Origin: Microbacterium ureisolvens
Lineage (GTDB): Bacteria; Actinomycetota; Actinomycetes; Actinomycetales; Microbacteriaceae
Assembly (NCBI RefSeq): GCF_019511645.1
Contig: NZ_JAEUAX010000003.1
Coordinates: forward strand, 186,001-250,000
Reading direction: 5' to 3'
Length of the DNA stretch: 64,000 nt
In this document: positions 1 to 64,000 of the stretch, piece by piece
Position numbering within the stretch: the stretch's first letter is position 1
Layout: the number at the start of each line of letters is the position of its first letter
Position numbers and translations under genes: made by a program
The notes under the pieces: model-generated
Seen by the model: the letters and a program-made list of their open reading frames with translations, nothing else
What the model was told of the DNA's origin: nothing
Databases searched by the model: none

Positions 1-2
1 CG

Positions 3-2873
3 CGCATCGGGGCCCGGGCGTTCTACATCGCGGCGATCCTCCCGATCGTGGGTTTCGTCCACGCAGCCGCGGTCACGCCGGAGGTGCTCGCGGGTGACAT
101 TCCGTTCGAGACATACGCGTGGATCCCCCCGCTCGGCATCGACCTCTCGATGCGGATGGACACGCTGTCGTGGCTCATGACGCTGGTCGTCACCGGTGTC
201 GGAGCGCTCGTGATGATCTACTGCCGCTGGTACTTCCGCGGCAAGAAGGACAATCTCGGCCAGTTCGCGGCGGTGCTGCTCGCGTTCGCAGGAGCGATGT
301 ACGGTCTCGTCCTCACCGACGACCTCGTCGTGCTGGTGATGTTCTGGGAAGTCACGAGCGTGCTGTCGTACCTCCTCATCGGGTACTACAACAAGCGTGC
401 GGCGAGCCGTCGTGCCGCGCTCCAGGCCCTCCTCGTGACGACGCTCGGCGGGCTCGTCATGCTCATCGGCGTCGTGCTGCTCGTCGTCGACGCGGGAACC
501 TCCCGCATCTCGACGATCCTCGCCGAGGCCCCCTCAGGACCCGTCGTCGACGCCGCGCTCGTGATGATCCTCGTCGGCGCGCTCAGCAAGTCGGCGATCT
601 TCCCCTTCCACTTCTGGCTTCCCGGCGCGATGGCCGCGCCCACCCCGGTGAGCGCCTACCTGCACGCGGCGGCCATGGTGAAGGCCGGCATCTATCTCAT
701 CGCCCGCTTCTCCCCCGTCTTCGCGATCGCCCCGCCGTGGCGGCCGATCGTGATCTCGCTGGGCGTGTTCACCATGCTGCTGGGCGGCTTCCAGGCGCTG
801 CGCGAGACCGACCTCAAGCGCGTGCTCGCGTTCGGCACCGTGAGCCAGCTGGGGCTCCTGACCGTCGTGCTCGGCTACGGGACACGGGATGCCGCGCTCG
901 CAGGTCTCGCGCTGCTCTTGAGTCACGCCCTCTTCAAGTCGGCGCTGTTCCTCGTGGTCGGCGTCATCGACCGCCAGCTGTCGACCCGAGACCTGACCGA
1001 GCTGTCGGGCGTCGGTCGGCAGGCGCCCGTCATGGCGACGTTCTCGATCATCGCGGTCGCATCGATGATCGGCATCATCCCGACCATCGGCTTCGTCGCC
1101 AAGGAGGGCGCCCTCGCCGCGCTCCTGCACGAGGCGCTGGGCGGCGCCGTGTGGGGGATCGTGGCGCTGCTGGGCGTGGGCCTCGGTTCGGTCCTCACGG
1201 CGGGCTACGGCATCCGTTTCCTCTGGGGCGCGTTCTCGACCAAGCGCGAGGCGAATGGCGACCGCATGCCCGACACGCAATGGCCCGACCCCCCGATCGG
1301 CTTCCTCGTGGCGCCGATCGTGCTCTCGGGCCTCACCGTCGTCGCGGGTGCCTTCGCGCCATGGCTCGACAAGGTCCTCACGCCTTACGCCGACCAGGCG
1401 CCGGCATCGACTCCCGGCGTTACCCCGCCTGAGCATCCCGCCCACCTCGCGCTGTGGCACGGCCTCGAGCCGGCGCTGTGGATCTCGCTCGCGACGATCG
1501 CGGTCGGCGTGTTCGTCTTCTGGCTGACGCGCAGCTGGCGCCCCACGAGGCGCCTGCTGCCCTTCACCGCGGCCGAGGCCTACAACGGCGTGCTGCGCGT
1601 GGTCGCGCGTCTGTCGGTGCTGACCACGAGCCTCACCCAGCGCGGCTCGCTGCCCGTGTACGTCGGAACGATCTTCGTGGTGTTCGTCGCGGCGGAGGCG
1701 ACCGCGCTGCTCGCGAGCGACGACTGGCAGGCGAAGCTCGACGCGTACCAGACGCCGACCCAGTTGCTCGTCGCGCCGATCATGATCGCCGCGGGGCTCA
1801 TCGCGATCCGCGCACGCAAGCGGTACACCGGCGTCGTCCTCGTGTCGGTGACGGGGCTCGGCATGGTCCTGCTCTTCGCGACGAGCGGAGCGCCCGACCT
1901 CGCGCTCACCCAGATCCTCGTCGAGACGGTGACGCTCGTCGCCTTCGCGCTGGTGCTGCGGCGCATCCCGTCGCGTCTGGGCGAGCACAACGCCTCGGTG
2001 TGGCCCGTGGCCAGAGCCGTGCTCGGCGCGGCCGTGGGCATCACGATGGCGCTCGTCGCGATCGTGGCCACCAGCGCCCGCGTCGAGAAGCCCATCTCGG
2101 ATGCGTTCCCCGACCTCGCGTACGAGCTGGGCCACGGAAAGAATGTCGTCAACGTCGCGCTGGTCGACCTGCGCGGCTGGGACACGATGGGCGAGCTGTC
2201 GGTGCTGATCCTCGCGGCGACGGGCGTGGCATCCCTCGTGTTCGTCACCCATCGGGCCGACACGCTGTCGCGCGCGATCTCGTCACTGCCCACGGGAGCG
2301 ACGCGCACGCGTCGACCGCTCGTCGAGACCGCCGAGGGGGTGCGGCCCCGCGGCTCCGGTGGCGGGCGGATGGCGTGGCTCGTCGGAGGTCAGCGCGTGC
2401 GTCCGGAGAACCGCTCGATCATGCTCGAGGTGATCGTGCGGATCCTCTTCCACACGATCATCATCGTGTCGCTGTATCTGCTCTTCGCCGGCCACAACCT
2501 GCCTGGCGGCGGGTTCGCCGGAGGTCTCGTCGCGGGCATGGCACTCGTCATGCGCTACGTCGCCGGCGGCCGCTACGAGCTGGGTGCCGCTGCCCCCACC
2601 GACGCCGGGCGCCTGCTGGGCACGGGAATGACGATCGCGGTCGCGTGCGCGATCGTGCCGGTGCTCTTCGGCGACCAGCCGCTCACGAGCTACTTCTGGG
2701 AGTGGGACGTGCCGCTGCTGGGCCACGTCGAGTTCGTGACGTCGACGCTGTTCGACATCGGCGTCTACCTGGTGGTCATCGGGCTCGTCCTCGACGTGCT
2801 GCGCAGCCTCGGCGCCGAGGTCGACCGTCAGGCGCAGGAAGCCCGAGAGCGTCAGGGGGTGACGGCCCCGTGA
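3..2873 (+). CDS. mrpA: Mrp/Mnh cation:proton antiporter subunit A fused to subunit B, 5' end outside window
   Basis: This is the large membrane subunit of the multisubunit Na+(K+)/H+ antiporter. The reading frame is open to the left edge, so the true start lies outside the window; the GTG at 48 is internal. About 956 residues are visible. They contain a complex-I-like proton-channel core (TM helices with LSHALFKSALF and the KSAIFPFHFWLPGAM helix near residue 205), then the MrpA C-terminal domain (GAPDLALTQILVETVT near residue 640). From about residue 800 (RSIMLEVIVRILFHTIII) an MrpB domain follows, a fusion common in actinobacteria. It is first in a tightly coupled operon; its stop overlaps the GTG of mrpC. 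Confidence 0.95.
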   Translation, partial: RIGARAFYIAAILPIVGFVHAAAVTPEVLAGDIPFETYAWIPPLGIDLSMRMDTLSWLMTLVVTGVGALVMIYCRWYFRGKKDNLGQFAAVLLAFAGAMYGLVLTDDLVVLVMFWEVTSVLSYLLIGYYNKRAASRRAALQALLVTTLGGLVMLIGVVLLVVDAGTSRISTILAEAPSGPVVDAALVMILVGALSKSAIFPFHFWLPGAMAAPTPVSAYLHAAAMVKAGIYLIARFSPVFAIAPPWRPIVISLGVFTMLLGGFQALRETDLKRVLAFGTVSQLGLLTVVLGYGTRDAALAGLALLLSHALFKSALFLVVGVIDRQLSTRDLTELSGVGRQAPVMATFSIIAVASMIGIIPTIGFVAKEGALAALLHEALGGAVWGIVALLGVGLGSVLTAGYGIRFLWGAFSTKREANGDRMPDTQWPDPPIGFLVAPIVLSGLTVVAGAFAPWLDKVLTPYADQAPASTPGVTPPEHPAHLALWHGLEPALWISLATIAVGVFVFWLTRSWRPTRRLLPFTAAEAYNGVLRVVARLSVLTTSLTQRGSLPVYVGTIFVVFVAAEATALLASDDWQAKLDAYQTPTQLLVAPIMIAAGLIAIRARKRYTGVVLVSVTGLGMVLLFATSGAPDLALTQILVETVTLVAFALVLRRIPSRLGEHNASVWPVARAVLGAAVGITMALVAIVATSARVEKPISDAFPDLAYELGHGKNVVNVALVDLRGWDTMGELSVLILAATGVASLVFVTHRADTLSRAISSLPTGATRTRRPLVETAEGVRPRGSGGGRMAWLVGGQRVRPENRSIMLEVIVRILFHTIIIVSLYLLFAGHNLPGGGFAGGLVAGMALVMRYVAGGRYELGAAAPTDAGRLLGTGMTIAVACAIVPVLFGDQPLTSYFWEWDVPLLGHVEFVTSTLFDIGVYLVVIGLVLDVLRSLGAEVDRQAQEARERQGVTAP

Positions 2874-3418
2874 ACGTGTCGCTCGTCCTCATCATCGTGA
2901 TGGCCGTGCTCTTCGCCTGCGGCGTGTACGCCATGCTCGAGCGCAGCCTCACGCGCGTGCTCATCGGGTTCCTGCTGCTCGGCAACGCGACCAACCTGCT
3001 CCTGCTCATCGTGATGGGAGATCCGGGCGTCGCGCCGTTCTTCGGGTCCGCAGCATCCGTCGACGACATGTCGGACCCGCTCCCGCAAGCCCTCACCCTC
3101 ACCGCCATCGTCATCACCTTCGCGGTCTCGGCATTCCTCCTCGCCCTCATCTACCGGTCCTGGCAGCTCGGCCGGGCCGACACGGTGACCGACGACGAGG
3201 CCGACCTCGAGGTGCGCGAGCGCGGGGCCGAGGACGAGGAGACGATGGACGAGGAGACCGAGATCGAGGCGGTCGACGACGACGCCACGACGGACTTCGT
3301 CGGCACCGACACGGCTCCGATCACGATCCTCGGCACGCGCGACTTTGCCGGTCTCCGCGACGACGCACCGGTCGACAGGCCGCACCCCGGATCCCGCGAC
3401 AGGGGTGACGACGCATGA
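2870..3418 (+). CDS. mrpC: Mrp antiporter subunit C with acidic C-terminal tail
   Basis: Small NuoK-like subunit of the Mrp complex. The GTG start at 2870 overlaps the mrpA stop by four bases (GTGA). The predicted protein has 182 residues. The first 110 or so carry three membrane helices (YAMLERSLTRVLIGFLLLGN is the typical MrpC core). The last 65 or so residues form a cytoplasmic tail rich in Asp and Glu (DDEADLEVRERGAEDEETMD). The core family is about 110-125 residues, so the tail is an extension, seen also in other actinobacterial homologues as far as I know. Its stop overlaps mrpD in ATGA. Confidence 0.93.
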   Translation: MNVSLVLIIVMAVLFACGVYAMLERSLTRVLIGFLLLGNATNLLLLIVMGDPGVAPFFGSAASVDDMSDPLPQALTLTAIVITFAVSAFLLALIYRSWQLGRADTVTDDEADLEVRERGAEDEETMDEETEIEAVDDDATTDFVGTDTAPITILGTRDFAGLRDDAPVDRPHPGSRDRGDDA

Positions 3419-4998
3419 TGCAGATCGCGCCCGCCCTCGTCCCGCTGCTCGTCACGCTGCCCCTCCTCGGCGCCGCGATCGCCCTGATCGCGGGCCGGCA
3501 CCGCAAGACGCAGGTCGCCGTCTCGGTCGTGACCCTGAGCGCGGTGACCGTGATCGCGGCCGTCCTGCTGTACGTCGTCGACACCGGCGACAAGCCGATC
3601 GCGGTGTCGGTCGGCGGCTGGCCGATCCCGTTCGGCATCGTGCTCTACGTCGACCGGCTCGCGGCGCTCCTCGTCGTCGTGTCGAGCATCGTGCTGCTCG
3701 CGGTCCTGCTGTTCTCGGTGGGTCAGGGAGCCGCGGACGGCGACGACGACACCCCGGTCTCGATCTTCCACCCCTCGTACCTCATCCTCGGGGCGGGCAT
3801 CTTCAACGCCTTCATCGCCGGGGACCTCTTCAACCTCTACGTCGGCTTCGAGATCCTGCTCGTCGCGTCGTACGTGCTGATCACGCTCGGCTCCACCGAG
3901 TCGCGCATCCGGACCGGCGTCGTCTACATCGTCGTCTCGCTGGTGTCGTCGATCCTGTTCCTCGCCGCGATCGCGATGATCTACGGCGCTCTGGGCACCG
4001 TGAACATGGTGCAGATCTCCGAGCGCATGGGTGAGCTGCCGCAGGAGACGCAGCTGATCCTCCACCTCATGCTGCTGCTGGCCTTCAGCATCAAGGCCGC
4101 CGTCTTCCCGCTGTCGTTCTGGCTTCCCGACTCGTACCCCACCGCGCCTGCGCCGGTCACCGCCGTGTTCGCGGGCCTGCTGACGAAGGTCGGTGTCTAC
4201 GCGATCATCCGCACCGAGACCGAGCTCTTCCTCGAGAACGACGTCAACCAACTGCTGATGTGGGTCGCGCTCGCGACGATGATCGTCGGCGTGCTCGGCG
4301 CGGTGGCGCAGGCGGAGCTGAAACGCATCCTGTCGTTCACGCTGGTGAGCCACATCGGATACATGATCTTCGGGCTCGCGATCGCGACTCCGGCCGCCAT
4401 CGGCGCGACGATCTACTACATGGTCCACCACATCGTGGTGCAGACGACCCTGTTCCTCGCCGTCGGCCTCGTCGAGCGCCGCGCGGGCTCGACGTCGATC
4501 CTCCGGGTGAAGGGCCTGATGAAGGCGGCGCCCGTCATCGCGGTGCTGTACTTCATCCCCGCGGTCAACCTGGGCGGTCTGCCGCCGTTCTCGGGCTTCA
4601 TCGGCAAATTCGCGCTGTTCGACGCCGCCGCGCAGGTGGGAACGCCGATCATGATGGTGCTGATGGTGGGCGGGATCCTGACCAGCCTGCTCACCCTGTA
4701 CGCGCTGATGCGGGCGTGGAACCTCTCATTCTGGCGCGAGGACGACGACTCGGCAGAGACCGAGGCCCGCATCTCGTATCTCGGCTCGGCACCCGCCGCC
4801 GGGGTCGAGACGGAGCGCCGCGTCATCCCGAAGATCATGACCGCAGCGACCACCGGCATGGTCGCGATCACCGTCGCCCTCACGATCTTCGCCGGACCGC
4901 TGTACGACGTGTGCACGCGCATCGGCGCGGCTCTGCTGCAGCCGGTGTCGCTGACTCAGCTCGAAGACGACCTCGCGGGAACGGAGAAGACCCCGTGA
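3415..4998 (+). CDS. mrpD: Mrp antiporter subunit D
   Basis: Second complex-I-like antiporter subunit (527 residues, 14 or so membrane helices), homologous to NuoL/M/N and to the MrpA core. Visible landmarks are the FKAAVFPL-type helix (FSIKAAVFPLSFWLPDSYPT near residue 230) with the conserved Lys in the proton path, and the later HHIVVQTTLFLAVGLVERR segment. The start is the ATG at 3415, overlapping mrpC by four bases. A second ATG follows immediately at 3418. Its stop overlaps the GTG of mrpE, so all subunits appear translationally coupled. Confidence 0.95.
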   Translation: MMQIAPALVPLLVTLPLLGAAIALIAGRHRKTQVAVSVVTLSAVTVIAAVLLYVVDTGDKPIAVSVGGWPIPFGIVLYVDRLAALLVVVSSIVLLAVLLFSVGQGAADGDDDTPVSIFHPSYLILGAGIFNAFIAGDLFNLYVGFEILLVASYVLITLGSTESRIRTGVVYIVVSLVSSILFLAAIAMIYGALGTVNMVQISERMGELPQETQLILHLMLLLAFSIKAAVFPLSFWLPDSYPTAPAPVTAVFAGLLTKVGVYAIIRTETELFLENDVNQLLMWVALATMIVGVLGAVAQAELKRILSFTLVSHIGYMIFGLAIATPAAIGATIYYMVHHIVVQTTLFLAVGLVERRAGSTSILRVKGLMKAAPVIAVLYFIPAVNLGGLPPFSGFIGKFALFDAAAQVGTPIMMVLMVGGILTSLLTLYALMRAWNLSFWREDDDSAETEARISYLGSAPAAGVETERRVIPKIMTAATTGMVAITVALTIFAGPLYDVCTRIGAALLQPVSLTQLEDDLAGTEKTP

Positions 4999-5564
4999 GC
5001 CCCGACCTGCCCCAGGGCCGGCTTCGCCGCGCGTTCGCGACGGCGTGGCGGCAGCTGCCGTTCTTCGTATGGCTCATCGCGCTCTGGATGCTGCTGTGGG
5101 GCCAGTTCACATGGCTCGCGTTCCTCACGGGACTCGTGGCCGCGCTCGTCGTGACGCGGGTCTTCCGCCTGCCGCCTGTCGAGCTGTCGGGCCGGGTCAA
5201 CCTCTGGTGGGGCCTCGTGTTCGTCGTGGAGTTCGTGGCCGCGGTGGTGCAAGGCTCCCTCACGGTGGCGTGGCAGGTGCTGGACTTCCGCCGGCAGCCG
5301 GGAGCGGCGATCATCGGGGTGCGGCTGCGCACCGACGACGACCTGATCATGGCGCACGTCGGGGTCACCTGCTCCCTCATCCCGGGCTCGCTCATCGTCG
5401 ACACCGATCGCGACCGGCGCATCCTCTACCTGCATGTGATCGGCGTGCGCGACGACCGCGACGTCGAGAAGCAGCGCGCGAGCGTGCACCACTGGGAGGA
5501 GCGCATCGTGCGTGCCGTGGGTTCGCGCGCGCAGCTGCAGGCCATCAAGGGAGGTGGCCGATGA
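4995..5564 (+). CDS. mrpE: Mrp antiporter subunit E
   Basis: Predicted 189-residue membrane subunit with the MrpE signature. Two N-terminal helices (FFVWLIALWMLLWGQFTWLA) are followed by LWWGLVFVVEFVAAVVQGS, and a cytoplasmic part contains CSLIPGSLIVDTD, typical of the family. The GTG start at 4995 overlaps the mrpD stop (GTGA), and a longer open frame upstream is only a shadow of mrpD. It ends in an ATGA overlap with mrpF. In known Mrp complexes MrpE is needed for full antiport activity. Confidence 0.92.
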   Translation: MSPDLPQGRLRRAFATAWRQLPFFVWLIALWMLLWGQFTWLAFLTGLVAALVVTRVFRLPPVELSGRVNLWWGLVFVVEFVAAVVQGSLTVAWQVLDFRRQPGAAIIGVRLRTDDDLIMAHVGVTCSLIPGSLIVDTDRDRRILYLHVIGVRDDRDVEKQRASVHHWEERIVRAVGSRAQLQAIKGGGR

Positions 5565-5827
5565 ACGTGCTGCTGCTCGCGATCTACGTCATCTTCGCCG
5601 TTGCGGCGCTGCTCACCCTGTGGCGCATCGTCATCGGGCCCTCCATCCTCGACCGGGCCGTGGCATCCGATGTCCTCCTCACGCTGGTGATGTGCGTGCT
5701 CGGTGCCGAGATGGCGATCAACCACCACACCCGCACGCTCCCGGTGCTGCTGATCATCGCGGCCGTCGGGGTGTTCGGGTCGATCTCGATCGCGCGGTTC
5801 GTCGCGAGAAGGGACCAGGACCGCTGA
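5561..5827 (+). CDS. mrpF: Mrp antiporter subunit F
   Basis: Predicted 88-residue hydrophobic subunit with three membrane helices. The sequence LTLWRIVIGPSILDRAVASD matches the conserved MrpF motif (RxxxGPxxxDRxxAxD). A ribosome binding site (GGGAGG, about 5527-5560 region) precedes the ATG at 5561, which also overlaps the mrpE stop. The stop shares one base with the mrpG start (TGATG). Confidence 0.93.
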   Translation: MNVLLLAIYVIFAVAALLTLWRIVIGPSILDRAVASDVLLTLVMCVLGAEMAINHHTRTLPVLLIIAAVGVFGSISIARFVARRDQDR

Positions 5828-6183
5828 TGGACGCCGCTGTCGACCTCGCCGCCATGGTGCTGATCCTCATCGGCGCGCTGCTGTGCCTCACCGCCGCGAT
5901 CGGCGTGCTGCGCTTCCGCGACGTGCCGAGCCGCCTGCACGCGGCGACCAAGCCGCAGGTGCTGGGCCTGATCCTCATCTGCCTCGCGATCGCGCTGTCG
6001 CTGCGGTCGTGGCCGGTGGTCGCGTTCCTCGTTCCGGTCGTGCTGATCCAGCTCGCCACGGCTCCGCTGTCCGCACACATGGTGGGACGGCAGGCCTACC
6101 GCAACGGCACGATCGACGAGGCGGCGCTGCACGTCGACGAGCTGGCCGAGTCCAAGCGCACCCCGCCCGCCGCCGGCGGCTGA
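5827..6183 (+). CDS. mrpG: Mrp antiporter subunit G
   Basis: Last gene of the mrp operon. The 118-residue product has three membrane helices and the MrpG motif GVLRFRDVPSRLHAATKPQ followed by LGLILICLAIAL. It is coupled to mrpF by a one-base overlap. The C-terminal 35 residues are polar and poorly conserved. It converges on the minus-strand hydrolase that ends at 6213, with only 29 bp between them. That gap has a short GC palindrome (GCGGGCCCGC) but no clear terminator. Confidence 0.93.
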   Translation: MDAAVDLAAMVLILIGALLCLTAAIGVLRFRDVPSRLHAATKPQVLGLILICLAIALSLRSWPVVAFLVPVVLIQLATAPLSAHMVGRQAYRNGTIDEAALHVDELAESKRTPPAAGG

Positions 6184-6212
6184 GGCGCCGGCAAGAGGCG
6201 GGCGGGCCCGCG

Positions 6213-8804
6213 TCAGGGTGTGAGCACGAGGGTGTCCGTCGTCGACGCGTCCACCGCGCCGGGGCTGAACGCCCACGGCGTCAGCTCGGCCTCCTGCCAC
6301 GAGGCGACCTGGTCGATGTAGTTCGTGTGGAAGGCGTGGCCGCTCTGGCCCGTCAGCTGGTTCCAGCGCGAGTCGTCGAAGTCCGAGAGGTCGATGATCA
6401 TCCGCATCGACGGCACGGTGACGGTCGAGAAGCTCGAGCCGAGGTCCCAGCCGGTCGCGTTCACGACGGATGAGCCGCCGCCGACCGGGAACGGCCCCCG
6501 GTTGAAGAGCCACTCGATCGCCCCGATGCCCGACTGGCCGAAGCTCTCGTTCTCGAGCGGGAGCGCGTGGAGGCTGCCCCAGTTCCAGCGCGACGGGTTG
6601 TCGCCCTGGGAGTCGACGAGTCGCTCATAGGCGTCGATCGCGGAGCGCTTCAGCATGTCGGTCATGCCGTCGACGCCGAGCTCCTCGTTCGTCCACCATG
6701 GCGAGGTCTCGTCCTCGAGCATCGTGTCCATGATGAGGAACTGCCGGCCCTGGCCGGTCAGGGGCGCCGCGTTCTCACGTCCGTCGACGAACACGTTCTC
6801 GGCGAGCGTGTCCCACAGCACGTTCGCATAGGCCGCGGCCGGCGAGTCGGCGTTGTTCTGGGCGTCCCACTGCTGCAGCAGCTCGAGCGCGGCATCGGTC
6901 TCGTCGTCGCCCGTGGTGATGTCGGCGTAGGCCGCGGTCAGGCGCATTCCGATGAAGGAATAGTTGTCGGCCTGGATGGCGTTGAGGTCGTCGGCCGTGA
7001 GCGGACCCTGGGCGATCGCGCGCTCGATCAGCTCCGTGATGCGGGCGGCTCGCCACCCGTAGTCCCAGTCGCGTGTGAGCGGATAGGCGTAGTCCGCAGC
7101 AACGATCGCGTTGTTCGCGGTGACGATGTAGCCGTCGGCCGGGTTGTAGGAGACCGGAAGCTCCTCGAACGGGATATATCCCTGCCAGGCATACGTCGAG
7201 ACCCATCCGGGCTGCGGCATCGAACCGTCGCCGGCGCCCCGGATCGGCAGCTTGCCCGGCGTCTGATAGCCGATGTTGCCGTCCACATCCGCGTAGATGA
7301 GGTTCTGCGCCGGAACGTCGAACAGCGCGGCGGCTGCGCGGAAGTCGTCGAAGTCGTTCGCGGTGTTGAGGGCGAAGATGGCGGATGCCGTGGTGCCCGG
7401 CTGCAGCGCCGTCCAGCGCAGGCTCACCGCATCCTCGCCGCCGGGTGCGTCGGCCGGGGGCTCGGTCACGGTGCCCCCTGTTCCCGTGTAGGGGGCGTCG
7501 GCGATCGCGGTGAAGTCGTCGGTGAGGCCCGAGACGATCGGCCCGTTCGCGGTGGAGCGCACCTCGAGCTGAACGTCATCGCCACCGGCGACCTTGAAGG
7601 TCTCGGTGCGCGTCTGGAGCGGCACGAGCGTGCCGTCGTACCAGTAGGAGTCGCCCTCGATCTTCTCGAGGTACAGGTCCGTGACGTCGGTGGTGAGATT
7701 CGTGAGTCCCCACGCGATGCGCGCGTTGTGCCCGATCACGACACCGGGAAGCCCTGAGAAGCCGAAGCCGGCGACATCGAACGGGCACTCCTCCGTCACG
7801 GTGCTGCACCTGAGCTGGATCTGGTGCCACACGCTCGGCAGCGACGCACCGAGGTGCGGGTCGTTGGCGAGCAGCGGCATCCCCGTGTCGGTGATGCTGC
7901 CCGAGACGACCCACGAGTTCGAGCCGATGCCCTCGCCGGTGTCGCCGACGAGCTCGCCGACGGCCTCGATCACGCTGCCGACCTCGGTCCACTCGATCGC
8001 GGCGGTGGCAGCATCCGTCTCGGGAGCCGTGCCGACCGCCGGCACCGCGGAGATCTCGGGCACGATGACCGGGTTCCGGTCGAACGGGTAGCCGGGATAG
8101 AGCTGGTCGATCTCGGCCTCGGTGAAGTCGGGGGCCATGACGGCGCGCTCGGTCTCGCTCTCGATGTTGCTGCGGAGGTCCCAGGCCATCGCCTTCAGCC
8201 AGGCGACCGAGTCGGCCGGCGTCCAGGGCTCGATCTCGTAGCCCGAGTTCTGCAGACCGAGGACGGCGTACTCGAACGACGCGTCGGCGCCCTGGTGGTC
8301 GGCGAGGTAGGCGTTCACGCCGTCGGCGTACGCGTCGTAGTACGCGCGCTGGGTGTCGTCGAGGGCGTCGACCTCCTGCTCGGCGATGTCGTGCCAGCCG
8401 AGGGTGCGCAGGAACTTGTCCGTGCCGAGCTGGGACTCCCCGAACATCTCGGAGAGGCGCCCGCTCGTCACGTGCCGGCGGAAGTCCATCTCCCAGAACC
8501 GGTCCTGCGCGTGCACGTACCCCTGCGCGAAGAACAGGTCGTGGGAGGAGTCCGCCGTGATCGTCGGGATGCCGAGCACATCGCGCTGCACCGTCACGTC
8601 GGCCTCGAGTCCCGCGGCCTTCACCTCGCCGCTCAGCTGCGGGAACGAGCGCTGCGCCGTGAATGCGACGAAGCCCACCGCGATGAGGGCGAGCACCACG
8701 ATGCCCGCGACGATGCTGAACAGGGTGATCCCGATGGTCCGCCCCACGGACCGGCGACGGACGGTGTCATCGACGGCGTAGGGCGAGGGCTGGGGCTTCG
8801 TCAT
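6213..8804 (-). CDS. Penicillin acylase family hydrolase (Ntn amidohydrolase, S45)
   Basis: Predicted 863-residue secreted or membrane-anchored N-terminal-nucleophile hydrolase. Residues about 17-45 form a hydrophobic segment after a basic stretch, acting as signal or anchor. The alpha-chain region follows (RDVLGIPTITADS, AQGYVHAQDRFWEMDFRRH). The self-cleavage and catalytic site is GSNSWVV, with the likely nucleophile Ser295 becoming the N-terminus of the beta chain. The start at 8804 was chosen because AGCCTTTCAATG places a GGAAAG ribosome site just upstream and the segment before it is not protein-like. Family members deacylate penicillins or acyl-homoserine lactones; the substrate here is not known. 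Confidence 0.9.
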   Translation of the reverse strand: MTKPQPSPYAVDDTVRRRSVGRTIGITLFSIVAGIVVLALIAVGFVAFTAQRSFPQLSGEVKAAGLEADVTVQRDVLGIPTITADSSHDLFFAQGYVHAQDRFWEMDFRRHVTSGRLSEMFGESQLGTDKFLRTLGWHDIAEQEVDALDDTQRAYYDAYADGVNAYLADHQGADASFEYAVLGLQNSGYEIEPWTPADSVAWLKAMAWDLRSNIESETERAVMAPDFTEAEIDQLYPGYPFDRNPVIVPEISAVPAVGTAPETDAATAAIEWTEVGSVIEAVGELVGDTGEGIGSNSWVVSGSITDTGMPLLANDPHLGASLPSVWHQIQLRCSTVTEECPFDVAGFGFSGLPGVVIGHNARIAWGLTNLTTDVTDLYLEKIEGDSYWYDGTLVPLQTRTETFKVAGGDDVQLEVRSTANGPIVSGLTDDFTAIADAPYTGTGGTVTEPPADAPGGEDAVSLRWTALQPGTTASAIFALNTANDFDDFRAAAALFDVPAQNLIYADVDGNIGYQTPGKLPIRGAGDGSMPQPGWVSTYAWQGYIPFEELPVSYNPADGYIVTANNAIVAADYAYPLTRDWDYGWRAARITELIERAIAQGPLTADDLNAIQADNYSFIGMRLTAAYADITTGDDETDAALELLQQWDAQNNADSPAAAYANVLWDTLAENVFVDGRENAAPLTGQGRQFLIMDTMLEDETSPWWTNEELGVDGMTDMLKRSAIDAYERLVDSQGDNPSRWNWGSLHALPLENESFGQSGIGAIEWLFNRGPFPVGGGSSVVNATGWDLGSSFSTVTVPSMRMIIDLSDFDDSRWNQLTGQSGHAFHTNYIDQVASWQEAELTPWAFSPGAVDASTTDTLVLTP

Positions 8805-8977
8805 TGAAAGGCTTTCCGGGGCAGTGGGGGATACGCGGTGCCGGCCACCGCGGAATTCAGTGCCACGCGCGGTTCGGGTCGCAGCGGCACTGTTCCGCAT
8901 GTTAACCCCGACGGGCGCCTCCCGCCGAATCGCGCTCGCTTTTCCCCCTGACCGGCCCCTTGTCGCACCCATCGAGA

Positions 8978-9008
8978 GGACGCATGCGGCGGAGCGCAGC
9001 ATCCGTCC
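8978..9008. terminator. Imperfect stem-loop after the YhgE-type gene
   Basis: Arms 8978-8987 and 8999-9008 (10 bp, one mismatch) flank an 11-nt loop, 15 bp beyond the stop of the minus-strand gene ending at 9023. The right arm is built on the octamer GCATCCGT that recurs through the window. There is no T-tract. A role as terminator is inferred from position. Confidence 0.4.
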
Positions 9009-9022
9009 CTCCTGCAGGCGCG

Positions 9023-10876
9023 CTACCCGATGACGCTCGGCTGCAGGTCGCGCAGGGTGCGGAAGTGGGTCATGCGGGTGACGCCTATCGCGGCGATCAC
9101 GCCCGCGCCGATGAGCCAGGCGAGCAGCACGGCGAGGTCGAGCCAGACGCGCTCGGCGTCGCCGCCGTACATGACCTGGCGCATCGCGTCGACGACGTAG
9201 CCCATCGGCAGCACGTGGTGCAGCGCTGCCAAGGGTGCCGGCAGCGTCTGCCACGGGAACGTTCCCCCGGCGGTGACGAGCTGCAGCACCATCAGCACGA
9301 GGCCGAGGAACTGCCCGACCGAGCCGAGCCACACGTTGAGTGCGAGCACGATGGCTGCGTACGTGGCCGAGGCGAGCAGCAGGATGCCGAGGGTCGCGAG
9401 CGGATGCGCGAACGAGAACCCGAGAGCGAGCGACAGCACCCCGAAGAGGCCGAGCATCTGCACGCCGCCGAGGAGGGCCGGCGTCGCCCATCCGGCCAGC
9501 GTGATGCGGATCGGCGAGTGCAGCGCCGTCACCGCGCGCTTCGAGACGGGCTTGACGATGAGGAACAGCGCGTAGATGCCGATCCAGCCCGCGAGGGCGG
9601 CGAAGAAGGGTGCGAGCCCCGCGCCGTAGTTCTGCGCCTGCGTGAGCGACGAGCGCTCGACCTCGACGGGGGCCGCGAGCGTGTCGGCCTGCGCCTGGCG
9701 TGTGTCGGCATCGTAGGAGGGGAGCTGGGCGGCACCCTCGGAGAGACCGTCACGCAGCTGCGTGGCGCCGTCCTCGAGCTGCGTGAGGCCGCCGCCGAGC
9801 GTCGCCGCGCCATCGCGCAGCTGCGCCGCGCCGTCCGCGGCGGTCGCGGTTCCCGAGGCGAGCGTGGCGGAGCCCGCGGCGACGGATGCTGCACCCGCCG
9901 AGACCTGCTGCGCGCCGGAGTTCAGTCGGTCGATCTGGGCGACGGCGCCCTGCACGCGGCCGTCCACCGCGTCGAGGCGGTCGCCCACGGGGTCGAGCGC
10001 CGCCAGCACGTCGTCGATCCGCGCCTGGTCGAGACCGGCCTCGGTGAGCTTCGCGGAGATGTCGTCGCGCACCTGGGGCAGCGTCGAGATCGCCGACGCG
10101 GATGCCGCGCCGACGCGGTCCGCGATGGCGTCGAGCTGAGCCGTGCCGTCGGCCACCTGGGCGGCGCCGTCGGAGACCTGCGCGGCACCGTCGGAGAGCT
10201 GAGCCGCTCCGTCCCGCAGCTGGGCGGTGCCGTCGGCGAGCTGGGAAGCACCCTCCGACAGCCGCGACGCGCCGTCACCCGCCTGTGCGAGACCGTCGAC
10301 CAGCTGCGAGGCGCCGGTGGCGGCATCCGTCAACCGCACACGGATCGTGTCGAGGGCGTCGAGCATCGTGAGGCCCGCCTCGGCCACGACCTTCTCGGTG
10401 ATCGTCGCCTGGATGCGCTCGACCGCCTGCGTGCCGATCGTGGAGGCGAGGTAGTTGTTGGCGTCGCTGGTGTGGAGGATGATGTCGGCCGTGCGAGGGT
10501 CACCGGTCGTGATGGAGGCGATCGCCGCGGTGAAGTCCGCGGGCAGCTCGATGGCGAAGTCGTAGCTGCCGTCGTCGAGCCCCGCCTCGGCTTCCTCAGC
10601 GGTGGCCAGATGCCAGTCGAACGTGCCGTCCTCGATGAGCTCCTGCGCGACCTCGTCGCCGAGGTTGCGCTCGGCGCCGTTGAGCTGGGCACCCGTGTCG
10701 GCGACGACGAGGGCCACGGGCACCTGGTCGAGCTGCCCGTACGGGTCGCGGTTCGCCCACAGGTACAGGCCGCCGTAGAGGATCGGCACGACCATGAGCG
10801 CGATCAGGGCGATGAGCGACATGCGTGTCGACCCAAGTCGCCGGAGCTCGGCGAGGATCATCTGGGGGACCTTCAT
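9023..10876 (-). CDS. YhgE/Pip-family ABC-2-type membrane protein
   Basis: Predicted 617-residue membrane protein. There is one N-terminal helix (LIALIALMVVPILYGGLYLW, about residues 20-40), then a long extracytoplasmic region. Residues about 205-380 of that region contain many copies of an 8-residue pattern (QLxDGAAQ, VSDGAAQ, QLADGTAQ) likely to form extended helices. Five or six C-terminal helices start near residue 412. This is the architecture of YhgE/Pip proteins, relatives of ABC-2 permeases and the phage infection protein. The ATG at 10876 has GGGAGG upstream and overlaps the preceding ATPase-like gene (ATGA), so both belong to the TetR-led operon. The exported substrate is unknown. 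Confidence 0.85.
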   Translation of the reverse strand: MKVPQMILAELRRLGSTRMSLIALIALMVVPILYGGLYLWANRDPYGQLDQVPVALVVADTGAQLNGAERNLGDEVAQELIEDGTFDWHLATAEEAEAGLDDGSYDFAIELPADFTAAIASITTGDPRTADIILHTSDANNYLASTIGTQAVERIQATITEKVVAEAGLTMLDALDTIRVRLTDAATGASQLVDGLAQAGDGASRLSEGASQLADGTAQLRDGAAQLSDGAAQVSDGAAQVADGTAQLDAIADRVGAASASAISTLPQVRDDISAKLTEAGLDQARIDDVLAALDPVGDRLDAVDGRVQGAVAQIDRLNSGAQQVSAGAASVAAGSATLASGTATAADGAAQLRDGAATLGGGLTQLEDGATQLRDGLSEGAAQLPSYDADTRQAQADTLAAPVEVERSSLTQAQNYGAGLAPFFAALAGWIGIYALFLIVKPVSKRAVTALHSPIRITLAGWATPALLGGVQMLGLFGVLSLALGFSFAHPLATLGILLLASATYAAIVLALNVWLGSVGQFLGLVLMVLQLVTAGGTFPWQTLPAPLAALHHVLPMGYVVDAMRQVMYGGDAERVWLDLAVLLAWLIGAGVIAAIGVTRMTHFRTLRDLQPSVIG

Positions 10877-11550
10877 GCCCGGCCTCCCTTCGTGGGTGTC
10901 GTGAACCTGCGCACCCGGGGGCGTCCGATGCTCCGAGGCGTCTCGACGGCACGTCTCGGCTCGCCGGCGCGCTCGACTCGCTGTGACGCCTGTCCGGCGA
11001 TCACGAGCACCGCGAACCCGCGGGCCGCGAAGTCCTCGGCGACAGCCCACCACGCGGCGGGCTCGCCACCGTGGCGGTCGGGGGAGACCAGCACGATCCC
11101 CTCGACGCCGGTGCGCAGCACCGCCAGTTCGCAGAGGGCACGTACGCGGCCTGCGGGGTCGACGTTCGAGACGGGGACGGATGCCTCGTCCCCGAGGCCC
11201 TGCTCCTCGAGCCAGCGTCGCACCGCCACCGGGTCGGAGCGGCGTCCGGCGAACATGAGCTCTTCACTGGCCACACCGGCGAGCGTGACGTTGGGCTCCG
11301 GTTCCGACACCTCGGGCGCGTCGACCAGGGCGACCCGGCGGCGGAGGGCCGAGGCATCCGTCCGCCCGTCCAGCTGCACGCGGCCCGTGTCGGGACGCAT
11401 GCGACCGGAGGCGATGAGACCGAGCACCGTCGGCCGCTGCTCGGTCTCGGCGGCGACCAGCGTGGCGCGCCCGGACTCGAAGGACACCGAGGTCACCGGC
11501 AGCGCGTGCTCGCGCCGGCCCTTGCCGACGGCGTCGAGCACGACCCTCAC
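10873..11550 (-). CDS. ABC-ATPase-like protein lacking the catalytic motifs
   Basis: Predicted 225-residue soluble protein whose layout follows an ABC nucleotide-binding domain (SVSFESGRATLV, then LGLIASGRMRPDTGRVQLDG). Every catalytic motif is replaced. The Walker A position reads AAETEQRPT instead of GxxGxGKST, the signature region reads NVDPAGRV, and the Walker B region reads GIVLVSPDRHG without Asp-Glu. It sits where the ATPase partner of the YhgE-type permease would be, and it overlaps both neighbours by four bases (GTGA and ATGA). It may be a non-hydrolytic partner or a decaying gene. The frame is intact, so I favour a maintained pseudo-ATPase. Confidence 0.7.
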   Translation of the reverse strand: MRVVLDAVGKGRREHALPVTSVSFESGRATLVAAETEQRPTVLGLIASGRMRPDTGRVQLDGRTDASALRRRVALVDAPEVSEPEPNVTLAGVASEELMFAGRRSDPVAVRRWLEEQGLGDEASVPVSNVDPAGRVRALCELAVLRTGVEGIVLVSPDRHGGEPAAWWAVAEDFAARGFAVLVIAGQASQRVERAGEPRRAVETPRSIGRPRVRRFTTPTKGGRA

Positions 11551-12188
11551 GCGCTCGCCGCCTCGGGGCCCGCGAGGATCTCGGGATGCGCCGCGAGCAG
11601 CGCGTCAGCCTGCCGCCACGACAGTCCGGCGATGCTGAGCACCGCGCGCACCGCGAGGTCGCGGGCCGCGGGAGACGACGCGTCGATGCGGGTGATGACG
11701 GTGCGCGCGGTCTCTTCGACCAGGCGGGCGAGCGTCGGCGCGGCGACGTCGGTGCGGAGCACCTCGGCATCCTGTCCCTCGCGCACGATCCGTACGACGG
11801 TGCGGCGCAGGGGTGCGAGGGCCGTGGCGGTCTCTTCGAGGTGGGCCTCGTCGAGGGCGATCGCCGCGAGCACCTGCACGTGGGCCGCCTCGTTCCAGAG
11901 GGCGGCCGCGAGACGGGCGAGCGCGACCCTCGCGTCGGCGTCGTCGATCGACTCGGCCACCGCGTTGAACCGCGTCGCACCCTGCGCCACGAGTTCGCGC
12001 ACGAGCGCGTCGCGGTCGTCGAAGTGCCCGTAGAGCGCCCGGCGCGACAGGCCGGCCTGGCGGGCGATGGCGTCGACGGACGCGCGGGGGTCGTGCGCGA
12101 GGGCGACGTGGGCCGCGGCGAGGATGCCCGCGCGGTTCTCGAGGGCGTCGCGTCGCGGACGGCGCGCCGCATCGATCGGGGAGGTCAT
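11547..12188 (-). CDS. TetR-family transcriptional regulator
   Basis: Predicted 213-residue repressor-type protein. The N-terminal helix-turn-helix is clear (SVDAIARQAGLSRRALYGHF, about residues 37-56), followed by an all-helical ligand domain without recognisable ligand specificity. It is the first gene of a three-gene coupled operon with the ATPase-like and YhgE-type genes. A perfect 11-4-11 inverted repeat lies 15-40 bp upstream of its ATG, so autorepression of this exporter-like operon is likely. A purine-rich site (GGAGG) lies very close to the ATG. Confidence 0.9.
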   Translation of the reverse strand: MTSPIDAARRPRRDALENRAGILAAAHVALAHDPRASVDAIARQAGLSRRALYGHFDDRDALVRELVAQGATRFNAVAESIDDADARVALARLAAALWNEAAHVQVLAAIALDEAHLEETATALAPLRRTVVRIVREGQDAEVLRTDVAAPTLARLVEETARTVITRIDASSPAARDLAVRAVLSIAGLSWRQADALLAAHPEILAGPEAASA

Positions 12189-12202
12189 GCCTCCACGCTA
12201 CG

Positions 12203-12228
12203 TAACTTGCACACTTGTGTGCAAGTTA
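12203..12228. promoter_or_regulatory. Perfect inverted-repeat operator upstream of the TetR gene
   Basis: Arms TAACTTGCACA (12203-12213) and TGTGCAAGTTA (12218-12228) are exact reverse complements around the spacer CTTG. The site lies just upstream of the TetR start at 12188 and just downstream of the argG stop at 12241. Its size and position are typical of a TetR operator overlapping its own promoter. Confidence 0.85.
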
Positions 12229-12240
12229 TTGCGGCATCTG

Positions 12241-14488
<2,248 letters not shown>

Positions 14489-14640
14489 GTCCTACCCCTT
14501 TCGACATCACGCGTAGTGCGTGTCGCTTGTTGCCCCGAGCACAGATGTACTCCCGCGGATACAGGGGTGTATCAAACCTTTGTGCCGGCGAGGTGCGGAA
14601 AACGCGCGCCCACTCGCCCGTGTTGTGAGGAAGCTACAAC

Positions 14641-14663
14641 GTGTCCACCGTTTGGTGGACAAC
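14641..14663. repeat. Hairpin repeat copy A between the Pr6Pr paralogues
   Basis: TGTCCACC and GGTGGACA (8-bp perfect arms, 14642-14649 and 14654-14661) surround the loop GTTT. It is about 150 bp upstream of the Pr6Pr copy 1 start and downstream of the copy 2 stop. Nineteen of 23 bases match copy B, 50 bp away. It could be a paired operator or a tandem-hairpin transcript end. Confidence 0.6.
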
Positions 14664-14690
14664 GTCGACAAAAGCCGCGGAACTCCGGGC

Positions 14691-14712
14691 GTGTCCGCCG
14701 TTCGGGGGACAC
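14691..14712. repeat. Hairpin repeat copy B between the Pr6Pr paralogues
   Basis: GTGTCCGCC and GGGGGACAC form 9-bp arms with one mismatch around the loop GTTC. It starts exactly 50 bp after copy A, in the same orientation. It lies 31 bp after the stop of the Pr6Pr copy 2 gene (14744), a position that fits a terminator; the exact 50-bp spacing would also fit a dimeric regulator site. Confidence 0.6.
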
Positions 14713-14743
14713 CATTCAGCCGCTGTGAACGGCGGGTTCAGCG

Positions 14744-15505
14744 TCACTCCGGTACGACGGAGGAGGGGACGGATGCCGCCGCCGCGGCGTCGTCCGATGC
14801 GCCCGCGCCCGCACTCCGGCGGCGTCCCCACCACACGACGAAGGCTCCGACCGCGATGATCGCGGCCGCGATGCCGATCACATAGAGGCCGACCGACAGC
14901 CATCCGCCGGGGTTGTTCGGATTGAGGAACGGGTAGGGATACCAGAACGGATCGCGGCTGACCGGGTTGGTGATGAGGGGGCCGCGGATCATCGTGTAGA
15001 CCACCCAGACGATCGGGAAGGCGACCACCGCCCAGAGGCTCCGCCAGGGAAGAGACCGGCGCAGCGGTCCGAGGAACACGTCGAGGAGCAGGAAGATCGG
15101 GCCGATCAGGTGCAGCACCTCGTTCGACCACGGGATCGGGGCGCTGCCCTGCGGCAGCTCGATGCCCCGCAGCAGCGAGTTGTAGACGATGCCCGTGATG
15201 ATCATGTAGGTGCTGACGCAGGCGAGCGCCAGCGCGAGTCCGTGGGGCTCAGCATCCGTGTCCTGCCGGCGTCCCTTGAAGACGTACCAGAGCGCGATCC
15301 AGGCAAGGACGATGGCCGCGGCGGCGTTCGAGAGGATCGTGAAGAAGCTGAAGAAGTTCGCGATCGTCGTCGGGACGTCGCGGCCGAGCTCGGTGGCCGT
15401 GCCGATCGATTTCGCGAGCTGAGCCGAGATCGCCGTGCCGATCAACGCCGCCATCGCGAGCCGCAGCACCGTCCATACCGTCGCCCATCCCCGCGTGCGC
15501 GTCAT
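14744..15505 (-). CDS. Pr6Pr family membrane protein (copy 2)
   Basis: Predicted 253-residue membrane protein with about six helices, paralogous to its downstream neighbour along the whole length (NFFSFFTILSNAAAAIVLAW, GIVYNSLLRGIELP, EVLHLIGPIFLLLDVFLGPL, YTMIRGPLITNPVSRDPFWY). The Thr/Ser-rich tail after the last helix is not conserved between copies. Tandem duplication is the simplest origin. Function is unknown. The start ATG at 15505 is the only one that keeps the first helix intact. Confidence 0.8.
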   Translation of the reverse strand: MTRTRGWATVWTVLRLAMAALIGTAISAQLAKSIGTATELGRDVPTTIANFFSFFTILSNAAAAIVLAWIALWYVFKGRRQDTDAEPHGLALALACVSTYMIITGIVYNSLLRGIELPQGSAPIPWSNEVLHLIGPIFLLLDVFLGPLRRSLPWRSLWAVVAFPIVWVVYTMIRGPLITNPVSRDPFWYPYPFLNPNNPGGWLSVGLYVIGIAAAIIAVGAFVVWWGRRRSAGAGASDDAAAAASVPSSVVPE

Positions 15506-15645
15506 GCGCTCACCATATCGGCGCGGGTGTGTCGCGGTACGTCAGGGTGTGACTCCGCATGGCGCGGGGCGGCGCACAGCCGGGGCAGTCGGGCTAACCT
15601 CGGCCGCGGCGGAGGGACCGCCGTGTCCGGACCGAGGGGGATGCC

Positions 15646-16968
15646 GTGCCGACGCTGCTGGAGGACGAGGCGCTGCAGTTCGTGCGCGACCTCATCCGCA
15701 TCGAGACCGTGAACACCGGCGTCGCCGCGACGATCGGCGACGGCGAGACCCGCGCGGCATCGTGGGTGCGCGAGCGCCTCGCCGAAGTGGGAATCGCGTC
15801 GGAGCTCATCGAGTCGCGTCCGGGTCGGGGGTCGCTCATCGCCCGAATTCGGGGCAGCGATCTGCACGCCGGCGCGCTGCTCGTGCACGCCCACCTCGAC
15901 GTCGTGCCGGTCGAGGAGAAGGACTGGACGCACCCGCCCTTCGGCGCGGACATCGAGGACGGCTACCTGTACGGTCGCGGGGCCGTCGACATGAAGAACT
16001 ACGCCGGGACGATCCTCGCGGTGGCGCGGCACTTCGCCCGCGAGGGGATCGTGCCGCGGCGCGACCTGGTGTTCGCGTTCCTCGCCGACGAGGAGAGCGG
16101 CGGCGTGTGGGGCGCCGGATGGCTCGTCGAGAACCGGCCCGAGCTGTTCGCCGGCGTCACGGAGGCGCTGAGCGAGGTCGGCGGGTTCTCGGTGCCCCTG
16201 GTGGCTGATCCCGACGACGACCGCCGCGCGTACCTCGTGGCCACGAGCGAGAAGGGAGTCGCGTGGTCGACCCTGCGTGCCCGTGGGCACGCCGCCCACG
16301 GTTCGCGGCCCACCGCGGACAACTCCGTCGTGCGTCTCGCGCGGGCTGTCGCCGCGGTCGGCGAGCACCGGTTCCCGGTGGTGCGCACGCCCGCGCTGCA
16401 GCGCTTCCTGGATGTGTTCGGCGAGGCGCGGGGGCTCGCCTTCACCGACGAGTCGCTCGCGGACGACCTCGAGAGCCTGGGGTTCGTCTCGTCGCTCGTC
16501 GGCGCGACGACCCGGAACACCGCGACCCCGACCGTGCTCGACGCCGGCGACAAGACGAACATCATCCCGGCCGAGGCGGCGGCGCGGCTCGACATCCGCA
16601 TTCTCCCGGGCCAGGACGACGCCCTGCGCGACGGACTCCGCGAGCTCGTCGGTGACGACATCGACATCCGCGAGGGCCGGTGGTGGTCGGCGACCGAGGC
16701 CCCGGTCGACGCGCCGATCATCGACGTCCTCCAAGAGGCGATCTCGGTCGACGACCCCGACGGTGTCGTCGTGCCCTATCTGCTGCCGGCCAGCACCGAC
16801 AACAAGCACTTCGCGAAGCTCGGAATCCACGGCTACGGATTCGTGCCGCTGCGCGTACCCCGCGATTTCGACGTGTTCGCGCAGTTCCACGCCGCCGACG
16901 AGTGCATCCCGGTCGACGCGCTGTACTTCTCGGCGCGCGTGACCGAGCGGATCCTGCGGACCGCCTGA
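15646..16968 (+). CDS. M20 family zinc peptidase/deacylase
   Basis: Predicted 440-residue cytoplasmic metallohydrolase of the ArgE/DapE/CPG2-type M20 family. Metal and catalytic blocks are in order: HAHLDVVP (near residue 82), GRGAVDMKNY, LADEESGG with the catalytic Glu, and TDNKHFAKLG near the C-terminus supplying the last His. The GTG start at 15646 has a GAGGGGG ribosome site eight bases upstream. It is monocistronic and converges on the rhodanese gene six bases away. M20 members release amino acids from small peptides or N-acyl amino acids; the exact substrate is not evident. Confidence 0.92.
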   Translation: MPTLLEDEALQFVRDLIRIETVNTGVAATIGDGETRAASWVRERLAEVGIASELIESRPGRGSLIARIRGSDLHAGALLVHAHLDVVPVEEKDWTHPPFGADIEDGYLYGRGAVDMKNYAGTILAVARHFAREGIVPRRDLVFAFLADEESGGVWGAGWLVENRPELFAGVTEALSEVGGFSVPLVADPDDDRRAYLVATSEKGVAWSTLRARGHAAHGSRPTADNSVVRLARAVAAVGEHRFPVVRTPALQRFLDVFGEARGLAFTDESLADDLESLGFVSSLVGATTRNTATPTVLDAGDKTNIIPAEAAARLDIRILPGQDDALRDGLRELVGDDIDIREGRWWSATEAPVDAPIIDVLQEAISVDDPDGVVVPYLLPASTDNKHFAKLGIHGYGFVPLRVPRDFDVFAQFHAADECIPVDALYFSARVTERILRTA

Positions 16969-16974
16969 CGCGGG

Positions 16975-17367
16975 CTAGGGGGCGGGGTCCACCTCCGCGG
17001 TCGGCGCTCCCGACTCCTTCCAGGCGGGGAAGCCCCCGTCGACGTGCGCGACGTTGGTGAAGCCCTTGGCGCGCAGCTGCTCGGCGACGGGGCCGGAACC
17101 GTCGATCGTGCCGCACACGATGACGATGTCCTGGTCCCAGTCGGTGATCTCGGCGAACTTCTCGGGCGAGTCGATGAGGAACTGCGCGTCGAGGTTGTTG
17201 CGGTCACCGCGGATCGAGCCCGGGATGACGCCGTCGCGCTCGCGCCCGGCGTCGCTGCGCACGTCGACGACGAGGGCGCCGGCCGCGGCACGGGCCGCCG
17301 CCTGCTCAGGCGTGATGAGCGGCGCGTCGAACGTGGGTTCGGCGGCGGTGTCGGTGGTGTCGGTCAT
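16975..17367 (-). CDS. Rhodanese-like domain protein
   Basis: Predicted 130-residue single-domain rhodanese. The family blocks are VVDVRSDAGRERDGVIPGS and DIVIVCGTIDGSGPVAEQL, the latter with the candidate catalytic Cys, then DGGFPAWKESG. The start at 17367 (MTDTTDTAAEP) was chosen because an AAGGAT site precedes it. The longer frame upstream is only the translation of a 15-bp tandem repeat. The active-site loop (CGTIDGSG) differs from the usual CxxGxRS form, so sulfurtransferase activity is not certain. Confidence 0.85.
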   Translation of the reverse strand: MTDTTDTAAEPTFDAPLITPEQAAARAAAGALVVDVRSDAGRERDGVIPGSIRGDRNNLDAQFLIDSPEKFAEITDWDQDIVIVCGTIDGSGPVAEQLRAKGFTNVAHVDGGFPAWKESGAPTAEVDPAP

Positions 17368-17382
17368 GCGGGTGATCCTTTC

Positions 17383-17442
17383 GGACGTGCGGATGTCGGA
17401 CGGGCGGATGCCGGACGGGCGGATGCGGGGCGGGCGGATGCC
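17383..17442. repeat. Four-copy 15-bp tandem repeat upstream of the rhodanese gene
   Basis: Four adjacent units (17383-17397, 17398-17412, 17413-17427, 17428-17442) follow the consensus GGACGGGCGGATGCC, with 0-3 differences each. The array begins 15 bp upstream of the rhodanese ATG, placing it in the promoter or leader. Translated in frame with the gene it would give an Arg/Pro/Ser/Ile pentapeptide repeat, which I regard as non-coding. Confidence 0.85.
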
Positions 17443-17552
17443 GCGCCTCGGCGTCACGCTACGACCGGGGCATGCGACGCCGGGCATCGTCTCGTCATAT
17501 GGCGCCACGGTGGTTCACATCCGGACGCGAAGCGGCCATGCCGGACACCTCG

Positions 17553-17579
17553 GCCCGCTCGAGCTCATCGACAGCGGGC
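17553..17579. terminator. Stem-loop after the DUF222/HNH gene
   Basis: GCCCGCT (17553-17559) and AGCGGGC (17573-17579) are exact complements around a 13-nt loop, seven bases beyond the stop at 17586. It is a plausible terminator for the minus-strand HNH gene; there is no T-run. Confidence 0.45.
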
Positions 17580-17585
17580 TTGCGA

Positions 17586-18857
17586 TCAGAACGGTGCGTC
17601 GCCGTGGTCCGACGAGCGGAACACGGGCACCGTGCGCTCCGGCTTGACGAGATACTGGCGACCCGCGGGCGACGTCCACAGGATCGCGCCACCCGAACCC
17701 GCGACCTGCTCGATCTTCCAGTCGGTGTGATGCCTGACGGTGTGGTGGCCCTCGCACAACGGGCCCAGGTTCGTCAGTTCCGTGCTTCCGCCCAGAGCCC
17801 AGTCGACGTTGTGGTCGACGTCGCACCGGGAGGCCGGCATCCCGCAGCCTGGCCCCATGCATCGATCCGCTCGCCACTTCACCAGCTTCGCGAGCGCCGG
17901 GGGCGGCCGGTACTGATCGCGGCCGACGGAGAGCACCATTGCGGTCTCGGGATGGGTGAGCACCCGCGTCCAGCCGGGCGCGCCGCCTGCCAACTCCCGT
18001 GCCACGGGCAGGGGGATCGGGCCGATCCCCTCGACGACCGGCGGGTCGACCCCGGCGGCTGCTCGGGAGGCGTCGCTCTCGTGGAGCAGCGCGAGCACCG
18101 GGACGGTGACGAACACCGTCGCCCGCACCCCGCGGGCCTCGACGGGATGAGCCTCGACCGAACCGTCGACGAGGAGGTCGAGCACCACATCGGCGCGGGC
18201 CTGGTCGAGAGTGCGCGTGTCGCCGTCGACCGCCTTGACGACCTTCGCCATCGCGGTGGCTCTCGCCTGTGCGGCGTTGATCGCGACCATGGGGCCGTAG
18301 AGATGCAGCCAACCCATCCCGTCGTCGTCGGGCTCGGCCACGATCCGGCGCTTCGTCACGGCGCGCTCGTACCGTTCGGTGAGCGTCGCCGATCGCACGG
18401 TGTCGATGAGCGTGCGGAGCTTGCGGCGAAAGGTGCCCACCGGCTCGGCCTCGGCCAGCGCGAGGCCCGGCTCGAGCACCTGCTCGCGGAACTCTGGCTC
18501 GAGCACACTCACCGCCGCGACGAGGATCTCGGCGTGCCGCTCCGTGATGCGGGCGCGTTCCATCGAGGTCAGCACCGCGGGATAGGAATGCACCAGCGAC
18601 TCCGCGAAGCCCAGCAGATCGCCCGCCGCGTGCTCGGTGATGCGCAGCGCGGCCGCGAGTTCCAACCGCACGCCTCTCTCCACGACCTCGGTCAGGACCC
18701 GTCCGTTGCGCGTGGCATCGCGGAGGGCCTCCCGCCGCATCGCGTCGATGCGCACCAGCCGCTGCGCGGCGATCACCGTCATCATGTCGGCGGCTTCGAC
18801 GACCAGATCGAGTTCATCCGGGAGCAGCTGGTCGGGCAGCGCCGGGTCAGTGAACAT
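17586..18857 (-). CDS. DUF222 / 13E12-repeat family protein with HNH nuclease domain
   Basis: Predicted 423-residue protein of the actinobacterial DUF222-HNH family. The N-terminal 300 residues are mostly helical (RLVRIDAMRREALRDATRNG). The C-terminal HNH domain is at about residues 333-377, with a zinc-binding pair in MGPGCGMPASRCDVDHN, the core DHNVDWALGGST, and LCEGHHTVRHH. Such proteins occur in many copies in Microbacteriaceae and mycobacteria. Their role is unresolved, with proposals ranging from selfish element to DNA processing. No intein, phage or transposase gene is nearby. The nuclease residues look intact. Confidence 0.88.
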   Translation of the reverse strand: MFTDPALPDQLLPDELDLVVEAADMMTVIAAQRLVRIDAMRREALRDATRNGRVLTEVVERGVRLELAAALRITEHAAGDLLGFAESLVHSYPAVLTSMERARITERHAEILVAAVSVLEPEFREQVLEPGLALAEAEPVGTFRRKLRTLIDTVRSATLTERYERAVTKRRIVAEPDDDGMGWLHLYGPMVAINAAQARATAMAKVVKAVDGDTRTLDQARADVVLDLLVDGSVEAHPVEARGVRATVFVTVPVLALLHESDASRAAAGVDPPVVEGIGPIPLPVARELAGGAPGWTRVLTHPETAMVLSVGRDQYRPPPALAKLVKWRADRCMGPGCGMPASRCDVDHNVDWALGGSTELTNLGPLCEGHHTVRHHTDWKIEQVAGSGGAILWTSPAGRQYLVKPERTVPVFRSSDHGDAPF

Positions 18858-19046
18858 GCTTCGACTCTAGAACTGACCTCCGACACTGAAGGAGAGTCCA
18901 ACCCGATCAGGCTCGATCAGAAATCGGACCCGGTGAACGTCGAAGCACGATCGCCGCCGGCATCCGCGCCACGACCGACCGGATCGACACAGGCCCACCC
19001 TACGACGGCGTCCGAAGCGAGACCACGGCCGCAGCATCCGTACTCC

Positions 19047-19117
19047 GGATCAGGAGATCTGACCCGCGCAGGACGATCCGGGGCGAATCGTCCTGCCGTC
19101 CCGAGATCTCCTGATCC
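19047..19117. terminator. Nested double inverted repeat after the LLM pair
   Basis: Outer arms of 14 bp (19047-19060 with 19104-19117) are perfect complements. Inner arms of 10 bp (19068-19077 with 19087-19096) are also perfect, with a 9-nt inner loop. Inner and outer arms resemble each other (CAGGAGATC against CAGGACGATC). The element starts 12 bp beyond the stop of the LLM gene ending at 19130, which fits a transcript 3' end. Confidence 0.75.
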
Positions 19118-19129
19118 CACCAAGGGAAG

Positions 19130-20443
19130 TCAGGCCGCGAGCTCCGCGCGCTCGCCGGCCTCCGGCAGGCCGAGGTTCTCGCGCAGCGTCGTGCCCGGGT
19201 ACTCGGACGGGTAGATCCCGCGTTCCTGCAGTTCGGGGATGAGCCCGTCGACGATGTCGTCGAGCCCCTCCGGCACGAGGTAGGGCGAGACGTTGAACCC
19301 GTCGACCGCGCCGGCCTCGACGTACTGCGCGATGCGGTCGGCGATCGTCGAGTACCCGCCGACGAAGGTGCGCAGCGACGACCGCTTGATGACGAACTCG
19401 CGTATCGAGAGCCCCTCGGCCGCCGCGCTCTCGCGCCACTCGCGCGCCGTCTCCAGCGCGCGCCGGCCCTGGAACAGCGATCCGCGCTGACCGTCCACCT
19501 CGTCGACGACGGGGTCGATGTCGGGCAGGGGGCCGTCGGCGTCGAACTCCGAGAGGTCGCGGCCCCAGATCGGCTCGAGGAAGCGGATCGCGGTCTGCGG
19601 CGACACCTGCGCCCGTGTGACCCACTCGGCCTTCTCCCGGGCCTCTGCGTCGGTCGAGGCCAGGATGAACTGCGCTCCCGGGAAGAACTTGAGGTCCTCC
19701 TCGCTCCGCCCGTGCCGCGGCAGCCGTCGGCGTACGTCCGCCGCGAACGCCCGGGCCTCCTCCAGGCCGGGGTGCGCAGAGAAGATGACGTCGGCGCTCG
19801 AGGCGGCGAACTCGCGGCCCTCGTCGGAGTCCCCGGCCTGGAACAGCACCGGACGCCCCTGTGCGCTCGGCGGCAGCGGCGCGGGCGCCTCGAACGACAC
19901 GAGCTGGTCGTTCACCGACACCGCAGTGCCGACGCCATGGTCACCGGCGTCCCACAGCCGCTGTGCGGCGGCGACGAACTGCGCTGCGCGGCGGTATCGA
20001 TCGGCGTGCTCGAGGTACCCGCCGCGTCGGAAGTTGGCGCCCGTCCAGGCGTTGTCGGTCGTGACGATGTTCCAGCCGGCTCGGCCTTCGCTCAACAGAT
20101 CGAGCGAGTTGAGGCGCTTCGCCAGGTCGTAGGGATCGTTGTACGTGGTGTTCTGCGTCGCGACGAGGCCGATCCGCTCCGTGACCGCCGCCAGAGCGGC
20201 CAGCTGCGTCTGCGCGTCGGGTCTACCGGCGATGTCGAGGTCGTGGATGCGGCCGAAGTGCTCACGCAACCGCAGGCCCTCGCCGAGGAAGAAGGCCGAG
20301 AACAGCCCGCGCTCCGCCGTCTGCGCGATGCGGCGGAACGACTCGAAGTCGTACTGCGACCCGCTCCGGTCGCTCGACCAGATGGTGCCGAAATTGACCC
20401 CCTGGAAGAACACACCGAACTGGATGCGACGGGACGTGGTCAT
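19130..20443 (-). CDS. LLM class flavin monooxygenase, NtaA/SnaA/DszA type (locus 1)
   Basis: Predicted 437-residue TIM-barrel enzyme of the nitrilotriacetate/EDTA/dibenzothiophene-sulfone monooxygenase group, which use reduced FMN delivered by a separate reductase. Markers are FGVFFQGVNFGTIW, LRLREHFGRIHDLDIAGRP, NTTYNDPYDLAKRLNSLDLL, GRAGWNIVTTDN and GRPVLFQAGDSDEGREFAA. The ATG at 20443 overlaps the preceding LLM gene by four bases, so the two are coupled. Its closest relative in the window is the 458-residue LLM at 40229-41605. The substrate is unknown; uptake is presumably by the divergent importer at 21708-24641. Confidence 0.88.
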   Translation of the reverse strand: MTTSRRIQFGVFFQGVNFGTIWSSDRSGSQYDFESFRRIAQTAERGLFSAFFLGEGLRLREHFGRIHDLDIAGRPDAQTQLAALAAVTERIGLVATQNTTYNDPYDLAKRLNSLDLLSEGRAGWNIVTTDNAWTGANFRRGGYLEHADRYRRAAQFVAAAQRLWDAGDHGVGTAVSVNDQLVSFEAPAPLPPSAQGRPVLFQAGDSDEGREFAASSADVIFSAHPGLEEARAFAADVRRRLPRHGRSEEDLKFFPGAQFILASTDAEAREKAEWVTRAQVSPQTAIRFLEPIWGRDLSEFDADGPLPDIDPVVDEVDGQRGSLFQGRRALETAREWRESAAAEGLSIREFVIKRSSLRTFVGGYSTIADRIAQYVEAGAVDGFNVSPYLVPEGLDDIVDGLIPELQERGIYPSEYPGTTLRENLGLPEAGERAELAA

Positions 20444-21501
20444 GCGAACTCCTTCACGGCGGTGGCGGCGTAGCGGCTGACGGGGCGCTCGAGGCCGAGC
20501 GCGTCGCGCAGGGTCTCCCCGGCGCGCGGTGAGCGGAACCCGATCCGCTCCCGCAGGGCCGGCAGCACCGCGCGACCCACCTCCTCGAGGTCGAGGTCGA
20601 GTTCCGCCACATGGAGGCGAACACCGTCGACGGATGCTGCGACCTCCGCGATCAGCGCGACCAGGCCGTCCGCGCCGCCCGCGAAGCGAAGGCGCCCGAC
20701 CTCCGGCCAGGCGCCGAGGGCATCCAGCCTCCGCTGCGCGGACACCCCGCGCGCGTCGAGCACGACCTCGACCTCGGCCCAGACGAGCGCCGCACCTGCG
20801 GCGCGGGCGCGGGCGGCAGCATCCGTGATCGCCGCTGAATCGGCGCCCGCGACCAGCGCGACATCCGCGCCCGCGGTGCCGGCGGACGCCGCCACCACCA
20901 ACTGCCCCTGCGGGGGCCGCGGTGTGATGAGCGGGCCCCTCACCGAGAACCTCTCGCCCTCGAAGTCGACGTAGTGCAGCTTGTCGGCGTCGAGGTAACG
21001 GCCGGTCGCGGCGTCCTGGATGACGGCGTCGTCCTCCCACGAGTCCCAGAGCCGGCGCGCGACCTCGATGACGTCCTCGCGCTCGCGGGCGAGCTCGGCG
21101 TCGGTCAGCGCCTCGCGGCCGTACGCGGCGGCTTCGCGTGCGGTGCCGGAGGCGGCGGCGATCCAGCCCGCGCGTCCGTTCGACGCCCAGTCGAGGCTCG
21201 CGAGCTGCGTCGCGACGTGGAACGGCTCGCTGTAGGCGGCGTGCGCGACCGGCACGAGGCCGATCGCCGACGTGAGGGGAGCGACGAACGCGGCGCGCTG
21301 CACGGCGTCGAGCCGTGCGACCACACCGCCCACCGGCAGGGGCGAGTCGTCGAAGGTCGCGGCAGTGAACCCGAAGCGCTCGGCCGCTGCGACGTGAGAA
21401 GCCAGAAGACGGGGTGACAGCGCAGCGGAGGCAGAAGAGGACGCGGGATGGGCGCCGAGGGCGTCCAGTTCGAGCGCGATGGCGAACGGAGTGTCGGACA
21501 T
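20440..21501 (-). CDS. LLM class flavin oxidoreductase, shorter coupled partner (locus 1)
   Basis: Predicted 353-residue luciferase-like protein. It has the barrel start, LTSAIGLVPVAHAAYSEPF, GRAGWIAAASG, and a block RRLWDSWEDDAVIQDAATG followed by DADKLHYVDFEG that is nearly repeated in the locus 2 partner (41602-42825). The central GxPQGQLVV region is conserved, but the C-terminal half is Ala-rich and weaker. It heads the minus-strand operon. The start at 21501 leaves a 206-bp divergent promoter region shared with the importer genes. It may form a mixed oligomer with the following LLM or act on a product; that is inference. Confidence 0.85.
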   Translation of the reverse strand: MSDTPFAIALELDALGAHPASSSASAALSPRLLASHVAAAERFGFTAATFDDSPLPVGGVVARLDAVQRAAFVAPLTSAIGLVPVAHAAYSEPFHVATQLASLDWASNGRAGWIAAASGTAREAAAYGREALTDAELAREREDVIEVARRLWDSWEDDAVIQDAATGRYLDADKLHYVDFEGERFSVRGPLITPRPPQGQLVVAASAGTAGADVALVAGADSAAITDAAARARAAGAALVWAEVEVVLDARGVSAQRRLDALGAWPEVGRLRFAGGADGLVALIAEVAASVDGVRLHVAELDLDLEEVGRAVLPALRERIGFRSPRAGETLRDALGLERPVSRYAATAVKEFA

Positions 21502-21560
21502 GCGAGCCACGGTAGGTGGCGGCGCGCGGATCACGGCCGCGTGCGACGCCCGATTCCGGA

Positions 21561-21574
21561 GTGTGACGCCGCGT
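21561..21574. promoter_or_regulatory. 14-bp word shared with the locus 2 intergenic region
   Basis: GTGTGACGCCGCGT lies in the divergent region between the LLM pair and the ABC importer. Its exact reverse complement occurs at 38324-38337, upstream of the second importer. A weaker copy (GTGCGACGCCCG) begins 20 bp to the left at 21541, about two helical turns away. This pattern suggests a regulator binding site common to both loci; no regulator gene is adjacent. Confidence 0.55.
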
Positions 21575-21707
21575 TGCACACCGTCACGATCCGTGTCGTC
21601 GTGAGGCCCCCGCGACTGGGCCATCGACACGGCACGGCCCTAGCTTCGGCCTACCGGCGCACCGACCCTGCACCCCGAACCCCGCGCCCAGACCGAGGAG
21701 CCCCCTC

Positions 21708-22790
21708 ATGACCGACACACTTCCGCGCCAGGCCGGCGCCGCCGAGACCGCGCCGCCGTCGCCTGCGGCGTCGTCGCGCGTCGACCTCGGCGACCTCCGC
21801 GTGGTCCACACCCGGCACTGGTTCCGTTGGTCGATCGGCACCGTCGTGCTGTTCGTCGTCGCCCAGTTCGCGTGGTCGCTGGTGACGAACGAGAACTACG
21901 AGTGGGATGTCTTCGCCCACTACTTCCTCTCGGAGCCGGTGCTGCAGGGCGTGGGCATCACGCTGGCGCTCACGGCGATCTCGGCGACCATCGGCTTCTT
22001 CCTCGGCACGCTCCTCGCACTCGCCCGCCTCGCGAAGTCGCCGCTGCTCAGCTCGGCCGCCTGGGTGTTCATCTGGTTCTTCCGCTCGGTGCCGCTCGTC
22101 GTGCAGATCATCGTCTGGTACAACCTCGGCTACCTGTACCCGACACTCGGGCTCGGCACCCCGTTCACGACGGACTTCTGGATCGTCGAGTTCCCGACGG
22201 TGCAGCTGATCAGCGCGTTCGCCGCGGCGATCCTCGGCCTCAGCCTCAACCAGGCCGCATACTCCGCCGAGATCATCCGCGGCGGCCTGCTGTCGGTCGA
22301 CCAGGGCCAGCTCGAGGCGGCCGCGGCGCTCGGCATCCCTCCGCGCCGCCGGCTGACCCGCATCATCCTGCCCCAGGCGATGCGCTCCATCGTCCCGAAC
22401 GCCACCAACGAGGTGATCGGCCTCGTCAAGGGCGCATCGGTGGTGTTCGTGATCGCCATCCCCGAGGTGTTCTACGCCGTGCAGGTCATCTACAACCGCA
22501 ACAGCCGCGTGATCCCGCTGCTCCTGGTCGCGGTGGTCTGGTACACGATCATCACCACGATCCTGAGCATCGCGCAGTACTACATCGAGCGGCACTACGC
22601 CCGCGGCACCGTGCGCGTGCTCCCGCCGACCCCCGTGCAGCGGGCGCGCCGTTGGATCGCCGTGCAGTGGGCCCGTCTCGGCGACGGCGACTCCTCGCCA
22701 CCTCCTCTGAAGGGGACGGATGCCGCGCCCCTGCCCGCCACGGCACAGCAGGGCTCGAGCAACGACGCCACGTACTCAGGAGGACGCTGA
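21708..22790 (+). CDS. Polar amino-acid-type ABC transporter permease
   Basis: Predicted 360-residue inner-membrane permease of the HisMQ/GlnP type. After a 45-residue polar lead come about six helices. The EAA-type loop is present (EAAAALGIPPRRRLTRIILP, about residues 204-223). WFFRSVPLVVQIIVWYNLG is typical of the family. The C-terminal 60 residues after the last helix are Pro/Ser-rich and unusual for the family. GAGGAG precedes the ATG at 21708. It is followed by its ATPase and binding-protein genes, giving an importer with one permease gene that presumably acts as a homodimer. Confidence 0.9.
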   Translation: MTDTLPRQAGAAETAPPSPAASSRVDLGDLRVVHTRHWFRWSIGTVVLFVVAQFAWSLVTNENYEWDVFAHYFLSEPVLQGVGITLALTAISATIGFFLGTLLALARLAKSPLLSSAAWVFIWFFRSVPLVVQIIVWYNLGYLYPTLGLGTPFTTDFWIVEFPTVQLISAFAAAILGLSLNQAAYSAEIIRGGLLSVDQGQLEAAAALGIPPRRRLTRIILPQAMRSIVPNATNEVIGLVKGASVVFVIAIPEVFYAVQVIYNRNSRVIPLLLVAVVWYTIITTILSIAQYYIERHYARGTVRVLPPTPVQRARRWIAVQWARLGDGDSSPPPLKGTDAAPLPATAQQGSSNDATYSGGR

Positions 22791-22791
22791 C

Positions 22792-23595
22792 ATGAGCACC
22801 ACTATCACCGAGACCGCGGCCGAGACCGCCACCAAGGGGCTCGTCGAGATCCACAACGTCCACAAGAGCTACGGCGGAATCGAGGTGCTGCGCGGCATCG
22901 ACCTGACCGTCCAGCCGGGCGAGGTGGTGGCGATCCTCGGGCCGAGCGGCTCGGGCAAGTCGACGCTGCTGCGCACGATCAACCACCTCGAGAGCGTCGA
23001 CCGAGGTTCGGTCACCGTCGACGGCCAGCTGATCGGGTACGAGCTGCGCGGCGGCAAGCTCTACGAGCTGCGTGAGCGCGAAGTGCTGGAGCGTCGTACT
23101 CAGATCGGCATCGTCTTCCAGAACTTCAACCTCTTCCCGCACCTGACGGCGCTCGAGAACGTCACCGAGGCGCCCGTCGCGCTCGGCAGGCTCTCGAAGG
23201 ACGACGCCCGCGAGCTCGCCCTGGGCCTCCTCGACCGCGTCGGGCTCGCTGACAAGGCCGAGCACTACCCGCGGCAGCTGTCGGGCGGTCAGCAGCAGCG
23301 CGTCGCGATCGCCCGCGCCCTCGCCCTGAAGCCGAAGGTGATCCTGTTCGACGAGCCGACGAGCGCGCTCGACCCGGAGCTCGTCGGCGAGGTGCTCGAC
23401 GTCATCCGCGACCTCGCGCAGCTCGGCACGACCCTCGTCATCGTCACGCACGAGGTCGGGTTCGCCCGCGAGGTCGCCGACCGCGTCGTGTTCCTCGACG
23501 GCGGACGCGTCATCGAGCAGGGCCCGCCCGCCGAAGTGCTCGTGCGCCCTCAGCACCCCCGCGTCCAGGACTTCCTCGCGAAGGTTCTGGCCTGA
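22792..23595 (+). CDS. Polar amino-acid-type ABC transporter ATP-binding protein
   Basis: Predicted 267-residue ATPase of the HisP/GlnQ family with all motifs intact: Walker A GPSGSGKST (about residues 47-55), Q-loop VFQNFNLFPHLTALENVTEA, signature LSGGQQQRVAIARAL, Walker B VILFDEPTSALDPEL and switch His in VTHEVGFA. The ATG at 22792 is one base after the permease stop and has AGGAGG upstream. It powers the permease encoded just before it. Confidence 0.94.
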   Translation: MSTTITETAAETATKGLVEIHNVHKSYGGIEVLRGIDLTVQPGEVVAILGPSGSGKSTLLRTINHLESVDRGSVTVDGQLIGYELRGGKLYELREREVLERRTQIGIVFQNFNLFPHLTALENVTEAPVALGRLSKDDARELALGLLDRVGLADKAEHYPRQLSGGQQQRVAIARALALKPKVILFDEPTSALDPELVGEVLDVIRDLAQLGTTLVIVTHEVGFAREVADRVVFLDGGRVIEQGPPAEVLVRPQHPRVQDFLAKVLA

Positions 23596-23648
23596 CCCAC
23601 CCGAGCTCTCGCACATCGAGCACTCACCCGAGAAAAGGAAGCAATCAC

Positions 23649-24641
23649 ATGGCATTGAGCAAGAAGCAGGGCATCGCGATCGGTGTCGGCGCCGTCGCGG
23701 TGGCCGCGATCGTCGGCAGTATCGTCTGGGGCGTCAACCAGAACGCCCCCGCCGAGGCGGCCGCCCCCGAGGCGACCGAGGCGTCGGCGAACGTCGCCAC
23801 CGACGACATCCAGTGGGTGCGGCTCGACGAGCCCGTGGCCGAGGCCGTCGAGGCGCTCGAGGCGAGCGGCTTCGAGCCGGTCGAACCGGGCAAGCTCACC
23901 GTCGCGCACTCCGCGTACGTGCCGCCGCTGGGCTACATCCCCGAGGGCGAGACCGACCCGGCCGGCACCGAGCCGAACATCGGCGCGCTGATCGCCGACG
24001 CACTCGGCCTCGAGTACAACCCGGTCGTCGTGGCGTGGGCCGACTGGCCCCTCGGCATCCAGTCGGGCAAGTACGACCTCATCACGTCGAACGTCACCGT
24101 CACCGAGGAGCGCAAGGAGCTCTACGACTTCGCGAGCTACCGCGAGGACCTGCTCGGCTTCTACGTGAAGAGCGACAGCGACATCGAGAAGATCGAGGAG
24201 GCCGCTGACATCTCGGGTCTCAAGATCGCGGTCGGCTCGGGCACGAACCAGGAGCAGGTGCTGCTCGCCTGGAACGAGGAGCTCGAGGCCGCGGGCGAGG
24301 AGCCCGCAGAGCTGCAGTACTTCGACGACAACGCGGCGACCGTGCTGGCACTTCAGTCGGGCCGGATCGATGCGACGTTCGGTCCGAACGCGACCTCGGC
24401 GTGGGCCGCCCGCGAGACCGGCGACACCAAGCTCGTCGGCCTCGTGCCCGGCGGCTGGCCGCTGACGGCCAACATCGCGGCCGCCACGGCCAAGGGCAAC
24501 GGCCTCATCGAGCCTGTGAACATCGCGCTGAACCACCTCATCGAGAACGGCCAGTACGACGAGGTCCTGAAGATCTGGGACCTCGAGTCGGAGCGCGTCG
24601 ACGAGAGCCTCATCAACCCGCCGGGACTTCCCAAGTCCTGA
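23649..24641 (+). CDS. ABC transporter substrate-binding protein, amino-acid type
   Basis: Predicted 330-residue SBP_bac_3-like protein. The first 30 residues form a basic then hydrophobic segment (GIAIGVGAVAVAAIVGSIVW) without a lipobox Cys, so it is either released after an Ala-rich region or stays as an N-terminal anchor. The binding fold shows SNVTVTEERKELYDFASYRE and GSGTNQEQVLLAWNEEL. It closes the importer operon 53 bp after the ATPase gene. A nested inverted repeat begins six bases after its stop. The ligand is unknown; co-location with LLM oxidases suggests an organic N- or S-compound. Confidence 0.88.
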   Translation: MALSKKQGIAIGVGAVAVAAIVGSIVWGVNQNAPAEAAAPEATEASANVATDDIQWVRLDEPVAEAVEALEASGFEPVEPGKLTVAHSAYVPPLGYIPEGETDPAGTEPNIGALIADALGLEYNPVVVAWADWPLGIQSGKYDLITSNVTVTEERKELYDFASYREDLLGFYVKSDSDIEKIEEAADISGLKIAVGSGTNQEQVLLAWNEELEAAGEEPAELQYFDDNAATVLALQSGRIDATFGPNATSAWAARETGDTKLVGLVPGGWPLTANIAAATAKGNGLIEPVNIALNHLIENGQYDEVLKIWDLESERVDESLINPPGLPKS

Positions 24642-24647
24642 CATCCG

Positions 24648-24735
24648 CGCGCACAGAATCGGAGGTTCGGACGACACGCCGGGAAACGGATGCCGCCGCC
24701 CGGCGCGTCACCGAGAAGCTCCGATTCTGTGCGCG
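24648..24735. terminator. Nested double inverted repeat after the importer operon
   Basis: Outer arms of 17 bp (24648-24664 and 24719-24735) are perfect complements. Inner arms of 11 bp (24673-24683 and 24699-24709) have one G-T wobble. The inner loop contains the octamer ACGGATGC. The element starts six bases after the binding-protein stop and ends 46 bp before the LLM-GNAT-GNAT gene, so it may end the importer transcript or modulate read-through. Confidence 0.7.
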
Positions 24736-24781
24736 GCCTCTCCCACGCACTACCCGCATGCACCACCTCCAGGGAGCACCC

Positions 24782-26959
24782 ATGTCCCGCGTTCCGCTCT
24801 CGGTCCTCGACCTCTCGCCGTTCGGCACGGGCCAGACAGCCGCCGACGGCCTGCGTGCCAGCGTCCGACTGGCGCAGGCGGCCGAGCGCCTCGGCTACCG
24901 GCGCTACTGGGTGGCCGAGCATCATTTCAACCCCGGCATCGCCGGCGCCGCACCGCATGTGCTGCTGGCTTCCGTCGCGGCCGCGACGCACAGCATCCGT
25001 ATCGGCACCGCCGCCACGATCATCGGCAATTACTCCCCGGCTCAGGTCGCCGAGGCCGCCGGCGTCGTGGCGCAGCTGCACCCCGGACGCTTCGACCTCG
25101 GCATAGGCCGCTCCGGATCGCGCGGCGCCGCAGCGACGGCGCTCCCCGTGGCCGGGCACGATCGCGTGGTCGACGGCCTGCTGCTTCCCGCGGCCCGCCC
25201 GTTCGCCGGGTTCGACGCCGAGCGTTTCGTGGTGCAGGGGCGGCTGCTCGGGCGCACGGAGGCCGACGCCGATCGTTTCGCCGAGGATGTCGCCGACATC
25301 CTGTCGTTCTTCGACGGCACGTTCGCTCCGCCCGAGGACGTGCCGATCCACGTCACGCCCGCGGAGGGTGCCGACGTCACCGTCTGGATCCACGGGTCCA
25401 CCGCCGGCCCCAGTGCCCGCCTCGCCGGCGAGCTCGGGCTGCCCTTCGGCGCGAACTACCACGTGGCTCCCGGCTTCGTGCTCGAGGCGATCGACGAGTA
25501 CCGCGCCGCGTTCCGTCCCGGCCGCATCGCCGAGCCCTACGTCATCGTGTCGGTCGACGCCGTCGTCGCAGAGACGGATGCCGCGGCCCGCCGCCTCGCG
25601 GCGGGTTACGGTCGATGGGTGCACAGCATCCGCGCCGGCCAGGGCGCCGTCCCCTTCCCCTCGCCCGACGAGGCCACGGCCGATCCGCTGACGGCGGACG
25701 AGCTCGCCGTCGTGCACGATCGCCTCGACACGCAGTTCGTCGGCTCGCCCGAGACGGTGGTCGAGAGGCTCGAGACGCTCCAGCGCGTGACCGGGGCCGA
25801 TGAGCTCCTCGTCACCACGGTCACCCACGACCCCGCGGACCGCGTGCGCTCGTATGAGCTCCTCGCCGAGGCGTGGGAGTCCGGTGCCTCCGCGGAGGCC
25901 GGGGACGCCGCATCCCTTCCCGCCGACTGGATCATCCGCCTCGTTCGCACCGAGGAGTACGAGCGAGCGGGAGAGGTGACCGCCGACGCGTACCTGTCGA
26001 GCTACGACTCGCTGTCGCCGGAGTACGTGGCGTCGCTGCGCGATGTCGCGAGCCGCGTACGCGAGGGAGATGTCTGGATCGCGGTCGAACCGGACGGCGA
26101 GATCCTCGGGACGGTGTGGGTGGCGCGTCCGAACCGCCCGCTTGCCGCGATGGCCCTGCCCGGCGAGACGGACTTCCGGCAGCTGGCGGTGGCTCCCGTC
26201 GCCCGCGGCCGCGGCGTCGGCGAGGCGCTCACACGTCACGTCATCGGCCTCGCGCGCGAGCGCGGCTCGCACCGCGTCGTGATGAACAGCGGCCCCGAGA
26301 TGACCGGCGCCCACGCGCTCTACGCGAAGCTCGGGTTCCGAAGGCTGCCGGAGCGCGAGGGACTGAAGGAGGTGCAGCCCGGACGCTGGATCGAGCTGTA
26401 CACGTTCGGCTACGACCTCGCGCCCGCGCCCGCCGCGGAGCCGCCGACCGAGCGTTCGTGGACCTTCGAGACGGTGCCGTGGGACGACCCGCGCGCCGAA
26501 GCCCTGCGCGCCGAGATGGACGTCGAGGTCTCGCCCCGCTATGCGGATCGACTCACGGATGCTGCACCCGAGGCGGCCGAGGAGGCGCAGCGCACGTTCG
26601 CGGTCGACCCCGACACGATCGTCGCCACCGTGCTCGCCGTGGATGCGGGGGGCGACGCGGTCGGTCATGCGGCGCTGCGCGACCTCGTGCATGACGGCAC
26701 ACGCGACCTCGAGGTGAAGCGCGTGTTCGTGAAGCCGCGCGCGCGTGGAACGGGCGCCAGCCGCGCGCTGATGGGGGAGCTCGAGCGCATCGCGCAGGAT
26801 CGCGGCGCGGGCCGGCTGATCCTGCAGACCGGCGACCGTCAGCACGACGCCGTGGTCCTCTACGAGCGCATCGGGTATCGCCGCATCCCGATCTTCGAGC
26901 CGTACAAGGCGTTCGCGTTCTCGCAGTGCTTCGAGAAGGAGCTCGCGCCGCCGGTGTGA
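24782..26959 (+). CDS. Three-domain fusion: LLM flavin oxidoreductase + two GNAT acetyltransferases
   Basis: Predicted 725-residue protein. Residues 1 to about 365 form a luciferase-like barrel of the MsnO8-like group (GTAATIIGNYSPAQVAEAAG, GRFDLGIGRSGSRG, QFVGSPETVVERLETLQ). Residues about 380-546 are a GNAT domain with the acetyl-CoA loop in APVARGRGVGEALTRHVIG. Residues about 558-725 are a second, different GNAT domain with VKPRARGTGASRALMGEL and the end block AVVLYERIGYRRI. The ATG at 24782 has GGGAG upstream. There is no stop or frameshift between domains. Each domain is a normal length, so this is a true fusion, perhaps coupling oxidation with N-acetylation of substrate or product. The order of reactions is not known. 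Confidence 0.85.
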   Translation: MSRVPLSVLDLSPFGTGQTAADGLRASVRLAQAAERLGYRRYWVAEHHFNPGIAGAAPHVLLASVAAATHSIRIGTAATIIGNYSPAQVAEAAGVVAQLHPGRFDLGIGRSGSRGAAATALPVAGHDRVVDGLLLPAARPFAGFDAERFVVQGRLLGRTEADADRFAEDVADILSFFDGTFAPPEDVPIHVTPAEGADVTVWIHGSTAGPSARLAGELGLPFGANYHVAPGFVLEAIDEYRAAFRPGRIAEPYVIVSVDAVVAETDAAARRLAAGYGRWVHSIRAGQGAVPFPSPDEATADPLTADELAVVHDRLDTQFVGSPETVVERLETLQRVTGADELLVTTVTHDPADRVRSYELLAEAWESGASAEAGDAASLPADWIIRLVRTEEYERAGEVTADAYLSSYDSLSPEYVASLRDVASRVREGDVWIAVEPDGEILGTVWVARPNRPLAAMALPGETDFRQLAVAPVARGRGVGEALTRHVIGLARERGSHRVVMNSGPEMTGAHALYAKLGFRRLPEREGLKEVQPGRWIELYTFGYDLAPAPAAEPPTERSWTFETVPWDDPRAEALRAEMDVEVSPRYADRLTDAAPEAAEEAQRTFAVDPDTIVATVLAVDAGGDAVGHAALRDLVHDGTRDLEVKRVFVKPRARGTGASRALMGELERIAQDRGAGRLILQTGDRQHDAVVLYERIGYRRIPIFEPYKAFAFSQCFEKELAPPV

Positions 26960-27021
26960 GGGGGTGAGACGGGGAGTCTCAATGCTGCATGATGGGTTCA
27001 GCATCTTGAGGGGAGACTTCC

Positions 27022-28377
27022 ATTTCGACGCCGCAGCAGCCCACCGATGAGTTCTTCGGCCTCACCGAGCTGCTGAACGACGAGCGCGAGCCCCTGGCGC
27101 GCGGCGGGGTGGACCCGCGGGTGCGCCGCCGCCGCCGGCGCATCGGGCTGATCGTCACCGCGATCGTGCTCTTCGTGCTCGTGGCCGTCCCCGGCGGCTA
27201 CGTGTGGTGGGCGCTGACGGCACCGGTGAGCGCTCCCGTCGTCGAGACGCACGAGCCGCCCGTGACGGTGCCGGCGGCCGCCGCTGTCGCCCTCCCGTCC
27301 ACCGGCGCGTCGGCGATCGCGGTCGCCGGCGGGGATGAGTACCTCGGGGCCGACGCGAGCGGCATCTGGGCGACGAGCGGCACGGACGAGCCGCGTTCGA
27401 TCGCGAGCATCACGAAGGTCATCACGGCACTCGTCATCCTCGACCGGCATCCGCTCGCGGATGCCTCGGATCCCGGTCCGACGATCACCTTCAGCAAGGC
27501 GGACCACGACCTCTACGACCAGTACTACGTGCGGGGCGCCACGATCGCGGCGATGCCGACGGGCAGCTCGATGTCGCTGCACGACGCGATCGCGACGATG
27601 CTCATCCCGTCGGCGAGCAACTACGCGGAGGCCGTCTCGACGTGGGCATTCGGCTCGCAGGGAGCCTTCCGCGGTGCCGCGCAGCGGTGGCTCGCGGCGA
27701 ACGGGCTCACCGGCACGACGCTCGTCGAGCCCACCGGCCTGGATGCGCGCAACACCAGCACCCCGGCCGACCTCATCGCGCTCGGCAAGATCGCCGCGGC
27801 GAATCCCACGATCGCGAGCATCGCCGCGACCCCGTCGCTGTCGCTGCCTGGTCCGGGCCGCATGGCGAACACCAACGACCTCCTCGGGAGCAACGGGATC
27901 ACCGGCCTCAAGACGGGAAACCTCGGTGAGGGCACGTACAACCTGCTGTTCACCGCATCCGTGCCCGTCGGAACGGCAGAGCCCCTGAGCGTGACCGGAG
28001 TGGTGCTCGGGGGCTACACCCGCGCGAACGTCAATCACGACGTCATGGCACTCATCGACAGCATCCGTGCCGGCTTCCACGAGGTGCCGGTGGCCGAGCG
28101 CGATCAGCGGGTCGGCACCATCACGACGCCGTGGGGCTCGTCGGCGCAGATCGTCGTCTCCGACTACGTGACGATCTTCACGTGGTCCGACACCCCGATC
28201 ACCGTAGAGATGACGACGACCACGCCTGAGACCTATACGGACGGTGAAGTGATCGGGACCCTCACGTGGACGGCGGGGCCGAACACCGTGACGTCTCCGA
28301 TCGAGATCGACGGCGACATCGTCCCGCCGACGGAATCGTGGCGCCTCATGAACCCGGGCGCGCTCGGCGGGGAGTAG
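27022..28377 (+). CDS. D-alanyl-D-alanine carboxypeptidase-like protein (S11), probable ATT start
   Basis: Membrane-anchored penicillin-binding-type peptidase acting on cell-wall peptides. One helix lies at about residues 40-65. The catalytic motif is SITK (Ser129, Lys132) and KTG is at Lys297. The SxN motif, expected in PSASNYAE, reads Ser-Ala-Ser, so the usual Asn is shifted or missing. The frame opens at 27010. The only good ribosome site (GAGGGGAG) is seven bases before an ATT at 27022. The first standard start, GTG at 27109, has no such site and would remove a plausible 29-residue cytoplasmic lead (TDEFFGLTELL). I therefore prefer ATT, with GTG at 27109 as the alternative. It meets DUF1990 tail to tail. 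Confidence 0.82.
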   Translation: MSTPQQPTDEFFGLTELLNDEREPLARGGVDPRVRRRRRRIGLIVTAIVLFVLVAVPGGYVWWALTAPVSAPVVETHEPPVTVPAAAAVALPSTGASAIAVAGGDEYLGADASGIWATSGTDEPRSIASITKVITALVILDRHPLADASDPGPTITFSKADHDLYDQYYVRGATIAAMPTGSSMSLHDAIATMLIPSASNYAEAVSTWAFGSQGAFRGAAQRWLAANGLTGTTLVEPTGLDARNTSTPADLIALGKIAAANPTIASIAATPSLSLPGPGRMANTNDLLGSNGITGLKTGNLGEGTYNLLFTASVPVGTAEPLSVTGVVLGGYTRANVNHDVMALIDSIRAGFHEVPVAERDQRVGTITTPWGSSAQIVVSDYVTIFTWSDTPITVEMTTTTPETYTDGEVIGTLTWTAGPNTVTSPIEIDGDIVPPTESWRLMNPGALGGE

Positions 28378-28379
28378 GG

Positions 28380-28889
28380 TCAGCGGGCGGCACGGACCCG
28401 GAGCGCGCGAAGGTAGCGGCGGCGGGCGACCGCCTGTGCGAGGAGCAGCACCGGGTACATCACGCGCCAATGCCCGCGACCCGGCCGCGTGAGCGAGCGG
28501 ATCGTGAGGAGCACCGAGTCGCCGTCTCGGTGCACGACGAAGGCCTCTTCTCCCGTGACCGGGTGGCCGGGGAGCGTCCGGTAAGCGAAGCCCACGCGGT
28601 CGCTCGCGTCGACGACGGCGACGACCTCGACGGGCTCGCGCACGGACAGCCCGAACGGGTGCGCCATGATCACCGGCCGGTCGCCCGTCCGAACGGCGGC
28701 CGCCGGCGAGACGGTGAAGCCGCTGCGGGTCTTGACGCCCCACCGCAGCACCTCGGTGCTCGCCCAGTCCCAGACGGCCGGTCCGTCGCCGAGGCGAGTC
28801 GACGTCTCCCAGCGTCGGAAGCCCTCGGGGTGCTCGCGCCACTGTGCGCTCGCCGGGTTCGTCCAGGACACCCGTTCGCCGTCGGCCAC
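28380..28889 (-). CDS. DUF1990 family protein
   Basis: Predicted 169-residue soluble protein with the DUF1990 pattern: VWDWASTEVLRWGVKTRSGF, PFGLSVREPVEVVAVVD, GFAYRTLPGHPVTGEEAF. The family has a START-like fold and no proven function. Its stop is two bases from the stop of the convergent carboxypeptidase gene, leaving no room for a separate terminator. The start at 28889 is an ATG in a GC-rich region shared with the divergent small membrane gene. Confidence 0.82.
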   Translation of the reverse strand: MADGERVSWTNPASAQWREHPEGFRRWETSTRLGDGPAVWDWASTEVLRWGVKTRSGFTVSPAAAVRTGDRPVIMAHPFGLSVREPVEVVAVVDASDRVGFAYRTLPGHPVTGEEAFVVHRDGDSVLLTIRSLTRPGRGHWRVMYPVLLLAQAVARRRYLRALRVRAAR

Positions 28890-28960
28890 GCCTCGATCCT
28901 GCCACCGTCCTGTTCGACGGGGCCTGTCGCCAGGGGAGCCGCGACCCTAGAGTCGGGACC

Positions 28961-29161
28961 GTGAAGCGAATGTGGCCGTTCCTCGTGCCCGGCGTGATCC
29001 TGGGCGCTATCGGGCTGGTGTGGACCCTGCAGGGGGTCGGCGTGCTGCAGGGGTCGTCGATGACCGGGTCCACGCTGTGGGCCACGATCGGTCCGATCGT
29101 GCTCGTCATCGGCCTGGCGTTGATCTGGATCGGGATCGCCCGCCGCCGTCGCGCTCGCTGA
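28961..29161 (+). CDS. Small two-helix membrane protein
   Basis: Predicted 66-residue protein with two membrane helices (MWPFLVPGVILGAIGLVWTL and TLWATIGPIVLVIGLALIWI) and an Arg-rich end. The start is the GTG at 28961 (an ATG follows at 28970); a longer frame upstream overlaps the DUF1990 gene and is not protein-like. I do not recognise the family; many actinobacteria carry such small proteins of unknown function. It precedes the PhzF-like gene by 61 bp. Confidence 0.65.
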   Translation: MKRMWPFLVPGVILGAIGLVWTLQGVGVLQGSSMTGSTLWATIGPIVLVIGLALIWIGIARRRRAR

Positions 29162-29210
29162 TCGGCAGGAATCGGTCGGCTTGTGGCGACCGGTGCGCCC
29201 CAGGGTGACC

Positions 29211-29225
29211 TATCGTGACCGGGTG
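29211..29225 (+). promoter_or_regulatory. -10 box of a probable leaderless transcript (PhzF-like gene)
   Basis: TATCGT at 29211-29216 lies six bases before the GTG at 29223, the spacing expected when transcription begins at the start codon. No ribosome binding site is visible. A matching -35 box at normal distance is not clear. Confidence 0.45.
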
Positions 29226-30068
29226 ACCTCGATCGACATTCAGCGTTGGACGGCCTTCTCCACCGACCCCGCGGGCGGCAATCCCGCGGGCGTCGTGCTG
29301 GACGCAGATGGACTCACGGATGCTGCGATGCTCGGCATCGCTGCAGACCTCGGGTACGCCGAAACGGCGTTCGTGACCGCGGCCGGCGACGGAGCCGGGC
29401 AGGCGATCCGCTACTTCTCTCCCCACGCCGAGGTGCCGTTCTGCGGCCATGCCACCGTCGCCGCGGCGGCCGCGATCGCCGAGGTCGCGGGCGATGGCCG
29501 GATCTCGTTCGAAACGCCGGTCGGAGTCGTCGACATCGTCACCGAATCCGAGGCGGGGGACCGACGGGTGTCGTTCACCAGCGTCTCGCCCGAGACGGCT
29601 CCGTTGCCCGCCGATGCTCTGGCCGATGTACTCGCCGCGATCGGTTTGTCAGACGCCGACCTGCACCCGGCGTTTCCGCCCGCGCAGGCGTTCGGCGGTA
29701 ATTGGCATCCCCTCATCGTGCTCGCCGACCGGGAGCGGTTCGACGCCTTCACGATCGATCCTGCTCGTGCTCGAGCTGTGCTCGACGCGCGAGGCTGGCC
29801 GGCGACCATGATCGTTCTGTGGCCCGAAGCCCCGGATACGTGGCACGCTCGCAATGTCTTCCCGGTCGGGCCGATCATCGAGGATCCCGCTACGGGAGCC
29901 GCCGCGGCCGCATCCGGGGGTTACCTCCGCGCCACGGGCGCCGTGCGGGCACCCGCGCGCGTCGTGATCCTCCAAGGCAGCCACGTCGGCCGGCCGAGCG
30001 AGTTGACGGTGGACATCCCCGCAGAGGGCGGGATCGTCGTCTCAGGATCGGCCGTCCGCATCGGCTGA
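29223..30068 (+). CDS. PhzF family isomerase-like protein
   Basis: Predicted 281-residue protein of the PhzF/DAP-epimerase fold. Typical blocks are FSTDPAGGNPAGVVLDADGL with GYAETAFV, then YFSPHAEVPFCGHATVAAAA, and near the end EDPATGAAAAASGGYL. PhzF itself isomerises an intermediate of phenazine synthesis, but most family members are not phenazine enzymes and no other phz gene is here. The GTG at 29223 was chosen from protein similarity and the leaderless -10 box. Codon use seems less biased than in neighbours. It ends six bases before a truncated MFS gene. Confidence 0.85.
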   Translation: MTSIDIQRWTAFSTDPAGGNPAGVVLDADGLTDAAMLGIAADLGYAETAFVTAAGDGAGQAIRYFSPHAEVPFCGHATVAAAAAIAEVAGDGRISFETPVGVVDIVTESEAGDRRVSFTSVSPETAPLPADALADVLAAIGLSDADLHPAFPPAQAFGGNWHPLIVLADRERFDAFTIDPARARAVLDARGWPATMIVLWPEAPDTWHARNVFPVGPIIEDPATGAAAAASGGYLRATGAVRAPARVVILQGSHVGRPSELTVDIPAEGGIVVSGSAVRIG

Positions 30069-30074
30069 AGGCTC

Positions 30075-30796
30075 CTACGACATTCCGCTGAGTCCCGGCT
30101 CCACCACCGGCAGCGTCAGCGCCACCACCACGAGGCACAGCAGCACGATGCCCGGAAGATCGAGCCACACCCGTTCGGAGCCAGTGCGCTTCGGACGGGC
30201 GCGTGGCCCCGGCATCCCTCGCCATCCCAGAACGAATGCCGCGATCACCAGAGGCAACGGCGTCAGGAGCACAAGGCGCCACGCGGTGTCGGCAGGGAAC
30301 AGCCCGAGCAGCGCGGCCGCGAGCACCGGACCGAGCACGCCCGCGCGACCGCCGACCGCGGTGTAGGCGGCGAGGGCGCTCAGGCGCGACCTTCCCGTGA
30401 AGAGGTCCTGAATCGCGCCCAGAACCTGGGCGCTGATCACGCCGGCCCCGAGGCCCTGCACGAATCGCGCGGCCACGAGCACGGCCATCGTCGGCGCGGC
30501 CACCGCGGCGACCCCGCCGACCAGGAAGATCCCCAGACCGACGAGGAACAGCAGCCGCCGCCCGTACACATCACCCAATCGTCCCGAAGGGATGAGCCCG
30601 AGCCCGAATGTCAGCGAGAACGAGGCGAGCAGCCACTGCACGCCCGCCGTGGAGCCGCCGAGCGTCGCGCTCACCGCCGGCGCCGCGTACGTATGACGAC
30701 GGCGTCGAACAGCGTCGCGAAGCCCGCCGCCAGACACGCCCAGAGCGCGGGCCGCGCGCGCGATCGCGGCGCGGAGCCCGCGCTCTGGTCGGTCAT
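30075..30796 (-). pseudogene. MFS transporter remnant (frameshift and missing C-terminal half)
   Basis: The start MTDQSAGSAPRS at 30796 opens a typical 14-helix drug-exporter N-terminus (CLAAGFATLFDAVV). That frame ends soon after in RTRRRR and a stop. The next residues of the family (YAAPAVSATLGGSTAGVQWL, then GLIPSGRLGDVYGRRLLF) continue in another frame, consistent with loss of one base near 30690-30691. The frame then stops after about 220 residues (VEPGLSGMS), which removes roughly the second half of the transporter. It abuts the PhzF-like gene. Both defects point to a decayed gene. Confidence 0.75.
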
Positions 30797-30809
30797 GGCT
30801 CTCCCGACG

Positions 30810-31895
30810 TCACGCAGCCGCGAGTTCGCGCGCGCGCCGACCCAGAGGATCGGCATCCGTCCACAGCGTCGTCGGGAACTCCCGGCGGAGCACCGGCGCG
30901 ACCTCCAGCGCGAAGCGCTCGAGGATCTCGAGCTGGCGCTCGAACGGCACGGTCGTCGGCAGGCTGATGGACTGCAGGTCGTGCCCGAGCCGGCCGTGGA
31001 ACCGCGCGATCTTGTCGATCACCTGCTGCGGCGTGCCGACGAGGGCGGGACCCTCGGCGACGGCGTGCTCGATGTCGCGGAACGGGGTGTTGTTGCCGGG
31101 CACGTTGGTGGCGGCGACGATCGCGTTGTAGACCGGGCCGTACTGCGCGATCGCCTCCTGCGTCGTGTCGGCGATGAACAGCGCCCCCGAGCCTGCGGCG
31201 ACGAACGCGGCGGCCGGATCATGGCCGTGCCGCGCGTACTCCGAACGGTAGTGGTCGACGAGCACGCCGTAGTTCTCGAGCGGCTGTATGGCGTTCGCGC
31301 TGAACAGCGGATCGCCGAAGCGCGCCGCGAGTCCCGCCGAGAACAGCGTCGTCGCAGAGCCGTGCCACACCCGCGGCGCGCCGTCGAACGGCCGCGGCAG
31401 CGTCGTGACGCCGGAAAGCGCCCGGGTGAACTCCGTGCCCGGCCACGTGACGTCGTCCTCGCGCCACAGCGTCCGCAGCAGCTCGTACTTCTCCGCGAGC
31501 AGCTCCCACTGGTCGTCGATGTCGAGCCCGAACAGCGGAAACTGCGCGACCTCGTTGCCCTTGCCGATCGTGATGTCGAGGCGCCCGCCCGAGAGCTGGT
31601 CGATGGTCGCGTAGTCCTCGGCGACGCGCACCGGATCCAGCACCGACAGGACGGTGACACCGGAATTGAGACGGATGCTGCGCGTCCGGGCCGCGATCGC
31701 GCCCAGCAGCACCGTCGGCGACGAGGAGATGAAGTGCCCGGCATGACGCTCGCCGATGGCCACAGCATCCAATCCCAGCTCCTCGGCGCGGATCGCCTGC
31801 TGGAGCGTCTCGGCGAAGCGCTCGGCCGGCGAGACCTGGCGGCCCGTGATCGGATCGGCGCGATAGGGGACGATGTCGAGCAGCTGGAACCTCAT
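30810..31895 (-). CDS. LLM class flavin-dependent oxidoreductase (locus 2, distal)
   Basis: Predicted 361-residue luciferase-like enzyme. Markers are GLDAVAIGERHAGHFISSSP, RLNSGVTVLSVLDPVRVAED, SGGRLDITIGKGNE and LVGTPQQVIDKIARFHG. It is closer to the alkanal/alkanesulfonate-type LLM proteins than to the NtaA type. The ATG at 31895 overlaps the DUF1684 stop by four bases, so the pair is co-translated. It ends the long minus-strand cluster that begins at 42825. Confidence 0.88.
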   Translation of the reverse strand: MRFQLLDIVPYRADPITGRQVSPAERFAETLQQAIRAEELGLDAVAIGERHAGHFISSSPTVLLGAIAARTRSIRLNSGVTVLSVLDPVRVAEDYATIDQLSGGRLDITIGKGNEVAQFPLFGLDIDDQWELLAEKYELLRTLWREDDVTWPGTEFTRALSGVTTLPRPFDGAPRVWHGSATTLFSAGLAARFGDPLFSANAIQPLENYGVLVDHYRSEYARHGHDPAAAFVAAGSGALFIADTTQEAIAQYGPVYNAIVAATNVPGNNTPFRDIEHAVAEGPALVGTPQQVIDKIARFHGRLGHDLQSISLPTTVPFERQLEILERFALEVAPVLRREFPTTLWTDADPLGRRARELAAA

Positions 31896-32764
31896 GCGGC
31901 CACCCCCGGCGCGACGAGCGCCGCGTTAGAGAGCACGCGTGAAAGCGGCTTCTTCTCGCCGGCCTCGATGCCGATCGGCAGGCGGTTGCCCTCCGGCGGC
32001 AGCGGGCACGTCGCGAAATCGGTGTACGCGCAGGGGAGGTTGACCGCGCGGTTGAAGTCGATGGTCGTCCAGCCGTCGGCGTCCGGCGCCTCGATGCCGA
32101 CGGACCGGTTTGCGGCGTAAGTCGTGATCCCACTCGTCGCGTCGGTGAACAGCACGAGCAGCGAACCAGGCGTCTTGCCCTCGAACGCGGTCAGCGTGAA
32201 CTCCTCGCCGCGCCAGGAGAACTCGAGCACCCCCGGAGCGTCGTAGACGTGCGTGAGGCCGTCGACGGCGGCGCCGACCTCCGTCGGCCGCGGGGCGTCG
32301 AACGGGCGAAAGCGCGCCGAGACGCGCCAGCGCGGGTTCGGCACGTACGTGGGAGTGCCCGGGTACTCCGCGAGGAACGGGTGGTCGGCGCGACGAGGGC
32401 GCAGGATCGTGTGCCCGCCGCGGATCGCGATCTCGACAGCGCCGGCCACCTCGCCATCCGTGAAGGTGGGTGTGACGCTGCCTCGTTCGGCGATCTCGCC
32501 GAACGCGTGCGTGCCGGTGATCGTCTCGCCGTCGAGCGTCAGGCTCTCCCCCTCGGCGAGTTCGACGACGACCCCGTCGGTGCCGAGATGCCACGTGCCG
32601 GGCGCCCCGGGGAGGGTGATCGGGTCGCTGCCGAGCCAGTGCAGGCCCGTGATCGCGAAGAAGCCGAGGGAGTCGGCGCGCCGCGTCTCGTGCGTGCGGT
32701 GCCACTCCTCCCACTCGCGCCCGAACTGGGCGCGGTCGACGTCGGTGTTGCGCGTGGTGGTCAT
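31892..32764 (-). CDS. DUF1684 family protein
   Basis: Predicted 290-residue cytoplasmic protein with the strong DUF1684 C-terminal block: DFNRAVNLPCAYTDFATC followed by LPPEGNRLPIGIEAGEK. The N-terminal part has HETRRADSLGFFAITGLHWL, also typical. The family has no proven activity. The conserved Cys, Tyr and Asn residues make an enzymatic role possible. Here it is coupled by four bases to an LLM oxidoreductase and follows the transporter genes, a context that suggests a role in processing the imported compound. An inverted-repeat element lies upstream. Confidence 0.87.
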   Translation of the reverse strand: MTTTRNTDVDRAQFGREWEEWHRTHETRRADSLGFFAITGLHWLGSDPITLPGAPGTWHLGTDGVVVELAEGESLTLDGETITGTHAFGEIAERGSVTPTFTDGEVAGAVEIAIRGGHTILRPRRADHPFLAEYPGTPTYVPNPRWRVSARFRPFDAPRPTEVGAAVDGLTHVYDAPGVLEFSWRGEEFTLTAFEGKTPGSLLVLFTDATSGITTYAANRSVGIEAPDADGWTTIDFNRAVNLPCAYTDFATCPLPPEGNRLPIGIEAGEKKPLSRVLSNAALVAPGVAA

Positions 32765-32820
32765 GGGTTCCTCCTGGTGGGTGGATGGAAGGGATGCCGT
32801 GTGCCTGTCCGCGGTGCGTT

Positions 32821-32901
32821 CACAGACTTCGCAGTGACGCGCGGATCTCGCAGAGATTCCGCAGTTGTGTGCGAGGACGCTGCGGAACTGCGAAGTCTGT
32901 G
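32821..32901. terminator. Nested double inverted repeat between transporter and DUF1684 genes
   Basis: Outer arms CACAGACTTCGCAGT (32821-32835) and its exact complement (32887-32901) enclose inner arms TTCCGCAG (32857-32864) and CTGCGGAA (32880-32887). Inner and outer arms are related (CTTCGCAGT against ATTCCGCAGT). It begins 37 bp after the stop of the transporter ATPase gene (32939) and ends 56 bp before the DUF1684 start. It may end the transporter transcript or control the two genes beyond. Confidence 0.7.
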
Positions 32902-32938
32902 GGGTCGGGTCGCCTGCCGCGAGAGCGTGCCCGCACGT

Positions 32939-34582
32939 TCACGCGGTCACCCCTCCCGCGAGCACAGGCGCCGACAGGGTCGAGCCCGGGATCGCGTCGA
33001 TGAGCCGGCGCGTGTAGTCCTCGCGCGGCGCGCTCAGCACCTGCGCGGTCGCACCCTGCTCGACGATGCGGCCGCGCTGCATGACCGCGACGCGGTCCGA
33101 GATCTCGCGCACCACCGCCAGGTCGTGGCTGATGAACAGGTACGACACCCCGACATCGCGCTGGACGGCTGCCAGCAGCTCGAGGATCTGCGCCTGCACC
33201 GACACGTCGAGCGCCGACACCGCCTCGTCGAGCACGACGAGGTCGGGCTCGAGGGCGAGGGCGCGCGCGATGGCGACCCGCTGGCGCTGGCCGCCCGACA
33301 GCTCCGCCGGTCGCCGCAAGGCGGTGGCCGCGGGCAGCGCGACCTGGTCGATGAGCGCGCGCACGCGGCTCGCACGTTCGGCCTTGTCGACGCCGAACGC
33401 CCGCAGCGGCTCGTCGATCACGTCGGCGATCGTGAACCGGGGGTCGAGCGAGGCGAACGGGCTCTGATAGACGAGCTGGAACCTCCGCCGCAGGGCGCGG
33501 AGCTCCTCGCGGCTCGCGGCGACGAGGTCGTTGCCGTCGAAGCGGATGCTGCCGGCCGTCGGCTTCTCGAGCCGCAGCGCGAGCCGTGCCGTCGTGCTCT
33601 TGCCCGACCCGGACTCCCCGACGATCGCGAGCGTCTCGCCCCGGTCCACGCGGAACGACACGTCGTCGACCGCGACGAGCTTCGCGCGCCCGGGGAGCGC
33701 GAACTCCTTGCGCAGACCCGTGACCTCCAGGAGCGGCGGGGTCGCGGCATCCGTCTCGGCCCGTTCCGGTCTCTCCGTCACGCGCGCGGTGCCGCCGCGG
33801 AGCCCCGGTGCCGCGGCGATGAGCGCGCGGGTGTACGGATGCTGCGGATCCTCGAGCACCTGGCGCGCCGGCCCCGTCTCGACGATGCCGCCGTTCTGCA
33901 TCACGATGATGCGGTCGGCGCGGTCGGCGGCGACGCCGAGGTCGTGCGTGATGAGCAGCACCGCGGTGCCGAGCGTCGAGGCGAGCGTGTCGATGTGGTC
34001 GAGGATCTGCTTCTGCACGGTGACGTCGAGGGCGCTGGTGGGCTCGTCGGCGATCACGAGCTTCGGCTCGGCGGCCAGCGCCGTGGCGATGAGCGCGCGC
34101 TGCTTCATCCCGCCCGAGAACTGGTGCGGGAACTGCTTGGCGCGCGCCTCCGGCTCGCCGATGCCGGCGAGGCGCAGCAGCTCGACGGCCTGCGCATCGG
34201 CGCTGCGGCGGGTCGCGAGCCCGTGGATCACGAGGGGCTCGCCGACCTGGCGGCCGACGCGCTTGACGGGGTTGAGGCTGGTCGTCGGGTCCTGCGGGAT
34301 GAGCCCGATCGCGCGGCCGCGCACCTCGCGCCAGGCACGCCGCGAGAGTCCGGTGAGATCGGTGCCGTCGAAGCCGATCGAGCCGGCGTCGACGGATGCG
34401 TTGGAGGCGAGGAGGTGGATCACCGCGTGCGCGGTCGTGCTCTTGCCCGACCCGGACTCGCCCACGATCGCGACGACCTCACCGCGGTCGACGGTGAAGC
34501 TCACGTCGCGGACGGCCGGGTGCGACTCGCCGCCCACCGTGTACGAGACGGACAGGTTCGAGACTTCGAGGAGCGCGGTCAT
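32939..34582 (-). CDS. Peptide/nickel-type ABC transporter, fused double ATP-binding protein
   Basis: Predicted 547-residue fusion of DppD- and DppF-like ATPases. Each half has a full motif set. Half one has GESGSGKSTTAHAVIHLL, FSGGMKQRALIATAL and LVIADEPTSALDVTVQ. Half two has GESGSGKSTTARLALRLE, LSGGQRQRVAIARAL and LVVLDEAVSALDVS, where Glu-Ala replaces the usual Glu-Pro after Walker B. The ATG at 34582 overlaps the permease gene by four bases. It energises the importer made by the two permeases upstream. Such fusions are common in actinobacteria. Confidence 0.93.
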   Translation of the reverse strand: MTALLEVSNLSVSYTVGGESHPAVRDVSFTVDRGEVVAIVGESGSGKSTTAHAVIHLLASNASVDAGSIGFDGTDLTGLSRRAWREVRGRAIGLIPQDPTTSLNPVKRVGRQVGEPLVIHGLATRRSADAQAVELLRLAGIGEPEARAKQFPHQFSGGMKQRALIATALAAEPKLVIADEPTSALDVTVQKQILDHIDTLASTLGTAVLLITHDLGVAADRADRIIVMQNGGIVETGPARQVLEDPQHPYTRALIAAAPGLRGGTARVTERPERAETDAATPPLLEVTGLRKEFALPGRAKLVAVDDVSFRVDRGETLAIVGESGSGKSTTARLALRLEKPTAGSIRFDGNDLVAASREELRALRRRFQLVYQSPFASLDPRFTIADVIDEPLRAFGVDKAERASRVRALIDQVALPAATALRRPAELSGGQRQRVAIARALALEPDLVVLDEAVSALDVSVQAQILELLAAVQRDVGVSYLFISHDLAVVREISDRVAVMQRGRIVEQGATAQVLSAPREDYTRRLIDAIPGSTLSAPVLAGGVTA

Positions 34583-35556
34583 CGGATTCCTCCGTTGCGC
34601 TCGAGAGCGCGCGAGATGCGGTTGGCCGACAGCACGACGGCGACGATCACGAGGCCGGGGAAGGTCGTGAGCCACCAGGCCACGGCGAGGTAGTCGCGGC
34701 CGCCCGCCACGAGCGAGCCCCACTCCGGGGTGGGCGGCGGCGCGCCGAAGCCGAGGAACGACAGGGACGAGATAGCGAGCACCATGACGCCGAACTCGAG
34801 GGCGGCCAGGGCGATCACCGGGCCCGACGCGTTGGGCAGCACGTGCCGGCGCAGCACCGTGTACCAGCGCACGCCCGAGACGTGCGCGGCCTCGACGTAC
34901 ACCGCGGTCGCGATCTGCAGCACCTCGGCGCGCATCACGCGGGAGAAGGATGCGACGCTCGCGAGTCCCACCGCGACCGCGACGTTGAGCGTGCCGAAGC
35001 CCAGCGCCGTGATGAGCGCGAGCGACAGGAGCAGGCTCGGGATCGCGAGCAGCACGTCCATGAAGCGCATGATGGCGTCGTCCACGACACCGCGGAGGAA
35101 GCCGGCCAGCAGGCCGAACAGCGACCCGACGGCGAGGCCGACGATGACGGCGACCGAGGTGGCGGCGAGCGACGTCGCCGATCCGTAGACGACGCGGGCG
35201 TAAAGGTCGCGGCCGAGGTTGTCTGTGCCGAAGAGATGCTCGGGGCTCGGCGGGAGCAGGCGATCCTGCGGGACGCCGACGATCGGGTCCCACGCCGTGA
35301 ACCATGACGGCGCGAGGGCCCACAGCGTCACCAGCGCGAGCACGAGGATCGATGCGACGAGGGTGGGCTGCTTCAGCACCGCGACGACCGGCGTGAGCGC
35401 GGAGCGGCGGGACGCGGCATCCGTCCGCTCTTGATCCAGGGCGGCGGCGTGCGGGCCGCCCGACGGATCGGCGTCGGGGTCGACGATCGACTCGAGGTAC
35501 GGGTCGTGCGGCTCGAGGGTGCGCGCGGGCGGGGAGAGCACGTTCTCGACGGTCAT
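34579..35556 (-). CDS. Peptide/nickel-type ABC transporter permease (DppC type)
   Basis: Predicted 325-residue inner-membrane permease. A long polar N-terminus (about 65 residues, Asp/Pro-rich) precedes the helices. The family blocks are HLFGTDNLGRDLYARVVYGS, VEAAHVSGVRWYTVLRRHVL (EAA loop) and LSFLGFGAPPPTPEWGSLVA. The ATG at 35556 keeps the whole N-terminus; a longer frame upstream is a shadow of the next gene. It pairs with the DppB-type permease 11 bp upstream. Confidence 0.93.
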   Translation of the reverse strand: MTVENVLSPPARTLEPHDPYLESIVDPDADPSGGPHAAALDQERTDAASRRSALTPVVAVLKQPTLVASILVLALVTLWALAPSWFTAWDPIVGVPQDRLLPPSPEHLFGTDNLGRDLYARVVYGSATSLAATSVAVIVGLAVGSLFGLLAGFLRGVVDDAIMRFMDVLLAIPSLLLSLALITALGFGTLNVAVAVGLASVASFSRVMRAEVLQIATAVYVEAAHVSGVRWYTVLRRHVLPNASGPVIALAALEFGVMVLAISSLSFLGFGAPPPTPEWGSLVAGGRDYLAVAWWLTTFPGLVIVAVVLSANRISRALERNGGIR

Positions 35557-35567
35557 GGCGGCTCCTG

Positions 35568-36524
35568 TCAGGCTGCGACGAACGCCGTGCGGGCGAGCGT
35601 GATGCGGCGGTCGATGAGGGGGTAGACGAGGTCGACGACGAGATTCGCGACCACGAAGACGAGGGCCGCGAAGACGACCACGGTCTGCACGACGGGCACG
35701 TCGCGGTTGTTGACTGCGGTGACGACGAGGCGGCCGATGCCGAGGCGCGAGAACACGGTCTCGGTGACGACGGCGCCCGAGAGCAGGCCGCCGATGAGAA
35801 CGCCTACCATCGTGAGGGACGGGATCGCCGCGTTGCGGAACGCGTGGCCGAGTTGCACGCGGCGCTCGCTCGCTCCCTTCGCGCGGACGATCTCGACGTA
35901 GGGCTGGGCGAGCGTCGAGCGGAGGCTGCGCGACAGCAGCTGCGCGATGAAGGCGCCCGAGGGGATCGCGATCGTGATGGCCGGCAGCACGAGGCTCTCG
36001 AAGCCCTCGTTGCCCATCGACGGGAACAGTCGCAGGCGGAAGGAGAACGCCTGCAGCAGCAGGAGGCCGATCCAGAACACCGGGATCGAGACGCCCAGCG
36101 GCGGCAGCGACGACAGCAGGTTGCGCAGCCATTGCGCACGGGCGAGCGACGCCGAGAGGGCGAGGACGACGCCGAACACGACCGACAGGACGAACGCGAA
36201 CGCGGTCAGCGCGAGCGTCGGAGGGAGCGATTCGAGGAGGAGATCGGATGCCGGGCGCCCGGTCTGCGTCGAGACGCCGAAGTCTCCGGTCAGCGCCTTG
36301 CCCAGGGCCACGAGGTACTGCTCGTACAGCGGGCGGTCGAGCCCGAGCTCGCTGCGCAGCCGCGCCACGAGCTCGGGATCGATGGCCTCCTGGTCACCGC
36401 CGCCCGCGAACAGCGTCGCCGCGTCGCCCGGCAGGAGGTACAGGATGAGGAACGAGATCGTGTACGCGGCCCACAGGACCACGAGGCCCTGTCCGATCCT
36501 CCGGGCGATGTATCTGCCCCACAT
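35568..36524 (-). CDS. Peptide/nickel-type ABC transporter permease (DppB type)
   Basis: Predicted 318-residue permease with six helices. It shows IARRIGQGLVVLWAAYTISF, the first periplasmic loop with LGLDRPLYEQYLVALGKAL, and the EAA loop VEIVRAKGASERRVQLGHAF. I chose the ATG at 36524 over the one at 36539 because GAGGAG lies eight bases before it, while the upstream ATG has no spacing from its purine run. It follows the binding-protein gene by 45 bp. Confidence 0.92.
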   Translation of the reverse strand: MWGRYIARRIGQGLVVLWAAYTISFLILYLLPGDAATLFAGGGDQEAIDPELVARLRSELGLDRPLYEQYLVALGKALTGDFGVSTQTGRPASDLLLESLPPTLALTAFAFVLSVVFGVVLALSASLARAQWLRNLLSSLPPLGVSIPVFWIGLLLLQAFSFRLRLFPSMGNEGFESLVLPAITIAIPSGAFIAQLLSRSLRSTLAQPYVEIVRAKGASERRVQLGHAFRNAAIPSLTMVGVLIGGLLSGAVVTETVFSRLGIGRLVVTAVNNRDVPVVQTVVVFAALVFVVANLVVDLVYPLIDRRITLARTAFVAA

Positions 36525-36569
36525 GATCTCGCTCCTCATCCCTTTCGTCGTGCGATCGGCCGCGCGGGC

Positions 36570-38186
36570 TTACTCGGCGATCCACGCGTCGTAGAAGTCC
36601 AGGCGGCTGGACGCCTCGAACGTCAGCCCCTGCACCTTGGACGCGGCGGTGATGGTGGTCGACAGCTGGTAGATCGGGATCGAGTACCCGCCCGTGATCA
36701 GAAGCTCCGCCGCCTCGTCCACGACCTTCTGGCGCTCGGCCGGGTCGATGATCGCGGCCTGCTCATCGAGAAGCTCGTCGATCTCGGCGGGCTCGGCGCG
36801 CTTCGTGGCGTTGTTGGTGCCGCTGACCGAGAAGACCGTGCGCAGCACGTCGGGGTCGGCGCGCGTCAGGTTGCCGTACGAGAAGTCGTAGGTGCCGTCG
36901 GCGTTGGCGGCCTGCACGTCGGCGATGCTCGCGAAGGTGAGCTGCAGGTCGACGCCGATCTGGCGCAGCTGCTGCTGCACGAGCTCGAGAACCTCCTTGG
37001 GCGACTGCCAGTAGGTGACGTGGAAGCTGAGCTTCTCGCCGTCCTTCTCGCGGATGCCGTCTTCGCCCTCGGTCCAGCCGGATTCCTCCAGCAGGTCGGT
37101 GGCGGCCTCGGGGTCGTACTCGAGCACGTCGCTCAGGTCGGTGAAGTACGGGGTCGACGAGGCGAGCGGCGACACGGCGGGCACGTCGTCGGGGCCGAGC
37201 AGAGTCGACGTGATCTGCTCGCGGTCGATCCCCTTCTGGATCGCGAGGCGCACGTTCTCGTCGGCGAGCTTCTCGGTCGACTGGTTCGCGTAGAGGTTGT
37301 AGACCGAGCCGGGGTTGGCGCGGTTGAGGCTCCAGAAGTCGTCGGAATCGAACAGCACGGCGTCGGCCGTCGCGATGCCGGTGGTCGCGTCGATCTGGCC
37401 CGACTGCAGACTGCCGGTGCGGTTGCCCGACTCGGGCACGACCTTGTACGTGATGGTGTCCAGGTAGGCCTCACCGGTGTGGCCGGCGGTCGACGGACCC
37501 CACTCGTAGCCCTCGCGACGCTCGAGCACGGCGCCCTCGTTGGGCGTGTAGCTCTGCACCGAGAACGGCCCCGAGCCGACGAGGTCGCCGAGGCAGCGGT
37601 CGGCCTGGCTCACCGCCGCGGTGGCCGGTGAGAGGAGGCCGAGCGTGAAGGTCGACGTCGCCTGCAGGAACTGCGCGTTGGGCTGCGAGAAGTTGATGGT
37701 GACGGTCTGATCGCCGACGACATCGATGCTCTCCAGGTCGGCGAGGTACGACGAGCCGAGCGTCGCCTTGGCGCCCAGCGCCTGGATCGCTTCGAAGTTG
37801 GTCTTGACGGATGCCGCGTCGATGGGCTCCCCGTCGGCGTAGGTGGGGCCGTCCTGGAGGGTGAAGGTGAAGCTGGTGGCGTCGTCGTTCACCTCGTAGT
37901 CGGTGGCGAGCCACGGCAGGATCTCGCCGGACTCGGGGTCCTGGACGGTGAGGGAGGCGACGGTCTGGCGCGCGATGGCGATCGCGTCGTTGTTGCCGAC
38001 CTGCTGCGGGTCGATGCACTGGCTGTCGACCGAGATCGCGAAGGTCAGGTTGCCGCCCGTGACGGGCTCCGCCTCGGCGGATGCGGTGGGCGCGGCGTCG
38101 CCGGCGCCGGTCGCGCACGCGGTGAGCGCGAGCGCGACGACGCCGATCGCCGCGAGAGCGGCGGTGCGGGGTCGGGTGAACGACAT
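36570..38186 (-). CDS. ABC transporter substrate-binding lipoprotein, peptide/nickel type
   Basis: Predicted 538-residue SBP_bac_5 lipoprotein. The signal sequence ends in the lipobox LTAC (Cys24). The family blocks are LPWLATDYEVNDDATSFTFT, DLVGSGPFSVQSYTPNEGA and ENVRLAIQKGIDREQI. It is the first gene of the importer sub-operon. The 162-bp gap upstream holds direct repeats shared in part with locus 1. Ligands of this family include peptides, nickel, opines and metal chelates; the EDTA uptake systems described in other bacteria belong here too, so a chelator-like ligand is one possibility. Confidence 0.92.
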   Translation of the reverse strand: MSFTRPRTAALAAIGVVALALTACATGAGDAAPTASAEAEPVTGGNLTFAISVDSQCIDPQQVGNNDAIAIARQTVASLTVQDPESGEILPWLATDYEVNDDATSFTFTLQDGPTYADGEPIDAASVKTNFEAIQALGAKATLGSSYLADLESIDVVGDQTVTINFSQPNAQFLQATSTFTLGLLSPATAAVSQADRCLGDLVGSGPFSVQSYTPNEGAVLERREGYEWGPSTAGHTGEAYLDTITYKVVPESGNRTGSLQSGQIDATTGIATADAVLFDSDDFWSLNRANPGSVYNLYANQSTEKLADENVRLAIQKGIDREQITSTLLGPDDVPAVSPLASSTPYFTDLSDVLEYDPEAATDLLEESGWTEGEDGIREKDGEKLSFHVTYWQSPKEVLELVQQQLRQIGVDLQLTFASIADVQAANADGTYDFSYGNLTRADPDVLRTVFSVSGTNNATKRAEPAEIDELLDEQAAIIDPAERQKVVDEAAELLITGGYSIPIYQLSTTITAASKVQGLTFEASSRLDFYDAWIAE

Positions 38187-38280
38187 GGTGTCTCCAGAAG
38201 CTGTGTCGGGCGAGCCCCGCGGCGTGCCGGGCTCGTGCCCTCAGCGTCTCGGAGAGGTCGTGCCAGACTCGACCGGCCGT

Positions 38281-38337
38281 GTCACGCGGCGTGAACGACG
38301 GTTGCGCGCGGTCATGCGCCGTCACGCGGCGTCACAC
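38281..38337. promoter_or_regulatory. Direct-repeat region upstream of the locus 2 importer
   Basis: GTCACGCGGCGT occurs at 38281-38292 and again at 38321-38332, 40 bp apart. A variant GTCATGCGCCGT lies at 38311-38322. The first copy sits in the palindrome TCACG-CGG-CGTGA (38282-38294). The third continues into ACGCGGCGTCACAC (38324-38337), which is identical in reverse orientation to 21561-21574 in locus 1. The repeats are about 95-150 bp upstream of the binding-protein start, a normal place for operator sites. Confidence 0.6.
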
Positions 38338-38348
38338 AGATCGCGGGG

Positions 38349-40232
38349 CTACCGCCCGACGGGCACCGCGAGGGCGAGGCGGGCAGCGATGGCGCCGGCG
38401 ACCACGTCGGTCTGGCGCAGCGACAGCGAGTTCGCCGCGGGACGCGTGAATGCGCCGGCTTCGGTCTGCGATGTGAAGGGCCCGATCGCGAACAGGGAGT
38501 CGTGCGCCGAGCCGTCGGGGCGCAGCACGCGGCCCTCGTCGCTGACCCGCACGCGGCCGAGCGAGCCGCTGAACTCGGCGTCGGTCACGTGCAGCTCCCC
38601 GCCGTGCACGGTCGCGAGCTCCCGCAGTGCGACGTTCGTGCTGAGGGCGGCGTCGGCCGCGGGGAGCCACGCGTCGACGAGAGCACCGGCGACCGTCTCG
38701 CCGGGCACGCGGGGACTGGATGCCGTGAACCCGCGTTCGCTCACCTCCACCTCGACCTCGGGGCCGAGGAAGCGCACGACTCCGGCGTCGGCGAGGGCGA
38801 GCAGCTCCTCGAGCCGGTGCGGCGGGGGACCGCTGGCGAGGTAGCTGAAGAAGGTGTGCCACCGGACGGGCAGCGTGTACGCGCGGGAGCGGGCGGTGAA
38901 GCGCTCCTTGGGAATCTCCGAGAGCGCCATGAACGACAGCAGCGCCGCCATGAAGACGCCCTGCGCGGGACTGCGCTCCTGCGTCGTGCGCATCTCGAGG
39001 TCGTCGACGATGTGCGCCCGCACCCGGCGCTGCACGTCATCGGCATCCGCGAATTCCAGGTCGGCGAACGGGCGGTCGAACGCGGCCACGTCGAACCGGT
39101 CGAGCGGGTCGGGCACGACGGCGGCGATCGCGTCGCGGAGGGCGGGCTCGTCCCATGCATGGTCGCGCAGCACCGGACGGAACTCGTCCCATGTGGTCGC
39201 GACCCGGTCGGGGTGCCCGGTGAAGAGCTCGCGGTAGTGTCCGTGCAGCAGTTCAGCGGCGATCAGCGGCCAGACGTCCCGGTCGAAGTCGATCGGGCGG
39301 CCGCCGTCGACGAGTGCGGCGATGACGTCGGGCGTGAGCACCTCGCGCTGCGGCACGGTCCCCTGCAGCCTCGAGGTGACCTTGGAGCGATAGGGCACCC
39401 CGCGGCGCGAGCCGAGGTGCAGACGGGGCTCTCGCCCCGACGGCAGATACCGGAGCACGCCGTCGGCCGCGCGGTCGAAGCGTCCGCCGCGACCCTGGGT
39501 GAGCAGCACCACGAGGTCGACCGCCGCGAGGCCCATTCCGCGCACGAGCACGTCCGCGCCCGGAGCCAGTCCCGCGAGGTCGGCATCCGCGGTGAACGCC
39601 GGGCCCACGTACACGAGTCCCTCCCGCGCGGCGGCAGCGGCGAGTTCCGCGGTCGCCGGATCGGGGTCGCGCTCGGTGTGCCCCAGACAGTAGGCGACAG
39701 CATCCGCCTGAATCGCGCGGCCGCTCTCGAGCGAGACGGTGTGCCTCCCGTCGTTCCCAGACCGCACCGACGTCACCGTGTCGACATGGAGCCGGATGCG
39801 CACGCCTTCGGGCGCGCTCGCCCTGGTGCGGCGGAAGAACCAGTCGAGGTAGTGGCTGTGCAGGCGCCGCGTCGGAAAGCCCTCCGGCCCGAGCGCGCGG
39901 GCCTCGGCAGCCGACAGCTCATCGAGGTCGACGTCGGCGAGCTCGCCCGCGCGCCAGAGCTCCAGCCATTCGCTGAGCGACGGACCCGGACGCACGGGGC
40001 CGTCGATCGTGCAGCTGTCGTCGGTGAACACCGTGACGTCACGGGCCATCGAGTTGAGCTTCAGCAGCGGCGACTGCGCATGGCGCCAGATGCGGCCGGC
40101 ACCGGGGGGATGCGGGTCGACGAGGTCGATGTCGAGCAGCGTCGACGCGTCCGCGCGCGCCAGCACGCGTTCGAGGAGCATGATCGCCCGGGGGCCGGCT
40201 CCGACGAACAGCAGGCGCGCGCGGCCCGTCAT
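38349..40232 (-). CDS. FAD/NAD(P)-binding protein (PF13454-like)
   Basis: Predicted 627-residue flavoprotein with an N-terminal dinucleotide fold (RLLFVGAGPRAIMLLERVLA) and the family blocks QSPLLKLNSMARDVTVF, GFPTRRLHSHYLDWFFRR and VLVRGMGLAAVDLVVLLTQG. Proteins of this type are related to N-hydroxylating and other single-component flavin enzymes, but biochemical data are scarce. The ATG at 40232 overlaps the preceding LLM gene by four bases. It could feed electrons to the LLM monooxygenases or oxidise the same substrate; that is inference. Confidence 0.85.
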   Translation of the reverse strand: MTGRARLLFVGAGPRAIMLLERVLARADASTLLDIDLVDPHPPGAGRIWRHAQSPLLKLNSMARDVTVFTDDSCTIDGPVRPGPSLSEWLELWRAGELADVDLDELSAAEARALGPEGFPTRRLHSHYLDWFFRRTRASAPEGVRIRLHVDTVTSVRSGNDGRHTVSLESGRAIQADAVAYCLGHTERDPDPATAELAAAAAREGLVYVGPAFTADADLAGLAPGADVLVRGMGLAAVDLVVLLTQGRGGRFDRAADGVLRYLPSGREPRLHLGSRRGVPYRSKVTSRLQGTVPQREVLTPDVIAALVDGGRPIDFDRDVWPLIAAELLHGHYRELFTGHPDRVATTWDEFRPVLRDHAWDEPALRDAIAAVVPDPLDRFDVAAFDRPFADLEFADADDVQRRVRAHIVDDLEMRTTQERSPAQGVFMAALLSFMALSEIPKERFTARSRAYTLPVRWHTFFSYLASGPPPHRLEELLALADAGVVRFLGPEVEVEVSERGFTASSPRVPGETVAGALVDAWLPAADAALSTNVALRELATVHGGELHVTDAEFSGSLGRVRVSDEGRVLRPDGSAHDSLFAIGPFTSQTEAGAFTRPAANSLSLRQTDVVAGAIAARLALAVPVGR

Positions 40233-41605
40233 CGTGCGGCGAGTGCCGGTGCCGACTGTGCCGGGACCGTCTGGGTCGCCGGGAGGTCGAGCAGGTCGCG
40301 CAGCGTCGCGCCCTCCTCGTACGACTGCCGGTACGAGCCGCGCTCCTGCAGCAGCGGCACGACACGCTCGGCGAATTCGTCGAGCCCGTGCGGCGTCAGG
40401 TGCCCGACGACGGTGAAGCCGTCGGTCGCGCGCTCCTGCACGTAGCGGTCGATCTCCCCGGCGATGTGGTCCGGCGTCCCGACGAACGTCGGTGTGGCCG
40501 TGAGTCGGATGACGGTCTCACGGATGCTGAGTCCCTCGGTCTCCGAGAGCGCCCGCAGCTTCGCGATCCGGGCGCGCACCGCGGCGTGCCGGTTGGCCCA
40601 GCCCCGTGCGGTCTCGGAACCGGTGTCGGGGTCGACCTCGGGGAGCGGGCCGTCGGGGTCGTAGCCCGAGAGGTCGCGGCCCCACACCTGCTCGACGTAC
40701 GTGAGCGCGACCTCGGGCCGCACCTGCTGCAGCGCCACCTCGCGGGCGCGCTCGCGGGCCTCGGCGTCGGTGTCGCCGATGGAGAAGGTCACCGCGGGCA
40801 GGATCTTGAGCGAGTCCTCCTCGCGGCCGTACTGGGCCAGGCGCCCCTTGACGTCGTCGTAGAACGCGCGCGCATCCTCGAACTCCTGGTGCAGCGAGAA
40901 GATCACCTCGGCGTGCTCCGCGCCGAACGCGCGGCCGTCGGCCGAGTCGCCGGCCTGCACGATCACCGGGCGTCCCTGGGGGGATCGGGGCACGTCGAAC
41001 AGCGCGTCGACGTCGAACTGCGGGCCGCTGTGTCGGACGGGCACGGGAACGCCGTCGTCGAGGAACACGCCGGACGCGGCATCCGCTCGCACACCGCCGC
41101 CGGGCCACGAGTCCCACAGCTGCTTCGCGAGCGCCGCGAACTCGCGCGCGCGCTCGTAGCGGTCGGCGTGGTCGAGGAAGCCGCCGCGACGGAAGTTCGC
41201 GCCGTGGAAGGCGTCGGAGCTCGTCACGGCGTTCCACCCCGCGCGGCCGCCCGACAGGTGGTCGAGGGTCGCGAGCTGGCGAGCGAGCTCGTAGGGCTCG
41301 TTGAACGTCGTGTTGAGCGTGCCGACGACACCCACGTGCTCGGTGACGGCGGCGACCGCGGCGAGGATCGACAGGGTGTTCGGCCGTCCCAGCACGTCGA
41401 GCTCGTGTATGCGACCCTTGTGCTCGCGCAGCCGCAGGCCCTCGGCGAGGAAGACGTAGTCGAACAGCCCGCGCTCGGCGGTCGCGGCGAAGTGCTCGAA
41501 CGATGAGAAGTCGATCTGGCTGCCCGCCGTCGGGTCGGTCCAGACGGTGGTGCTGTTGACGCCGGGGAAATGCGCGGCGAGGTGGATCTGGCGGGGACGG
41601 CTCAC
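40229..41605 (-). CDS. LLM class flavin monooxygenase, NtaA/SnaA/DszA type (locus 2)
   Basis: Predicted 458-residue enzyme of the two-component flavin monooxygenase group. Markers are LRLREHKGRIHELDVLGRP, NTTFNEPYELARQLATLDHL, GRAGWNAVTSSDAFHGANFR, GRPVIVQAGDSADGRAFGAE and QVWGRDLSGYDPDGPLPEVD. It is clearly paralogous to the locus 1 enzyme at 19130-20443. The GTG at 41605 overlaps the upstream LLM gene (GTGA), and its stop overlaps the FAD protein start. Reduced FMN must come from elsewhere, since no reductase gene is visible in the window. Confidence 0.88.
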   Translation of the reverse strand: MSRPRQIHLAAHFPGVNSTTVWTDPTAGSQIDFSSFEHFAATAERGLFDYVFLAEGLRLREHKGRIHELDVLGRPNTLSILAAVAAVTEHVGVVGTLNTTFNEPYELARQLATLDHLSGGRAGWNAVTSSDAFHGANFRRGGFLDHADRYERAREFAALAKQLWDSWPGGGVRADAASGVFLDDGVPVPVRHSGPQFDVDALFDVPRSPQGRPVIVQAGDSADGRAFGAEHAEVIFSLHQEFEDARAFYDDVKGRLAQYGREEDSLKILPAVTFSIGDTDAEARERAREVALQQVRPEVALTYVEQVWGRDLSGYDPDGPLPEVDPDTGSETARGWANRHAAVRARIAKLRALSETEGLSIRETVIRLTATPTFVGTPDHIAGEIDRYVQERATDGFTVVGHLTPHGLDEFAERVVPLLQERGSYRQSYEEGATLRDLLDLPATQTVPAQSAPALAAR

Positions 41606-42825
41606 AGCGAGACCTTCTCTCGGACGTAGCGGCTCTCGGGGCGTGCGAGGTCGAGACGGGCGCGGAGGGACCGGCCACCGTCATCGGCCCGGAGGGTGCC
41701 GGTGGAGCGCAGGAGCGGCACGACCTGCTCGGCGATCGCGGCGACGTCGGCCGGCTGGCGCGCGGGGCGCAGGCGCACACCGTCGACGCCCGCGGCGGCG
41801 AGCTCGCGAACAGCGTCGGCGACGTCGGCGGGTGTGCCGACGACGACGCGTGCGTCTGACGCGAGCGGCGCACCGTCCCACTCGTCCAGGCGCGCGAGGG
41901 CGTCCCGCGCTGCCGACTCGGAGTCTTCGATCAGCACGAGCAGATCGGCGAAGACCCGCAGACGCTCGCCGGCATCGCGCAGTTCGTCGGCGGCAGCATC
42001 CAGCTCCGACAGGATCGCGGGCAAGGCGAGACCGGGAACTTCCGCCCCGTCGTGGGGCGTGATGAACACGACGTCGGCGCGCTCTGCCGCCAGGCGATAG
42101 GGAACGGTCTGATGCGCAAGGACCGTGATCAGCGGCCGGCCCTGCGGAGACCGCGGCACGATCGAGGCGCCGGTGATCGAGAAGAACTCGCCCTCGAACT
42201 CGATGTTGTGGACACGGTCGGCGTCGAGGAATCGGCCGGCGGCGACATCGCGGATGATGGCGTCGTCCTGCCACGAGTCCCACAGGCGCGACAGCACATC
42301 GGCGAACTCGCCCGCCTCGCGGAATGCCGCGAGGATCTCGGGGGAGTCCTCGACGCGACCCGACGCGGGAATGGCGTCGACCCCGGTTGCGCGACGGCCG
42401 AAGTTGGCGCGCTCGGCGGTCGAAGCGCCTGCGACCAGGCGAACGCCGGCGCGGCCTCGGCTGGCGAAGTCGAGCGTCTGGATGCCGGTGGCGACATGGA
42501 AGGGCTCGGGGTGTGCGGTCGTGACGGTGGGCACCAGGCCGATGCGGCGCGTCAGCGGCGCGACGTACGACGCGATGAGCACCGCGTCCAGACGGCCCCG
42601 CACGCGGTCACGTCGCAGGCCCTCGACCGGCTCGAAGCGGTCGGGGAGCGAGAGGGCGTCCTCGATCGTCGCGAGCGCGATGCCGGCGTCGTCGGCCGTG
42701 CGCAGCAGATCGCGCCAGTAGCGCGCCGTCGTCAGCTCGTGCGGACGGGCGGTGGCCTCCCGCCACGCGGCGGGGTGCCATCCGGCCCGTTCGAGGGCGA
42801 TGGCGAGGTGAACCTGATCGGTCAC
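41602..42825 (-). CDS. LLM class flavin oxidoreductase, shorter coupled partner (locus 2)
   Basis: Predicted 407-residue luciferase-like protein, first gene of the long minus-strand cluster. It shares LTRRIGLVPTVTTAHPEPFH, RLWDSWQDDAIIRDVAAGRF, DADRVHNIEFEGEFFSI and PRSPQGRPLITVLAH with its locus 1 counterpart (20440-21501). The GTG at 42825 has a GAAAGGA site upstream. Just before that site lie two tandem hairpins in the leader. The gene pair order and the four-base overlap are the same in both loci, so the pair probably acts as a unit. Confidence 0.85.
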   Translation of the reverse strand: MTDQVHLAIALERAGWHPAAWREATARPHELTTARYWRDLLRTADDAGIALATIEDALSLPDRFEPVEGLRRDRVRGRLDAVLIASYVAPLTRRIGLVPTVTTAHPEPFHVATGIQTLDFASRGRAGVRLVAGASTAERANFGRRATGVDAIPASGRVEDSPEILAAFREAGEFADVLSRLWDSWQDDAIIRDVAAGRFLDADRVHNIEFEGEFFSITGASIVPRSPQGRPLITVLAHQTVPYRLAAERADVVFITPHDGAEVPGLALPAILSELDAAADELRDAGERLRVFADLLVLIEDSESAARDALARLDEWDGAPLASDARVVVGTPADVADAVRELAAAGVDGVRLRPARQPADVAAIAEQVVPLLRSTGTLRADDGGRSLRARLDLARPESRYVREKVSL

Positions 42826-42845
42826 GGGAGCTGTCCTTTCTAGCC

Positions 42846-42887
42846 CCGCACGCGACCTGCGTCGCGTGCGGCCTCGTCGCACGAGGC
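42846..42887 (-). promoter_or_regulatory. Tandem hairpins in the leader of the locus 2 operon
   Basis: Stem one pairs CCGCACGCGAC (42846-42856) with 42861-42871 perfectly around a 4-nt loop. Stem two pairs GCCTCGT (42871-42877) with 42881-42887 around a 3-nt loop. Both lie 21-62 bp upstream of the LLM GTG at 42825, directly before its ribosome site. Further upstream CCCGCG/CGCGGG and CTCC/GGAG could add a longer stem. This could be an attenuator, an RNA switch or a protein operator. It matches no riboswitch I know. Confidence 0.5.
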
Positions 42888-43025
42888 GATCCGCTCCTCA
42901 CGATTCCCGCGGCGCCGTATGTGCGTCCAACGCGGGATGTCATGGGAGGACTCACGGCGCCAGAAGGCGTAACGGAGCATCCCGATAGGATGGGGTGTAA
43001 CCGTCCGATAACGGGGGAGTAGCCC

Positions 43026-44312
43026 ATGCCAGGCATCGTGATCGTCGGAGTCCAGTGGGGAGACGAGGGCAAGGGCAAGGCCACCGATCTCCTCGGTGAG
43101 CGCACCGACTGGGTGGTCAAGTTCAACGGCGGCAACAACGCCGGCCACACGGTCGTCATCGGCGATGAGAAGTACGCGCTGCATCTGCTGCCCTCCGGCA
43201 TCCTCTCTCCCGGCGTGAACGCGGTCATCGGCAACGGCGTGGTCATCGACCTCGAGGTGCTCTTCGCCGAGCTCGAGGCACTGCACGCGCGCGGTCTCGA
43301 CACCTCGCGCCTGCGGGTGAGCGCGAACGCGCACATCATCACGCAGTACCACCGCACGCTCGACAAGGTCACCGAGCGCTTCCTCGGCAAGCGCATGATC
43401 GGCACCACCGGCCGGGGCATCGGCCCGGCCTACGCCGACAAGATCAACCGCGTCGGCATCCGCGTGCAGGACCTCTTCGACGAGAACATCCTGCGCCAGA
43501 AGGTCGAGGGCGCGCTCGACCAGAAGAACCACCTGCTGGTGAAGGTCTTCAACCGCCGCGCGATCACGTGCGACGAGATCGTCGACGACCTGCTGTCGTA
43601 CGCCGAGCGCCTGCGCCCGATGGTCGCCGACACGTCGCTGCTGCTCAACGACGCGCTCGACGCCGGCGACGTCGTCGTGTTCGAGGGCGGTCAGGCGACC
43701 ATGCTCGACGTCGACCACGGCACGTACCCGTTCGTGACGTCGTCGTCCGCGACGGCCGGCGGCGCGGCGACCGGCTCGGGCGTCGGCCCGAACCGCCTCG
43801 ACCGCATCGTCGGCATCGTGAAGGCCTACACGACGCGTGTCGGCTCGGGCCCGTTCCCGACCGAGCTGTTCGACGAGAACGGCGACTTCCTGCGCTCGCG
43901 CGGCTTCGAGTTCGGCACCACCACCGGCCGCCCGCGCCGCGTCGGCTGGTACGACGCGCCCATCACCCGCTACGCGACGCGCATCAACGGCATCACCGAC
44001 CTCGTGCTGACCAAGCTCGACATCCTCACCGGCCTCGACCAGATTCCGGTGTGCGTGGCGTACGAGGTCGAGGGCGAGCGGTTCGACGAGGTGCCGGTGA
44101 ACCAGTCGGACTTCCACCACGCCAAGCCGATCCTCGAGTACTTCCCCGGCTGGAAGCACGACATCTCGGGGGCCCGCACGTTCGACGAGCTCCCCCGCGA
44201 GGCGCAGGAGTACGTCCTCGCCCTCGAGGCGATGAGCGGCACCCGCATCTCGGTGATCGGCGTGGGCGCGGCCCGCGACGCCGTGATCGTGCGCCACGAT
44301 CTTGTCGACTGA
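43026..44312 (+). CDS. purA: Adenylosuccinate synthetase
   Basis: Predicted 428-residue enzyme that joins IMP and aspartate with GTP in AMP synthesis. The GTP/IMP loop is [11 protein letters not shown] with catalytic Asp13, and NNAGHT carries His41. Also visible are [40 protein letters not shown] and [14 protein letters not shown] ribosome site (GGGGGAG) precedes the ATG at 43026. A possible -10 (TAGGAT) lies about 35 bp upstream in the region shared with the divergent LLM operon. An actinobacterial-type interspersed repeat follows the stop. Confidence 0.97.
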
Positions 44313-44324
44313 GCTCTCTCACCC

Positions 44325-44353
44325 GGTTGAGCGAGCGAAGCGAGTCGAAACGC
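44325..44353. repeat. Short interspersed repeat after purA
   Basis: The 29-bp stretch from 44325 to 44353 contains GGTTGAGCGAGCGAAGCGAG followed by TCGAAACGC. I recall near-identical sequences as frequent intergenic repeats in Microbacteriaceae and related actinobacteria. It is the only copy I see here and lies 12 bp after the purA stop. A role in transcript ends or genome architecture is not established. Confidence 0.6.
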
Positions 44354-44373
44354 CCTGAGCCCCCCGGAGGGTC

Positions 44374-45570
44374 ATGAAGTTCTGGCTGGGCGGGTACACC
44401 GCCGACATGGGCGGCAGCGCGTCCGGATTCGGGATGCTGCTCGCCGGCGCCGCAGACGACGCCTCGGCGGGCGGCGCGCTGGCGTATGCCGGCGAGGTCG
44501 CGACGACCGACTCGCCGTCGTGGCTCGCGCCGCACCCGGGCTCGTTGACGGTCGCCCCGGGTGACGTCGTCTACGCGGCGCTCGAGCAGCGGGCGCAGGT
44601 ACAGGCCTTCCGCCGCACCGGAGAGTCGACGTTCGCCCCGCTCGGTGCGCCCGTCGCGGCCGGCGAGGCCGTGTGCCACGTGGCCGTGTCGCCCGACGGC
44701 CGCTTCCTCGTCGCGAGCTGCTGGGGTGACGGACGCGTGGTCCGGGTCGAGCTGGATGCCGCGGGCCGCCCCTCGTCGCCGGTGATCGCTCCCGCGGCGG
44801 TCGATCCGTACGGGCCCGCCGGTGCGCCGGAACACGCGGGCGACATCGACCTCGCCGCGGCCGCCCGGGCGCTGCGTGAGGCCGCCGGCGAGGAGTACGC
44901 GCACCTCGTGCCCGACCATGATCGCGACGCCCCCGCCGCAGCCGCCGAAGGCGGGGCCGAGGCATCCGTCTCCCGTCCCTCGCGGGCGCACGAGGCGGTC
45001 TTCCTGCCGGGCGGACTCATCGCGACGACCGATCTGGGCTACGACGTCGTGCGACTCTGGCGTGACGGTGCGCACGGACTGCGGCAGGTGCAGCAGGTCG
45101 CACTGCCGCAGGGCAGCGGGCCGCGGCACATGGTGTGGCACCCGAGCGGGCACCTGTACGTCGTGACCGAGTTCTCGTGCGAGCTGTTCGTGCTCGCGCC
45201 CGCGGCCGACGGCACCTGGAACCTCGTCGGGGGCACGCCGCTCGGCGCGGGGAGCCTTCCGGGCGACAGCGCCGCCGAGCTCGCGGCATCGCGCGACGGG
45301 GAGTTCCTGTACGCCGGAGTTCGCGGCAGCAACACGGTCGCGACCCTGCGCGTGCGCGGCGCGGGCGAGTACGTCGAGCCGGTCGCCCTCGTCGACGCCG
45401 GGGTGGACTGGCCGCGGCACCACGTGGTGGTGCGTGACATCCTGCTCGTCGCCGGTCAGCTGTCGAACGAGGTCGCCTCGCTCACGCTCGACGTGCGCAC
45501 GGGTGTGCCCGGTCGCGTACGGCACCGCACCGACGCCCCGTCGCCGACCTGCCTGCTCCCCGTGCGCTGA
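44374..45570 (+). CDS. Lactonase-family beta-propeller protein (6-phosphogluconolactonase-like)
   Basis: Predicted 398-residue seven-bladed propeller of the YbhE/Lac-bphase type. Markers are FWLGGYTADMGG at the N-terminus, VCHVAVSPDGRFLVASCWGD, LPQGSGPRHMVWHPSGHLYV and GRVRHRTDAPSPTCLLPV near the end. Members hydrolyse 6-phosphogluconolactone or related lactones, but activity differs among relatives. No pentose phosphate gene is adjacent. An insert rich in Ala and Glu (about residues 165-205) is unusual. The ATG has GGAGG upstream. It converges on the monooxygenase gene with three bases between. Confidence 0.82.
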   Translation: MKFWLGGYTADMGGSASGFGMLLAGAADDASAGGALAYAGEVATTDSPSWLAPHPGSLTVAPGDVVYAALEQRAQVQAFRRTGESTFAPLGAPVAAGEAVCHVAVSPDGRFLVASCWGDGRVVRVELDAAGRPSSPVIAPAAVDPYGPAGAPEHAGDIDLAAAARALREAAGEEYAHLVPDHDRDAPAAAAEGGAEASVSRPSRAHEAVFLPGGLIATTDLGYDVVRLWRDGAHGLRQVQQVALPQGSGPRHMVWHPSGHLYVVTEFSCELFVLAPAADGTWNLVGGTPLGAGSLPGDSAAELAASRDGEFLYAGVRGSNTVATLRVRGAGEYVEPVALVDAGVDWPRHHVVVRDILLVAGQLSNEVASLTLDVRTGVPGRVRHRTDAPSPTCLLPVR

Positions 45571-45573
45571 CGC

Positions 45574-46692
45574 TCACGCGGCGACCGGTGCCGCCGACCC
45601 CGATCGCGCCGGGCGCGACGGCTCGAACAGGTGCGACACGACATACTCGGCATCCCGCTCCATCCCCATGAGGGTGGGCGAGGCGACCGAGTACTGGAAG
45701 GGCAGCCCCACGAACGCGAGCCCTGGCACGTCGGCCGCGAGCCCGCGCTCGTGTGCGATGTCGCCATTGCCGTCGAAGGCGGCGGGGATCTCGACCCAGT
45801 GCAGGTCGGGCAGCGAGCCGGTGCACCACACGACGGTCGCGGCATCCATCCGCTCTCCGTCCTCGAGCACCGGACGGCCGTCGCCGTCCAGGCCGGCGAC
45901 GCGCCCGACCTGACGCACCCCCGCCGTGGCGAGGTCGGCCAGGTGGTTTCGGACGAGGTTGACGCCGTGACCACGATTCGCGACCGCGAAGCGGCGGCCG
46001 CGCTCGGTGTCGAGGGTCAGGCCGCGCAGCCGGCGGATGAAGATGCTGCTGACGAGGTTGCCCACCGGGGTGTCGATGCTGATCGGCACCTGTCCGGGGT
46101 GTCGGCCGGCGAGCGTGGTCGCATGACCGGATGCCGCGGCCTCGAGTGCGATGTCGGTGCCCGAGTTGGCGGCGCCGACGACGAGCACCGGTCCCGGCGC
46201 GAAGTCCTCCGGACCGCGGTAGTCCAGCGAGTGCAGCGCACGGATCGCCGGGTCGAGGGCCGCGGCGAACGCCGGAAGGACCGGTCGCTCGTGCGCGCCC
46301 GCGGCGATGACGACGTGCGAAGTGACGACATCGCCTGCGGTGGAGAGCGCGAGGCGGAAGCGTCCGTCCTCTGTCAGCGACAGCCGCTCGACTCTGGTCG
46401 AGAGTCGCAGCCGCGCGCCGATCGCGGCGGCGCACTGCTCGAGGTAGTCCGCGAACTGCATGCCGGTGGGGTAGTCGAAGAAGCGGATGCCCATCCGCAT
46501 GCCCGGAATCTCCGCCCAGCGCCGTGGCGTGAACAGCCGCAGCGAGCGGTAGCGCTCGCGCCAGGCGTCGCCGACGCGGTCGTGGCCGTCGATGATCTCG
46601 ACGTCGACCCCTCGTTCGGCGAGCAGACGCGCGGTGCGAAGGCCCGCCGCGCCCGCGCCGATGACCACGCTGTCGAGTGTTGTGGTGTCCAT
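45574..46692 (-). CDS. Flavin-containing monooxygenase-like NAD(P)/FAD oxidoreductase
   Basis: Predicted 372-residue flavoprotein of the CzcO/FMO-like group. The FAD-binding motif is VVIGAGAAGLRTARLLAE at the N-terminus, and the NADPH-binding motif is VLVVGAANSGTDIALEAAAS near residue 165. VVIAAGAHERPVLPAF lies between them. The start at 46692 (MDTTTLDS) was chosen because GGAAGGAGG lies seven bases upstream; the frame upstream is not conserved-looking. The LuxR-type gene upstream on the same strand probably regulates it. The substrate is unknown. Confidence 0.87.
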   Translation of the reverse strand: MDTTTLDSVVIGAGAAGLRTARLLAERGVDVEIIDGHDRVGDAWRERYRSLRLFTPRRWAEIPGMRMGIRFFDYPTGMQFADYLEQCAAAIGARLRLSTRVERLSLTEDGRFRLALSTAGDVVTSHVVIAAGAHERPVLPAFAAALDPAIRALHSLDYRGPEDFAPGPVLVVGAANSGTDIALEAAASGHATTLAGRHPGQVPISIDTPVGNLVSSIFIRRLRGLTLDTERGRRFAVANRGHGVNLVRNHLADLATAGVRQVGRVAGLDGDGRPVLEDGERMDAATVVWCTGSLPDLHWVEIPAAFDGNGDIAHERGLAADVPGLAFVGLPFQYSVASPTLMGMERDAEYVVSHLFEPSRPARSGSAAPVAA

Positions 46693-46902
46693 GATGACCT
46701 CCTTCCGCTCACGGTAGGAGTGGGGCTGCCGGGGCGGCATCGGCAGAAATGACCAATTGCGCCCGGGCCGTGGCATCCGTCCGGCGCTCGATCTGAGTCG
46801 ATGCGGATCCTCGATTGAGGAGCGTTGCCGGAATGAGGGGCGAAATGCCGGGTCGGCTCCTCATCCCGGCCCAGAGCCTCACACGAGGAGCACGCCCGTG
46901 GG

Positions 46903-48513
46903 TCAGCGGGCGGCGGCCAGGTCGTGCTCGAACGCGTACGCGGTGGCGGCGGAGCGGCTGGGCACGCCGAGCTTGGCGAGGATGCTGCCGACGTGCCGCG
47001 CCACGGTGCGCTCGCTGAGGAAGAGATGCTCGGCGATGCGCCGGTTCGACCAGCCCCGCGACACCAGCGCGAGGACCTCTCGCTCGCGACGGCTGAGTCC
47101 CGGATCGGATGCTGCGACCGGCGCCGCGGCCGCCACTCGCTCGAGCCGCGCGAGGTCGGGGATCGCGCCCAGGCCCTCGAGCACGCCCCGGGCCGCGTCG
47201 AACTCGAGCTCGGCACCCTCGGCATCGCCGATCGCTCGGATCGCCGCACCGATCGCGACCCGCGTGAGCGCCGCCTCGTACGGTGCGTCGATGCGCCGCC
47301 AGGCGGCCCACGAGGCGCGCAGCAGGGGGAGAGCCTCGGCGGCGCGGCCCTGCGCCAGGGCGAGCTCGCCGTCGGCGCGCGAAGACAAGCCGCGCAGGTA
47401 CAGCGTGTCGAATGCCGTGGCGCACGCGGAGAGCTCGTGCGCCGCCGCCGCCGCATCCGATAGACGGCCGCGGTCGAGGGCCACTCGCACGGCGGCGGCC
47501 AGCACCTCGGCGCGCACTGCCGGTTCCACGGCCGCCGCACGCGCGCTCTCGAGCCCGGCCCACGCGCCGGCGAGGTCGCCGGCGTCGCGGCTCAGCAGGG
47601 CGAGGCCGGGCTGCACTTCGCGTCCGAGCGCCGCCGCCTGGCGAAGCGCCTGACGGGCGGCTGTCGGCCGACCCGCGACGCGGTGCAGATCCGCCGCGCG
47701 GTACCAGGCGTTCGCCAACGTCTCGCTGCGCTTCTCCGTCGCGCAGACCTCCTCGGCGGCGGTCGTCGCGGCCTGCCACTCGCCCCCCAGCTGCAGCACG
47801 TTCGCGCGGTGCAGCGTGCACTCGCCGCGGAACGGCTCGAGCCCCTGCTGCGAGTCGCACCAGTCGCCGAGCTCACGGGTCCACACCCGGGCCCGCTCGA
47901 CGTCGCCCCGGCCGAGCAGGCTCGCGATCACGGCGCAGTAGGCGGGCCCGGCGGCGCGATCGCTCACCCGGCCGTCGGCGATGAGCAGCATCACCCGGTC
48001 GAGTTCGCGGATGGCGTCGTCGATGCGACCCGCCATCATCAGCGCCCGGCCGAGGCTCATCGTGGCGAGGGTGAACGTGTCGACGTCGGCGGCGGCATCC
48101 GCCCTCTCCACCGCCTGACGCAAGAGCGGGACGGCGGCCTCCACGTCGCCTCGTGCGAACGCGCCGTGGGCGATGCAGAGGGCGCGGACGGCTTCGGTGA
48201 CCGGTGTCGCGTCGTCGCGGGCGCACAGCTCCATGAGCCGGCCCATCCACGCGCCGCCCCGCACCTCGTCGCCGCGCTCGCTCAGCGTGAACCCGAGCCA
48301 GAACACGCAGCGAACCGCGGAGGACAGGTCGCCGTCGTCCAGGTAGCGCAGGTGCGCGCGCTCCCACGCCCGCACCGAGACATCGTCTTGGCCGACGAAC
48401 CACGCCGCCTGGCCGAGCTCGTCCAGCTCATCGCCCGCCAGCGCAGCCTCGCGTGCCGTGAGCTCCTCGAACCGGCCCGTCCAGTCCACGACGCCGGCCT
48501 CCCGGATCGCCAT
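46903..48513 (-). CDS. LuxR-type transcriptional regulator with long TPR-like sensor region
   Basis: Predicted 536-residue regulator. Residues about 20-460 consist of Ala-rich helical repeats resembling TPR units (GRALMMAGRIDDAIRELDRV, LAQGRAAEALPLLRASWAAW). The C-terminal LuxR helix-turn-helix is at about residues 470-530 (LSRREREVLALVSRGWSNRR, IAEHLFLSERTVARHVGSIL). No ATPase domain is present, unlike MalT/LAL proteins. The ATG at 48513 sits six bases after a CATACT -10-like box without a ribosome site, suggesting a leaderless mRNA. A GTG at 48519 is the alternative. Its likely target is the monooxygenase downstream. Confidence 0.85.
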   Translation of the reverse strand: MAIREAGVVDWTGRFEELTAREAALAGDELDELGQAAWFVGQDDVSVRAWERAHLRYLDDGDLSSAVRCVFWLGFTLSERGDEVRGGAWMGRLMELCARDDATPVTEAVRALCIAHGAFARGDVEAAVPLLRQAVERADAAADVDTFTLATMSLGRALMMAGRIDDAIRELDRVMLLIADGRVSDRAAGPAYCAVIASLLGRGDVERARVWTRELGDWCDSQQGLEPFRGECTLHRANVLQLGGEWQAATTAAEEVCATEKRSETLANAWYRAADLHRVAGRPTAARQALRQAAALGREVQPGLALLSRDAGDLAGAWAGLESARAAAVEPAVRAEVLAAAVRVALDRGRLSDAAAAAHELSACATAFDTLYLRGLSSRADGELALAQGRAAEALPLLRASWAAWRRIDAPYEAALTRVAIGAAIRAIGDAEGAELEFDAARGVLEGLGAIPDLARLERVAAAAPVAASDPGLSRREREVLALVSRGWSNRRIAEHLFLSERTVARHVGSILAKLGVPSRSAATAYAFEHDLAAAR

Positions 48514-48584
48514 GCGCACAGTATGAGCGCGGCCGTGGGCGCCGACAAGGCCCGGCCCGCGGCGCGGGCACCGGGATCGGAGCG

Positions 48585-49802
48585 TCAGATCTTGGCGTCC
48601 TGCTTAGGGATGAAGACCTGCTTGATGATGAGCAGGATCGACGCCGTCACCGGGATCGCGACGAGCGCGCCGAGGAGTCCGAGCAGCGTCCCACCGACCA
48701 TCGCACCGATCACGACGAGGGCGCCCGGCACCGAGATCGCCTTGTTCATCACCTTCGGCGTCAGCACGTATGCCTCGAGCTGCATGTAGATGAGGTAGAT
48801 GACCGCGAAGATCAGCGCCGGCACCCAGCCGGTGAAGAGGGCGATCACGGTCGCGGTGATCCAGTAGAGCACGGAACCGATGAGCGGGATCAGGGTGATG
48901 AGGAATGCCAGCACACCCATGAGAGCCGGGAACGGCAGGCCGAGGAACAGATGCAGCAGGAAGGCGACGACCGAGTTGCAGAACGCCAGCACCACCATGC
49001 CCATGAGGTAGGCGCCGATCGAGTCGGTGATCTGGTCCGTCATGGCCGCGGCCTTCTTGCGGTTGCGGGCGGCGACGAAGCGGTTGAAGGCCACCTTCAT
49101 GTTGGGCAGGCCGGCGAGGAAGTAGAGGCTCAGCACCAGCACGATGATGAGGCCCGAGATGGTCGTCCCGACGTTGATCGCGAAGTTGACGACACCACCG
49201 CCGATCGCGGCGATGTTCGCCGGATTGGTGAGGAACGTCTCGATCTGATCGGTGATCGCGCCGACCTGCGTGCCGAACGTCGACGTCAGCCACGAGTAGA
49301 AGTCCGACTGCTGGAACTCGTCGACGGTCTGCGGCAGATCACTGAAGAATGCGGTGATCTGCTTCACGAGCGCGGGAATCACGAGCAGCATGACGCCGGC
49401 GAACACGAGCGCGAACGCCGTGTAGACGATGACGATCGCCCACGGCCGCGAGACGTTGTGGCGGCCGAACCAGCGGACGACGGGGTCGAGCCCGAGCGCG
49501 GCGAACAGCGCGAACACCACGTAGATGATGATCGTCGAGAGGTTCCAGAACGCCAGGCCCAGCGCGACGGCGGCCAGAGCGCCCAGGGTTAGCACCAGGC
49601 CCAACCGGAAGGGGCTGTTCAGGTTCGCCCAGAAGGTCTTGCCCTCCGGGGCCTCGCCCGTGAACACCGGAGCGTCGTCGGGGAGCGCGTCTGAGGGGAC
49701 GGGCGTGGCGATGTGGTTGTCCGTGCCCGCCGCAGCGTCGACGGACAGCGGCTCTGCGGCCTCGGCTGCGGTGGCACCGAGGGTGGGCGAGGCATCGGTC
49801 AT
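48585..49802 (-). CDS. AI-2E family transporter (PerM-like permease)
   Basis: Predicted 405-residue membrane protein with about eight helices after a 60-residue polar, Ala/Asp-rich lead. Family signatures are VLSLYFLAGLPNMKVAFNRF, LAFLITLIPLIGSVLYWITA and YMQLEAYVLTPKVMNKAISV. The name of the family derives from one autoinducer-2 exporter; other members are Na+/H+ antiporters or have unknown cargo, so AI-2 export should not be assumed. It overlaps no neighbour; the divergent chorismate mutase lies 134 bp away. Confidence 0.9.
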   Translation of the reverse strand: MTDASPTLGATAAEAAEPLSVDAAAGTDNHIATPVPSDALPDDAPVFTGEAPEGKTFWANLNSPFRLGLVLTLGALAAVALGLAFWNLSTIIIYVVFALFAALGLDPVVRWFGRHNVSRPWAIVIVYTAFALVFAGVMLLVIPALVKQITAFFSDLPQTVDEFQQSDFYSWLTSTFGTQVGAITDQIETFLTNPANIAAIGGGVVNFAINVGTTISGLIIVLVLSLYFLAGLPNMKVAFNRFVAARNRKKAAAMTDQITDSIGAYLMGMVVLAFCNSVVAFLLHLFLGLPFPALMGVLAFLITLIPLIGSVLYWITATVIALFTGWVPALIFAVIYLIYMQLEAYVLTPKVMNKAISVPGALVVIGAMVGGTLLGLLGALVAIPVTASILLIIKQVFIPKQDAKI

Positions 49803-49936
49803 GGGTCACACTCTAGGGCTGGGCGACAGGCGCGACGAGGTGTGCGCGCAACTTCACCCGGATCGCATGAGGCGTCGTCATCGCGGACGGGGCCGCACAG
49901 GCGCTCGGGTATCGTCGAGGGGCGAGGAGGAGCGCC

Positions 49937-50230
49937 ATGACCGAAGACCCCACGACGACGCTGGCACGGCTGCGCAGCAGCATCGACAACATCGACGCCG
50001 CCCTGGTGTATCTGCTCGCCGAGCGCTTCAAGGCGACCAAGCAGGTCGGCCACCTCAAGGCCGAGCACGGCATGCCCGCCTCGGACCCTGCCCGCGAGGA
50101 GCAGCAGACCGCGCGCCTGCGCAGCCTCGCCGAGCAGGCCGACCTCGACCCCGCCTTCGCCGAGAAGTGGTTCAACTTCGTGGTCGCCGAGGTCATCCGC
50201 CACCACACCGAGGCAGCCGGCTCGCGCTGA
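49937..50230 (+). CDS. Chorismate mutase (AroQ type)
   Basis: Predicted 97-residue single-domain enzyme that converts chorismate to prephenate for Phe and Tyr synthesis. The helical AroQ fold is recognisable: LRSSIDNIDAALVYLLAERF, KATKQVGHLKAEHGMPASDP with the conserved Lys, and REEQQTARLRSLAEQADLD. GAGGAGG precedes the ATG at 49937. There is no signal peptide, so it is cytoplasmic. A parS-like site follows its stop by six bases. Confidence 0.92.
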   Translation: MTEDPTTTLARLRSSIDNIDAALVYLLAERFKATKQVGHLKAEHGMPASDPAREEQQTARLRSLAEQADLDPAFAEKWFNFVVAEVIRHHTEAAGSR

Positions 50231-50236
50231 CCGCCC

Positions 50237-50250
50237 GTTTCACGTGGAAC
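50237..50250. other. Candidate parS (ParB-binding) site
   Basis: GTTTCACGTGGAAC matches the near-universal parS core GTTTCACGTGAAAC at 13 of 14 positions. It lies in the short gap between chorismate mutase and the patatin gene. No other CACGTG in the window extends to this match. Actinobacterial chromosomes carry several parS sites, mostly near the origin, so this segment may lie in that half of the chromosome. Confidence 0.6.
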
Positions 50251-50275
50251 GCGGGTGCACGGTCCGGCGCCGCAA

Positions 50276-50290
50276 TAGGGTGTGGGCATG
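50276..50290 (+). promoter_or_regulatory. -10 box of a probable leaderless transcript (patatin gene)
   Basis: TAGGGT at 50276-50281 is six bases upstream of the ATG at 50288, and no ribosome binding site is visible. This spacing fits transcription starting at the initiation codon. Confidence 0.45.
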
Positions 50291-51130
50291 ACGGTGGCCT
50301 TCGTTCTCGGTGGCGGGGGTGTGCGCGGCGCCGTCGAGATCGGAATGCTGCAGGCGCTGCTCGAGTCGGGAATCCGCCCCGATGTCGTCGTCGGCACGTC
50401 GATCGGCGCGATCAACGGCGCCCTCGTCGCGAGCGACCCGACACCCGCGGTGATCGAGCGCCTGCTCGACGCGTGGACCTCTCCCGAGGCCAACGCGGTG
50501 TACGGCGATTCGCTGTTCGCGCAGTTCACGCGGCTCGTGAAGACCAAGACGCACCTCAACTCGCCCGTGCCGTTGCGGCACCTGCTCGAGCGGGCGCTCG
50601 GCGCCGACACGAGGTTCGAGGACCTGGCCGTGCGGCTTCGCGTGGTGGCCGCGAGCATCGAGCGCGCTGCGGAGCACGTCTTCGAATCTGGACCGCTCAT
50701 CGAGGCGATCCTCGCGTCGGCCTCGGTGCCGGGCCTGCTTCCACCGACCCGCATCGGCGACGAGCACTTCATCGACGGCGGGATCGTCAACTCGATCCCG
50801 ATCGAGCAGGCTGTGGAGGTCGGCGCCACCACGGTCTACGTGCTGCAGGTCGGCCGCATCGAGACCCCGCTCGTGGCGCCGGAGTCGGCGGTCGACACCG
50901 CGCGGGTGGCCTTCGAGATCGCCCGCCGGCACCGCTACGCCCGCGACGTGGCGACGCTGCCCGAGGGCGTCGCCCTGCACGTGCTGCCCAGCGGCGGCGG
51001 ACTCGAGGGCGACGACTCGCTCATGTCGTACCGCCGCATGGACACCGTCCACCGCCGCATCGCCGCGGCCTATGACGCCAGCCGAGCATTCCTGGCCGAC
51101 CGCGGGCTGGCCGAGAGCCGGGAGACGTGA
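50288..51130 (+). CDS. Patatin-like phospholipase family protein
   Basis: Predicted 280-residue serine hydrolase with a Ser-Asp dyad. The oxyanion loop is LGGGGVRG (residues 7-14), the nucleophile elbow is GTSIGAING (Ser about 41), and the dyad Asp is in FIDGGIVNSIP. No signal peptide is seen, so it is cytosolic or membrane-associated. The start was set at the ATG 50288; a GTG at 50282 is the alternative. It overlaps the acyltransferase gene by one base, suggesting a linked role in lipid turnover and re-acylation. Confidence 0.9.
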   Translation: MTVAFVLGGGGVRGAVEIGMLQALLESGIRPDVVVGTSIGAINGALVASDPTPAVIERLLDAWTSPEANAVYGDSLFAQFTRLVKTKTHLNSPVPLRHLLERALGADTRFEDLAVRLRVVAASIERAAEHVFESGPLIEAILASASVPGLLPPTRIGDEHFIDGGIVNSIPIEQAVEVGATTVYVLQVGRIETPLVAPESAVDTARVAFEIARRHRYARDVATLPEGVALHVLPSGGGLEGDDSLMSYRRMDTVHRRIAAAYDASRAFLADRGLAESRET

Positions 51131-52197
51131 TGCGGATGCCGCCCGCCTGGGTGCGCCGCATCCTTCTCGCCCCGCTGGTGATCGTGGCGGCGATCGCCAT
51201 GCTGCTGCTCGCGCCGGTGTGGCTGCTCGTCGCCCTCGCGCTCACGTCGCTCGTGCCGGGGCACTTCCGGCTGCCGCGCGTGCTGTGGCTCATCACCGTG
51301 TACCTGCTGTGGGACGCGACGCTCGTGATCGCGCTGTTCGCGCTGTGGATCGCGTCGGGCTTCGGTTACGCCCTGCAGCGGCCGGGCTTCGTCACGGCGC
51401 ACTACCGCCTGGGCGCCTGGTCGCTGCGCGTGCTCTTCTGGCTCTTCGCCGGCGTGCTGCGGCTCACGATCACGACGACCGGCTCGGACGGAACGGATGC
51501 TGCGTCCGGCCGCGCCGCTTTCGCGGCGCTGTTCGCGCCCGGCATCCCGCTCGTCGTGGCGAGTCGGCACGGCGGTCCCGGCGACTCGTTCATCCTCATC
51601 CACACGCTGCTCAACGCGGTCGCCCGCCGGCCCCGGATCGTGCTCAAATACACGCTGCAGTGGGACCCCGCGATCGACATCCTGCTGCACCGGATCCCGG
51701 CGCGCTTCATCGTGCCGTCCGGGTTCGGGCGCGGTCGCAAGGGAGGAGGCGCCTCGGTCGAGGCAGCGCTCGGTGACCTCGCGAGCGGGCTCGGATCAGA
51801 GGACGCGTTCGTCATCTTCCCCGAGGGCGGCCAGGTCAGTCCGACGCGCCGCCGCTCTCGCATCAAGCGCCTGCGCGACGCCGGCCGAGAGGCGATGGCC
51901 GAGCGGGCCGAGGCGATGACGCACGTCATGGCGCCGCAGCCGGGTGGCATGAGCGCGGCGCTCGACGCCGCGCCCGACGCGGACGTGGTGTTCATCGCGC
52001 ACACCGGCCTCGACCGGCTGCGCACCCTGCACGACATCTGGCGCGAGCTGCCGATGGACAAGGGGATCACCATGCGCGCGTGGCGCGTGCCGCGGGCGGA
52101 GATCCCCGACGACCGCGACGCCCGCGCCGCGTGGCTCTTCGACTGGTTCGCCCGCATCGACGGCTGGATCGACGCCCACCACGAACTCGCCGCCTGA
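51130..52197 (+). CDS. Membrane PlsC-like 1-acylglycerol-phosphate acyltransferase
   Basis: Predicted 355-residue protein with two or three N-terminal helices (ILLAPLVIVAAIAMLLLAPV and later WLITVYLLWDATLVIALFAL). A glycerolipid acyltransferase domain follows. The HX4D motif is His147-GGPG-Asp152 and the second motif is FPEGGQ from residue 230. These are the PlsC active-site elements. GGGAG lies five bases before the ATG at 51130; a GTG three bases earlier is possible. It partners the patatin gene upstream. The exact acyl acceptor is uncertain. Confidence 0.87.
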   Translation: MRMPPAWVRRILLAPLVIVAAIAMLLLAPVWLLVALALTSLVPGHFRLPRVLWLITVYLLWDATLVIALFALWIASGFGYALQRPGFVTAHYRLGAWSLRVLFWLFAGVLRLTITTTGSDGTDAASGRAAFAALFAPGIPLVVASRHGGPGDSFILIHTLLNAVARRPRIVLKYTLQWDPAIDILLHRIPARFIVPSGFGRGRKGGGASVEAALGDLASGLGSEDAFVIFPEGGQVSPTRRRSRIKRLRDAGREAMAERAEAMTHVMAPQPGGMSAALDAAPDADVVFIAHTGLDRLRTLHDIWRELPMDKGITMRAWRVPRAEIPDDRDARAAWLFDWFARIDGWIDAHHELAA

Positions 52198-52226
52198 GGA
52201 CGCCCGCCGCCGCCCGCGCCGTTCGA

Positions 52227-52275
52227 GGGGCCGCGATACGCGGATGGGGGCGGCGATCCCGCGTGTCGTGGCCCC
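52227..52275. terminator. Long imperfect stem-loop between convergent genes
   Basis: Arms of 17 bp (52227-52243 and 52259-52275) pair with two mismatches around a 15-nt loop. It lies 29 bp after the acyltransferase stop and 44 bp before the convergent gene's stop at 52320, a fitting place for a bidirectional terminator. Confidence 0.6.
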
Positions 52276-52319
52276 CGAGGCGGCCGAGGCGGGTGGACGA
52301 GGCCTCGATCGCGAGATGG

Positions 52320-53297
52320 TCAGCGGTGGGGCTTCGGGTGCGTCACCCGGCCCGGCGAGTCCCCGCTGCTGCGCGACGGGACGGGCCACGTCGCGGCGGG
52401 CGGCGGCGTCGTGCCGGGGCGCTTCGGCGCGGGGATGGCCTCGGGCATGGGCTCGGGCTCGGGCTCGGGCTCGGGAGCGCGGGGCGTCGGCGTCTCCGTA
52501 CGAGGCGGGGCGGCATCCGTCACCGTCGTCGTGGTGGTGGCGACGGGGCCGAGCTCGAGCATGACCTTGTTCTCGAGCACCTCGATGGCCTCGTCCGAGA
52601 TCGAGATGAGGCCGTCGAGCTCTTCGCGCACGCGACGATACGCGAGCTGGCGTTCGGCCGGCGTCGCGGCCTCGTCGATCGCGACGGTGAGGAGCTTCTT
52701 GGCCGTGTCGAGGCGTTTGCGCTCGTCCTCGGTGAACGTCGAGTCGCGCAGGCGTCGCGCGTCGCGCTCGGCGACATCGAACGCCACCTCGAAGTCGGCG
52801 ACCGCGTTGCGGTACTCGGCGAGCTGCTCCTTCGACAGCCGCGCCTTCGCCGAGGCCGGCCGCAGTCCGTCGGCGATGCGCTTGGCGCGCAGGAACGCGG
52901 CGGTGAGCGGCTGGCGCCCATCGCTCATGGCCGGGAACGCGATGATCTTCGCGACGTCGAGCTCGTACTCCAGCCAGCGCGCGGTGACGGCGTCGTGCGT
53001 CGCGAACAGGCGCTCGAGCTGGGTGACCTGCGTCTCGCGGGATCCCGCCCCGCCCTGTGCCGACGCCCCTGTCGCCGTCGGCGCGGTGATCGGAGGGAGG
53101 GATGCTGCCGGCACGGCCTTGCCGCGCGCCGCAGCCTGGGCTGCTTTGAGCTCGGCCTTCGCGTGCATCACCTCGAGGCGACGCTTGTGGCGCATGCGCG
53201 CGCCACGCTCCCAGGCATTGCCGACCATGCCCAGGACGCCCATAAGCGGGAAGACGAGCCACCAGAAGTTGCCCGCGAACTCCCAGAACTGCTGCAC
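52320..53297 (-). CDS. Uncharacterised single-helix protein with coiled region and Pro-rich tail (paralogue 1)
   Basis: Predicted 325-residue protein. One N-terminal helix (WWLVFPLMGVLGMVGNAW) precedes a basic coiled segment (RRLEVMHAKAELKAAQAAAR). The core domain follows (ATHDAVTARWLEYELDVAKI, AFPAMSDGRQPLTAAFLRAK) and then helices. The last 75 residues are Thr/Pro/Glu-rich with a PEPEPEPEP run, probably extended or disordered. The core recurs in the next gene. I do not recognise a named family. It may be a membrane-tethered scaffold; that is only a guess. Confidence 0.75.
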   Translation of the reverse strand: MQQFWEFAGNFWWLVFPLMGVLGMVGNAWERGARMRHKRRLEVMHAKAELKAAQAAARGKAVPAASLPPITAPTATGASAQGGAGSRETQVTQLERLFATHDAVTARWLEYELDVAKIIAFPAMSDGRQPLTAAFLRAKRIADGLRPASAKARLSKEQLAEYRNAVADFEVAFDVAERDARRLRDSTFTEDERKRLDTAKKLLTVAIDEAATPAERQLAYRRVREELDGLISISDEAIEVLENKVMLELGPVATTTTTVTDAAPPRTETPTPRAPEPEPEPEPMPEAIPAPKRPGTTPPPAATWPVPSRSSGDSPGRVTHPKPHR

Positions 53298-53336
53298 ACT
53301 GTCATGCTAACGGCCGGTCGCCGCCGCGTGGTCGGC

Positions 53337-54143
53337 TCAGGGCACCCTGCCAGCAGGCGGCTCGCTCGCACGGGCCGGGGGGATCCGGGCGATGAGTGAC
53401 GGCAGGCGGTCGGCGATCTCGGAGAGGACGGCGGCCGCGGCGGTGAGCCCGGCTGCGGCCGTCGCGCCCGCTGCTGAGGGGCGCGCGGCGCCGGGAACCC
53501 CTGCCTGCCGCTCGGCCTCGGCGAACGTCGCCTCGAGGTGACGCACCGCCACCCGGTACTCGAGGAACTGCTGCGGCGTCACGCGATCGCGCAGGGTCGG
53601 CCGCTTCGCGAGAGCCTCGCGCTGTGCGCGCAGGAAGACGACGGTCGCCGGATGCCGCGGGTCGGTCATCTGCGGATACGCCAGCGCCTTGTCGACGTCG
53701 GTCTCGTAGGCCAGCCATCGCGTGTTCACGCCGTCGTGAGCGGCGTAGAGGCGGTCGATCGGCAGCGGGTCGTGGGAGGACGCGGCGCGGTACTGCGCGT
53801 ACCCCGCCTTCACCCGGGTGCGGCTGGCGCGAAGCGCGAGGGACGCGGTCTTCTCGTCCTGCCTCGCCGCCTGCAGCTCGCGCCGCGCCTCGGCGGCGTG
53901 GGCGGGCGGAACCGTGGAGCGCGACTTCGCGGTCAGCAGGTCGGCCTGCGCGGTGCGGAGCCTGGCCCTGGCGGCGACGAGGTCGCGATAGGCCTGCGAC
54001 TCCTCCGCGCGCGCAGCATCGAGTTCCAGGCGACGGGCCCGGCGGCTGCGCGTAGTCATGCCCGCATAGGTCGCCGCTCCGGCACCCGCGGCTGCCGGAG
54101 CGATCCACCACCAGCTCGACACGATGAGGAGGATGGGCTCCAC
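53337..54143 (-). CDS. Uncharacterised single-helix protein (paralogue 2)
   Basis: Predicted 268-residue protein. A short N-terminal helix (WWWIAPAAAGAGAATYAGM) is followed by a long coiled-coil-like segment (RRARRLELDAARAEESQAYR). Then comes the core domain shared with the preceding entry: AAHDGVNTRWLAYETDVDKA, AYPQMTDPRHPATVVFLRAQ and FLEYRVAVRHLEATFAEAER. The proline tail of paralogue 1 is absent here. The two genes are adjacent in the same direction, 39 bp apart, so tandem duplication and joint function are likely. Function unknown. Confidence 0.75.
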   Translation of the reverse strand: MEPILLIVSSWWWIAPAAAGAGAATYAGMTTRSRRARRLELDAARAEESQAYRDLVAARARLRTAQADLLTAKSRSTVPPAHAAEARRELQAARQDEKTASLALRASRTRVKAGYAQYRAASSHDPLPIDRLYAAHDGVNTRWLAYETDVDKALAYPQMTDPRHPATVVFLRAQREALAKRPTLRDRVTPQQFLEYRVAVRHLEATFAEAERQAGVPGAARPSAAGATAAAGLTAAAAVLSEIADRLPSLIARIPPARASEPPAGRVP

Positions 54144-54216
54144 CCTGCCATGATAAACGCGATATAGCGCGGTTGTCGCCGGGAGTCTGCTGACATCTCG
54201 GCCACCCGCACCGACG

Positions 54217-54354
54217 TCAGCCGAAGAGCAGGGCGAAGACGGTCGCGCCGCCGCCCACGAGGATGAGGGCGACGATGGTCACCCAGGCGATGATCTTGAC
54301 GCGCCGCTGCCGGGTGTCGTTGAAACCGCTGTACTCGTCGTCTTCCGCCGCCAT
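54217..54354 (-). CDS. Small single-helix membrane protein (45 residues)
   Basis: Short protein MAAEDDEYSGFNDTRQRRVK followed by one membrane helix (IIAWVTIVALILVGGGATVF). Acidic then basic residues before the helix indicate the N-terminus inside. The ATG at 54354 fits; the longer frame upstream runs through a nested inverted repeat and is not coding. Function unknown; its position after purL and the repeat suggests its own promoter. Confidence 0.65.
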   Translation of the reverse strand: MAAEDDEYSGFNDTRQRRVKIIAWVTIVALILVGGGATVFALLFG

Positions 54355-54372
54355 GGCTCTCATCCTACTTGT

Positions 54373-54445
54373 GGGTTTGGGGCGCAACCCGTCCGTTTGG
54401 GGCGCAACAGATGCGCCCCAAACGCACGCGGTGCGCCCCAAACCC
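54373..54445. terminator. Nested double inverted repeat after purL (TTTGGGGCGCA family)
   Basis: Four copies of one unit are arranged head-head-tail-tail: GTTTGGGGCGCA at 54375-54386 and 54395-54406, with exact complements at 54412-54423 and 54432-54443. Outer arms extend to 14 bp (54373-54386 with 54432-54445). Inner arms are 13 bp with a 5-nt loop. It begins 14 bp after the purL stop. A related element lies at 62502-62574. Confidence 0.8.
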
Positions 54446-54459
54446 GGGAAGTGAGCGGA

Positions 54460-56793
54460 TCAGGCGGTGTGCTCGGTGATGATCGGACCGAAGGCGTCGG
54501 GCAGCGTCGACGTCGAGAGCTCGCGCAGTTCGGCGAGCGGAACCGTGAAGAGACCCTGCACCTCGAGCGCCGGCTCGTCGCCGTCCGCGGCCGAGTCCGT
54601 CACGCCGATGCGCAGCACCGGGTAGCCCCGGCCCTCGCACAGGCCGCGGAACTTCACGTCGTCCTCGCGGGGAACCGAGACGATGACGCGGCCCGTGGAC
54701 TCCGAGAACAGGGCGGTCGCGGCATCCACCCCGTCCCGCTCCATGATCTCGTTCAGCCAGACGCGCGCGCCCACGCCGAAGCGCATGACGGTCTCGGCGA
54801 GGGCCTGCGCCAGGCCGCCCGACGAGAGGTCGTGCGCCGACGAGACGAGGGACTGCTGGCCCGCGGCGTGGAGCAGCTCGGCGAGCTTCTTCTCCTGGCC
54901 GAGGTCGACCGCCGGCGGGCGCCCGCCGAGGTGGTCGTGGATCGTCCCGGCCCACTGCGAGCCCGACAGTTCGGTCGAGGTGACGCCGAGAAGGTAGATG
55001 TTCTCGCCCGGATCCTGCCAGCCCGACGGGATGCGGCGCGCGACGTCGTCGATGATGCCGAGGACGCCGACGACCGGGGTCGGGAAGATCGGCTGGTCGC
55101 CGGTCTGGTTGTAGAACGAGACGTTGCCGCCGGTGACCGGGACGCCGAGTTCGAGGCATCCGTCCGACAGGCCGTCGACCGCCTGCGAGAACTGCCACAT
55201 GACCTCGGGGTTCTCCGGGCTGCCGAAGTTGAGGCAGTCGGTGACGGCCGTCGGCTCGGCGCCGGTCACGGCGACGTTGCGGTAGGCCTCGGCCAGAGCC
55301 AGCTTCGCGCCCTGGTACGGGTCGAGCTGGCAGTAGCGGCCGTTGCAGTCGGTCGCGATCGCGAAACCGAGGCCCGAGCGCTCGTCGACGCGGATCATGC
55401 CGGCGTCGTCGGGGAACGACAGCGCCGTGTTGCCCATGACGTAGTAGTCGTACTGGTTCGTGATCCACGACGTGTCGGCGAGGTTCGGGCTGGCGACGAG
55501 CTTGGTGAAGTGTTCCCGCAGCGTCTCGGCGTCGCTGGGACGCGGGAGAGCCGATGCCGAGTCGTCGCGCAGCGCGTCGATCCACGTCGGGTACGCAACG
55601 GGGCGCTCGTAGACCGGGCCGTCGACCGCGACGGTCGAGGGGTCGACGTCGACGATCTGCTCGCCGTGCCAGAAGATCTGCAGCCGCCCGTCGCCGGTCA
55701 CCTCGCCGAGCACGGAGGTCTCGACGTCCCACTTGCCGACGACCTCGAGGAACGCGTCGAGCTTCTCAGGGGAGACGATCGCCATCATGCGCTCCTGGCT
55801 CTCGCTCATGAGGATCTCCTCCGGCGTGAGCGTCGGGTCGCGCAGCAGCACCTTCTCGAGGTCCACGCGCATGCCCGAGCCGCCGTTGGCGGCGAGCTCC
55901 GACGTCGCGCACGAGATGCCGGCGGCGCCGAGGTCCTGGATGGCTTCGACGAGCTCGCCGCGGTAGAGCTCGAGGCAGCACTCGATGAGCACCTTCTCGG
56001 CGAACGGGTCGCCCACCTGCACGGCGGGGCGCTTGGTCGGGCCCCCGTCGGCGAACGTGTCGGACGCGAGGATCGACGCGCCGCCGATGCCGTCGCCGCC
56101 GGTGCGGGCGCCGAACAGCACGACCTTGTTGCCGGCGCCGGTGGCGTTGGCGAGCTTGAGGTCCTCGTGGCGGAGCACGCCCACCGCGAGGGCGTTGACG
56201 AGGGGGTTGCCCTGGTACACCGAATCGAACACGGTCTCGCCGCCGATGTTGGGCAGGCCCAGACAGTTGCCGTAGAACGAGATGCCGCTCACCACGCCGT
56301 GCACGACGCGCGCGGTGTCGGGGTTGTCGATGGCGCCGAAGCGCAGCTGGTCCATGACGGCGACCGGGCGCGCGCCCATCGAGATGATGTCGCGCACGAT
56401 GCCGCCGACGCCGGTCGCGGCGCCCTGGAACGGTTCGATGTAGCTCGGGTGGTTGTGCGACTCGACCTTGAAGGTGACGGCCCAGCCCTCGCCGATGTCG
56501 ACGACGCCGGCGTTCTGGCCCATGCCCACCATGAGCCGTTCCTTCATCTCGTCCGAGACCTTCTCGCCGAACCTGCGGAGGTAGATCTTGGACGACTTGT
56601 AGGAGCAGTGCTCCGACCACATGACGGAGTACATCGCCAGCTCGCCGGACGTGGGGCGGCGGCCGAGGATCTCGCGGATCCTGTCGTACTCGTCCGGCTT
56701 GAGTCCGAGCGCCGCGTAGGGCTGCTCCTTCTCCGGGGTGGCGGTGGCGTTCTCGACGGTATCGGCGACAGCGGTCGAAGCGGGGGTGGTCAC
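54460..56793 (-). CDS. purL: Phosphoribosylformylglycinamidine synthase subunit PurL
   Basis: Predicted 777-residue enzyme that makes FGAM from FGAR using ATP and ammonia from PurQ. The family blocks are [57 protein letters not shown] and [12 protein letters not shown]. The length fits the small PurL type that works with separate PurS and PurQ subunits, not seen here. The GTG at 56793 was chosen by family length and a GGAG site; the frame continues upstream through non-coding sequence. A nested inverted repeat follows the stop. Confidence 0.96.
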
Positions 56794-56859
56794 GCGGCTC
56801 AGCTCCAGAAATTCGGGGGATGCCGGACCTGAACAGTCTAGTTCGGCCAGAGAAGGGGT

Positions 56860-56888
56860 GACGGATGCCGCGGGCCGCAGCATCCGTC
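56860..56888. promoter_or_regulatory. Stem-loop built from the recurrent octamer in the purL/arsR divergent region
   Basis: GACGGATGC (56860-56868) and GCATCCGTC (56880-56888) pair perfectly around an 11-nt loop. Both flanking genes read away from it, so it is not an ordinary terminator. It would lie in the purL leader if transcription starts further right, or in its promoter. An attenuator or insulating hairpin is possible. Confidence 0.4.
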
Positions 56889-56913
56889 CCCCCGACCGTT
56901 CGACGGAAAGGGG

Positions 56914-56959
56914 TTGACGGGCTCTGCAAGCAGGGCTAACGTACAACCAAATGGTTGTA
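56914..56959 (+). promoter_or_regulatory. Promoter and palindromic operator overlapping the ArsR start codon
   Basis: TTGACG (56914-56919) and TAACGT (56937-56942) form a -35/-10 pair with a 17-bp spacer. The ATG at 56951 is eight bases past the -10, so the message is probably leaderless. TACAACCA-AA-TGGTTGTA (56942-56959) is a perfect 8-2-8 palindrome covering the -10 end, the transcription start and the start codon. This is an ideal autorepression site for the ArsR protein. Confidence 0.8.
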
Positions 56960-57346
56960 GGAATTGAGCTCAGCGATCACGAGATCGACCGCGTGTTCCA
57001 CGCACTGGCGGCGGCGACCCGGCGCGACATCCTGCGCCGGACGCTCTCGGGCGAGTACTCCGTGTCGGCGCTCGCCCGCGAGTACGACATGTCGTTCGCG
57101 GCCGTGCAGAAGCACGTCACCGTGCTGGAGGCCGCGGGGCTCATCGTCAAGCGCGCCGAGGGGCGCGAGCGCCTGGTGCGAGCGGACCCCGAGATGATCG
57201 CCCGCGCCCGGGCACTGCTCGCCCGCTACGAGGAGATGTGGCGTGCCCGCATCGACCGGCTCGACGCGCTGCTCGCCGAACCCGCCGGCTCGTCCGGCAC
57301 GCCCGAAGAACCGAAGAACGACCACCGCAGGAACGAAGGAGAATGA
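56951..57346 (+). CDS. ArsR/SdpR-family transcriptional repressor
   Basis: Predicted 131-residue winged-helix regulator: [40 protein letters not shown] (recognition helix) and [20 protein letters not shown]. No Cys metal-binding motif of the ArsR/SmtB type is present, so it belongs to the non-metal SdpR-like subgroup often paired with SRPBCC genes. The C-terminal 30 residues are polar. It leads a coupled operon with a double SRPBCC protein and a hydrolase, and its own palindromic operator overlaps its start. Confidence 0.93.
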
Positions 57347-57348
57347 CG

Positions 57349-58329
57349 ATGCCCGTCACCGACGTCACCACCGATCCCGAAGCGCTCACCATGACGCTCA
57401 CGGCCGAGTTCGCCGCCCCGGTCGAGAGGCTCTGGGAGGCCTTCACCGAGCCGCGCCAGCTCGAGCGGTTCTGGGGCCCTCCCGGCTACCCCGCCACCTT
57501 CAGCGAGTTCAACCTCACGCCCGGCGGCCGCGCGAGGTACCACATGACCAGCCCGAAGGGCGAGGAGTACCACGGGGTGTGGGAGTTCCTCGAGATCGAC
57601 GGACCACGCACGTTCACCGCGCTCGACTCGTTCGCCGACGCGGACGGCAGGGCGCTGGCAGACATGCCGACCTCGCGAATGGTGTTCACCTTCGCCGAGA
57701 CGTCGACCGGGTCGCGCCTGGTCAACACGACCCATTTCGACTCCGCCGAGGCGCTGGAGAAGGTCGTCGCGATGGGCGCCGTCGAGGGCTCGACGATGGC
57801 GATCAACCAGCTCGACCGCGTGCTCGAGGGCCTGCGCGCCTACTCCGCCGGCAAGGGCACGCAGACCGAGATCCTCGACGACACCCACGTGCGCATCACG
57901 CGGCTCATCGAGGGCCCGATCGACCTCGTGTGGCGCGCGCACCAGGAGCCGGAGCTTCTCCAGAAGTGGATGCTCGGTCCCGACGGATGGCGCATGTCGG
58001 TGTGCGAGGTCGACCCGTCCGTGGGCGGGAAGTACCGCTACGAGTGGGAGCCTCTCGAGGGCACCGAGGGCGGGACCTTCGGGTTCGACGGCGAGACGGT
58101 GCTCTCCGATGCCCCGCGGCGAGCAGTCACCACCGAGCACATGACGGGCACCGACTACCCGTCGACGCTCAACGACCTGAACCTCTACGAGGAGGACGGG
58201 GCCACCCTCATCACGCTCCTCATCGAGTACCCCGACAAGCAGACGCGCGACATCGTCCTCGCCACCGGCATGACCGACGGCATGGAGGCCAGCTACGGCC
58301 GCCTCGAGGGCGTTCTCGCGGGCGTGTGA
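57349..58329 (+). CDS. Double SRPBCC (AHSA1-like) domain protein
   Basis: Predicted 326-residue protein with two tandem AHSA1/SRPBCC domains: residues about 10-165 (FAAPVERLWEAFTEPRQLER, FWGPPGYPATF) and about 175-325 (LIEGPIDLVWRAHQEPELLQ, KWMLGPDGWRM). The fold binds hydrophobic ligands. The ATG at 57349 lies eight bases after GGAG, a better distance than the ATG at 57343, which overlaps the ArsR stop. It is presumably induced by the ligand or stress sensed through ArsR. No enzyme activity is known for the group. Confidence 0.88.
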   Translation: MPVTDVTTDPEALTMTLTAEFAAPVERLWEAFTEPRQLERFWGPPGYPATFSEFNLTPGGRARYHMTSPKGEEYHGVWEFLEIDGPRTFTALDSFADADGRALADMPTSRMVFTFAETSTGSRLVNTTHFDSAEALEKVVAMGAVEGSTMAINQLDRVLEGLRAYSAGKGTQTEILDDTHVRITRLIEGPIDLVWRAHQEPELLQKWMLGPDGWRMSVCEVDPSVGGKYRYEWEPLEGTEGGTFGFDGETVLSDAPRRAVTTEHMTGTDYPSTLNDLNLYEEDGATLITLLIEYPDKQTRDIVLATGMTDGMEASYGRLEGVLAGV

Positions 58330-58346
58330 CTCCGAGGAGGGCGGAG

Positions 58347-59225
58347 ATGACCGAGAACACCGTCGCACGGACCGTCACCACCCACGTCGTGGGTGCGGGC
58401 GACGACGCGATCACCTACGACGTGCGTGGCGATCTGGCCGCGGCGAGCCCGGATCGTCCGGCCCTCTTCCTGTTCGCGGGGCCGATGGACGCCACGGGAT
58501 TCGAGCTGCTCGCCGATCAGTTCGATGACCGTCCGATCGTGACGTACGACCCGCGGGGTGCCGGCCGCAATCCGGTGGGCACGGCCGACATCAGCCCCGA
58601 GCAGCACGCCGACGACCTGCATCGTGTCATCCAGGCCCTCGGCGTCGGCCCGGTGGACGCATTCGGCTCCAGCGGCGGGGCCGTGAACCTCCTCGCCCTG
58701 CTCGCTGCGCACCCCGATGACGTGCGGATCGCGGTGGTGCATGAGCCGCCGCTGGCGGAGCACCTCCCCGATCGCGACGCGGTGCTCGCGGTGGTGGCCG
58801 ACATGAAGCGCACGTATGCCGAGCAGGGTGACGGCGCCGCAATGGCGAAGTTCATCCCGTTCGTGATGCTCGACGGCCTTGTCCCCGACGACTACCTCGA
58901 CCAGCCGGCACCGGACCCCGCGATGTTCGGGATGTCGTCGGTCGACGACGGCACGCGCACCAACCCGCTGCTGCGCAACATGCCCGCGATCATCGAGTAT
59001 CGCGTCGATGTCGAAGCCCTCCGCGCACGAGGCGACCGTCTGGTGATCGCGGCGGGCGTCGAATCGGGCGAGACGATGGCCGCGCGGGGCGCTCGAACGA
59101 CGGCGGCCGCGATCGGCGTCCCGGTGACGGACTTCCCGAGTCATCACGCCGGGTTCACCGATCAGCCCGGGTATCCCGGCGACCCCGCGGGATTCGCCGC
59201 GCGCCTTCGGGAGGTTCTCGACTGA
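58347..59225 (+). CDS. Alpha/beta hydrolase
   Basis: Predicted 292-residue hydrolase. The nucleophile elbow is FGSSGGAVN (Ser about 108). Other landmarks are FLFAGPMDATGFELLADQF, the oxyanion region, TYDPRGAGRNPVGTADISPE, and the catalytic His in DFPSHHAGFTDQPGYP. GCGGAG precedes the ATG at 58347, 17 bp after the SRPBCC stop, making it the last gene of the ArsR operon. The substrate is unknown; esterase or haloperoxidase-like activity would fit the fold. Confidence 0.88.
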   Translation: MTENTVARTVTTHVVGAGDDAITYDVRGDLAAASPDRPALFLFAGPMDATGFELLADQFDDRPIVTYDPRGAGRNPVGTADISPEQHADDLHRVIQALGVGPVDAFGSSGGAVNLLALLAAHPDDVRIAVVHEPPLAEHLPDRDAVLAVVADMKRTYAEQGDGAAMAKFIPFVMLDGLVPDDYLDQPAPDPAMFGMSSVDDGTRTNPLLRNMPAIIEYRVDVEALRARGDRLVIAAGVESGETMAARGARTTAAAIGVPVTDFPSHHAGFTDQPGYPGDPAGFAARLREVLD

Positions 59226-59256
59226 CAGCCGAGCTGGACAGGATCCGGGGGACGGA

Positions 59257-59275
59257 CGCCGCCGGTCAGGCGGCG
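59257..59275. terminator. Short GC stem-loop between hydrolase and kdpE
   Basis: CGCCGCC (59257-59263) pairs with GGCGGCG (59269-59275) around a 5-nt loop. It spans the kdpE stop codon in the 40-bp convergent gap and could serve both genes. GC strength is high but no T-tract is present. Confidence 0.4.
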
Positions 59276-59949
59276 GTGTCGGCGAGGAGGCGGTAGCCCA
59301 TGCCCGACTCGGTGAGGAGGTGCGCGGGGCTGCCGGGGTCGCGCTCGAGCTTCTTGCGCAGCTGCGACATGTACAGGCGCAGATAGCCGGTGTCGGCGAC
59401 CTGCTCGGTGCCCCAGATGTCCTTCAGGAGCGCCTGCCGCGTCACCAGTGAGCCCGGATTGCGGGCGAGGAACTCGAGGATCTTCCACTCGGTCGGCGTG
59501 AGGTGCACGAGCTCGCCGGAGCGGGTGACGGTCTTGGTCGAGAGATCGACCACGACGTCCGCGAAGGTGACCACGGGAACACCGGATGCTGCGGCCACCC
59601 GTCGCGACAGTGCCCGGAGCCGTGCGAGCAGCTCGTCGATCTGGAACGGCTTGGTGACGTAGTCGTCGGCTCCGGCATCCAGCGCCTCGACCTTGTCCGC
59701 GGAGCCGGTGCGGCCCGAGATCACGAGGATCGGAGCACTGCTCCAGCCCCGCAGCGCCTCGATCACCTGCACGCCGTCCAGGCGCGGCATCCCGAGGTCC
59801 ACCATCACGATGTCGGGATGCTCCTTGGCGGCGAGGGCGATCGCCGCGGCGCCGTCGGGAGCGGCGATGACCTCGTAGCCGTGCGCGGCGAGGGTGATGC
59901 GCAGCGCGCGGACGAGCTGGGGATCGTCGTCGGCGATCAGGACCTTCAC
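59266..59949 (-). CDS. kdpE: Response regulator KdpE
   Basis: Predicted 227-residue OmpR-type response regulator that activates kdp expression. The receiver domain (1-120) has the acidic pair DDD at 7-9, phospho-acceptor Asp51 in IVMVDLGMPRLDG and the conserved Lys in DYVTKPF. The C-terminal winged helix contains HLTPTEWKILEFLARNPGSL and LRLYMSQLRKKLERDPGSP. The ATG at 59949 overlaps the kdpD stop (ATGA), so sensor and regulator are co-translated. Confidence 0.95.
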   Translation of the reverse strand: MKVLIADDDPQLVRALRITLAAHGYEVIAAPDGAAAIALAAKEHPDIVMVDLGMPRLDGVQVIEALRGWSSAPILVISGRTGSADKVEALDAGADDYVTKPFQIDELLARLRALSRRVAAASGVPVVTFADVVVDLSTKTVTRSGELVHLTPTEWKILEFLARNPGSLVTRQALLKDIWGTEQVADTGYLRLYMSQLRKKLERDPGSPAHLLTESGMGYRLLADTAA

Positions 59950-62471
59950 GGGAGCGACCTCTCTTCGGTGGGGATCGCGTCCGCGACCGGCAGCGCGATG
60001 ACCATCGTGAGGCCTCCTCCGGGGGTGTCCTCGGGGGCGAGCGTACCGCCCATGCCCTCGGTGAACCCCTTCGAGAGGGCGAGGCCCAGTCCGAGTCCAG
60101 CCGTGTTGTCGGTGTCGCCCAGGCGCTGGAACGGGACGAACATGTCGTCGCGGCGCTCGGGTGAGACGCCCGTGCCGTGATCGATCACGCGGATCTCGGC
60201 CGTGCGGCCGAGCCGGCTCGTGGAGACGCGCACGCGCGAGCCCGCCGGCGAGTGGCGCGCGGCGTTGGCGAGCACGTTCACGAGCACGCGCTGCAGCAGC
60301 ACGGGGTCTGCCTCCACGAGTGGGAGATCCGGGTCGAGTGCCAGCTCGAACCGGTCGGGGCCGCCGTCGAGCTCGTCGAGGGCGGCCAGCACGACGCCGG
60401 CGCAGTCGACGGGCTGCAGCGACACCGCGAGCACGCCCGCCTGCACACGGCTGACGTCGAGCAGGTCGGTCACGAGGGCGGACAGCGTCGCGAGCGACTC
60501 GTCGGCCGTGGCGACCAGCTCGACGCGGTCCTCGCGCGAGAGGTTCGGCCCTGCCGCGCGGAGCCCGCCGACGGCGGCGACCGCGGCGGCCAGCGGGCGG
60601 CGCAGGTCATGGCTCACCGCGGACAGCAGCGCAGTGCGCACCTGGTCGGTCTCGGCGAGAGCCCCGGCCTGCCGCGCCGTCGCCGTGAGGTCGCTGTGCT
60701 CAAGGGCGGCGGAGAGCTGGGCCGCGACGGCGTCGATGAGCCGGCGCTCGGACGCGTCGAGCACGTGGCCGTGCAGCTCGAGCATCGCCGGTGGGCCGCC
60801 GTTGCGGCGTGCGACCGTGACCGCCTCGTACCGGCCGTCGCGCACCGGCTCGCCGTCGGTCGCGACGACGGTGCCGTCGGCATCGACGAGGCGCACGCCG
60901 GCGAGGCCGAGCGACTCGCGCGTGCGGCTGATCAGCGCGGGCACGGCGGATTCGCCGCGCAGGACGCTCCCCGCGACGTTCGCGAGCAGCTCGGCCTCGG
61001 CGGCGGCGCGGCGGGCGGACCGCGCCGCGCGTGCGGCGCGGTCGACGATGAAGCTCACCAGCACGGCGATCACGACGTAGAGGATGAGCGCCCACACGTT
61101 GCGTGGATCGGCGACCGACACGGTGTAGTAGGGGGCGACGAAGAAGTAGTTCAGGGTGAATCCCGACATCACCGCCGCGAAGACCGCGGGCCAGATCCCG
61201 CCGACCAGCGAGACCAGCACGACGAGCAGCTGGTACGCCAGCACGTCGGTCGTGATGGTGTCCTCGCTGCGCAGCGACACCAGCAGCCACGTCAGCAGCG
61301 GCCCGCCGATGAGCGCGAGCGCGAAGCCGAGCACACGTCGGCGCACGCTGAGGGCACCGCCGCTGAGGCGCGGCAGCGGGAAGCGATCGCCCGCTGCATC
61401 GTGCGTCACGATGTGCACGTCGATGTCGCCGGACTCCCGGATCACGGTGGCCCCGATGCCGGGTCCGGTGAGGAGCGTCGCGAGGCGGCCGCGCCGGCTC
61501 ACGCCGATCACGAGCTGGGTCGCGTTCACGGAGCGGGCGAAGTCCACGAGCGCGCGCGGGATGTCGTCGCCGACCACCTGGTGGTAGGTGCCGCCGAGCG
61601 ACTCGACCAGCGCTCGCTGCGCCGCGAGGGCTCCGGGGTCTCCCGAGACGAGGCCGTCCTGGCTCGACACGTGCACCGCCAGCAGCTCCCCACCGGCGGA
61701 CCGCGCGGCGATGCGGGCGCCGCGGCGCAGCAGCGTCTCGCCCTCCGAGCCGCCGGTGAGGGCGACGACCACGCGTTCCCGCGCCTGCCACGCGCCCTCG
61801 ATGCCGTGCTCGGCGCGGTAGGACTTCAGGGCGCTGTCGACCTCGTCGGCGAGCCACAGCAGTGCGAGTTCGCGCAGGGCGGTCAGGTTGCCCAGCCGGA
61901 AGTAGTTCGACAGCGCGGCGTCGATGCGCTCGGCCGGGTAGACGAGCCCTGCGGACAGGCGATCCCGCAGCGACTGCGGGGAGAGATCGACGACCTCGAT
62001 CTGGTCGGCGTCGCGCACCACGGCATCCGGCACCGTCTCGCGCTGCGCGACCCCCGTGATCTGCTCGACCACGCCGCCGAGCGACTCGATGTGCTGCACG
62101 TTCACCGTCGTGATGACGTCGATGCCGGCGTCGAGCAGGTCGGCGACGTCCTGCCAGCGCTTGGGGTGCCTGAGGCCCGGCGCGTTCGTGTGCGCGAGCT
62201 CGTCGACGAGGGCGATCTCGGGGCTGCGCTCGAGCACCCCTTCGAGGTCCATGTCGCTGAGCTCCACGCCGCGGTGCGACACCACCGTGCGGGGCACGCC
62301 CGGCAGCCCTTCCATGAGCGCAGCAGTGGCGGCACGCCCGTGCGTCTCGACGACCGCGATCACGACGTCGCGTCCGTCCTCGGCGAGGCGGCGCCCCTCC
62401 TCGAGCATCTCGTAGGTCTTGCCGACGCCGGGCGCGGCGCCGAGCAGCACCCGCAGCTTCCCGCGCTTCAC
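59946..62471 (-). CDS. kdpD: Osmosensitive K+ channel sensor histidine kinase KdpD
   Basis: Predicted 841-residue sensor kinase for potassium limitation. In order: an N-terminal KdpD domain with Walker A GAAPGVGKTYEMLEE (residues about 11-25) and VDELAHTNAPG; a USP-like domain; four membrane helices near 390-490 (VSLVGGIWPAVFAAVMSGFT); a GAF-like part; the HisKA site SHDLRRPL with His621; and the ATPase domain with NVLANAARHSPAG and GLGLGLALSKGF. It is separated from kdpC by 136 bp that contain a nested inverted repeat, so the sensor pair may have its own control. Confidence 0.95.
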   Translation of the reverse strand: MKRGKLRVLLGAAPGVGKTYEMLEEGRRLAEDGRDVVIAVVETHGRAATAALMEGLPGVPRTVVSHRGVELSDMDLEGVLERSPEIALVDELAHTNAPGLRHPKRWQDVADLLDAGIDVITTVNVQHIESLGGVVEQITGVAQRETVPDAVVRDADQIEVVDLSPQSLRDRLSAGLVYPAERIDAALSNYFRLGNLTALRELALLWLADEVDSALKSYRAEHGIEGAWQARERVVVALTGGSEGETLLRRGARIAARSAGGELLAVHVSSQDGLVSGDPGALAAQRALVESLGGTYHQVVGDDIPRALVDFARSVNATQLVIGVSRRGRLATLLTGPGIGATVIRESGDIDVHIVTHDAAGDRFPLPRLSGGALSVRRRVLGFALALIGGPLLTWLLVSLRSEDTITTDVLAYQLLVVLVSLVGGIWPAVFAAVMSGFTLNYFFVAPYYTVSVADPRNVWALILYVVIAVLVSFIVDRAARAARSARRAAAEAELLANVAGSVLRGESAVPALISRTRESLGLAGVRLVDADGTVVATDGEPVRDGRYEAVTVARRNGGPPAMLELHGHVLDASERRLIDAVAAQLSAALEHSDLTATARQAGALAETDQVRTALLSAVSHDLRRPLAAAVAAVGGLRAAGPNLSREDRVELVATADESLATLSALVTDLLDVSRVQAGVLAVSLQPVDCAGVVLAALDELDGGPDRFELALDPDLPLVEADPVLLQRVLVNVLANAARHSPAGSRVRVSTSRLGRTAEIRVIDHGTGVSPERRDDMFVPFQRLGDTDNTAGLGLGLALSKGFTEGMGGTLAPEDTPGGGLTMVIALPVADAIPTEERSLP

Positions 62472-62501
62472 GTGCTCACCCTATTTCCTCCTGATGCTCC
62501 T

Positions 62502-62574
62502 GGGTTTGGGGCGGGTCTTGTGCGTTCGGGGCGCACGGCCCGCGCCCCGAGTGACAGCGATGCGCCCCGAATCC
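62502..62574. terminator. Nested double inverted repeat between kdpC and kdpD (TTTGGGGCGCA family)
   Basis: Outer arms GGGTTTGGGGCG (62502-62513) and 62563-62574 pair with two wobble-type differences. Inner arms TTCGGGGCGC (62525-62534) pair with 62542-62551 at nine of ten positions. Its span (73 bp) and unit sequence match the element at 54373-54445. It begins 33 bp after the kdpC stop. It could end most kdpFABC transcripts before kdpDE. Confidence 0.7.
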
Positions 62575-62607
62575 GGAACGGGACGGATGCTACGGCCCGC
62601 GGCACGG

Positions 62608-63216
62608 TCAACGGCCCAGGGCGTCGAGGGCGACGTTGAGCTCGACGACGTTCACGCGGGGTTCCCCGAGATAGCCGAGGTCGCGCTGCTGGATGTGCGC
62701 CTCGACCAGGGCGCGCACCTCGGACTCGTCGAGCCCGCGCGCCTCAGCGACGCGAGGCACCTGCAGCAGCGCGTACGCGGGGCTGATGTGCGGGTCGAGG
62801 CCCGAGCCCGACGCGGTCACCGCATCGGCGGGCACCTCGGACGGCTCGATGCCCTCGAGCCCCGCGATCGCAGCCTTGCGCTCCTCGATGGCCGACACGA
62901 GGTCGGGGTTCTCCGGGCCCCAGTTGGAACCGCTCGACGCCCCGCCGTCGTACCCGTCGCCGGCGGCGGAGGGACGCGACTGGAAGTACTGCGGATCGGC
63001 CGCGCCCGAGGCATCCGTGAAGGACTGCCCGATGAGCGCCGACCCGACGGGGTCGCCCCCGGCGTTGCGCACGAGCGAGCCGTTCGCCTGCCACGGCAGC
63101 GCGAGCTGGCCGATGCCGGTGACGAGCAGGGTGTAGCCGACGCCGAGGACGAGGGTGAAGACGAGCATCGCGCGGACGGTGACGCCGGCGGTGCGGACGG
63201 TGGTGCGAGTGGACAC
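62608..63216 (-). CDS. kdpC: Potassium-transporting ATPase subunit KdpC
   Basis: Predicted 202-residue single-helix subunit of the KdpFABC high-affinity K+ pump. The N-terminal helix (MLVFTLVLGVGYTLLVTGIG) is followed by the periplasmic domain with ALIGQSFTDASGAADPQYFQ, SRPSAAGDGYDGGASSGSNW, GPENPDLVSAIEERKAAI and SGSGLDPHISPAYALLQVPR. Blocks and length are normal. It starts 20 bp after the kdpB stop. A nested inverted repeat and kdpD follow. Confidence 0.95.
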   Translation of the reverse strand: MSTRTTVRTAGVTVRAMLVFTLVLGVGYTLLVTGIGQLALPWQANGSLVRNAGGDPVGSALIGQSFTDASGAADPQYFQSRPSAAGDGYDGGASSGSNWGPENPDLVSAIEERKAAIAGLEGIEPSEVPADAVTASGSGLDPHISPAYALLQVPRVAEARGLDESEVRALVEAHIQQRDLGYLGEPRVNVVELNVALDALGR

Positions 63217-63236
63217 GGGGATCCTCCTTGCCGGGC

Positions 63237-64000
63237 TCAGAAACCCGGGATGAGGCTCACGACGAGGTCGATGAGCTTGATGCCGATGAAGGGGGCGATC
63301 ACGCCGCCGAGCCCGTAGACGAGAAGGTTGCGGCTGAGGATCTGGGAGGCGCTCGCCGGGCGGTACTTCACGCCCCGCAGCGCCAGCGGGATGAGGATCA
63401 CGATGATCACGGCGTTGAAGATGATGGCGCTCGTGACCGCCGACGCGGGCGACGAGAGCTGCATGACGTTCAGCGCCGCGAGGCCCGGGAACACCCCCAT
63501 GAACATCGCAGGGATGATCGCGAAGTACTTCGCGATGTCGTTGGCCAGCGAGAACGTCGTCAGCGCGCCGCGCGTGATGAGCAGCTGCTTGCCGATGCGC
63601 ACGATGTCGATGAGCTTGGTCGGGTCGGAGTCGAGGTCGACCATGTTGCCGGCCTCCTTGGCGGCCGACGTGCCGGTGTTCATCGCGACGCCGACGTCGG
63701 CCTGGGCGAGCGCGGGGGCGTCATTGGTGCCGTCTCCGGTCATGGCGACGAGGCTGCCGCCCTCCTGCTCCCTGCGGATCAGCGCGAGCTTGTCCTCGGG
63801 AGTCGCCTCGGCGAGGTAGTCGTCGACGCCGGCCTCCTTCGCGATCGCGGCGGCCGTGAGCGGGTTGTCGCCCGTGATCATGACCGTGCGGATGCCCATC
63901 GAGCGCAACTCGTCGAATCGCTGACGCAGCCCGTCCTTCACGATGTCCTTGAGGTGGATGACACCCAGCACGCTGCCCTCGCCGGAGCCGGCGAGCGTTG
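63237..64000 (-). CDS. kdpB: Potassium-transporting ATPase subunit KdpB, N-terminal part outside window
   Basis: The C-terminal 254 residues of the P-type ATPase subunit are visible; the frame stays open to the right edge. It shows [36 protein letters not shown], the hinge motif [20 protein letters not shown], and [20 protein letters not shown]. The last helices follow ([20 protein letters not shown]). The phosphorylated DKTG site lies outside the window. kdpA and kdpF are expected upstream of it. Confidence 0.95.

Follow-up and report, generated by a model that had tools for sequence, protein, structure and literature searches.

We found that one gene (positions 24782 to 26959, plus strand) encodes an MsnO8-family LLM flavin oxidoreductase fused to two different GNAT domains, designated GNAT1 and GNAT2, within the window, i.e., the whole stretch of 64,000 nucleotides of Microbacterium ureisolvens DNA that was analyzed. 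By analogy with a gene set of Bacillales, we lean toward the reading that the fusion protein serves sulfur salvage by acetylating and oxygenating an S-substituted cysteine, or a closely similar thioether amino acid, that the cell has imported. It would join two steps that the known S-alkylcysteine pathway carries out with separate proteins, and this joining predicts such a pathway for a cluster that recurs in Microbacteriaceae, unfused relatives included. What is new is the fusion; its parts and the metabolic logic are already known.

Translation of the gene gave 725 residues with a single stop, at the end, and GGGAG stands 5' of the ATG. Pfam placed Bac_luciferase N-terminally, followed by two Acetyltransf_1 stretches, with which the whole fusion protein scored 95.6 bits (PF00583; cut-off, 20.7). 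The LLM domain (residues 1 to about 366; 24782 to 25879) is a member of the MsnO8 family, scoring 301.8 bits with TIGR03558 against a cut-off of 166.95. Its nearest solved structure is MsnO8 (4us5; 34% identity in the Foldseek alignment), with which it shares domain fold and family, whereas MsnO8 is a stand-alone enzyme and about 32 residues of the window's LLM (around 122 to 153) are left unaligned by the TIGR03558 model. The 50 matches listed by Foldseek for the fusion protein were LLM-superfamily entries alone and uninformative on the GNAT part. GNAT1 (residues about 384 to 546; 25931 to 26419) carries the CoA loop ARGRGVG at about R475 to G480, as well as Tyr514, and GNAT2 (residues about 560 to 725; 26459 to 26956) carries ARGTGAS at about R653 to G658, as well as Tyr694; the nearest solved structures, 4h89 and 3lod, respectively, are distant. 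The R and G residues of the loops, Y514, and Y694 were invariant in an alignment of three fusions. AlphaFold2 predicted three folded domains (mean pLDDT, 86.2) with low-confidence linkers at 372 to 380 and 548 to 557. Thus, an intact 725-residue frame, a luciferase-like barrel ahead of two different GNATs, and an acetyl-CoA loop in each of these (RGRGVG and ARGTGAS), all claimed by the first-pass annotation, were borne out. The structure prediction of interfaces that it proposed gave the three folded domains in the model but, with a pTM of 0.56, did not fix their relative placement. It knew of no characterized enzyme with this domain order, and none was found among the papers listed in searches of open-licence literature.

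The same frame, free of internal stops, was present in three other genomes of the genus, G413 (91% identity), G210 (90%), and G167 (70%), so the fusion is not an assembly artefact; the stop or frameshift between domains that would have spoken against one protein was found in none of them. In G210, the open frame starts three codons ahead of the position equivalent to the window's ATG. Among the window's genome (G000), G210, and G413, dN/dS was 0.07 to 0.10 for the LLM domain, 0.12 to 0.13 for GNAT1, and 0.06 to 0.16 for GNAT2, and it was 0.17 to 2.0 for the short linkers, five of six values exceeding 0.5. Comparison of the domains with the more distant G167, where synonymous sites are near saturation, gave 0.23 to 0.36. 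All three domains are under purifying selection, and the linkers drift.

The fusion is rare. In the genus, 36 of 366 genomes matched at an E value of ≤1e-100 and were classed by match span, the frames being verified for fetched loci: 4 have triple fusions, 1 an LLM-GNAT1 fusion (G249), 15 a single stretch spanning GNAT1 and GNAT2 (4 of them with a separate LLM match), and 16 the LLM alone. No further triple fusion was among the matches listed for 398 genomes of the family (E ≤ 1e-100) and 396 of the phylum (E ≤ 1e-80), in searches that score the best few candidates per genome and that a diverged fusion may escape; 521 plasmid records matched, none covering 80% of the query. The architecture is therefore not a common one, which was the other ground on which the initial proposal could have fallen, with 4 of 366 genus genomes carrying it. 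Only the fusion is unusual: relatives encode its parts separately but in one another's company, often as neighbors, and unfused Microbacteriaceae genes are 47 to 89% identical to its domains, the matching domains being there encoded by two or three genes, with GNAT2 sometimes convergent. One genome of the family, G098, encodes an LLM identical to the one of Mycetocola saprophilus.

As the first-pass annotation noted, the fusion gene adjoins an amino-acid-type importer, which lies upstream on the same strand. It comprises an ABC permease (21708 to 22790; best NCBIfam model, cystine permease at 135 of 300 bits, below the cut-off), an ABC ATPase (22792 to 23595; best match, TcyN at 321.7 bits, equivalog cut-off 406), and a solute-binding protein of SBP family 3 (23649 to 24641; no NCBIfam cut-off reached). 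Two LLM genes are encoded on the minus strand beyond the permease gene. The first, LLM_J (19133 to 20443), is of the NtaA/DmoA family (TIGR03860, 346 bits; cut-off, 279.7) and a candidate C-S-cleaving oxygenase by its matches, 236 bits to chain B of 7e36 and 219 bits to YtnJ (1yw1); we take YtnJ to be CmoJ, and YtmO to be CmoO. The second, LLM_2 (20440 to 21501), reached 155 bits with TIGR03860, below the cut-off; searched over a range beginning at 21519 or 21630, it matched 3sdo best over part of its length and 7e36 chain A over most of it. Its stop overlaps the start of LLM_J at 20440 to 20443, which suggests coupled translation of the pair and perhaps a heterodimer like 7e36. Farther upstream, an M20 metallopeptidase (15646 to 16968, plus strand) belongs to the PRK07906 subfamily (551 bits; cut-off, 382) and is a candidate deacylase; TIGR01891, of the amidohydrolase type, was not among the 25 of its 29 matches that were listed.

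A 21-nucleotide inverted repeat (24648 to 24735) forms a strong hairpin that separates the fusion gene from the gene for the binding protein. A hairpin was present at this junction in all five other genomes examined, with a similar sequence in G210 and G413 and a different one in G249, G167, and G200. In the window it lacks a following T-run, and it is possibly an expression-balancing element. An Rfam search of the 17- to 40-kb region gave no match at gathering scores.

We compared the window with 40 fetched loci, counting matches of at least 70 bits. The recurring order in relatives was M20, permease, ATPase, binding protein, LLM_O (the unfused LLM counterpart, in some), GNAT1, and, in some, GNAT2. 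Over the 41 loci, the binding protein was present in 32, GNAT1 in 30, and a DmoA/YtnJ-type LLM in 25; among fetched loci with GNAT1, 27 of 28 had the binding protein and 26 of 28 the permease. In 13 of 41 loci, an M20 that was 66 to 77% identical to the window's preceded the importer with no other queried gene in between; with the window counted, an M20 of at least 66% identity lay upstream of the importer in 16, and in 3 of these the LLM pair stood between the two. At unfused family and genus loci with a fusion-type LLM (L082 to L121), the fetched stretch held a GNAT1 of at least 48% identity in 9 of 20 cases and lacked it in 11.

Besides, a DmoA/YtnJ-type LLM of at least 150 bits flanked 21 of 29 loci of the fusion LLM's clade versus none of 51 other MsnO8-family loci, a split made from identity and context, so that context entered the choice. 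These loci come from named contigs, the best 80 of at least 596 stretches, scanned by two LLM-domain patterns in a search that may omit genomes close to the window. The LLM tree placed all 29 own-clade loci and none of the 51 others in one supported 63-row group. For reference, a search of the 4.3-Mb G000 genome gave four LLM_J-like genes at an E value of ≤1e-20, two of them within the window. A GNAT1 homologue at 45 bits was found in none of the 29 own-clade loci from named genomes, and a GNAT2-like one in 3; a clear link to GNAT1 thus showed up only in other Microbacteriaceae loci.

A Bacillus operon offers the closest parallel in metabolic logic. According to passages of two studies, acetylation and oxidation are performed there by separate enzymes encoded in an operon with a cystine-type importer (PMC6323116, PMC10863075), and that operon is described as serving S-alkylcysteine (PMC6323116). 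The conjugate is acetylated, CmoO converts it to a sulfoxide, and CmoJ cleaves the C-S bond, after which reduction and deacetylation follow, as outlined in part of PMC10863075. TcyJKLMN is stated to take up cystine and cysteinopantetheine in a passage of PMC11487621. Acetylation, breakdown, and deacetylation likewise form the scheme for S-(2-succino)cysteine, and the scm (yxe) cluster for it, as presented in parts of PMC9706529 and PMC12757645, shares acetylation, flavin-dependent breakdown, deacetylation, and an ABC importer with our reading, but has one oxygenase and one unfused GNAT, and those parts name no MsnO8-type LLM.

The importer, GNAT, MsnO8 LLM, and DmoA/YtnJ LLM of an S-alkylcysteine salvage gene set are all present at the window locus. 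A fetched Bacillales cluster, L289, has in common with it a GNAT, an M20 hydrolase, a cystine-type importer, and LLMs of the MsnO8 and NtaA/DmoA families. The genes in L289 are a LysR gene, an MsnO8 LLM, a YtnJ relative that scores 599 bits to 1yw1, an M20 amidohydrolase, two GNATs, and an ATPase accompanied by two permeases. Given this similar kit, the window protein most likely joins the acetylation and oxygenation steps, with the LLM and two GNATs in one polypeptide where the Bacillus system has separate proteins. We infer each of the reactions that follow, as well as the substrate and any channeling between domains. The cystine-type ABC importer would bring the compound into the cell, where one or both GNAT domains would N-acetylate its amino group using acetyl-CoA. 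The MsnO8-type LLM domain, with reduced flavin from a separate reductase, would then oxidize the acetylated product, probably on its sulfur atom. Cleavage of the C-S bond would fall to the DmoA/YtnJ-type LLM pair encoded on the opposite strand, and removal of the acetyl group to an M20 peptidase.

The likeness to the Bacillales clusters lies in the gene set and not in orthology with CmoO. Bacillales loci that include a YtnJ-type LLM contributed 18 LLMs to a 133-row tree built by a quick method; 17 of the 18 formed a separate clade, the remaining one fell among generic MsnO8 rows, and the fusion's LLM stood outside that clade, closer to generic MsnO8 proteins. These 133 rows stayed after matches of <90 bits, <44% identity (genus and family loci), or <250 residues were left out, and the tree omits 10 of 12 loci of one fetched set, which had no LLM_O match. 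CmoO orthology, the simplest label, was dropped since the Bacillales cluster LLMs form another clade, in a tree without B. subtilis CmoO; of the B. subtilis proteins, YtnJ alone was compared with the window, through the PDB. The M20 subfamily differs as well, the M20s of two Bacillales clusters matching TIGR01891 and the window's being PRK07906-type. GNAT1 is 28 to 33% identical to the GNATs of two Bacillales clusters with an MsnO8-type LLM, a YtnJ relative, and an importer, a weak likeness when taken as a sign of orthology with SnaA/YxeL-type cysteine-conjugate acetyltransferases. As the LLM clade, M20 subfamily, and GNAT1 all differ in this way, our claim is that the window protein works like CmoO and SnaA, not that it is one of them. 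Compared with one cluster GNAT, the second in L289, GNAT2 scored 23.5 bits, which is no specific match.

Several observations speak against the sulfur-salvage reading, namely the LLM outside the Bacillales clade, the PRK07906-type M20, the 29 clade loci without GNAT1, the lack of a close GNAT1 at 11 of 20 unfused loci, the loss of GNAT2 in G249, and a locus of another genus, G718, without a cystine-type importer. The earlier suggestion that one polypeptide oxidizes and N-acetylates one small molecule fits well with the pair of steps in Bacillus. One substrate for both GNATs and the LLM is a more tentative part of that suggestion: the linkers drift, G249 has lost GNAT2, and the importer occurs with GNAT1 but no fusion-type LLM in 15 of 41 loci.

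On the GNAT trees, one change between separate and joined GNAT1-GNAT2 suffices, the support for the joined form being 86/72 in a 39-row GNAT1 tree and 80/80 in a 27-row GNAT2 tree; the tables left out matches of <110 bits or <48% identity, and the trees GNAT1 rows of up to 140 and GNAT2 rows of up to 130 residues. GNAT1 and GNAT2 thus probably fused once. That the five LLM-fused rows, a set defined by frame, form one clade was rejected on GNAT1 (AU P = 0.0003) and was not rejected on the LLM (AU P = 0.44). The rejection stems from two groupings: G167 falls with G229, at whose fetched locus LLM_O is missing, and the window's group joins G200, G254, and G485, in which the LLM is a separate gene; the LLM-fused state requires at least two changes on the GNAT1 tree. 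The LLM joined the GNATs later, perhaps on two occasions; one joining, followed by splits or gene exchange, is a possible alternative. In G249, GNAT1 is followed by a short out-of-frame GNAT2-like piece (L084, about 5904 to 5945), a sign that a deletion most likely removed GNAT2 once the triple fusion had formed.

An incidental fusion, by loss of a stop codon between co-transcribed neighbors, with each domain keeping its own job and nothing gained, is a serious rival, since fusing adjacent co-transcribed genes needs no benefit. It concerns the fusion rather than the pathway and is compatible with sulfur salvage. The freely evolving linkers, the rarity of the fusion, the split relatives close by, and the loss of GNAT2 in one strain are in its favor; against it, four genomes as little as 70% identical retain the fused frame, and neighbors of the set were joined at least twice overall, once when GNAT1 and GNAT2 fused and again when the LLM was added. 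We regard it as the less probable account, though one of real weight. A more ambitious version of the preferred reading is a trifunctional enzyme whose two GNATs, differing in substrate range, feed the LLM, so that imported S-substituted cysteines would undergo both acetylation and S-oxygenation before leaving the protein; its stepwise assembly would have taken place under selection for coupled steps. We hold this version to be doubtful, though not remote. Both steps can be studied in this single protein, and the gain from fusing can be examined in strains whose genes are fused, half-fused, or split.

The same logic could instead serve another organosulfur amine or thioether, which the GNATs protect or tag, e.g., methionine-type sulfoxides, or peptidic or mercapturate-like conjugates entering via a linked oligopeptide importer. 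The locus adjoins a second DmoA-type LLM pair, as well as a Dpp-type importer, DUF1684, and a CE1758-type LLM, as do the loci of part of the relatives (of 41 loci, 20 have DppDF, 18 DUF1684, and 11 the CE1758-type LLM), and DmoA/DszA/SfnG-like LLMs, by their family names, act on various organosulfur compounds. G718 has LLM_O, a joined GNAT1-GNAT2 beside this separate LLM, LLM_2, and LLM_J, all in one direction; no cystine-type importer was found in its 20 kb, the importers seen being of the Dpp type alone. However, the closest importer models at the window are of the cystine and amino-acid types, and the parallel Bacillus operon is one for S-alkylcysteine, as indicated in part of PMC6323116. 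We hold this alternative to be possible but well short of S-substituted cysteine salvage.

Detoxification or resistance, with an amino-acid-like antibiotic or herbicide inactivated by one of the GNATs (GNAT2 or GNAT1) and oxidized by the LLM, is improbable. A weak similarity to nourseothricin, tabtoxin, and phosphinothricin acetyltransferases is in its favor, but the score with the streptothricin model is 49.2 bits (cut-off, 420), and the linked importer would carry such a compound into the cell. About equally unlikely is a tailoring enzyme of secondary metabolism, to which the nearest solved LLM, MsnO8 (4us5), presumably named for mensacarcin biosynthesis, and the resemblance of the adjoining LLM pair to 7e36, which is mentioned in a streptoseomycin paper (PMC8027225), might point, but no biosynthetic core gene was among the part of the window genes scanned, and the recurring neighbors are importers and desulfurization-type LLMs.

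The wider region of the window, 19133 to 42882, holds six LLM-family genes or domains within 24 kb: NtaA/DmoA-type pairs at 19133 to 21501 and 40229 to 42882, the LLM of the fusion, and a CE1758-like LLM at 30810 to 31895. In the second pair, 41602 to 42882 is the partner by 36% identity to LLM_2. DUF1684 and a TIGR04028-like, Dpp-type importer lie in the same region, which looks like an organosulfur-scavenging island from its gene content. Next to the second pair, a 627-residue FAD-NAD(P)-binding protein (PF13454; 38349 to 40232) had no NCBIfam match at an E value of ≤1e-10, and its relatives occur in 11 of 41 loci, the window counted. An AhpD-type peroxidase-like gene (L103, 18117 to 18563) is linked in 14 of 41 loci and was not found in the window stretch examined. 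Beyond the M20 gene, the window encodes an argininosuccinate synthase (12241 to 13683), which, in the stretches fetched, was otherwise found only at L098 (2 of the 41 loci in all).
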